This document shows positions 1-39,079 of a DNA stretch of 39,079 nt, piece after piece; within the stretch, counting starts at the first letter, position 1, and every line of letters starts with the position of its first letter. Both the position numbers and the translations under genes were made by a program. The notes beneath the pieces were generated by a model. It was not told where the DNA came from. It worked only from the letters and a program-made list of their open reading frames with translations, and searched no databases. This stretch comes from Verrucomicrobiaceae bacterium. Its GTDB lineage: Bacteria > Verrucomicrobiota > Verrucomicrobiia > Verrucomicrobiales > Akkermansiaceae. The stretch covers positions 1-39,079 of the forward strand of contig JAACFN010000001.1 of the NCBI GenBank assembly GCA_009937455.1, read 5' to 3'.

Positions 1-371
1 ACCACAGCATTAGCCGCTGCATAATGCTGGGCGTGCGTTAAGCTGATCTTAATCTGGCTCAGCTTATTCTCCTTACAGAAGATCTCACCACCACCGGAGA
101 GAAACACTTCTGGCTCACCACTTTCTCGCCGTCTGACTTCCATATCCAGCCAAGAGAGCTCTTTTCCAATTCCCGTGCCTAAAGCTTTGGCTACCGCCTC
201 CTTAGCCGCAAACCTCGCCGCATAGTGAATGGCAGGTCGCTTCTGGCTCTCGCAGTATGCACGTTCCGCCTCGGTAAATACGCGACTGACAAAGCGCTCT
301 CCAAATTCCGCGATGGATGATTCCACACGCTCAACCTCGACGACATCAATACCTATCCCGAAAATCATCAT
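1..371 (-). CDS. acpS: holo-[acyl-carrier-protein] synthase, 3' end outside window
   Basis: Reverse-strand reading from ATG at 371: MMIFGIGIDVVEVERVESSIAEFGERFVSRVFTEAERAYCES..AARFAAKEAVAKALGTGIG; typical AcpS GIGIDVVEVER and RFAAKEA motifs. Start overlaps pdxJ stop (ATGA). Confidence 0.93.
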   Translation of the reverse strand, partial: MMIFGIGIDVVEVERVESSIAEFGERFVSRVFTEAERAYCESQKRPAIHYAARFAAKEAVAKALGTGIGKELSWLDMEVRRRESGEPEVFLSGGGEIFCKENKLSQIKISLTHAQHYAAANAV

Positions 372-1070
372 AATGTATAACCTTTCATCGCAGCACGCAT
401 CTCCTTGACCGCCTCAGTTAAGCCAACCCTCATCGAACGAGCAATTAATGTATGGCCAATGTTTAATTCCGCTAGATGTGGCACCGTCAATAGCTCAGGC
501 AGGTTTTCCAGATTGATGCCATGACCGGCATTCACTTGGAGTTTCATCTTGTGACCGAGCATCGCAGCGGTCTTGAGCCTCTCAGTCTCCTTACTGCGAT
601 CATGACTGGCTGCATTAGCAAAACAACCCGTGTGAAGTTCGATCATCTCAGCACCAATACGTGATGATGCTTCTACTTGGCTGAAGCTTCGAGACGGTAC
701 CCTCAAGTGACTCATAGAGCCCGGTAACGTCCAAGCCCCCCTCGGTTGTAACCTCCTCACGAGTTTCAGGAACAAGGCACACAAAGTCGGGTTTCAGCCG
801 CAATACCATATCCAGCATCTCGGGTGTGTTGCCCATCTCAAAATTAAGCGGCAGCTTGATCTGGTCTCTAATCTCAAAAGCATCTTGCTCCTGCATGTGA
901 CGCCGGTCACCACGCACATGAACCGTAATGGAGTCTGCACCCCCCTCTTGGGCATCCTTCGCCGCTTCTAGCGGACTCGGCTCGGCATTCGGAGAATCCA
1001 GCATTCCTGAGTAGCGTGCCTGGCGCAAGGTGGCTACATGATCAATATTGACTCCCAACAGCAAACTCAT
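368..1070 (-). pseudogene. pdxJ: pyridoxine 5'-phosphate synthase, split into two frames (frameshift/internal deletion near 680-700)
   Basis: ORF 648..1088 gives the N-terminal half (LLLGVNIDHVATLRQAR..VHVRGDRRHMQ..CLVPETREEVTTEGGLDVTG); ORF 368..784 gives the C-terminal half (VEASSRIGAEMIELHTGCFANA..VNAGHGINLENL..ELNIGHTLIARS). The expected segment '..AGIxVSLFIDxD..' between them is missing. Confidence 0.85.
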
Positions 1071-1195
1071 GAAATGGGAATAAGCCACATTCTAGAGCGT
1101 GCCAACTTCTTTTCCGCTCTTTCGCCGCTCTTTTTTATGATGGCACCTTCATTCCTCGATTGCATTTTCTGGCAGAGAATAGTTATCTAGAACAT

Positions 1196-2056
1196 ATGAA
1201 GATCGTTTCACGCCTTCGAATCACTGTCCTGTGCCTTATCTCGGTCAGCTTACTAACCAGCATCCAAATTCAAGCTCAGGAAGACAAAGAAGATTTTCTT
1301 CAGCCCAGACCGGCTATCCCCGATGACTTAATTGATGATCCCCATGTCCGTGAGGAGCTTGGTGTCAATGAATTCACCGCTCCCTCCATCAAGCGTATCT
1401 TTGATGACCTTGACAATCTAGCGCCTTTACATGCTGACGAACTGGCGCACGAAATGCCAAAACGCATGCCCTTGAACCGTGCTGATCTCGCTATGGAAAT
1501 TGGCTTCCTGATCGCAGAGGGCTTTATTGCGGTGCAGGCAGGTCATATGCAGAAGATTGAGAACTTAGCAAAGGAGCTATCGCGCTACAGTCGAGCCCTT
1601 GGAGCTGGCGAGCGTGTCAATCGCCATGCGGCCAGTTTGCTTGAAAACGCCCGCGACAACAATGTCGAGGCACTCAAAAAAGAGCTCACCGCTACTCAAC
1701 GTGATGTCGAAACCGATCTCATTCACTTACGCGATGTTGATCTGGCTCATCTGATCTCGCTCGGCGGCTGGATCCGCGCATTGGAGGTAAGCTCACACGC
1801 CGTGGAGAAAAAATACACCGTTGCCCGAGCCCGCCTGCTCTACCGTGAAGATATCGCCGACTATTACGAAGGCTCCATTGAGGCACTAGACCCTCGCGTA
1901 TCAGACCGGGATGACTTGCGGCAGATACGCATGATCATCTCCGACCTACGCACCACCATGTTACTCAGTGCTGATGCCGAACCTACTGAAAAAGGAGTTC
2001 AAGAAATCGCTACTGCTGCAAGAAAGCTTGCATCCTTAGCACTACAGCGGCCTTAA
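1196..2056 (+). CDS. secreted hypothetical protein, predicted helical
   Basis: ORF 1160..2056; in-frame Met at 1196 starts a signal peptide (MKIVSRLRITVLCLISVSLLTSIQIQAQ). No family recognised. Confidence 0.75.
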   Translation: MKIVSRLRITVLCLISVSLLTSIQIQAQEDKEDFLQPRPAIPDDLIDDPHVREELGVNEFTAPSIKRIFDDLDNLAPLHADELAHEMPKRMPLNRADLAMEIGFLIAEGFIAVQAGHMQKIENLAKELSRYSRALGAGERVNRHAASLLENARDNNVEALKKELTATQRDVETDLIHLRDVDLAHLISLGGWIRALEVSSHAVEKKYTVARARLLYREDIADYYEGSIEALDPRVSDRDDLRQIRMIISDLRTTMLLSADAEPTEKGVQEIATAARKLASLALQRP

Positions 2057-2261
2057 TTGAGCCACAGAAATAAGCGACTAAAACTTCAATATTCACGTTT
2101 GCCCAGCCACTGCCGCACACGAAGAAAAAAACACAAAAAAACAGAGCCTCATCTTGACTTAATCTTGTCAGAAGTCATACGGCTATTATAGCAAATGCAG
2201 TAGCAGTTTGCTCTCATACCTCTCCATCTTCATTATCTAAATTACCTAAATATTACTTATT

Positions 2262-4022
2262 ATGATCATCTGGACCACCCTCATAGCTATCCTTAAAATA
2301 CTAGGCTCACTGGGCATTTTTCTTTACGGCATGAAAGTCATGTCAGAGGGCATTCAGAAAGCTGCAGGAAGTGGCATGCGCCACGCTCTCGCTACAATGA
2401 CACACAACAGGGTCAGCTCGGTTTTCACAGGATTCTTCACAACATCGCTTGTCCAGTCATCATCAGCGACAACCGTTCTGGTCGTCAGCTTTGTCAACGC
2501 AGGGCTTCTAACGCTGACAGAATCGATTGGCGTTATCATGGGAGCCAACCTAGGAACCACCATCACCGCATGGCTTGTCGCATGGATTGGTAAGTTCAGC
2601 ATTTCAGCGATCACACTACCCATTATTGGTGTTGGTTTACCCCTTTTCTTTATTGGCAAAGCCAAGGCTAAGGCAACGGGAGAAACACTGATCGGTTTTG
2701 GACTATTATTTACCGGTCTCGCTTACCTGAAAAAATCTGTGCCCGACCTCAAGGGAGGGGTCAAAGAGAATGCTCAACTTCAAGAAACCATACAGAGCAT
2801 CATTGAATCCCTCAACGGCATGGGCTTTGGCTCTACTGTGCTCTTCTTATTGGCAGGAATCCTGCTCACCCTCATCGTTCAATCATCCTCTGCGGCTATG
2901 GCCATCACGATCACCTGTGCATGGAATGGCTGGTTTGGCAGCGATCCTTACGAGGCGTTCAAGATCTCGGCTGCCGTTGTCCTGGGTGAAAATATAGGCA
3001 CCACCGTGACCGCATGGCTGGCATCTATTGGGGCGAATGTCAGTGCAAAACGTGCAGCACGAGCCCATTTCCTGTTCAATGTCATAGGCACGATATGGGC
3101 GCTGGCTCTGTTCTGGGCGATCACCCCCGTGATATGGAGTATGGTCGACCACTTCCCCAAACACATTGTTGAAATCAAAACAGCGAAAGGAGACGCTGGC
3201 AACAGCCTGACTATTGTGGCTTTCGCCGTGGCGCTATTCCACACTACCTTTAACCTAGCCAATATACTACTGCTCGTCTGGTTTGTTCCAACCATTGCCA
3301 ATCTTGTTCAGAAATGGGTCAAAGATCCCACCGAAACAGCAGAGGTCAGCCACCTTCGTTATATTTCGCAGAATCTTGTCGATCTTGGCGAGCTCAATAT
3401 TGCCGAGGCGGAAAATGCCATTAAAAAAATGTCCCGCCTGTGTGTGAATATGTTTGATGGGTTCATCGATGTTCTCGAGAACCCTAAGAAAGACATGTCA
3501 GCACAGGTAAAGGCCCTGAAAAGAATTGAGGATGAATCCGACCTCATGATGCAGGAAATCACACAATACCTGGTGAGATGTTCTTCCAAGGATATCGGTC
3601 CTGCCAATGCCAATAGAATTGCCAACATGTTACGCATTACCCAAGAGGCAGAAGAATGTGCTGATTGTATCTATCGTCTCGTGAAACTCAATGAGCGCCG
3701 CTACAAGAAAGATCGCCAGTTCACTCAAGAGCAACAAGAAGCAATTCGCGAATTTGCGGGAAGCATTTCCCAATTCATCACCTTTGCTGACCAAAACCTT
3801 CTCGCCAACATATCGCCAGATGACATGGCTAAGGCAGAGGCCATGAAAAAGACAGCTGCAACGATGCGCAAAAAGTTCAACAAGAGCGCCATGAAGCGAA
3901 TGTCCACTGGTGACGTTAAGCTCGAAATGCTCAACATCGATATCAACAACCACTTTGATGCGGTTTCGAACCATGCACTCCACATCGTTCAGACCAGCAA
4001 GATGATGCATGAGGATGTATAG
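2262..4022 (+). CDS. Na/Pi cotransporter family protein with C-terminal PhoU-like domain
   Basis: 586 aa; LYGMKVMSEGIQKAAG, TSLVQSSSATTVLVVSFVNAGLL, GANLGTTITAW, IVQSSSAAMAITI repeats typical of the NptA/YjbB family. Confidence 0.92.
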   Translation: MIIWTTLIAILKILGSLGIFLYGMKVMSEGIQKAAGSGMRHALATMTHNRVSSVFTGFFTTSLVQSSSATTVLVVSFVNAGLLTLTESIGVIMGANLGTTITAWLVAWIGKFSISAITLPIIGVGLPLFFIGKAKAKATGETLIGFGLLFTGLAYLKKSVPDLKGGVKENAQLQETIQSIIESLNGMGFGSTVLFLLAGILLTLIVQSSSAAMAITITCAWNGWFGSDPYEAFKISAAVVLGENIGTTVTAWLASIGANVSAKRAARAHFLFNVIGTIWALALFWAITPVIWSMVDHFPKHIVEIKTAKGDAGNSLTIVAFAVALFHTTFNLANILLLVWFVPTIANLVQKWVKDPTETAEVSHLRYISQNLVDLGELNIAEAENAIKKMSRLCVNMFDGFIDVLENPKKDMSAQVKALKRIEDESDLMMQEITQYLVRCSSKDIGPANANRIANMLRITQEAEECADCIYRLVKLNERRYKKDRQFTQEQQEAIREFAGSISQFITFADQNLLANISPDDMAKAEAMKKTAATMRKKFNKSAMKRMSTGDVKLEMLNIDINNHFDAVSNHALHIVQTSKMMHEDV

Positions 4023-4124
4023 AGGCACTGACTAAACAACGATGATCAGTAAAGGGAGAACCCCCAGTCCAGGCATAAACTAGGCATTAAACTCTGACAC
4101 ACTGATACTCCAAAAGCTTAAGAC

Positions 4125-4161
4125 AAAAACCCTGCAGCACACGATGCTCGCAGGGTTTTTT
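4125..4161. terminator. intrinsic terminator between convergent genes (bidirectional-looking)
   Basis: AAAAACCCTGC-agcacacgatgctc-GCAGGGTTTTTT: perfect stem with T tract on + and A tract on the other side. Confidence 0.85.
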
Positions 4162-4210
4162 GATGTTTAAAAGATCCTCTCGCTAAAAGGATTTAAAAAA
4201 CCTTAGTATA

Positions 4211-5788
4211 TCATTCCTCATTGACCAGGATCCTCAAGCCATCTTCTGCGCTAACGACAATGTGCTTGCCCTCTGCAATAAATCCATTGGCTGCTGTCAC
4301 ATCTAAAACCCTGCCATCGAAGTCGCCTTTACCCGCCGGACGCAGATCCGTTATTGAGACTCCGCGTAAGCCCACATGCTCGCCAGTGCCCCCAGAAACC
4401 GAATCCAAACCAGTGGAATCCCCACTGGCAAGCACCTTGTTCATGACAAGACGGTTAAACAGCGGGGCATTGGGCAAATAACGCATCATCAACATCATCA
4501 ACACCGTTGAGCCAAGTAAACCAACCGCCAAATTAAGTGCCGGCCGATTTATAAAATCCAGCGCTCCAGCGGCATCCCAGCCGCGCACCGCATTATCGTC
4601 AAAGGCAAAACCGTCGACCATGGCAAAAAAGAGCGTCCCCAGAACAAGGATTCCCCCTATCACACCAGGCACAATCATCCCCGGTAAGATAAAGAGCTCG
4701 AAGACGACTAATACCACACCCAGCAAAAACAATAACATCAGACCGTAGCCCGCCATGTTTCCTGCGGCATAATTACCAAAGAAAAATAAGGAAAACGCCA
4801 GTAGGGATATACCACCACCCATGCCAAAGCCGGGTGTCTTCATCTCAAGATAAGCCCCGCCGATACCCACTAATATAAGAATACCTGAAAATGCAGCAAC
4901 CCAGTATGCCAATTTCTCCATGCCGGTAGGCTGTGCGGAAACCACCTCAACACCAGCCAGGCCTTCCTTTTCGAGTAAGTCATCAATACTTTCCACAATA
5001 CCTTTAGCCAGCAAGGGTTTGCCTTGAAATTCCATCACCGCTTCATCTGCGGTGAGCGACAGCAATTCTCCCTCTTCGACCTGAATCTCACCAAAATCAT
5101 AATATTCATCTGTTATCATCATCGCCCTAATAACATCTGGATTACGTCCCTTGCTTTTGGATACTGCACGCACAAAGGCATTGAAAGCAGACTCAATTTT
5201 CGCGCGCATAATATCAGGAATTTCAGCGCCATTGCCACTGACAATGGCGGCAGCACCGATTGTTGATACAGGGTGCATGTATATTGCGTCCGTTCCTGCA
5301 GCCACAAGAGCCCCAGCACTCAATGCTTTTTGATTCACAAATGCATAGGAAGGCACCTTGATTTTTTGCATATCAACCATGATGAGCTCGGCTGTGTCAA
5401 ATGCCAGTCCACCTGGGGTATCGATGTCGAAAACCAACGCTCGAGCCTCTTCTTCGTTCACGCGTTTGATGACCCGCCTCCAGAACTTAAAGGCCTGTTT
5501 ATTGACCAGGTCCTTCTCGCCCACCTTAATGACCACCACTTTACCCTGATAATTTGCCTCATCGGACCTGCCAAACACTCTTTTTTCCAGCTTTGCGGGT
5601 GGGCTAAGCTGATCCAACGGCATAGCCTCACCCTCCTTACCCCCGTCTAATTCAGGCGTTTCCGGACTCTCAGCACGATCCACAGCATCCTCTTTGTGAG
5701 CTTCTACCTGCTGATCTTGAGCTAATACGGCAAAGCCAAGGCTAAAGAATAAACCCAATACAAGTGCTAACATTGCTTTCATGCCCAT
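4211..5788 (-). CDS. NfeD family / ClpP-class membrane serine protease
   Basis: ORF 4211..5818; signal peptide MGMKAMLALVLGLFFSLGFAVLAQ from about 5788; VFDIDTPGG, NQKALSAGALVAAGTDAIYMHP protease motif, then TM segments and NfeD C-terminal domain. Confidence 0.88.
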   Translation of the reverse strand: MGMKAMLALVLGLFFSLGFAVLAQDQQVEAHKEDAVDRAESPETPELDGGKEGEAMPLDQLSPPAKLEKRVFGRSDEANYQGKVVVIKVGEKDLVNKQAFKFWRRVIKRVNEEEARALVFDIDTPGGLAFDTAELIMVDMQKIKVPSYAFVNQKALSAGALVAAGTDAIYMHPVSTIGAAAIVSGNGAEIPDIMRAKIESAFNAFVRAVSKSKGRNPDVIRAMMITDEYYDFGEIQVEEGELLSLTADEAVMEFQGKPLLAKGIVESIDDLLEKEGLAGVEVVSAQPTGMEKLAYWVAAFSGILILVGIGGAYLEMKTPGFGMGGGISLLAFSLFFFGNYAAGNMAGYGLMLLFLLGVVLVVFELFILPGMIVPGVIGGILVLGTLFFAMVDGFAFDDNAVRGWDAAGALDFINRPALNLAVGLLGSTVLMMLMMRYLPNAPLFNRLVMNKVLASGDSTGLDSVSGGTGEHVGLRGVSITDLRPAGKGDFDGRVLDVTAANGFIAEGKHIVVSAEDGLRILVNEE

Positions 5789-6042
5789 ACCTTTAACACA
5801 AAGACACCAAAACGACACCGTAAATTAATGACTGAACCCCTGCGGCACCCGATAGCGGCAATGAGTGAAAATCCCTTAAAATAAGCAAAAAAACGATTGC
5901 ATTAAGCTTCACGTTGCCTTTTATTCCACGCCCCGCGAGCTAGAAATCACCGTAGGTCCTCCGCAAATTAGCCAACTGTCAATTCCTGACGACTCGCTAA
6001 TCCCCGCTCGCCGGAGGGTAACCCGGTAACCCAACAAACACT

Positions 6043-7182
6043 ATGTCAGAAGACACATCCAATAATACAGAAACCACAGAAGCTACCGAAGAAGAAGAAG
6101 ACACCGCGTTCAAACTGGACCGCTTCGAACTTCCCAACCGCTTAACTAAAAACGAAGACACCGAATCCGAGACCTACGCCCAGTTTGTTGCTGAGCCTTT
6201 TGAAGGTGGATACGGTCACACCATCGGAAACTCATTACGCCGCGTGCTACTCTCCTCTCTCGAGGGTGCTGCTATCACATCTGTGCGTATCGCTGGTGTC
6301 CAACACGAATTTTCAAGCCTTCCTGGCTGCGTTGAAGATGTCACCGACATTATCCTCAACCTCAAGAAGGTTAAATTTAAGCATCACGGCAAAGAGCCAC
6401 GAGTTCTTACCGTTAAGTGTGAGAAAGAAGGCGTAATCACCGCTGCTGACATCATCGACGACAACATCTACGAAGTTGTTAACAAAGACCAAATCATCTG
6501 CACACTTGACCGCAAGGTGAAGTTTGACTGCGAATTCGAAGTCAAGGTTGGTCGTGGATTCAACACTGGCGACGAGAACAAGCGTAAAGACATGCCTATT
6601 GGTGTTATTGCAATTGACTCGATCTTCTCACCTGTTGTTCGCGTAAAGTATGCAGTGGAAGCAACACGTGTTGGTCAGATGACCGATTACGACAAGCTCA
6701 TCCTTGATATCTGGACCGATGGTCGTGTTGACCCCTCTGACGCACTCCTTCAAGCTTCAGCTATTGTTCGCCACCATTTAGACGTCTTCGTTAACTACGA
6801 TGAAAACGCTGTAGACTTCGAAGAGGCTCCAGCAGAGCAAAGCGAGGAAAATGCTGCACTCAAAAAGCTGCTCAATATGAGTGTCAACGAAATCGAGCTT
6901 TCTGTTCGTGCCGCAAACTGCCTCAACAATGCTAACATCACAACAGTTGGTCAGCTCGCGACTAAAACCGAAGCTGAGATGCTCAAGTATCGCAACTTTG
7001 GTAAGAAGTCACTCAATGAGATTAAAGAGAAGCTTGTTGAGCTTGGACTTGGCCTTGGCATGAACATTGATCCGTCCTTACTCACAGGCGCGCTTCCTAG
7101 CGTGGCAGCACCTCGCCTCGGAACAGAAGATGAAGCCCCCGTTGGTCTTGCTGACCTTATCGCTCAAAACCTGAACGATTAA
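6043..7182 (+). CDS. rpoA: DNA-directed RNA polymerase subunit alpha
   Basis: GYGHTIGNSLRRVLLSSLEGAAITSVRI, VLILN-like LNLKKVKFK, CTD ELSVRAANCLNNANITTVGQLATKTEAEMLKYRNFGKKSLNEIKEKL. Confidence 0.98.
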   Translation: MSEDTSNNTETTEATEEEEDTAFKLDRFELPNRLTKNEDTESETYAQFVAEPFEGGYGHTIGNSLRRVLLSSLEGAAITSVRIAGVQHEFSSLPGCVEDVTDIILNLKKVKFKHHGKEPRVLTVKCEKEGVITAADIIDDNIYEVVNKDQIICTLDRKVKFDCEFEVKVGRGFNTGDENKRKDMPIGVIAIDSIFSPVVRVKYAVEATRVGQMTDYDKLILDIWTDGRVDPSDALLQASAIVRHHLDVFVNYDENAVDFEEAPAEQSEENAALKKLLNMSVNEIELSVRAANCLNNANITTVGQLATKTEAEMLKYRNFGKKSLNEIKEKLVELGLGLGMNIDPSLLTGALPSVAAPRLGTEDEAPVGLADLIAQNLND

Positions 7183-7238
7183 GGATCTAGTATCAAATTC
7201 CACTATTTTAAAACAAAACGTCCGCAAGGACTACTACC

Positions 7239-7643
7239 ATGAGACACAGAAAAAAAACTGTTAAACTACAACGCGATACCGCTCACCGCCGTTCGCTACT
7301 TGCCAATTTGGCCTGTAGCCTTATCGAGCATGGCCGCATCCGCACTACACTAGCTAAAGCCAAAGCCTTGCGCCCTGTCGCAGAGAAAATGGTAACTTTA
7401 GCCAAGCGTGGTGATCTGCATGCACGCCGTCAAGCCATCGCCTTCCTTCGCCAAAAAGAAAACGTCAAAAAACTTTTTGAGGAAGTCGGCCCTGCAAGCA
7501 AGGATCGCCAAGGTGGCTACTGCCGTATTACCAAACTTGGTGCACGCACCAGTGACTCAGCACCGATGGCCTATATCGAGTGGACTGATGTTGAGGATAT
7601 CGCACTGGCCAACAGCGCGGGCCCAGCGAGTGAAGAAGCATAA
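7239..7643 (+). CDS. rplQ: 50S ribosomal protein L17
   Basis: [66 protein letters not shown]. Confidence 0.98.
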
Positions 7644-7688
7644 GCCTCAATTCACCATGACTCTGTAACAGAGCCACACACAACATTC

Positions 7689-7723
7689 AAAAAGCATGTA
7701 TTTCTAGAAATACATGCTTTTTT
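7689..7723. terminator. intrinsic terminator downstream of rplQ
   Basis: AAAAAGCATGTATTTC-TA-GAAATACATGCTTTTTT, long perfect palindrome with A/T tracts. Confidence 0.92.
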
Positions 7724-7846
7724 ATTTGCGCATAGTCAGAACATGACCTACTGTTTATTACTATTTTAGATATAATTCATTTTTTTTCCTTGCGAAAAGG
7801 TGAGCAATGTCATGATATTCGTTAAGTCATTGAGGATTAACATTCA

Positions 7847-7870
7847 ATTTCAACACACATTTCAACACAC
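7847..7870 (+). repeat. perfect 2 x 12-nt tandem repeat in the AP2-like gene leader
   Basis: ATTTCAACACAC ATTTCAACACAC, 3 nt before the ATG. Confidence 0.95.
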
Positions 7871-7873
7871 ATT

Positions 7874-8134
7874 ATGAAATCAAGAAAGAACCTAACACGT
7901 TTTACCTACGAAACAACCGCCTTTCAAGGGTGGAGACTTTGCTTAAGCAAGACCGGCACGACTTTTACCAAATACTTTTCTGATAAGAAGTATGGTGGAG
8001 AGCGCAAGGCCTTAAAAGCAGCAGACGGCGCACTCAATGAACTCAGAGAACTGCTAGATAAATCTCGCAAGGTCAATGGCAAGCTCAGCAAAAGCACTGT
8101 TGTAAAAGCTCAAAAACTTCTGAAATCAGCATAG
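7874..8134 (+). CDS. small AP2/ERF-like DNA-binding domain protein (putative)
   Basis: 86 aa; GWRLCLSKTGTTFTKYFSDKKYGGERKALKAADGALNELRELL resembles the GW-x-(beta)-KYFSDKKYGG-x-(A-rich helix) layout of bacterial AP2-domain proteins; flanked by two intrinsic terminators. Confidence 0.6.
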   Translation: MKSRKNLTRFTYETTAFQGWRLCLSKTGTTFTKYFSDKKYGGERKALKAADGALNELRELLDKSRKVNGKLSKSTVVKAQKLLKSA

Positions 8135-8174
8135 TCTGTATTCCTAGGACTCACATCAATAACCATTAATAATG

Positions 8175-8206
8175 GCAGGCAGGATATTTCCTGTCTGCTT
8201 TTTTTT
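8175..8206 (+). terminator. intrinsic terminator downstream of the AP2-like gene
   Basis: GCAGGCAGGA-TATT-TCCTGTCTGC-TTTTTTTT (one G:U). Confidence 0.88.
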
Positions 8207-8222
8207 GCCAATTCACTGTTCT

Positions 8223-9128
8223 ATGTTAGCTTCCCCACCAGTGAAAACTATCGAATTTTACAACCGCTATAGCGAACACATTGAGACGGAGCAGGTGTAT
8301 GGTGAAGCCTTTCTCAAATGGGCATACGGAAACCCTCTCGGCAAACTTGCCCTTCACAGCTTCATCAAACGAGCTGCATTTTCTCAATGGTATGGAAATC
8401 GCATGGACAAAAGCTGTTCCAAATCAAAGATTGGGCCTTTCATTCGTGATTATGACCTTAATATCGAAGAATTTGCCCAAAAGCCTGAAACCTTTGCTTC
8501 CTTTAACGAATTTTTCTACCGGAAGCTAAAAACAGAAGCTCGACCCATTTCTGAGGATGCCATTGTTTTCCCCGCAGACGGCAGGCATTTAGCTTTCACA
8601 AATATCGACAAAATCGATGGCTTTTTTGTCAAAGGACAGACATTTGATATTCATCAACTCATCAATGACCCTGAGCTTTCAGCACGATACGCTGGAGGTT
8701 CATTGATACTCTCCAGGCTATGCCCTGTGGATTATCATCGTTTTCACTTCCCTGTTAGTGGTCAGGCATCGCCAACGCGCCTTATTAATGGGCCTCTTTT
8801 TTCAGTATCGCCTATCGCCTTGTCACGCAACCTTAGCTACCTCTGGCAGAACAAGCGCACCATCACAGAGATAGAAACACCTTCTATGGGCAAGGTGCTT
8901 ATGATGGAAATTGGCGCTACTTGCGTCGGCTCCATTCAACAAACCTATCACGCTGATCAAGTCATCCAGAAAGGTGACGAAAAGGGCTATTTTGCCTTTG
9001 GCGGTTCATCCACGATGGTCATCTTTGAGCCTGGCACTATAGAGTTCAGTGAAGACATTCTTAGCAATTCGAGCAAGCAAATCGAAACGTATGCCAAGAT
9101 GGGAGACGCGATGGGACGTGCCACATAG
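8223..9128 (+). CDS. psd: phosphatidylserine decarboxylase proenzyme
   Basis: ORF 8172..9128; FNEFFYRKLKTEARPI, FPADGRHLAF, CPVDYHRFHFPVSG, FGGSSTMVIFEPG processing site. First ORF Met (8172) lies beside the terminator stem, so Met at 8223 is preferred. Confidence 0.93.
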   Translation: MLASPPVKTIEFYNRYSEHIETEQVYGEAFLKWAYGNPLGKLALHSFIKRAAFSQWYGNRMDKSCSKSKIGPFIRDYDLNIEEFAQKPETFASFNEFFYRKLKTEARPISEDAIVFPADGRHLAFTNIDKIDGFFVKGQTFDIHQLINDPELSARYAGGSLILSRLCPVDYHRFHFPVSGQASPTRLINGPLFSVSPIALSRNLSYLWQNKRTITEIETPSMGKVLMMEIGATCVGSIQQTYHADQVIQKGDEKGYFAFGGSSTMVIFEPGTIEFSEDILSNSSKQIETYAKMGDAMGRAT

Positions 9129-9134
9129 AGAAAT

Positions 9135-10058
9135 CTAATTAGACTTAAAATGTTGCCAACCTTGCCCATTCGAGACGACATCATGATCATTGTCTGTTAG
9201 CTCACCCACCACGCTCAGCATGAGCTCAGGAAATTGCTTTGCCCATGCCTGCTCCAACTGCCCCACTGATCTTGCCGAGATGGTAAATAACAACTCGTAA
9301 TCTTCGCCGTCTCCGATTGCTTGCGAAATATCACATGCCTTATTGAGCGGTAATGACTGCTCATTGAGTAAATAGCCACATTGACTCGCCGCCGCCAATC
9401 GAGGTAGGTCACTGCCAAGGCCATCCGACAAGTCCATCATTGAGTTCACTCTAAAATGCTCAGTCAACCATCGGGCCTCTTCAACGCGTGGAGAAAAGCT
9501 CAGGTGCTTGCCTCGAATTGACCCCCCAAGCTTTCCCGTTACCAAAATCAGATCCCCCCTCTTACCACCACTTCTCCGAATACATCTTGATTTTTCTACC
9601 CAGCCAGTGCCCGCTACCGAAATCACCGCTGCTGCATTTGCCGGCACCGCACTGGTCTCACCTCCACATATCGTCGCTCCATATGCAGAAGCGCACCTCT
9701 GCATTCCTTGGTAAAGTTTTTCCAGGTAGCTTACAGACTTCTCCGGAGGCATTGCAATCGTAATGAGAAGGTGGCTAGGTAAGCCCCCCATAGCTCCAAA
9801 GTCACTAATGACTCGAGCAATGGCTTTCCAGCCTACTTTAGCTGCAGGTGTGTCTGCCAGATAGTGAATGCCCTCAACCATCGAGTCGGTTTTGAGCAGC
9901 TGGTATTGATCACACTGGCCACGCTTACCGAGATCGACGACAGCACAATCATCTCCAGGGCCGAGGATGATGCTTTCATCATTAGCACAGCCATCCCCAA
10001 GCTGCTCGATGAGCCGCTTTACTAAAGCATCTTCGCCTATATCACCCAAACTACTCAT
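9135..10058 (-). CDS. thiL: thiamine-monophosphate kinase
   Basis: GDIGEDALVKRL, GPGDDCAVVD, LLKTDSMVEGIHYL, VISDFGAMGGLPSHLLITIAMP, MMDLSDGLGSDLPRLAAAS. Confidence 0.95.
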   Translation of the reverse strand: MSSLGDIGEDALVKRLIEQLGDGCANDESIILGPGDDCAVVDLGKRGQCDQYQLLKTDSMVEGIHYLADTPAAKVGWKAIARVISDFGAMGGLPSHLLITIAMPPEKSVSYLEKLYQGMQRCASAYGATICGGETSAVPANAAAVISVAGTGWVEKSRCIRRSGGKRGDLILVTGKLGGSIRGKHLSFSPRVEEARWLTEHFRVNSMMDLSDGLGSDLPRLAAASQCGYLLNEQSLPLNKACDISQAIGDGEDYELLFTISARSVGQLEQAWAKQFPELMLSVVGELTDNDHDVVSNGQGWQHFKSN

Positions 10059-10067
10059 GGCATTTCA

Positions 10068-12848
10068 ATGCACGATAAAACACAAGCCGATGTAAAAACA
10101 ATTCTTAATCAAATTATGAGAACAATTGCTGTAAATTTAACCGTTTTGCACCATAATAAACACGTGATCCGTGGATTCATTACTCTGATTTGCTATATCA
10201 GCTTGCTCGCTATGCCGACAAGTGGAGCCAACGATGCTCCCAAGTCGGTATCTGACCACCTTACGCAGAACGCTCTTTACCAAGCTGGCTCAAAAGCAAT
10301 GGCCGACCACCTCTATGGAGTTGCCGTGTCTAAATTTCGCCTTGCTCTGCAAACAGCTGACATCCCCAGTGAGGCAATACCATATCTTCAACTGGCACTA
10401 GTAGAGTCACTCATACGGGCTGGAACAGAGCCACAAGGAGACAATCAATTTGCCACCGAAGCCTTACAACTACTGAGTGAAGAAACTATTTCAGCTCAAT
10501 TATCTGCGCCGATCTGGAGAGCAGAAGCCTTAGCCTTACTGGGCCGCTATCAAGAAGCTAATGATGCACTAGCCGAGATACCTAAGACGCATACAAAACA
10601 CAGCCAAATTCAGCTAACCCGCGCTCGTATCCTGCTTGCATTAGGTCAAACCACGGATGCCCTGGAAATTTTAATCAAAACGGGACAGTCAAGCTCACCC
10701 GAAATTAGAAATGCAGCCAACCTTTTGGCCTGTGAAATTCATATTAAGCTCGGCAACCATGAAAATGCTTCTGCGACACTTGATAAAATAGACGGTCAAA
10801 TGGCGGCTGCGGCTAAGATCAAGGAATACTTGGAAGCTCGTCTAGCCCTGTCTGAAAAAAAATCAGCTCAAGCAATCAACCGATTCCAATCACTCATCAC
10901 CGCCCCCGACAATCTTCCCGAACAAATCTTTCATGCCTGCATATTAGGTAAAGCAGACGCTCAGGCAGCCAATCAGCAGACTGATGATGCCATCTCGACC
11001 CTCGAGCAGTTTATCGATAACTACCCAAATTCTTCCATCCTACATTCAGCATTTGATCGTTTATCTGCCATCCTCCCAGATAAGCTTAACGATGACTCCT
11101 CAATCATGTCCAAACTTCGGCAGTGGAGCGGAGACACCCCACCACCCAGCAACGGGCTCTACATCCAAGGCGAGAACATCAGCGCCATGCTGCCCTACCA
11201 GCCCCAACCCTCGACCAATGACGACCTTGTAAGTCTTGCTCTCTATCATCGAGCCACACTGCTGGCTCGTAGTGAAGAAGCAGGAAACAATGAACTCGCC
11301 ATGGCCCTACTAGCCCGCTTGCGTGCTCAACATGTGACCAGCCCACTGCTACCCAGTGAGCTCTATCTCAAACTTTCCTCAGCATCACTGATCGACACAG
11401 CTTACCTCCACCTCAAACAAAACGATACTAATCAAGCCACCTTTACGCTGTCCGTCATGGAAAAGGTAGCTTTCTCACCACGCCTCCGAGATGAGGCCAG
11501 CTTCCTTCGCGGCTTACTACTTGCTGAGCAAAATGAGCCTATTGAAGCTCTTAGCGCCTTTGATTACGCAAGGCAGTCAAGCTCCCAAGACATCTCCGAA
11601 GCTTCCAGTATCAATGCTGCAATGATGGCTCTCAAGGGAAGCAACCTTAGCGCCTTTGATGAAATAAGCACAGCTGCCCAAAACAACTTCATACGTACTT
11701 CACTGCACTTGGAGCGTGCGCTTTGGAAATGTGGCCAAAACGATCCTACTGGCCCGACTGACCTGGAATCCTTCATTGTCAATAATCCCGGCCATCCCCG
11801 CGAGAACGAAGCCCGGCTCTCTCTTGCTGCAGCAGCGGTCATGATCTCTCCTATGGACGTCGATTTGGCAAGGGCTCAAATCGAGATTATTTCACCCCGT
11901 CTTACAGACGCTGAAAACCAATACAAAATAACCAAAATACTCATTCGTGCCGAAGAGCTTGCTCAACATTGGGAAGCGGCTGCTGCTGCCGCCGAGCGGT
12001 TTATTGCCAACTTTAGCGACGACCCAAACATTCCATATCTACAGCTTAAATTAGGGGAATCTTATTTTCATAATGAAGATTACAACAAGGCACGGCGAAT
12101 CCTGCAGGACATTCCAGAAAATCATCCAGAAAGTCCCTACTCCCCTTATGCAAGCTTCCAGGCAGCTATGTCAGCTAGGCTCGGCGGCACCATCCAAGCA
12201 CGGGAAGAGTGCCTGAGCATGTTCCAAAAAATAATCGATAGTGATCACCCTCATTTATCACAGGAGGCACGAATCCAACAGGCTCGGGTTCTCATTGACC
12301 TGCGCCGTTATCAAGAAGCTGAAAAAACCTTAGCGCCACTACTGGCGAGCAAAGACATACCGACTTCTTTACTACGCTCTGCGGGAGTGCTGATGGCAGA
12401 TTGCCTTCACCGGCAAGGCCCAGCAGATACAACGAAGTATGACCAAGCCATCACCATCTACAATCAGCTACTCTCAGAGCAAGACCTGCCACTTGCCTGG
12501 AGAAACAGGCTTCATTTTCTACGCGGACAAACCTATGAAAGCATGTCGCTATGGGCTGATGCCTTCGGCTCATACTATGATGTTATTATTGAGAGCCATC
12601 AGCCTGCTTCAAATGCGGCCCATGATGAGGAATGGCTGTGGTTTTACCGCTGTGGTTTTAAAGCTCTTTCCATGCTAGAAAGGGAACAGCGATGGACCGC
12701 TTCCGTTAAGCTGGCAAGGCGCATTGCCTCCTTTGACGGCCCAAGAGCCGAAGAGGCTACCAAACGGGCCAACAGCCTTGCTAAAAAACACATGATATGG
12801 GAAGACTCTCAACCCCTGTCGGCTGAACCAGCTTCAAATAGCGAATAG
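10068..12848 (+). CDS. exported tetratricopeptide-repeat protein (possible alternative start 10116)
   Basis: 926 aa, hydrophobic N-terminal segment, many TPR-like helical pairs (e.g. PYLQLKLGESYFHNEDYNKARRILQDIPENHPESPYSPYASFQAAMSARLGG). Confidence 0.8.
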   Translation: MHDKTQADVKTILNQIMRTIAVNLTVLHHNKHVIRGFITLICYISLLAMPTSGANDAPKSVSDHLTQNALYQAGSKAMADHLYGVAVSKFRLALQTADIPSEAIPYLQLALVESLIRAGTEPQGDNQFATEALQLLSEETISAQLSAPIWRAEALALLGRYQEANDALAEIPKTHTKHSQIQLTRARILLALGQTTDALEILIKTGQSSSPEIRNAANLLACEIHIKLGNHENASATLDKIDGQMAAAAKIKEYLEARLALSEKKSAQAINRFQSLITAPDNLPEQIFHACILGKADAQAANQQTDDAISTLEQFIDNYPNSSILHSAFDRLSAILPDKLNDDSSIMSKLRQWSGDTPPPSNGLYIQGENISAMLPYQPQPSTNDDLVSLALYHRATLLARSEEAGNNELAMALLARLRAQHVTSPLLPSELYLKLSSASLIDTAYLHLKQNDTNQATFTLSVMEKVAFSPRLRDEASFLRGLLLAEQNEPIEALSAFDYARQSSSQDISEASSINAAMMALKGSNLSAFDEISTAAQNNFIRTSLHLERALWKCGQNDPTGPTDLESFIVNNPGHPRENEARLSLAAAAVMISPMDVDLARAQIEIISPRLTDAENQYKITKILIRAEELAQHWEAAAAAAERFIANFSDDPNIPYLQLKLGESYFHNEDYNKARRILQDIPENHPESPYSPYASFQAAMSARLGGTIQAREECLSMFQKIIDSDHPHLSQEARIQQARVLIDLRRYQEAEKTLAPLLASKDIPTSLLRSAGVLMADCLHRQGPADTTKYDQAITIYNQLLSEQDLPLAWRNRLHFLRGQTYESMSLWADAFGSYYDVIIESHQPASNAAHDEEWLWFYRCGFKALSMLEREQRWTASVKLARRIASFDGPRAEEATKRANSLAKKHMIWEDSQPLSAEPASNSE

Positions 12849-12878
12849 CAGCCTTAAACAACAACACCTCTATTTATT

Positions 12879-13367
12879 ATGCGCACCGCTGTCTATGCAG
12901 GATCTTTTGACCCCTTGACCAATGGTCATCTATGGATGATCGAAAAAGGGCTCGAAATGTTTGACCACCTCTACGTTGTCATCGGCAGTAACCCCGCCAA
13001 GTCATATACATTTACGGTTGAAGATCGCCTGCAGTTTCTCCGAGAATCAATCCCCTCATGTGATCGCCTGACCATCTCGGAGTTTAAAAACCTCTACTTA
13101 GTGGAATATGCCCGTAGCGTAGATGCTCAGTATATACTGAGGGGAATTCGATCATCTGGCGACTATGAGTATGAACGTGTCATGCGCCATATCAACGCTG
13201 ACATGGCGCCAAGTATCACAACCACCTTTCTGATGCCACCTCGTGACATTGCCGAACTTTCCTCTAGTATGGTTAAGAGTCTTATTGGCCCTGAAGGCTG
13301 GGAAGAGTCAGTAAAACGCTATGTTCCCCCGCCTGTGTTCTTGGCACTCCAGGAGATGAACTGCTAA
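12879..13367 (+). CDS. coaD: pantetheine-phosphate adenylyltransferase
   Basis: [79 protein letters not shown]. Confidence 0.97.
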
Positions 13368-13419
13368 CGCACTGGCTGACTGCATTCTCTGCTGACTACA
13401 TTTTCACTACCATTCCTCA

Positions 13420-14736
13420 ATGAGTTTCTGGACAAACCTCCAACAATCATTAATCGAACTTATCGATGACCGGCAGGATTTCTGGCAATGGACTGCACTT
13501 ATTCTCTGCTTGATCGCGGCGATCAGTGCCTCATTTCTGCTTCGCAAAAAAGCATTCTGTCATGGCTCTCAATGCCATGCGATCATCACGCGCTTCTTTA
13601 ATCCAGGCAAAGAAATCAGCTTCGTGCCAGCTAGCTTCTGCATCCTTCTGTGGATTACATGGGCAGCACGCAACCAGTGGTCCAACCAACTTTCTGCACA
13701 AGGGCACCACTCCATTCCCTCCAATTACATTTTTACAGCAGCGTTACTCGTCTCCGCACTGGTCATCTATCAAGTCGCCACAGCGGTATCCAAAGGACGT
13801 TCAGCGCCAAAGTTCCTAGGCGGATTGATGCTGGCGATTTTCGCCCTCCAGGTCTTTGGCTGGCTCGAACCTCTGAGTCAGGCGCTCCAGGGCATCAGGC
13901 TGCCTCTTGGCAACATTGAGATCAACGTGTGGGCTATCATTTCCGCCATCGCGGCCCTCTTTATCTTGCTGTGGCTCGTCGGTCTATCGGTGCGCTTTAT
14001 CGATAGCCTGCTTCAACCACGCACAGACATTCCCCCCTCCATCAAGGTTCTGATCGGCAAAGGTTCCCGCCTAACCTTATACATCATTGCTATTGTCGGA
14101 GCACTGAAGATAGGAGGAGTGCCACTTGGAGGCTTAGCCGTCTTCTCTGGCGCCTTTGGTCTAGGTCTTGGCTTTGGACTACAGAAAGTCATCTCCAACC
14201 TCGTTGCGGGCGTTATTATGCTCCTCGATAAATCCATTAAACCCGGTGACGTCATTGAAATAGAAGGCACCTTTGGTTGGATCAATTCACTACGCTCACG
14301 TTACATTTCCGTCATCACCCGCGATCGCAAAGAAATTCTGATTCCCAACGAGGACTTCATCACCAACAAAGTCATCAACTGGTCATTTACCGATCGCGTC
14401 GTTCGCATCAAAGCTGATGTGGGTGTTTCATATTCTACTGATATCCCAGAGGCTATCCGTATCTGCAAGGAAGCAACAATGGACATACCACGCGTCTTAA
14501 CGGATCCTGCACCAAACTGCTTACTGAAAGAATTTGGCGATTCATCCATCAACCTACAAATACGCTTCTGGATCGACGATGCACCTCAAGGTGTCAGTAA
14601 TGTTCGCTCTGAAGTACTCCTAGCCGTTTGGAAGGCTTTCCGAGAAAACCATATTCAAATTCCCTTCCCCCAGCGTGATCTTCACATTAAATCTGATCAT
14701 TTGCCTCAAGCCCTTCAAGAATCAAACAAAGACTAG
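13420..14736 (+). CDS. mechanosensitive ion channel family protein (MscS-like)
   Basis: GALKIGGVPLGGLAVFSGAFGLGLGFGLQKVISNLVAGVIMLLDKSIKPGDVIEI; C-terminal MscS beta domain. Confidence 0.93.
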   Translation: MSFWTNLQQSLIELIDDRQDFWQWTALILCLIAAISASFLLRKKAFCHGSQCHAIITRFFNPGKEISFVPASFCILLWITWAARNQWSNQLSAQGHHSIPSNYIFTAALLVSALVIYQVATAVSKGRSAPKFLGGLMLAIFALQVFGWLEPLSQALQGIRLPLGNIEINVWAIISAIAALFILLWLVGLSVRFIDSLLQPRTDIPPSIKVLIGKGSRLTLYIIAIVGALKIGGVPLGGLAVFSGAFGLGLGFGLQKVISNLVAGVIMLLDKSIKPGDVIEIEGTFGWINSLRSRYISVITRDRKEILIPNEDFITNKVINWSFTDRVVRIKADVGVSYSTDIPEAIRICKEATMDIPRVLTDPAPNCLLKEFGDSSINLQIRFWIDDAPQGVSNVRSEVLLAVWKAFRENHIQIPFPQRDLHIKSDHLPQALQESNKD

Positions 14737-14748
14737 TATCCAACCAAC

Positions 14749-15960
14749 ATGTCCGCACTCACATTACACCCTATCGATGAAATCATCGCTGAAATCGCAG
14801 CTGGCAAGATGGTCATTGTCGTTGATGACCCAGGTCGAGAAAACGAGGCCGACCTGGTTGCTGCCGGAGCTGCCGTCACACCCGAGATGATTGCCTTTAT
14901 GGCAAACCATGGGCGTGGTCTTATTTGCGCACCCATCACTGCTGCCCGGGCTCAGGAGCTGGACCTTCCCCCAATGACTCCACGCAATACTGAATCACAG
15001 AAAACAGCTTTTACCATCTCAGTGGACGCTGCAGAGGGCATCACAACAGGCATCTCCGCAGCTGACAGGGCGGAAACCATCAGGCTTCTTGCCTCAGATG
15101 ATGCCAAGCCCCATGCCCTTGTTCAACCAGGTCACATCTTCCCACTTCAGGCTGTGCCTGGAGGAGTTTTACGACGTGCAGGCCATACGGAAGCATCCAT
15201 TGACCTTGCTCGCCTTGCTGGATTTTCAGAAGCTGGTGTAATCTGTGAGATCATGAACGAAGACGGTTCTATGGGCCGCTCAGGTCATCTCGGTGAATAT
15301 CAGATTAAACATAAGCTGAAGGCATGCAGTATTGCCGATCTAATTGAATATCGCAGACGCTCAGAAAAACTTGTTCGTCACGCTGAAACGATAGCAATGC
15401 CGACAGATTACGGTGAATTCAACTGCCACCTCTACTATGTCGATCATTCCGATGATAGCACTGCTGGCCATCACCTCGCATTCACACGAGGTGAAATCTC
15501 GGCTGATAAACCAACTCTAGTGCGCGTGCATTCGGAGTGCCTCACAGGAGACGTTTTCCACTCAAAACGCTGCGACTGTGGAAGCCAACTGGACACAGCC
15601 ATGAAACAGATCGCCGAGGAAGGAGGCGTGTTACTCTATTTACGTCAAGAAGGTCGAGGCATTGGTTTGCCTGCAAAAATTCACGCCTACAAATTACAAG
15701 AACAAGGATTAGACACCATCGAAGCCAACGAGAAGCTAGGCTACGGATCTGACCTGCGAGACTATGGCATGGGTGCTCAAATACTCTATGACCTAGGCGT
15801 GAGAAAAATGAAACTGCTCACTAACAACCCCAAGAAGATTATTGGCCTAGAAGGTTACAAGCTTGAGATTACCGAGCAGGTTGCCCTGAGCATTCCCTCT
15901 AACCCACATAACGAAAAATATTTGAAGACCAAAAAAGACCGCATGGGTCATACTTTATAA
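14749..15960 (+). CDS. ribBA: bifunctional 3,4-dihydroxy-2-butanone-4-phosphate synthase / GTP cyclohydrolase II
   Basis: VVDDPGRENEADLVAAG, HIFPLQAVPGGVLRRAGHTEA (RibB); VRVHSECLTGDVFHSKRCDCGSQLD, LYLRQEGRGIGL (RibA). Confidence 0.95.
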   Translation: MSALTLHPIDEIIAEIAAGKMVIVVDDPGRENEADLVAAGAAVTPEMIAFMANHGRGLICAPITAARAQELDLPPMTPRNTESQKTAFTISVDAAEGITTGISAADRAETIRLLASDDAKPHALVQPGHIFPLQAVPGGVLRRAGHTEASIDLARLAGFSEAGVICEIMNEDGSMGRSGHLGEYQIKHKLKACSIADLIEYRRRSEKLVRHAETIAMPTDYGEFNCHLYYVDHSDDSTAGHHLAFTRGEISADKPTLVRVHSECLTGDVFHSKRCDCGSQLDTAMKQIAEEGGVLLYLRQEGRGIGLPAKIHAYKLQEQGLDTIEANEKLGYGSDLRDYGMGAQILYDLGVRKMKLLTNNPKKIIGLEGYKLEITEQVALSIPSNPHNEKYLKTKKDRMGHTL

Positions 15961-16043
15961 TACTTGATGCCAAAAAACCCCGCGGTATTTCTACAGCCTG
16001 CCCGGTCAGCCCCTCGGTGGCATTGTTTAGCCAATCCAATTGA

Positions 16044-17954
16044 TTAGACCCTTTTGGTAAAAGGAGGAATCGCGCAGCCGATGGCATCTGCTGTAGCGCG
16101 CAACAACTCAGCCTCACGACTTTCCACTATCCCGTCGTGCATCACCGCCAAGCCCAGCATGCGAATAAGCTGCTTTTTGACTAAAGGTGTCGCATGATCA
16201 AACTTCTCGAGCGCTAGCTCAATAGATCTCAGGCCACACTCAGCTGCAGTTGCCATCTCCAGTTGCCATGGCCACTCAGCGGTAGCTGCCTGGTAGGCAC
16301 TGCTCATCTGATCCTCTCCGCCGACTGCTGCCATCGTGGTTACTAGAATATTGGCCTCGTTGAACAAGGTATCCATATTGTGATACTTCATCTTCGCCAT
16401 CGACCCTGGTCTGAAATGTGAATTCAGATGACGCTCCACAACATGCTGCAGCATAAACTCAAACAAATCAACCTGGCCGTCACTAGCAATCAACCACTGC
16501 GTGATTTCTACAAAACGATCGTATTCAGGCAAGGACAAGCGCCTCAGTGTTGGAATAGATAAATCCACCAAAGCGACTTTCTCGGAAGAATGTAAATCGC
16601 CCAGCTGATGATTCCATTGCAGCGCTAGTTTGCCAGCATCCTTGCCCGCACCATTTTTAATAAACAAGATTTCCTCATCACGTAGTTTATTATCCTCTGC
16701 CAACAATAATCCAAAGATAAGTGCCTGCGCCTCCTCACGGTCATGACATGCTGAAACCCAGTCCGCCTGCAAGGATTCATAGAGCAAATGACCAACCGCA
16801 GCATCCACCTCAGAGGGTTCCCCCAAGCGATCAATCTGCGCACGAGAAATGGGAGGCGGCGTGGCCGCAGCCGATCCGCTAAAGCCACTAGCCCGCGCAT
16901 CTCGTTGGTGTTCACTTGTGGCCCTGCCCTCTGCTACATCCGGAAGCGTGGTTGCCACAAACTCACCATCCCAATTTTTTTGGATCGCCTTGATTCTGAT
17001 ATTTAGAGGCGGGTGAGTAGCAAGCCCGTAACTGAACATCCCCCCATCTGCAAAAAACAAGTGGCTCGCCTCCGTTGCTTTTGGGGCATTGATCCTAGCC
17101 CCTTCTTGTTGACCCCCGATCTTTTTAAGGGCACCAGCAATACCTTCAGGGTCACGGGTAAACTGCACTGCCGAGGCGTCGGCCAAATACTCACGCTGGC
17201 GTGAAATGGCAGCCTGAATCAACCGGCCAAAAAAAACGCCAATACTACCGACGATCATCAGAGCCACACCCGCTAAGACAATAACTACGACCACTCCGGC
17301 ACCATTATTTTTACTGCTGGAGCTGCGAACCCGCATAAAGCGTAGGGCCTGAAACAGCATGCGCCCTATCATGGAAATCATTAAAACACCAAACAGAAGC
17401 CCCATGAGCCTCATATTGAGTTTCATATCTCCATTGAGAATGTGGCTAAACTCGTGTGCCACCACCCCCTGGAGCTCTGATCTACTGAGCCTTTGGAGAC
17501 ATCCTCTTGTCACCGCCACCACCGCATTGCCAGGTTCGGTTCCAGCAGCAAAGGCGTTGATAGCTAGTTCATCATCCATCAACCAAATACCGGGCACAGG
17601 CAAGCCTGAGGCAATCGCCATTTCTTCCACTACATTGACCAGCCGGCGCTCATCAGCATCATTAGTATGCGGATCTATCTGCCTAGCACCGAGGTCTTTG
17701 GCGACAACAGCACCACCACCATTGAGCTGCATGGTTTTAAACAGACTCCCTGTGCCCATGACTCCACCTGTTCCCAGCGCGGTAGCTGTAAACACCCCTG
17801 GCATCCAAGGGTTCACAGTCATCCCCGTGTAGAGCATTGCTATATAAACAATACCATACACCGATAGGATCACGCCGATGATGGCCAGCGCAAAATAGAC
17901 AACCAACCATTTGGTCCTACGTCTAGCGTCATCCTGTGCCGCGAAAAAGTTCAT
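16044..17954 (-). CDS. M48 family metallopeptidase with C-terminal TerB-like region
   Basis: GVVAHEFSHILNGDM (HExxH), REYLADASAVQFTRDPEGIAGALKKI; N-terminal TM segments; C-terminal ASDGQVDLFEF and HDGIVESREAELLRATADAIG are TerB-like. Confidence 0.9.
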   Translation of the reverse strand: MNFFAAQDDARRRTKWLVVYFALAIIGVILSVYGIVYIAMLYTGMTVNPWMPGVFTATALGTGGVMGTGSLFKTMQLNGGGAVVAKDLGARQIDPHTNDADERRLVNVVEEMAIASGLPVPGIWLMDDELAINAFAAGTEPGNAVVAVTRGCLQRLSRSELQGVVAHEFSHILNGDMKLNMRLMGLLFGVLMISMIGRMLFQALRFMRVRSSSSKNNGAGVVVVIVLAGVALMIVGSIGVFFGRLIQAAISRQREYLADASAVQFTRDPEGIAGALKKIGGQQEGARINAPKATEASHLFFADGGMFSYGLATHPPLNIRIKAIQKNWDGEFVATTLPDVAEGRATSEHQRDARASGFSGSAAATPPPISRAQIDRLGEPSEVDAAVGHLLYESLQADWVSACHDREEAQALIFGLLLAEDNKLRDEEILFIKNGAGKDAGKLALQWNHQLGDLHSSEKVALVDLSIPTLRRLSLPEYDRFVEITQWLIASDGQVDLFEFMLQHVVERHLNSHFRPGSMAKMKYHNMDTLFNEANILVTTMAAVGGEDQMSSAYQAATAEWPWQLEMATAAECGLRSIELALEKFDHATPLVKKQLIRMLGLAVMHDGIVESREAELLRATADAIGCAIPPFTKRV

Positions 17955-18002
17955 TGGAATTGATGGACTAAAGCTGCCTCAAGCAGAGGTTAGCCAAGGC
18001 GA

Positions 18003-18596
18003 CTAAAATTCAACTTTTACAGCCTCACGCTCACTCTCTTCAGTCACCTCAAACAAGGTTGCCGTGCCGAAATTAAACATGCCGGCAATAAGGCTAGAGG
18101 GAAACACCTCAGTCTGTGTGTTGTATTGAGTGACCGCATCATTGTATGCCTGCCGAGAGAAGGCTATTTTATTTTCAGTCGATGTCAGCTCTTCACTGAC
18201 CTGCATCATATTAGCATTACTTTTAAGATCAGGGTAAGCCTCAGAAAGAGCAAAAAGACGACCAAGCGCACTGCCAAGGCCACCCTCAGCAGCCATCAAT
18301 GCCCCCATCGAAGACGCGTCCTCTGTATTGGCACTCTGACGAGCAGAGCTGGCCATGTTCCTGGCCTCAATGACACCCTCAAGCGTCTCTTTCTCGTGTT
18401 TCATGAAACTCTTAGCGGTTTCCACGAGGTTAGGAATTAAGTCGTAGCGCCGCTTTAACTGCACATCGATTTGTGCAAACGCATTGCGGTATAGATTACG
18501 GAGCTTAACAAGGCCGTTGTATATACCGATCACCCAGAAGGCGACGACAAGAACAAGACCTGCCAGAACTGCGAGAATAGTAATAGCTGCTGTCAT
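18003..18596 (-). CDS. LemA family protein
   Basis: ORF 18003..18647, likely start MTAAITILAVLAGLVLVV; YNGLVKLRNLYRNAFAQIDVQLKRRYDLIPNLVETAKSFMKHEKETLEGVIEARN. Confidence 0.95.
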   Translation of the reverse strand: MTAAITILAVLAGLVLVVAFWVIGIYNGLVKLRNLYRNAFAQIDVQLKRRYDLIPNLVETAKSFMKHEKETLEGVIEARNMASSARQSANTEDASSMGALMAAEGGLGSALGRLFALSEAYPDLKSNANMMQVSEELTSTENKIAFSRQAYNDAVTQYNTQTEVFPSSLIAGMFNFGTATLFEVTEESEREAVKVEF

Positions 18597-18736
18597 AATA
18601 GTAGTATGTTTATTGGTTGATAGGACCGATGGCGAAAAGCGCAACAATGCCCTACGAAGCCTATTCTATCGGAGCTCATCTTCTTTGCCATTATAAAAAC
18701 ACCACAGGATTGTAGCTCTCTGGGTCGCGCAAATAG

Positions 18737-21700
18737 CTAAGAATCCTGGCTCTTGAGCTTCTTACCAACCAAGTTTTTTAAATCCTCCAGCATCATATAT
18801 ACAGAGGGCACGAGCAACAGCGTGATAAAGGTCGCAAAAAGGATACCAAAACCAAGGGAAACCGCCATTGGCACCAGAAAGCGCGCCTGCATATCAGTTT
18901 CCACAAGCATCGGCATCAGGCCAGCAAAGGTCGTTAACGAGGTCAGCAAAATAGGGCGGAAACGCGCAGCTCCAGCATTGTGCACTGCATGGATCAGACT
19001 ACCGCCCTCTTTTCGATGGCGGTTCACATATTCCACCAAAACCAGGCTGTCATTAACAACAACCCCCGAAAGGGCTATTATGCCACACAGTGACATAATA
19101 CTGAGGTCCATGCCCATAAGGATGTGTCCTGCCACAGCTCCCACAATACCGAAGGGAATCACGCTCATCACGATGACTGGTTGAATGTATGATTTCAGAG
19201 GGATGGCCATGAGCACATAGATGCCTAAGAGGGCAAAGACAAACTTCACCCCCATCTCCGAAATCGAATCCTTCTGATCTTTCTGCTCACCTAGATAATC
19301 CCATGAAACACCCGGGAATTTAGCAGACAGCCCGGCAAGCACCTCATCAGTGAAGAGGGAAACAACCTCGTTAGCATTCGCCTTTGCTCGGTCAACATCC
19401 GCACTGATCTTAATCGAGCGCTTACGGTCTACTCGGTGAATCGATGCTGGGCCGCGCGCGGGACGAGCATTAGCCACCACAGTGAGAGGAACCTCACCTC
19501 CCTCTATGGTTTTTAACCGAACATCTTCAAGGTTCTGGATCGACTTCCTCTCGTCAGCAGGATAGCGCACCATAACCTTAAGTTCATCTCGTCCACGTTG
19601 AATGCGCTGCACCTCCTCACCATAAAATGACTGCCTGATCTGTAGCGCAATCGATTGTAAACTAAAGCCCATGGCCCTACCTGCAGGTGTAACCTCTTCG
19701 TAAATAAGCTCTCGTTTGCCCCTACGGTTATCCGTTGAGATATCTTTGACCCCCGCGTAACCATTGAGTTGATTAGTGATGTGATCTGCTGCTTTCCTGA
19801 GCATACCAAGATCTCGCCCTGAAATTTCAATATCTATGGCGTTACCACTGGCTCCCGTTTCCTGCCGAAAACTCAACTCAACCACACCGGCAATCAAACC
19901 AATTTCTCGGCGCCACTCGGCAATAAATTCATCTGCCGAAATACTTCGGTCAGCCGCGGGCTTAAGTTCCACAGTCACCTCGCCGAGATTACTACCAATG
20001 GGAATACGGTCTGCACCAAAACCCATCTGAAAGGGCTGCGTGCCAGAAGTTGCCAAAATATGCACGGATACCGGCTTGCCGTTGGAATCTTTATGCCGTG
20101 CGCCCACTCGCTGTGCCGCTTTTTCAATCTTCTCGATTTCCGCCTCTGTCGTCACAAAAGGAACCCCCGTCGGCATCTCAAGTTTTGCGGTAACCACATC
20201 GCCTTCCACCTTGGGCATAAACTCAAATGGGACCCACTTCCCCATTACCAGCCCAAAGACAGCCATTAAAAGCGCCGCAAAAACTGCCCATACCGAATAA
20301 CGATGGCGCAGACAACTCATCAGAGCTGGTTTATAGATGCTCTGCACAAATGTCTCCAAACCACCGGCAACCCTGCGCTGAATACGAAAGATGACATTGA
20401 CCTTGTCTCCCTCTACATGGGGCTTGAGCAAGGCGAGGTGCGCCGGCAAAACAAGCTTCGATTGAAGCAGCGAGAACATCAGCACAGGGATTACCACTAA
20501 AGGAATATTGGGCCATATTTTACCACTGACACCGCTGATACCCAGCATGGGAGTAAAGGCTGCCATCGTCGTCAATACCCCAAAAATGACAACGGTGCCC
20601 ACTTCATGGGTTCCTTTCCAACTTGCTTCACGAGGGTGTTCACCGCCCTGAATGCGCCGATACACGTTTTCCCCGACAATGATGGCGTCATCAACGACGA
20701 TACCCAGCACAAGGATAAACGCGAACAGCGATATCATATTGATCGACACACCCAATTCCGGCATCAGCCAAATTCCGCCGGCAAAAGAAACGGGAATTCC
20801 AAGTGCTACAAGAAATGCCAAGCTCGGCCTTAAGAACAAGGCCAGCACCAGAAAAACAAAGAGCAAACCCGTAGCTCCATTACGAATCAAGAGACTCAAA
20901 CGCCCCTTAAGAAGTTCACTGCTATCATTCCATAGCTCCAACTCGACCCCCTCTGGCAATTGCCCTGGAGCCACATTGCCAATGTAGTCCTTAACTGCCT
21001 CTGATATCAGCAGGGCATTCTGTTCACCTGTGCGGTAAACATTCACCAATACTGTAGCTCTACCGTCAAAATGAGAGCTAATATCGACATCCTCAAAACC
21101 ATCTATAATCGTTGCGATCTCACGAAGCAAAAGGATTGATCCGTCAGGTTTCGTCGATACCACAATATCTTCAAATTCCTTGGAGGTATAACGCTTACCC
21201 TTTGCCCGGATAACGACTTCACCTGCCTCCGTGCGTATCGAGCCACTGGGCAGGTCAAGTGAAGTTCTTCGCACCGCATCAGCCACTTGCTGCAAGCTGA
21301 TCTGATGACTACGAAGTATCTCTTCAGATACCTCAATAGAAATCTCGTATGGCCTCACTCCAGTTAAGCTAGCTTTGGTAATCTTTGGCTCACCACGCAG
21401 CATGCGGTTTATCTTCGCCCCCATGCCAACGGGCTGCGGAGCCTTATAATCTAACAAACCATCACGCACGATCTCTCCTAGTTCGCGCATTGTTTTCTCA
21501 TCGGCATCAGCTGAGACAGCAATGCTCATCACTTGCATATCCAACCTCGCCTCTTCCAAGATTGGCTTTTCCGAATTTTCAGGAAAATTACTGATCGCAT
21601 CTACTTTGGACTTCAGGTCCCCCATCACATCGCGCACTTCGTAACCCGTCTCCACCTCCACAGTCACCGCACCCATTGATTCCGTCGCGGTGGAGGTCAC

Positions 21701-21940
21701 CCGTTTCACCCCGTCAACATCGGCGATGGCGTCCTCCAGTGGCAGTAAAATGCCATCTTCAACTTCCTCAGGTGTTGCATTGGGAAACGGCACCTGCACG
21801 AGCACGGCATCCAGTGAAATATTGGGAAACACCTCCTTCTTGAGCTTAAACCAAGTCGTAATGCCCGCCAGCATGACCAACAGCATTAAGAAGTTGGCAG
21901 CAACGTGGTTTCTACTGAACCATTGGATGGCTTTTTGCAT
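18737..21940 (-). CDS. RND efflux transporter permease
   Basis: 1067 aa; NHVAANFLMLLVMLAG..VFPNISLDAVLVQVPFPNATPEEVED, internal duplication with 12-TM RND topology, GIVVDDAIIVGENVYR, LSGVVVNDSLVLVEYVN. Confidence 0.96.
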   Translation of the reverse strand: MQKAIQWFSRNHVAANFLMLLVMLAGITTWFKLKKEVFPNISLDAVLVQVPFPNATPEEVEDGILLPLEDAIADVDGVKRVTSTATESMGAVTVEVETGYEVRDVMGDLKSKVDAISNFPENSEKPILEEARLDMQVMSIAVSADADEKTMRELGEIVRDGLLDYKAPQPVGMGAKINRMLRGEPKITKASLTGVRPYEISIEVSEEILRSHQISLQQVADAVRRTSLDLPSGSIRTEAGEVVIRAKGKRYTSKEFEDIVVSTKPDGSILLLREIATIIDGFEDVDISSHFDGRATVLVNVYRTGEQNALLISEAVKDYIGNVAPGQLPEGVELELWNDSSELLKGRLSLLIRNGATGLLFVFLVLALFLRPSLAFLVALGIPVSFAGGIWLMPELGVSINMISLFAFILVLGIVVDDAIIVGENVYRRIQGGEHPREASWKGTHEVGTVVIFGVLTTMAAFTPMLGISGVSGKIWPNIPLVVIPVLMFSLLQSKLVLPAHLALLKPHVEGDKVNVIFRIQRRVAGGLETFVQSIYKPALMSCLRHRYSVWAVFAALLMAVFGLVMGKWVPFEFMPKVEGDVVTAKLEMPTGVPFVTTEAEIEKIEKAAQRVGARHKDSNGKPVSVHILATSGTQPFQMGFGADRIPIGSNLGEVTVELKPAADRSISADEFIAEWRREIGLIAGVVELSFRQETGASGNAIDIEISGRDLGMLRKAADHITNQLNGYAGVKDISTDNRRGKRELIYEEVTPAGRAMGFSLQSIALQIRQSFYGEEVQRIQRGRDELKVMVRYPADERKSIQNLEDVRLKTIEGGEVPLTVVANARPARGPASIHRVDRKRSIKISADVDRAKANANEVVSLFTDEVLAGLSAKFPGVSWDYLGEQKDQKDSISEMGVKFVFALLGIYVLMAIPLKSYIQPVIVMSVIPFGIVGAVAGHILMGMDLSIMSLCGIIALSGVVVNDSLVLVEYVNRHRKEGGSLIHAVHNAGAARFRPILLTSLTTFAGLMPMLVETDMQARFLVPMAVSLGFGILFATFITLLLVPSVYMMLEDLKNLVGKKLKSQDS

Positions 21941-21964
21941 ATCTCTAATTAAAAGTATTCTTTA

Positions 21965-23164
21965 TTACTTGTCGCCCTCAGCTTGTTCTTGAACCGAAAG
22001 CTTCATGCCAGAAACCGGTGTCTCCATAGGGCTGACAATAACCTTAGCTCCATCACTCAGGCCTGCAGAAACAAGCACGCTTTTCTCAAGTGTGCGGGCT
22101 AGCGTCACTGGGGTGAGCTCCAATTCATTGGCCGCATTGACCGTGAGTAGTGTGTTGTCGGGTCTCAATGCACTGCGAGGAACCTTAATCACACCCTCCA
22201 TGACTCCTCCCTGTATTTCAGCTTGCACAAAAAGGCCCAGTGGCGGCAGGCGATACGGGCTGGCTTCAGATTGCGGCTTTATCCCTACCACTAAGTACAT
22301 CGTCATGGTCTGCTGATCGACCACCCCCTCGTTGCGCACAATGGAACCATGCCATTGCCTATCGACACCACCTAAGAAGGCGTTAACGATTACCTTAGAC
22401 CCGATAATTTTGTCTTTATCCAGATATCCTAATTCTTCCAGAGTCACCGGCACACGCGCCTCAAATGCATTGGCCGAATATAGGTCTGCCAAGCGGGCTC
22501 CGATCATAATATAAGAACCTAGATCGGTATAGGTCGCTTCAACTCGGCAATCATAAGGGGCCCGTAGTTTGGTTCTCTCCAGGTCACGCTTCGCCTTACC
22601 CACAGCTGCGGTGGCGGCAGTGATATGAGCTTGGGCACTCTCAATTTGAGGCTTGCGCAGCACCAAATCAGAGGCTTCCCCTCTTCCTAGCTTTCCCCAA
22701 TCACGCCCCGCCTGATCAGCTCGAGCTTGCTCTTGGGCGAGTAATAGCCTGGCCTCCGCCAGAGAAGATTCTGCTGCAGCCAGTGCGGAAACATAATCTG
22801 CATCGTCTATTTCTAACATGATTTCATCATGGGAAAACTGACCGCCCACCTCAAACTTCGGAGAGACCATTACCACTCGCCCCATCACTTCTGAGGCCGC
22901 CTGAGTTCTCCTTACCGACTCAACTCGACCTTGAGTGCTAATGACCAATTGCTCGGTATCTACCTGAACGCCCATCACATTAACCACAGGGATTAATCGC
23001 GGTGGCAACTCCTTGTCCGCCTCCGGCCCATTATCCTTGAGGTATTTCATCACGACAACGCCAACGAGCAATACGATGATAAGGGCAACAATCTTGGATC
23101 GGTGCACCCACCTGCCCGAAGTCGTCGAGTGGTCTGCTTGAGAATATTTTACTTCTTCGCTCAT
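21965..23164 (-). CDS. RND periplasmic adaptor (membrane fusion) protein
   Basis: N-terminal TM, lipoyl/coiled-coil segment SALAAAESSLAEARLLLAQEQARADQAGRDWGKLG, AKRDLERTKLRAPYDCRVEATYTDLGSYI. Confidence 0.93.
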   Translation of the reverse strand: MSEEVKYSQADHSTTSGRWVHRSKIVALIIVLLVGVVVMKYLKDNGPEADKELPPRLIPVVNVMGVQVDTEQLVISTQGRVESVRRTQAASEVMGRVVMVSPKFEVGGQFSHDEIMLEIDDADYVSALAAAESSLAEARLLLAQEQARADQAGRDWGKLGRGEASDLVLRKPQIESAQAHITAATAAVGKAKRDLERTKLRAPYDCRVEATYTDLGSYIMIGARLADLYSANAFEARVPVTLEELGYLDKDKIIGSKVIVNAFLGGVDRQWHGSIVRNEGVVDQQTMTMYLVVGIKPQSEASPYRLPPLGLFVQAEIQGGVMEGVIKVPRSALRPDNTLLTVNAANELELTPVTLARTLEKSVLVSAGLSDGAKVIVSPMETPVSGMKLSVQEQAEGDK

Positions 23165-23167
23165 AAA

Positions 23168-23188
23168 TTATTTTTCATTACTTTTTCA
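23168..23188 (-). repeat. near-perfect tandem repeat (10+11 nt) in the adaptor-protein leader
   Basis: Minus strand TGAAAAAGTAA TGAAAAATAA, 3 nt before the ATG. Confidence 0.9.
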
Positions 23189-24578
23189 ATTCAAACCCAC
23201 CCCCAAGAGCAAGGTGAAGGTCTACGCGATTAATCAATCGCAGCCTTCTCAAAGTCGTATGTTGTGACTCAAGCTGTATCTTGCTCGTCTGCGCAGCAAA
23301 CAAGGTAAGCACATCTCCATTGCCATCTCGATAGTCATCCTCCGCAGCCTTCGCCGCATCCCGTGCTAGATCGCGGGCATTCTGAATTTCTTGTTCGCGC
23401 CGGCGCAACCATCCTTCGTTTGACAATGCCTGCTCCACTTCACCAAAAGCGTTAAGCACGGTTTTATGAAGGACGGCAAGAGCCTCACGTTGACTCGATT
23501 TGCGAATACGAATCTCACCACGCACACGGCCGCCGGTGAGAATCGGCTGTAATAAATTAGCACCAACAGACCAGACCCCAAAATCACTATTGATAATATC
23601 ACCCAATGACTCCGTTGTCGTTCCTGTCTTACCTGTGATTTTAAAACTGGGGAAAATAGCTAACTTTGCCTCTTTGATGCGCTTTGCCGTGGCTGCGTAG
23701 CGCCGCTCAGCAGCTACAATATCGGGCCTGCGCAGTAAAAGTTCTGAAGGTAATCCAGCCGGAGGCGATGATGCTATATGCGGCAGGCTCGCTCGGCCAT
23801 ACATTTTGGCTGCAGGATATCTTCCCGCCAGTAATTCTAGCTGTCGACGAGCCGTCTCTTGATTACCTCGTTTTGCTGACAATTCGGCCTTTGCGCTAGC
23901 CACATCAGACTGAGACAGCCTCAGCTGAGATGCTGAGCCTCCCTCAGCACGCATATCCCTCTGGTATCGACCTCTGACCGCTTCCTCTGTTTGCTCTCTT
24001 AAACTTAATGCCTGCTGAGCGAGTGATACTTGTTGGTTAGCTTCAGCCAAGGCAAACCAAGCCTTACAAACCTGAGCCGCCAGCGATGCCCGCGCCGCAC
24101 GGTAGTCCTGCCCACCCGCCTGCCAGCTCGCAAGCGCCGCAGATTTCCCAGCACGAGCACGACCCCATATGTCTGGTTCCCAATCAACCTTTAGGTCCAC
24201 GCCATAGCTTTCTGATATAATTGAACCACCAAAAGGAAACCCGATAAATCTTGTCTTCCGACGATCCGCGTCTGAGCTCAATGCCATTTGAGGCCTAGCT
24301 AGCGCTCCTTCCACGCGCGCAGCCTCCAGCGCCCTTTCAAGCCGCTCAGCGGCAATACTCATCTCATAATTCGCCCCCAAGGCCTCATCTACAATTGCCG
24401 TGAGATCGCTATCGCCAAATCGTTGCACCCAATTGACATCGACCCCAGACTTCGCCTGCTTGCTTGCAGACCAACTAGCGGGCACGGATTGGGTCAGCTC
24501 CGTCAACATCGACTCAGGTGCTTTAGCAACACAGCCCAACAAAAAAACAGCACTCCCTAGTAAAAAAACAGGCCTCAT
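23178..24578 (-). CDS. TolC/NodT-type outer-membrane efflux lipoprotein
   Basis: Lipoprotein signal (LLGSAVFLLGCVAK); ADIVAAERRYAATAKRIKEAKLAIFPSFKITG, LLQPILTGGRVRGEI typical OMF motifs; start overlaps tetR stop (ATGA). Confidence 0.93.
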   Translation of the reverse strand: MRPVFLLGSAVFLLGCVAKAPESMLTELTQSVPASWSASKQAKSGVDVNWVQRFGDSDLTAIVDEALGANYEMSIAAERLERALEAARVEGALARPQMALSSDADRRKTRFIGFPFGGSIISESYGVDLKVDWEPDIWGRARAGKSAALASWQAGGQDYRAARASLAAQVCKAWFALAEANQQVSLAQQALSLREQTEEAVRGRYQRDMRAEGGSASQLRLSQSDVASAKAELSAKRGNQETARRQLELLAGRYPAAKMYGRASLPHIASSPPAGLPSELLLRRPDIVAAERRYAATAKRIKEAKLAIFPSFKITGKTGTTTESLGDIINSDFGVWSVGANLLQPILTGGRVRGEIRIRKSSQREALAVLHKTVLNAFGEVEQALSNEGWLRRREQEIQNARDLARDAAKAAEDDYRDGNGDVLTLFAAQTSKIQLESQHTTLRRLRLINRVDLHLALGGGFELKK

Positions 24579-25219
24579 TTTTGGGCTCCCTTCTCGGCTA
24601 AGAAGCCTGCCTCACAAAAACCAATCATCTCTTGGAACTGATCCTCTGCATCTGGATCTCCGCAGGCACCATCGGTCAAACTATACAACAGCTCGCCATG
24701 CAGCAGAGTCTGAGCCATCACCCCGAAGGTGAAATGAAGCCGCCAGAGGACAAGCTCCGTCGTTAAGTTTGGAGCCGCAGTAAGCAGAGCCTTAGTAAAG
24801 GTCTCGGCTACTCTTTTCATACCGGGAACCATATCCTCCGGCAATCCTCCCTGAGGGTCCATCACACATCGTCCCATCAACTTAAAAAATAATTTCTCAC
24901 TCATCTCACTCCCCTTAACCACCGTAAGAAACGGCCTCATGAAGGCCTCAAGAATTTCTCTCACTGTGGCAACTCGCCCCTCACCCGTTAGCTCTTCTAG
25001 CATCTTTAAACGCTCTTCATTGACAGGGTCAATGTAACGGCACTGGATCGCCTCGAATAACTTTTCCTTACTGCCAAAATGATAGTTAACCGCGGCTACA
25101 TTGACCTGCGCATCGTTGGTGATATCTCGAAGAGAGACTGATTCAAAGCCATTCTCAGCAACAAGTCGCTCAGTCGCCTCTAAAATCAATGACTTTGTTG
25201 TTTTCTTCTCGGCAATCAT
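24575..25219 (-). CDS. TetR/AcrR family transcriptional regulator
   Basis: TKSLILEATERLVAENGFESVSLRDITNDAQVNVAAVNYHFGSKEKLFEAI HTH. Confidence 0.94.
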   Translation of the reverse strand: MIAEKKTTKSLILEATERLVAENGFESVSLRDITNDAQVNVAAVNYHFGSKEKLFEAIQCRYIDPVNEERLKMLEELTGEGRVATVREILEAFMRPFLTVVKGSEMSEKLFFKLMGRCVMDPQGGLPEDMVPGMKRVAETFTKALLTAAPNLTTELVLWRLHFTFGVMAQTLLHGELLYSLTDGACGDPDAEDQFQEMIGFCEAGFLAEKGAQK

Positions 25220-25245
25220 CTTTTGCTAATCATCTCCCTGTAATA

Positions 25246-25286
25246 ATTCAAGCACATGATTAAAGCACTTGCTTGAATAAATCAAG
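25246..25286. promoter_or_regulatory. candidate TetR operator upstream of the efflux operon
   Basis: ATTCAAGCA (25246-25254) and TGCTTGAAT (25270-25278), perfect 9-bp arms; second nested repeat CTTGA-ATAAA-TCAAG (25272-25286). Confidence 0.55.
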
Positions 25287-25415
25287 ACCTTTTCTTTTTT
25301 GTCATGCATTCAGGCTTACTCGCAATTCCATTCAAAAGCCTCAGCAGCTAATATTTTCTCACAATTCTCCCACTGGTTCTTGCCAGTAGCACCTCTGACA
25401 GTCTAGCTTGCAGCC

Positions 25416-26222
25416 ATGAAGATAGGTTTAATTGGATGCGGCAGGATGGGCAGCGCACTCATTGGAGGCATTGCAAAGTCTGACATCACGACCCCTGAGG
25501 ACATTTCCGTCTATGATCTCAATGCAGATTTTGTTGCCGCATTAGTGCAGAACAGCGGAGTCTCAGCTGCGAGTAACAATCTCGATCTCACCCACACGTC
25601 TCAGACTATTCTGCTTGCCGTCAAACCACAATATATCGGCGAGGTTCTTAAGGAAATTGCACCAGCCCTCACAAAAGACCACCTACTGATCTCCATTGCC
25701 GCTGGTGTCACACTAGAAAAAATGGAGGTCGCCTGCCCCGCTGGAACACGTATCATCAGAGCGATGCCTAATACACCCGCGCTGATCGGCTTGGGCGCTA
25801 CCGGAATCGCACCCGGCAGTCACGCCACCGAACAAGATCTCAAAGTAGCCCGAGAGCTTCTCGAATCGGTAGGCATCGTCAGCGTTACCGAGGAACCCCA
25901 GCTTGACGCTATCACAGGTTTGTCAGGAAGCGGCCCGGCCTATGTCTATACATTCATCGAATCACTCAGCCTACAGGCTCAGGAAGAAGGTCTAGCCCTT
26001 GACGAAGCACTCAAACTCGCTACCCAGACAGTGATCGGCGCGGCACGTATGATCGAGCAAACCGGAATGACACCGCGCCAGCTTGTTGAGCAGGTCACAT
26101 CTCCAGGAGGCACTACTCTCGCTGGCCTTGCCGCCCTCACCGAGCACGGCTTTGAAAAAAGCATTGCAGCAGGAGTTCACGCCGCATCGGAACGATCTCG
26201 AGAAATCGCCAGAGAATCGTGA
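25416..26222 (+). CDS. proC: pyrroline-5-carboxylate reductase
   Basis: IGLIGCGRMGSALIGGI, RAMPNTPALIGLGATGI, TGLSGSGPAYVYTFIESL, VTSPGGTTLAGL. Confidence 0.97.
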   Translation: MKIGLIGCGRMGSALIGGIAKSDITTPEDISVYDLNADFVAALVQNSGVSAASNNLDLTHTSQTILLAVKPQYIGEVLKEIAPALTKDHLLISIAAGVTLEKMEVACPAGTRIIRAMPNTPALIGLGATGIAPGSHATEQDLKVARELLESVGIVSVTEEPQLDAITGLSGSGPAYVYTFIESLSLQAQEEGLALDEALKLATQTVIGAARMIEQTGMTPRQLVEQVTSPGGTTLAGLAALTEHGFEKSIAAGVHAASERSREIARES

Positions 26223-26394
26223 AGCTTACCCCAGAAGGTTCATGCAATAACACCATCATTACGCCTTTTTACATATTCCATTACCACCGATTCCCGCGTT
26301 TATGCGGATTCACCCCCGATTCCGTTTGCCAAAACAACTCTAGGGTATTAGCTTTAAATCGCTACTCGCACTAACTTCAACCAATAACAAACAC

Positions 26395-26634
26395 ATGGGA
26401 CCTCTCGGATATCCAGAAATGGTGGTCATCTTTTTGATCATCCTCCTTCTCTTCGGCGCTAAAAAACTCCCCCAGCTCGCACGCGGACTGGGCAAGAGCA
26501 TGGGCGAATTTAAAAAAGCCAAAGATGAATTTGAGCATGAAATTACCAAGGCTGAAGACGAAGTCACACACGATGCTGCTCCTAAATCACCAGCGCCCAA
26601 AGACATTGAGCCTCGCGAAGACAAGGACGCCTGA
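26395..26634 (+). CDS. tatA: Sec-independent protein translocase TatA/E family
   Basis: MGPLGYPEMVVIFLIILLLFGAKKLPQLARGLGKSMGEFKKAKDEFE. Confidence 0.93.
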   Translation: MGPLGYPEMVVIFLIILLLFGAKKLPQLARGLGKSMGEFKKAKDEFEHEITKAEDEVTHDAAPKSPAPKDIEPREDKDA

Positions 26635-26655
26635 TTGCAAGCCAAGGCATTCGAA

Positions 26656-27693
26656 ATGGCTTCAACTCGACTATTTTTATTAGCCAAACTTGCCCCGATG
26701 ATTTTCGGGGCATTTTTATGCCTGCTTGCCAACAACTGCAAGGAGTCCGAAAACTCAACCGGACACTGGAAGAACGCCCCAAGCCGAGCAACCAGCGAGC
26801 ATCCTGGCCAGCTTAACGATACCCCGAAAAAAAGCTCCTCCGAGCCCAACGTGGGCAATTCGTCAGACAAAAACACCCCCGTTCGCTTTCTGGCCTACAA
26901 CTTAAAAAACTACCTCACTATGCGTCGCTATATTGCTGGTGAGGCAGTTTACAAAGAGAAACCTCGAAACGAAGTCGATGCTCTTATTGAGATCATCTCC
27001 GCAGCGAATCCAGATATTCTTGGCGTCTGTGAAATCGGTAAATACGCTGACCTGACGGACCTTCAAAACCGCCTTGCTACTGCAGGCGTCAAGCTGCCCC
27101 ATGCACATAGAGTCCACGGCTCGGATCCAACCCGTGCACTAGCCCTGCTGTCTCGATACCCCATCGTCAAAACAAATTCCCCAAAACAAACTGACTATAT
27201 CATTGAAGGTATGCCCTTCAGCATTAGTCGAGGTATTCTTGATGCCACCGTCGAACTACCCAGCCGAACCATTCGTCTCCTAGGCGTCCACTTTAAATCC
27301 AAACGCCCAAGTCAAGAAGCCGACCAAGCTTTGATGCGGCGTAATGAGAGCTTGCTCATGCGCCAGCACATCAAAGATATCATGGCAAGTGAACCAGAGA
27401 CTCAATTACTTGCTTACGGCGATTTCAATGACACCAAGAACAGCAAATCCGTATCTAGTATGCGAGGGCGTTCCAATAGCAATTCTCACATGAAAATTAT
27501 CGAGCTATTAGATGCACGTGGAGAAAGTTGGACCCATCATTGGAAGCTCGAGGACATCTATTCCAGGATCGATTTTGTAATGACCAACCCAAAACTTGCA
27601 CCTCACATCAACAAAAAAGAAAGCAAGCTGCTCGATCCTAAAAACTGGGAAGTCGCGAGCGATCATCGCCCGATGTTAGTCATCATTGAGTAA
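26656..27693 (+). CDS. exported endonuclease/exonuclease/phosphatase family protein
   Basis: ORF 26635..27693 (TTG start) with ATG at 26656 opening a signal sequence; NPDILGVCEIG, AYGDFNDTKNSK, SRIDFVMTN, ASDHRPMLVII = EEP motifs. Confidence 0.88.
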   Translation: MASTRLFLLAKLAPMIFGAFLCLLANNCKESENSTGHWKNAPSRATSEHPGQLNDTPKKSSSEPNVGNSSDKNTPVRFLAYNLKNYLTMRRYIAGEAVYKEKPRNEVDALIEIISAANPDILGVCEIGKYADLTDLQNRLATAGVKLPHAHRVHGSDPTRALALLSRYPIVKTNSPKQTDYIIEGMPFSISRGILDATVELPSRTIRLLGVHFKSKRPSQEADQALMRRNESLLMRQHIKDIMASEPETQLLAYGDFNDTKNSKSVSSMRGRSNSNSHMKIIELLDARGESWTHHWKLEDIYSRIDFVMTNPKLAPHINKKESKLLDPKNWEVASDHRPMLVIIE

Positions 27694-27704
27694 GGGCTAC
27701 ACGC

Positions 27705-28361
27705 TCATACCATGCCGAGCAAAGCGAGCATCCGGCCCGTCTTACCCTTCTCCATTCGGTAGCTGTAATATGCCTCCGTATTACTCGCGGTGCAAATGCC
27801 CGCATCGGTGTATTGCCCATCTGGAACTCCGGCTGCCAATGCTTGCTGGCGAATTTCTGATGCAAAATCCACCTCATAGATAGGAGGCCTAACGCATGGA
27901 GAGAGCACCACCATCATATCTGCAGGCGATGAGCCATAGTCATCCTGCATCATTTTTATAGCTTTGCCGGTGATGTTACCCTCTGTGCCTTTTTTACCAG
28001 AATGCAGTAATGCAATCACTCTGCAGACGGGATCATAAATATACACAGCACCACAATCAGCTACGCAAATGCCTAGTAGCACATCGACCTCCGAGGTAAT
28101 CAAACCATCCACATTCTTCCACCTCTGAGCAGAGTCATTCTTCCGCACAACGGCAATATCTGAGCCATGAATTTGCTCAGCTAAATGGAGCTGGGGCCAG
28201 CTAAACCCCAAATCTTGAACCGCCTTTTCATGTGCGGGCTGTAAGCGAGCCAGCACCTCATCCTTGTCTAAGCCTAGCTCAACCCCAGAAATACGTCCAA
28301 CGAAGCTAGAACAAAGTCCCTTCTGCTCATTGAGTGACGATAAAAAACGAGGCATTTGCAT
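27705..28361 (-). CDS. pgeF: peptidoglycan editing factor PgeF / YfiH-LACC1 family multicopper-type protein
   Basis: HGSDIAVV, VDGLITSEVDVLLGICVADCGAVYIYDP, VIALLHSGKKGTEGNI, VLSPCVRPPIYEVD. Confidence 0.88.
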   Translation of the reverse strand: MQMPRFLSSLNEQKGLCSSFVGRISGVELGLDKDEVLARLQPAHEKAVQDLGFSWPQLHLAEQIHGSDIAVVRKNDSAQRWKNVDGLITSEVDVLLGICVADCGAVYIYDPVCRVIALLHSGKKGTEGNITGKAIKMMQDDYGSSPADMMVVLSPCVRPPIYEVDFASEIRQQALAAGVPDGQYTDAGICTASNTEAYYSYRMEKGKTGRMLALLGMV

Positions 28362-28390
28362 TGTTGGCTTAAAGCCTCAACGCAAATGCC
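28351..28390 (-). promoter_or_regulatory. hairpin containing the pgeF start codon
   Basis: GGCATTTGC (28351-28359) / GCAAATGCC (28382-28390) perfect 9-bp arms, inner GGCTT/AAGCC and GTT/AAC pairing. Confidence 0.55.
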
Positions 28391-28448
28391 CCGTTGTGCA
28401 AGCTTACTCAGTCACCAGATTGGCGACTGAGTGCTTAACGCTAGTGTC

Positions 28449-28895
28449 TTATTGTGATCGGCTCGTTAAAGCGCGGTTCACATGATCCACAGTATCCGCT
28501 TCATCTTCATCCATATCTGACATGATGTCAGAAAGGTTAGAAGCGATTTCACCACGCATTCGCGCGACTAACTCCGCACCCTTTTGGGTAATACGAACCA
28601 TGATCTTACGGCGATCTTCGGCTGCATGCACACGCTCAACATAACTTAACTTTTCCAATCGATCCACAAGGCCGGTAGCGGCCGCTGTAGAATGACCCAT
28701 TTTCTTAGCGATATCCGACATTGTCAGATATTCTTCGCTGGAAAGATAGGCCATGAGGAAGAACTGAGGAAAAGAAATATTTCCGCGGTTCAACTCACTG
28801 GACAGGTTAAGGATGCACGAACGCTGTGTAAACAGAACGAAGTCTGCAAGGCGGTCTGTATCGACGTCGCTAGTTTTGGAGGGACTAGTTTTCAT
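28449..28895 (-). CDS. MarR family transcriptional regulator
   Basis: FFLMAYLSSEEYLTMSDIAKKMGHSTAAATGLVDRLEKLSYVERVHAAEDRRKIMVRITQKG winged-helix signature. Confidence 0.93.
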   Translation of the reverse strand: MKTSPSKTSDVDTDRLADFVLFTQRSCILNLSSELNRGNISFPQFFLMAYLSSEEYLTMSDIAKKMGHSTAAATGLVDRLEKLSYVERVHAAEDRRKIMVRITQKGAELVARMRGEIASNLSDIMSDMDEDEADTVDHVNRALTSRSQ

Positions 28896-28921
28896 ATTAT
28901 TTTGTGTTTATTAGTGTTTTG

Positions 28922-28941
28922 GTTATCACCAATGTGAACAC
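28922..28941. promoter_or_regulatory. candidate MarR autoregulatory operator
   Basis: GTTATCAC-CAAT-GTGAACAC, imperfect 8-bp palindrome about 26 bp upstream of marR start. Confidence 0.3.
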
Positions 28942-29125
28942 AGTTGCAGGAACAGAATACGCAAAAGATCAGGAATCCTCAAGCTTTTATTTTAGGTTTT
29001 TTAAATAAATAATGTATTTTAACTGAATGTTTTATAGTTTTCGCCCTAAAATGGCGTTTTTTTGATACTTCACGAGCGATTATCAAATACCCCATTCTAT
29101 CACCATTTACAGACTTTTATAAGCG

Positions 29126-29461
29126 CTAATTTGTATGGCTTTTGCGAATGTAAACAGCATCCCCCACCTTGACTGATCCCGATCTAATATCAGCTGCTAC
29201 ATGCTCACCCAGCTCCTCACCTGTGGGGAAAAGGTTAGCCGTCCGTCCTTCACCCTGACTGATGACCGTTTCCCCGTTGAGAACTGCCCACTTACCATAT
29301 TTGCGTATCAGCACAAATTGTGACTCTTCTTCAACCTGGTAAACTCTACCAGCAAGGCGTCTATCTTCATTTGCAGACATTTGCCGTGGCGTTTTTACAT
29401 CAGCAGCACAAGCAGAGAAAATCCAAGTCAATAGACACAAAAAAAACAACAGCTTTGCCAT
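29126..29461 (-). CDS. small hypothetical lipoprotein
   Basis: Signal MAKLLFFLCLLTWIFSAC (lipobox-like FSAC); 111 aa, no family recognised. Confidence 0.7.
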   Translation of the reverse strand: MAKLLFFLCLLTWIFSACAADVKTPRQMSANEDRRLAGRVYQVEEESQFVLIRKYGKWAVLNGETVISQGEGRTANLFPTGEELGEHVAADIRSGSVKVGDAVYIRKSHTN

Positions 29462-29527
29462 GTTGCTATTGAGTCAGAAATTGGCCCTTGCAGCAACCTT
29501 TACCATATCAATAATCTCAATATCACC

Positions 29528-29566
29528 GAGGTGGACATTAGCCAAATCATGGTTATCATCCACCTC
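29528..29566 (+). promoter_or_regulatory. inverted repeat upstream of hemH
   Basis: GAGGTGGA (29528-29535) / TCCACCTC (29559-29566), with additional inner pairing TAGCCA/TGGTTA. Confidence 0.5.
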
Positions 29567-29616
29567 ATCAGATCTTGTTTTGAATCTGTTTTCATTACCT
29601 CACGACATATTACACC

Positions 29617-30741
29617 ATGCCTAAATCCGATATTAAAGCCGCTGCTATTCTGCTCAATCTTGGCTCTCCTGACAGCACAGAAGTCGCTGATGTGCGTCGT
29701 TATCTCGATGAATTCTTGAGCGATGAGCGTGTGCTCGATATCGCCGCTTGGAAGCGTAAGCTCATTCTCAAACTTTTCATTTTGCCAACACGCCCTAAGG
29801 AATCCGCAGAGGCCTACGGCGAGGTCTGGACCGACGAGGGATCTCCCCTCATTGTCACAAGCAAGGAACAGCACAAACTTGTTTCTGACCAAGTGGACAT
29901 GCCCGTATTTCTCGGTATGCGTTATGGCAACCCCTCAACCCATGATGTCATCAAGCAGATCAAGGAGGAAGGCATCACCGATCTTTTCATCATGCCTCTC
30001 TATCCTCATTATGCAATGTCGAGCTATGAGACAGCGGTCGTCAAAACGATGGAAGAAATCTACGAGCAATGCCCAGAGATGCGCACCAAGTTGCTGCAAC
30101 CATTCTACAAAGATGATGATTACATCCAAGCTCTAGTGGACAGTGCGATGCCTCATATGGAAGACGATGACGATCTTCTACTGTTTAGCTTTCACGGTAT
30201 CCCAGAGCGACATGTCAGAAAGTCAGATCCGTCACACGCCCACTGCTTGGTTCGTGAGGATTGCTGCATCAACCCTCACCCTTGCCATGCCACCTGCTAC
30301 AAACATCAATGCCTGGCAACCACGCAGGCATTCCTCGAAAAGTCTGGCATCCCCAAGGAGAAAACGGCTATTTCCTTCCAATCTCGCCTGTTGAGAGATC
30401 CGTGGCTTGGACCCTACACGGATTATGAGTTGGAGCGCTTCGGCAAAGAAGGCATCAAAAAAATCAAAGTGATGTGCCCTGCCTTTGTCTCTGATTGCCT
30501 CGAAACCATTGAGGAAATCGGAATGCAAGGTGTTGAGCAATTTACCGAGGCTGGTGGAGAATCACTCACCCTAGTTCCTTGCATGAATGCACACCCGACC
30601 TGGATTAAATTCCTGAGCGGAAGAATAGAGCAGTGGCATAATGAATTGAGTCATCAACATGAGCACGAGCACGCACATGAACATCAAGATACTCACGATC
30701 ATCACCACGACCATGAGCATGATCACGCACCCAGTGCTTGA
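29617..30741 (+). CDS. hemH: ferrochelatase with internal Cys cluster and His-rich C-terminal tail
   Basis: AAILLNLGSPDSTEVADVRRYLDEFLSDERVLD, FSFHGIPERHVRKSDP, FQSRLLRDPWLGPYTD, VMCPAFVSDCLETIEEI; tail HQHEHEHAHEHQDTHDHHHDHEHDHAPSA. Confidence 0.97.
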   Translation: MPKSDIKAAAILLNLGSPDSTEVADVRRYLDEFLSDERVLDIAAWKRKLILKLFILPTRPKESAEAYGEVWTDEGSPLIVTSKEQHKLVSDQVDMPVFLGMRYGNPSTHDVIKQIKEEGITDLFIMPLYPHYAMSSYETAVVKTMEEIYEQCPEMRTKLLQPFYKDDDYIQALVDSAMPHMEDDDDLLLFSFHGIPERHVRKSDPSHAHCLVREDCCINPHPCHATCYKHQCLATTQAFLEKSGIPKEKTAISFQSRLLRDPWLGPYTDYELERFGKEGIKKIKVMCPAFVSDCLETIEEIGMQGVEQFTEAGGESLTLVPCMNAHPTWIKFLSGRIEQWHNELSHQHEHEHAHEHQDTHDHHHDHEHDHAPSA

Positions 30742-30792
30742 GATAAAACGCTAGCGGCGGAGACCGTATACCAATCTCCATAAGCTATACGG

Positions 30793-31386
30793 ATGAACTA
30801 TCTTGCCCACCTCATGCTGGCAGATGATTCTGATGCGTCGCGCATTGGCAACTTACTTGGTGATTTCACGAAGGGCACTCTGGCCAGCCTTGCTGAAGTT
30901 TACCCGGATGAGATCATTCGGGGTATAAAGATGCATCGCGCCGTCGACCGCTTCACTGATTCACATGAGGTTTTTAAAAACTCGCGTGCACTTATTGCCC
31001 CAGAGAGGCGGAGGTTTTCTGGCATCATTATCGATATCATTTTCGATCACTACCTATCCGTTCATTGGAATGATTATCATCATCAGCCATTAGAACAGTT
31101 TGTCGACGATTTCTACCGAGCCCTTGATGAGCATCCAGAGTGGCGAGCAGGTCGGCTGGCCCGGGCTTTCCCTATGATGAGGCATGAGAATTGGCTGGTC
31201 ACCTATGCCACCATTGAGGGGGTCGAGCTCACACTAGAACGAGTTTCTCGCAGAGGCAAACGAACGACTCCAATAGCTGGTGGCATCATCGACCTGCGTG
31301 ACAATTACGCGGAATTCGAGGCAAGCTTCCAGGCTTTCATGCCCAGTTTATTGGATTTCACAGATACGTGGAAAAGTAAGCATTGA
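30793..31386 (+). CDS. ACP phosphodiesterase-like protein (DUF479 family)
   Basis: MNYLAHLMLADDSDASRIGNLLGDFTKG, GIKMHRAVDRFTDSHEVFKNSR, IIDIIFDHYLSVHW. Confidence 0.88.
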   Translation: MNYLAHLMLADDSDASRIGNLLGDFTKGTLASLAEVYPDEIIRGIKMHRAVDRFTDSHEVFKNSRALIAPERRRFSGIIIDIIFDHYLSVHWNDYHHQPLEQFVDDFYRALDEHPEWRAGRLARAFPMMRHENWLVTYATIEGVELTLERVSRRGKRTTPIAGGIIDLRDNYAEFEASFQAFMPSLLDFTDTWKSKH

Positions 31387-31395
31387 GAGCCACGG

Positions 31396-32535
31396 TCAAC
31401 GCTCTTCTCCGTCAACCAGTGTTTTCCACACACTGAAATCTTCGTTCAGCATCGTTATATCTGCGCAATAGCCAGCCTCGATTTTCCCGAGCCCTTCCCA
31501 TCCTAATGACTGCGCTTGGTTCCAGGATGTCGTCTTAATGAGCTCGGACAATGGCAAGCCTGTCCACTCAAACACATTACGCAGACCCTCATTAAAGAGC
31601 AACACACTGCCTGCAAGAGCATCGCTATCCTTGAGCCTTGCCTGCCCTTCGTCAACGATCACATCCAAGCCCCCTAGCCGCACTTCACCTGAACCAATCC
31701 ATGAACCACTCATCGAATCAGTGATCAACATCAACTGATCAATAGGCTTGAGACTAAACATCAGCTTTAAAAAATCAGGGCATAAATGGATACCGTCACA
31801 AATCAATTCCATCTTAAGCTCCGCATCTAATAAACCAGAGCCCACCATGCCTATTTCACGATGATGCAGCCCGCTCATCGCATTACCAAAATGAGTCATG
31901 TGGGTGAGCCCCGCTTCCTTGGCGAGCATCATCTGCTCATGCGTAGCTGATGAATGTGCCGCAGAGCAAGTAATACCAGCCCTCTTTGCCTCATGAATAC
32001 AATTGCAGGCACCGTTAACATCAGGAGCGATGGAGGCCAGCGCAACGGGTGCTATTTCATGGATGCGTCTCAGCTCGTCCCAGTTGGGCTCCCGGACAAA
32101 CTGTGGATTTTGTGCGCCGGCATTGATCCTGTTGATATAAGGCCCCTCCACATGCAGACCAGGAGTTTTACTGTATTCCTGACGATCCATGTATTGCGCA
32201 CACTTACCTGCAATCTCCTCCAATACATGCTGAGGCTGAGTCAAGGTAGTCGGCAGCCAAGTGGTCACCCCCTCCCCTAGTTTACGTTTAGCAATGTGGC
32301 GTATACTTTGCACATCATTGTCACAAACATCTTTGCCATCGGCACCGTGTGCATGGATATCGATAAAGCCCGGCATGACATAACGTCCACCAGCGTCAAT
32401 TATTTTGTCTGACTTGGGCAGAGCAGCACCAGCCTCATGAACCGCTATAATTTTTCCTGCTTCAAGCTCAATAGAACCCGAGGAAATATCAACATCCGGT
32501 GAAATAATATGGGCATTAGAAATGATCAATCGCAT
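31396..32535 (-). CDS. nagA: N-acetylglucosamine-6-phosphate deacetylase
   Basis: GGRYVMPGFIDIHAHGADG, GLHVEGPYIN, AAHSSATHEQM, LICDGIHLCPDFL, LITDSMSGSW. Confidence 0.93.
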   Translation of the reverse strand: MRLIISNAHIISPDVDISSGSIELEAGKIIAVHEAGAALPKSDKIIDAGGRYVMPGFIDIHAHGADGKDVCDNDVQSIRHIAKRKLGEGVTTWLPTTLTQPQHVLEEIAGKCAQYMDRQEYSKTPGLHVEGPYINRINAGAQNPQFVREPNWDELRRIHEIAPVALASIAPDVNGACNCIHEAKRAGITCSAAHSSATHEQMMLAKEAGLTHMTHFGNAMSGLHHREIGMVGSGLLDAELKMELICDGIHLCPDFLKLMFSLKPIDQLMLITDSMSGSWIGSGEVRLGGLDVIVDEGQARLKDSDALAGSVLLFNEGLRNVFEWTGLPLSELIKTTSWNQAQSLGWEGLGKIEAGYCADITMLNEDFSVWKTLVDGEER

Positions 32536-32559
32536 CTGCGCAGAGAGGTTATAACCATT

Positions 32560-33147
32560 CTAGCTTTTACCCAGAATCATATCCTTGGATTTCCAGAAGT
32601 ATGACCAGCCGGAGATAACCGTCAAAGCAACGGCAGGCCACAGAGATAGAGGAAACAAGAGGTGGTCTTTATGAGATAGATATTGCAAGCCCGTGACCAA
32701 AGCGTTGTTAGAATCGACAGGCTCAAAGGTGAGGTAGACCAGTGCGGTGATGATGAAAGTGAGTTGGAAGGTTGTTTTCCATTTTCCAAGTTGATCTGCT
32801 GCGATGACTTTACCCTCCTCGATGGCAATCTGCCTAATACCGGTGACCAGAAACTCACGACATAGAATTAAAGCCGTGACCCAAACTGGGCATAAACCTT
32901 TAGCAGACAAATAAACAAAACCAGAACAGACCAAAATCTTATCTGCCAGCGGATCCAGAAGCTTTCCGAGTGAGGTAACGAGCCCCATCCTCCGTGCCAA
33001 ATAGCCATCCAACCAATCAGAGATTGCGCCGAGCACAAAAGCACTGAGCGCGATCGCATAGCCGACAAGCCCCTCGGCAGAGGCGGCAACACAGAAAACA
33101 GCCGTTAGAACCAGACGAAAGAGCGTGATCGTATTGGGTAAATTCAT
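32560..33147 (-). CDS. pgsA: CDP-diacylglycerol--glycerol-3-phosphate 3-phosphatidyltransferase
   Basis: MNLPNTITLFRLVLTAVF; CDP-alcohol motif SDWLDGYLARRMGLVTSLGKLLDPLADKILV. Confidence 0.95.
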   Translation of the reverse strand: MNLPNTITLFRLVLTAVFCVAASAEGLVGYAIALSAFVLGAISDWLDGYLARRMGLVTSLGKLLDPLADKILVCSGFVYLSAKGLCPVWVTALILCREFLVTGIRQIAIEEGKVIAADQLGKWKTTFQLTFIITALVYLTFEPVDSNNALVTGLQYLSHKDHLLFPLSLWPAVALTVISGWSYFWKSKDMILGKS

Positions 33148-33338
33148 GAATAAAGGTGCTGGGTATAGGCCTAATGCGCTGGCCCGTAAGGCACTATGGT
33201 CTGACTCTAAGCCAAGGGCAACACTTGGCTTATGAAAAAACTCCTCAAAGAAAGCACCAATAAGTCAGCCGAACGCGCTATCTCACGAATTTATTCAACT
33301 TGATATTGCTTCCCGTCGTCTCTCATGAATAATCTGCG

Positions 33339-33364
33339 CCCTCAACACATCCCCTCAACACATC
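33339..33364 (+). repeat. perfect 2 x 13-nt tandem repeat in the gnd leader
   Basis: CCCTCAACACATC CCCTCAACACATC, 9 nt before the ATG. Confidence 0.95.
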
Positions 33365-33373
33365 TATACCAAT

Positions 33374-34807
33374 ATGGAAAAATCAGATTTCGGACTAATA
33401 GGCCTCGCTGTCATGGGGCAAAATCTCGTACTTAATGTGGAAAGCCGTGGCTTCCAAGTTTCCGTATACAATCGGACTACCTCGACGATGACCGAATTCA
33501 TCGGTCAAAATCCTGACAAAAAACTTATCGGCTGCGAGACTCTTGAAGAATTTGTCGATTCTCTTGCCAGCCCACGTAAAATTCAAATCATGGTCAAGGC
33601 AGGCGGCCCAGTCGATGCTGTCATCGAGTCTTTAATGCCACTTCTCGATAAAGACGACATCATCATTGATGGTGGTAACTCACTCTACACCGATACGGAA
33701 CGCCGGGACAAATGGTGCAGCGAACATGGACTCCGCTTCATCGGCGCTGGAGTATCAGGAGGCGAGGAAGGTGCACTCAAAGGGCCTTCCATCATGCCTG
33801 GTGGCCCACAAAGCACCTGGAAGGTCATGCAGCCAATCTTTGAAGCTATCTCTGCTAAAGTCGAGGGAGAGCCCTGTGTCGTTCACATCGGAGAAGGTGG
33901 TGCCGGCCATTTCGTTAAAATGGTTCATAACGGTATCGAGTATGGTGACATGCAGCTCATTTGTGAGGCATACGATATCTTTAAGGCTGCAGGATTTTCT
34001 AATGAGGAACTTGCTGACATCTTTGCTGATTGGAACGCTGGCGATTTGGAGAGCTTCCTCATTGAAATCACTGCGAACATCTTCAAGCAAATTGATCCAG
34101 AGACAGGCAAGCACATCGTCGACCTCATCGTGGACAAGGCTGGACAAAAAGGCACTGGACGCTGGACGATGATGGAGGCCGTAGATCACGCGATCCCCTT
34201 CTCCTGTATCGGAGCATCGGTCGAAGCCCGTATCCTTTCTGCCATTCGTGACCAGAGACTTGCCGCTTCCCATATCCTGACAGGACCATCCAATACGGAT
34301 TTCAACATGGGCGAACTCGACAAAAAAGAGCTTGTCGAAAAAGTGCGTGATGCTCTTTACGCATCAAAAATCGTCTCTTACGCACAAGGCCTTGACCTCA
34401 TTTCAAAGGTAGGCGCAGAAAAAGGTTGGGATCTTCAGCTCGGTGAAATTGCCAAAATCTGGCGTGGCGGTTGCATTATTCGTGCGCGCTTCCTCAATCG
34501 TATTACCGAAGCATACCAAGGCAGCGACTCACCTACCAACCTCATGCTGGCTCCATTCTTTACTGAGATTCTCACCAAGGCACAGCAAAACTGGCGTGAA
34601 GTAGTTTCTCTTGCAGCCCTCAACGGTATACCAGTGCCCAGCTTTGGCGGATCACTCGCATACTATGACAGCTACCGCAGCGAGCGCTTGCCAGCCAACC
34701 TCCTTCAAGCACAACGAGACTTCTTCGGCGCACACACCTATGAGCGCCTTGACAAACCAGAGGGCGAGTTCTTTCACACCGAGGACTGGCCTGAGCTTAT
34801 GGATTAA
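33374..34807 (+). CDS. gnd: 6-phosphogluconate dehydrogenase, decarboxylating
   Basis: FGLIGLAVMGQNLVLNVESRGFQVSVYNRT, IIDGGNSLYTDTERR, FIGAGVSGGEEGALKGPSIMPGG, WRGGCIIRARFLNRI. Confidence 0.98.
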   Translation: MEKSDFGLIGLAVMGQNLVLNVESRGFQVSVYNRTTSTMTEFIGQNPDKKLIGCETLEEFVDSLASPRKIQIMVKAGGPVDAVIESLMPLLDKDDIIIDGGNSLYTDTERRDKWCSEHGLRFIGAGVSGGEEGALKGPSIMPGGPQSTWKVMQPIFEAISAKVEGEPCVVHIGEGGAGHFVKMVHNGIEYGDMQLICEAYDIFKAAGFSNEELADIFADWNAGDLESFLIEITANIFKQIDPETGKHIVDLIVDKAGQKGTGRWTMMEAVDHAIPFSCIGASVEARILSAIRDQRLAASHILTGPSNTDFNMGELDKKELVEKVRDALYASKIVSYAQGLDLISKVGAEKGWDLQLGEIAKIWRGGCIIRARFLNRITEAYQGSDSPTNLMLAPFFTEILTKAQQNWREVVSLAALNGIPVPSFGGSLAYYDSYRSERLPANLLQAQRDFFGAHTYERLDKPEGEFFHTEDWPELMD

Positions 34808-34864
34808 GTTCTCCCTTATGTATATGCTCTAGAGGTAATCCTCTATGGCAAAAGCCCTTCTGGT

Positions 34865-35968
34865 TTAGAGGCCGTTGACCGCATTGATCAGCTCACGCAG
34901 TCGGCCAAAGTTCCGGTGGCGATGGCGAAATACCAGCCTTGGCAGCGCATCAAGCTGGGGCTCGTCATCTTCTTCGGCTACGGGACCACTTTGCTTAAAG
35001 CCCCCACTTTTAAGGATATCTGAAAAATCCTCATGGAGCCTCTTCATCAGGCTTTCAGAGAGCTCTTTTTGCATTCGGATGATAATATTATCACCGATAT
35101 AGCGATAGGAATGAAAGTTGGAATAAAACCTTCTCACCTCTTCTACCGCTTCATCAACGTCATCGGTTACTTTAAACAAGGCGTAGTCGCTCTCTGAGAT
35201 CATGCCTAAGCGACTTAAATGCTCCTCGATAAACTGCTGCCAGAATTTCCAATAGGTGCCTCCTTTGGCATCAATGAGTATGAGCGGGTAAATCCTCGTT
35301 TTTCCCGTTTGTATAAGCGTTAAAGTTTCGAAAATTTCATCCATGGTGCCAAAGCCACCCGGGAAAGCTACAACAGCATCAGACTCCTTCACAAAGGATA
35401 GCTTACGAGTAAAAAAGAAATTGAAATCTACCAGCTTCTCGTCACCCGTAATAAAGGCATTCGCAGACGACTCAAAAGGCAGCTTAATATTCAAACCAAA
35501 GCTATCCTCACGCCCAGCCCCTTCGTTACCAGCCGCCATGATGCCTGGCCCCGCACCGGTAATCGTCATGAATCCAGCGTCCCTCATCTTCGCAGCAAAT
35601 TCCACAGCCGCCTTGTATTCTGCTTCTTCGGGGTTTGTTCTTGCAGAACCAAAGATCGATATCTTACGGCAATTGCGGAAGGGGTAAAACACCTCGTTGG
35701 CAACACGCATTTCACGAAGAGCTTGGTTCATCGTCTTGAAGTCTCCCTCGGTAACCGCACCACGTGAGATACGCACTGCCGATATCAACATTTCCGCAAG
35801 CATGCAATTTTCCTCACCTCCAGAAATTTCTTTAGCTAGAGCTATAATCCGATCATCTAATTTCTTCTCTCCGGTCGAGCCGATAAAGGAGCAAGACTGA
35901 AGGTGGATCATCCCCCCAGTAAAATCTCGTTCTTGGGGAATCTTAGTAGGTGTAACGTGGCGACTCAT
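34865..35968 (-). CDS. LOG family (TIGR00730-type) Rossmann-fold protein
   Basis: ISIFGSART, MTITGAGPGIMAAGNEGAGR, VVAFPGGFGTMDEIFETLTLIQTGK (PGGxGTxxE motif). Confidence 0.9.
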   Translation of the reverse strand: MSRHVTPTKIPQERDFTGGMIHLQSCSFIGSTGEKKLDDRIIALAKEISGGEENCMLAEMLISAVRISRGAVTEGDFKTMNQALREMRVANEVFYPFRNCRKISIFGSARTNPEEAEYKAAVEFAAKMRDAGFMTITGAGPGIMAAGNEGAGREDSFGLNIKLPFESSANAFITGDEKLVDFNFFFTRKLSFVKESDAVVAFPGGFGTMDEIFETLTLIQTGKTRIYPLILIDAKGGTYWKFWQQFIEEHLSRLGMISESDYALFKVTDDVDEAVEEVRRFYSNFHSYRYIGDNIIIRMQKELSESLMKRLHEDFSDILKSGGFKQSGPVAEEDDEPQLDALPRLVFRHRHRNFGRLRELINAVNGL

Positions 35969-36063
35969 AGTGAATTTAGATTTGGTATTGTTGTGTTTTA
36001 ATGATCTCTAAAAGGGAAGATGCTTCTCAAGTGAGATCGACTGACTCGGACAGGCATGAAAAA

Positions 36064-37119
36064 TTACGCGGTCGATGCTGCAGAAGCTTCTTGAAGACGG
36101 TGTAGACGCTCTAATGCCTGCCCCGAGTCGATCAACTCTGCAGCTAATTGAACACCCTGCCCCATCGAATCCGCTAAGCCTGCACAAGCGAGGCCTGCAC
36201 CTGCATTTAACAACACCATCTCACGCTTTGGCCCCGTTTCCTTGCCACTGAGTATATTGGTGAGGATCACTGCATTTTCTGCCGCATCTCCTCCCTCGAG
36301 GTCTTTCACATTACAAGTGGAGAAGCCGAAGTCCTCTGGGCTTACCTCTTCATCAACAAGAGACTGATAACGCCCAGATTTACATATCCGTGTCGGCCCC
36401 AGCAGGCTGACCTCATCAACTGGGCCCCCATCTGCCGTGCTACCGTGAACCACCCAAGCACTATCGCGGCCAAGGCGCTGAAGAATATCTGCAAAAACAG
36501 AATCCATGTCGGGATCACACACCCCCACCAACTGACACTCTGGACGGGCTGGATTTAATAATGGGCCAATGAGGTTGAAAATGGTCCTCGTTCCCTCTTG
36601 AGCCAAAATTTTTCTGACGCCAACGACTGCTTTGAAGGCTGGATGATAAATCGGGGCGAACAAAAAGCCAACACCAGCATCCTTCAAGCACTTACGGAAA
36701 ACCTCAGGGCTAACATCTATCTTAATTCCTAATGCCTCGAGCACGTCAGCGCCCCCGCTTTTGGAGGTGATGCCACGATTACCATGCTTGACGACTACCG
36801 CACCACCAGCGGCAATGACGAACATGCTCGTTGTCGACACATTAAAAAGGTTGAGCTTGTCACCACCTGTTCCACAAACATCGATGGTAGGGCCAGTAAA
36901 ACTCATTTCAGAAACACCTGGGTCAACAGCCCTTTCAAGGAAAGCCTCCACAAATCCTGCAATCTCAGCAGCGGTCTCACCCTTCGCCGTCAAACCCCTA
37001 AGAAAAGCCACTTTTTTTTCATCAGTGACACTCTCGCTGAGCAGCATTTCAGTTGCTGCATAAATCTCTCGCAAGTTTAATTCCTTAGCTTCTTCCACAT
37101 GCTTAATCAGTGCGTCCAT
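36064..37119 (-). CDS. trpD: anthranilate phosphoribosyltransferase
   Basis: VCGTGGDKLNLFNVSTTSMFVIAAGGAVVVKHGNRGITSKSGGADVLEALG, FNLIGPLLNPARP. Confidence 0.96.
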   Translation of the reverse strand: MDALIKHVEEAKELNLREIYAATEMLLSESVTDEKKVAFLRGLTAKGETAAEIAGFVEAFLERAVDPGVSEMSFTGPTIDVCGTGGDKLNLFNVSTTSMFVIAAGGAVVVKHGNRGITSKSGGADVLEALGIKIDVSPEVFRKCLKDAGVGFLFAPIYHPAFKAVVGVRKILAQEGTRTIFNLIGPLLNPARPECQLVGVCDPDMDSVFADILQRLGRDSAWVVHGSTADGGPVDEVSLLGPTRICKSGRYQSLVDEEVSPEDFGFSTCNVKDLEGGDAAENAVILTNILSGKETGPKREMVLLNAGAGLACAGLADSMGQGVQLAAELIDSGQALERLHRLQEASAASTA

Positions 37120-37131
37120 ACTGGTTAAATC

Positions 37132-38274
37132 CTATCGGGGGCCGCGGCCTAGAACAAGAAAAATCCGTCTTTCAAACGTGCGCATCATCAGTGCCCATGC
37201 CGTCACGATCAATATGAAAACAATGCATGTCCATGTAGATGTCCACCAGTGAGATTCTTGTTTTGCCCACTCGACAATAGGCCGCCTCAGATAGCCGTTG
37301 CATAAAAACAAATACACCGAGAGCTGACCTAGCAGCAGCATCGCCGCACCACACCACCTCTGTTTAGCTAAGTAGCCACAAAGACCACGTAACAGCGGCA
37401 ATAAAAACAAAAGCAATACCACCCTCGAGGGGATCCACAGTTCATAAAAGAAGTTACCTCCAATGAACATCACCACACTTAGCAGAAGCAACCACCATGG
37501 TATCATCACCTCTTTGCGACGGGCAAACCAAATCCCCATTGAGCAAACACCAAGGTGGCCAAGAATACTGTGATTAATATTTAGATCAAATTGAGCATAA
37601 AGAATATGCCCCAGCACACATTGCAAGATCCAGCCACCCACTAACAAAGCATAAAGCACCTTATCTCCATACTTCTGCAGAGCCCTCCAAACGAAGGGCA
37701 ATACCAAGTAAAATTGAAGAATCGCACCGATGAACCACCAGGGGCCAATGGGACGATAAACATTTTCCGGGATAAAGTTAGACACCCCAACCATCTGCCG
37801 AAGTAAGTTCAAAACATCGTCATGCCATACCTCGCCCCAGCCCACCCGAAAGCCTTCATAGATAACATAGCCTAATGCTGACAGGATGATCGCAGGGTAA
37901 AAAGCCTTCCACCTTTTTGTTTGGAACGACCACCAAGCGGGAATCGTAGCGCTATACTTTTTCGTAAGCCCGTAAGCACTGAGGAAAAAAAAGACCTGCA
38001 CCCCATAGTGACCAAAGTAGGATGCGAGCAGTCGCGGAGCATCCCACGGGTTCTGCCACAGCCCCTCTAGCATCAGCACAACTCTGTCCGCCTGAAAACC
38101 AAACTCATTCTCACCTGGAGAACCTGGCATCCAGTGCAAATAATTGTGTGCCATGATCATAACGATCGCCACCGCGCGCAAATAAAAACTCTCGTCCAAC
38201 GTCATCCCACGCCAAACATAGCCAGAGCATTTCCGCTCCTTGATTTTAGAATGCTCACTTGCCATGAATTTCAT
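37132..38274 (-). CDS. acyltransferase family membrane protein
   Basis: Multi-TM; FYLRAVAIVMIMAHNYLHW, FFFLSAYGLTKKY, IGPWWFIGAILQFYLVLPFVWR. Confidence 0.8.
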   Translation of the reverse strand: MKFMASEHSKIKERKCSGYVWRGMTLDESFYLRAVAIVMIMAHNYLHWMPGSPGENEFGFQADRVVLMLEGLWQNPWDAPRLLASYFGHYGVQVFFFLSAYGLTKKYSATIPAWWSFQTKRWKAFYPAIILSALGYVIYEGFRVGWGEVWHDDVLNLLRQMVGVSNFIPENVYRPIGPWWFIGAILQFYLVLPFVWRALQKYGDKVLYALLVGGWILQCVLGHILYAQFDLNINHSILGHLGVCSMGIWFARRKEVMIPWWLLLLSVVMFIGGNFFYELWIPSRVVLLLFLLPLLRGLCGYLAKQRWCGAAMLLLGQLSVYLFLCNGYLRRPIVEWAKQESHWWTSTWTCIVFILIVTAWALMMRTFERRIFLVLGRGPR

Positions 38275-39079
38275 CGATAAAGGCTTGGAGATACTTCTTC
38301 GCTTTCACCTCCCCTACCCCCTTGATGCGCATACCCGCTTCCACGCTACTCGGGCGCAATCGAGTGAAATGCTCTAGCGTATTGTTAGGGAAAATATGGT
38401 AGTGCGGAACGCCGGCCTTCTTCGCTAATGTCGCACGCACGTCCTTGAGCCTTGAATGAAGATGAGTATCAAAATCAAACTCTTCCATCTCAATCTCATT
38501 GCCATCCTTTAGGGCGGAATCACTTCCCGCATAGCGATCCGGCCAGACTATTCTGCACTCAGCCTCGCCCAACATTACTTGTTCGCCAAGTGCTGTCAAA
38601 GTGATCAAGGGATATTCACCCTTTTGTGTATAAACTAATGCAGCATCATGCAGGGAGCGGAACAGCTCGTTCAAATAGGCCGTGCCACACTCCTTGAGCA
38701 AGCCATAGGTAGTGAGTTCGTTCAGGCGCACTCGAAGAATTTCTTGGGATTTGCTACCCATCAGCATCTGCACCACCCTGCCCCTTCCAAACCGCCCATG
38801 CCATCCTTCTTCAGTTTTGCGGCTCATTCGCGCAACACCACTCAAGGCTTTACGAACAAGCAATGCCTCGGCTTCACCTGAAGCTACCCTAAGCTCTCCT
38901 CCAAAATTATTAGAACAGATATCGCAGTTACCGCATGTCGGAGCATCATCCTCACCAAAGTATTCAAGAATAGCCTGTTGGCGGCATTGCCTGCTGTAAC
39001 ACAGCTTAACCATTTCATCTAGCTTCTGCCTATCCCTGCGCTCTTTTTCTTCCAGCGCCTCGCGGTTGATATCCAGCTC
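38255..39079 (-). CDS. recQ: ATP-dependent DNA helicase RecQ, C-terminal part (Zn-binding, RQC, HRDC); 5' end outside window
   Basis: CYSRQCRQQAILEYFGEDDAPTCGNCDIC zinc motif, GRGRVVQMLMGSKSQEILR, HRDC RLRPSSVEAGMRIKGVGEVKAKKYLQAFIDEI; frame stays open to 39079. Confidence 0.93.
   Translation of the reverse strand, partial: ELDINREALEEKERRDRQKLDEMVKLCYSRQCRQQAILEYFGEDDAPTCGNCDICSNNFGGELRVASGEAEALLVRKALSGVARMSRKTEEGWHGRFGRGRVVQMLMGSKSQEILRVRLNELTTYGLLKECGTAYLNELFRSLHDAALVYTQKGEYPLITLTALGEQVMLGEAECRIVWPDRYAGSDSALKDGNEIEMEEFDFDTHLHSRLKDVRATLAKKAGVPHYHIFPNNTLEHFTRLRPSSVEAGMRIKGVGEVKAKKYLQAFIDEIHGK

Follow-up and report, generated by a model that had tools for sequence, protein, structure and literature searches.

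The assembled sequence shows a broken pdxJ gene near one end of the window (the whole 39,079-nucleotide stretch of DNA that was analysed), but in the organism the gene is almost certainly unbroken. The pattern of recurrent losses in the same draft genome indicates that the break is almost certainly an artefact of assembly, and we hold with considerable confidence that the organism carries an intact, functional pdxJ. In the mechanism that we propose, about 44 nucleotides (nt) would have been dropped where pieces of sequence were joined near the end of a contig. Loss of vitamin B6 synthesis should not be read from the broken gene, and a false claim of auxotrophy is thereby avoided.

Both pieces of the window gene are recognizable by profile as PdxJ (pyridoxine 5'-phosphate synthase; PF03740, TIGR00559), of the DXP-dependent B6 pathway, and they adjoin acpS as in the congener G004, the closest relative with a pdxJ gene (85% DNA identity over pdxJ). 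Unlike known PdxJ, however, the gene as assembled lacks about 15 residues and changes frame (Table 1). Compared with G004, 44 nt are absent from pdxJ (window 368-1070, minus strand) at window position ~679/680, and in a pairwise alignment this single clean block accounts for the entire difference in aligned length, 685 nt in the window versus 729 nt in G004; there is no second lesion within the gene. The frame is lost because 44 is 2 modulo 3, and the PF03740 match is divided between two minus-strand frames, at window 678-1058 and 386-682. As assembled, neither piece reaches the curated NCBIfam cut-offs, and no uninterrupted frame matches the whole profile. The missing protein segment corresponds to G004 residues ~126-139 and includes LAGIKVSMFIDPDAS (G004 sequence); the conserved VS(L/M)FIDP segment, present in nearly all intact relatives with minor variation, is absent from the window PdxJ.

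Table 1. Features of the broken pdxJ region in the window, and clean losses found elsewhere in the same assembly (G000)
Feature	Location	Strand	Evidence or remark
acpS (holo-ACP synthase)	window 3..371	-	TIGR00516 above cut-off; start codon placed right at the pdxJ stop; truncated by contig end, continued on C139
C-terminal part of pdxJ, other frame, with stop codon	window 368..682	-	PF03740 profile 135-234, E 4.7e-31; 88.5% protein identity to G004 PdxJ 140-243
Junction with 44 nt missing relative to congener, frame change	window 679..681	-	pairwise alignments with G004
N-terminal part of pdxJ (residues 1 to ~125)	window 681..1070	-	PF03740 profile 2-121, E 4.4e-43; 96.8% protein identity to G004 PdxJ 1-125
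OmpA-family lipoprotein	G000:C1 (L132) ~1159		clean loss within 42-47 nt; start and signal-peptide region removed
UvrD-family helicase	G000:C11 (L142) ~2592		clean loss within 42-47 nt; conserved gene broken
glnD	G000:C27 (L218) ~5589		clean loss within 42-47 nt; conserved gene broken
pheS	G000:C44 (L235) ~6816		clean loss within 42-47 nt; conserved gene broken

These observations agree with the first-pass annotation of this DNA, which had described a pdxJ split by an internal deletion and frameshift, with the loss of 13-15 residues and of about 40 nt, not a multiple of 3. It had the C-terminal frame resume at 'SFSQVEASS'; homology to PdxJ does run from (S)QVEASS, but the 'SF' comes from translating upstream DNA out of frame. 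An AAGCTT(C) direct repeat proposed at the junction could not be upheld, since the flanking repeat, judged from G004, does not exceed about 3 nt (AGC). As a separate observation on the protein, an insertion of 7 residues follows the LRQAR motif in PdxJ of this group (window ~985-1030, minus strand) when it is compared with 5dlc, the solved PdxJ structure that matches it best.

Comparison with relatives, which the first-pass annotation had recommended, is informative: pdxJ lies in one uninterrupted frame in all 34 related genomes where the gene was found. Two sister genomes, G001 and G009, lack pdxJ, and they lack acpS too, so their absence was put down to bin incompleteness rather than gene loss. 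Relative to G004, the dN/dS of the window gene is 0.03 in the N-terminal part and 0.12 in the C-terminal part (dS ~0.4), its distance to outgroups is about that of the intact G004 gene, and it retains all 132 columns that are invariant in ten intact pdxJ genes. On this comparative evidence, strong purifying selection is apparent in both halves, and the relaxation that would mark a pseudogene is not seen. Taken together, the dN/dS values, the outgroup distances and the retained columns imply that the lesion is either very recent or not real. The partner genes pdxA (C218) and that for a PdxH-type oxidase (C223) are present with open frames. A search for another route to B6, also recommended at the outset, yielded one pdxJ in the genome, the split one, and no PdxS in the genus, and a second pdxJ or an alternative PdxST route was rejected on these results. 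In this genome (G000:C218:5640-6359) and its congeners, PdxA seems to have a divergent N terminus: nearly every genome of the genus has a frame of ~300 aa whose match to the 286-position family profile begins only at position 40-49.

How often do such losses occur elsewhere in this assembly? The window genome (G000) is a draft in 244 contigs, 84% complete. We sampled 60 further contigs of it together with 60 contigs of G004 and aligned the overlapping parts, which amounted to 28 pieces totalling 118 kb. On the G000 side only, this revealed four additional clean losses (42, 43, 46 and 47 nt), which bring the total, pdxJ included, to five clean losses of 42-47 nt in 157 kb of assembly. On the G004 side there was no comparable frame-breaking loss; its few similar-sized gaps all keep the frame, fall in repeats or belong to a stretch of poor alignment. 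In glnD, matches stop at residue 586 and restart at 603, and congeners whose sequence includes the lesion site read through it without a break in both glnD and the UvrD-family helicase gene. The recurrence that an assembly artefact should produce, the same lesion elsewhere and also in indispensable genes, was thus observed. At this rate, roughly 60 such losses would be extrapolated across 2 Mb, so that an isolated broken gene in this draft should not be given a biological meaning. A further gap relative to G004, of about 57 nt, lies at G000:C1 (L132) ~1240, roughly 80 nt away from the lipoprotein lesion.

The deciding case is pheS, which encodes the alpha subunit of phenylalanyl-tRNA synthetase. 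In G000 the gene is split between two frames, one with residues 1-68 and the other with 84-345; about 15 residues are missing and the frame shifts, while the flanks each have ~98.5-99% protein identity to G004. The gene is uninterrupted in 12 congeners, G004 among them, and it is single-copy in G000, where the sole other family match is marginal (E 7.9e-4, a 440-aa frame). Because pheS is indispensable and no cell survives without phenylalanyl-tRNA synthetase, the living cell cannot carry this break. The lesions in glnD and the helicase gene take the same form. Like the pheS loss, that in pdxJ is one-sided, breaks the frame and falls in the same size class, so that it most likely has the same cause. 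An assembly error had been named from the start as the alternative to a biological deletion, and these near-identical losses in other conserved genes, including a single-copy essential one, come down in its favor.

The step at which the bases were dropped is probably the joining or gap closing of contig pieces, a step that we infer because none of the five joins is more than 2.6 kb from a contig end, even in the contigs of 23.9 kb and 39 kb; the pdxJ join itself sits ~680 nt from the end. This pattern was noticed post hoc, and its fit to a faulty join or gap closure is only suggestive. Runs of N were considered as a cause and rejected: none marks the joins, and the Ns in the sampled G000 contigs total 2,770, the size of one sampled contig. 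Recurrent, one-sided, frame-breaking losses in conserved or indispensable genes of one bin resemble the small-indel errors of metagenome-assembled genomes, but the narrow 42-47 nt size range seen here is unusual, and a limited literature search, aimed partly at assembly errors, found no published report of such a signature.

Judged from the window alone, the pdxJ lesion looks specific. A single G004 contig can be aligned with the 39-kb window over the window's full length (90.5%), and only the 44-nt gap, among 47 gaps, clearly breaks a gene's frame; the rest lie between genes, keep the frame, compensate for each other or sit at frame edges. This otherwise clean window is a counterpoint to the artefact reading. 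Together with the cleanness of the loss, and the general knowledge that bacteria commonly undergo small deletions at short repeats, it speaks for a real and very recent 44-nt deletion in the pdxJ of the sampled strain, the lesions elsewhere being artefacts or unrelated; a real deletion could, indeed, coincide with artefacts in other contigs. Were this true, the strain would depend on vitamin B6 from its surroundings, by way of uptake and a PdxH-type oxidase. We regard it as unlikely, given the size class, one-sidedness and frame breaking shared with the lesion in indispensable pheS, the unrelaxed selection on pdxJ, and a pdxA that is kept open. Nor did the suggestion of a deletion between short direct repeats as the biological cause gain support: the junction has no strong direct repeat, both halves of the gene look fully constrained, and the partner genes are open. 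The last two points also count against the consequence drawn for that case, namely, that B6 synthesis is broken. It is very unlikely, because of the fixed break in pheS, that an active process in the lineage has produced the ~44-nt losses as real deletions, leaving the sampled cells as recent mutants in several genes including pdxJ.

If the lineage had instead lost B6 synthesis long ago and pdxJ were decaying as an old pseudogene, the two frames and the somewhat higher dN/dS of the C-terminal part would be accounted for. The selection pattern already contradicts this: every invariant column is kept, the outgroup distance is about that of the intact congener, pdxJ carries no further lesions, and pdxA and the PdxH-type oxidase gene are open, so that we give the idea almost no credence. 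A functional PdxJ made from the two reading frames, split or recoded, is likewise exceedingly improbable. Both frames are long enough for translation, but the DNA for ~15 residues including VS(L/M)FIDP is absent and cannot be made good by recoding or by assembling the fragments. Upstream, where the C-terminal frame is extended, the sequence does not resemble PdxJ. An artefact of assembly in an intact pdxJ remains our preferred explanation.

The acpS reading frame downstream is intact, as had been stated. Window 1-94 overlaps contig C139:1-94 exactly, on the opposite strand, and acpS spans the break between the two contigs. A second copy of the region was rejected, as this 94-nt overlap was the only match. 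The contig of the congener G004 also ends inside acpS, at nearly the same point.
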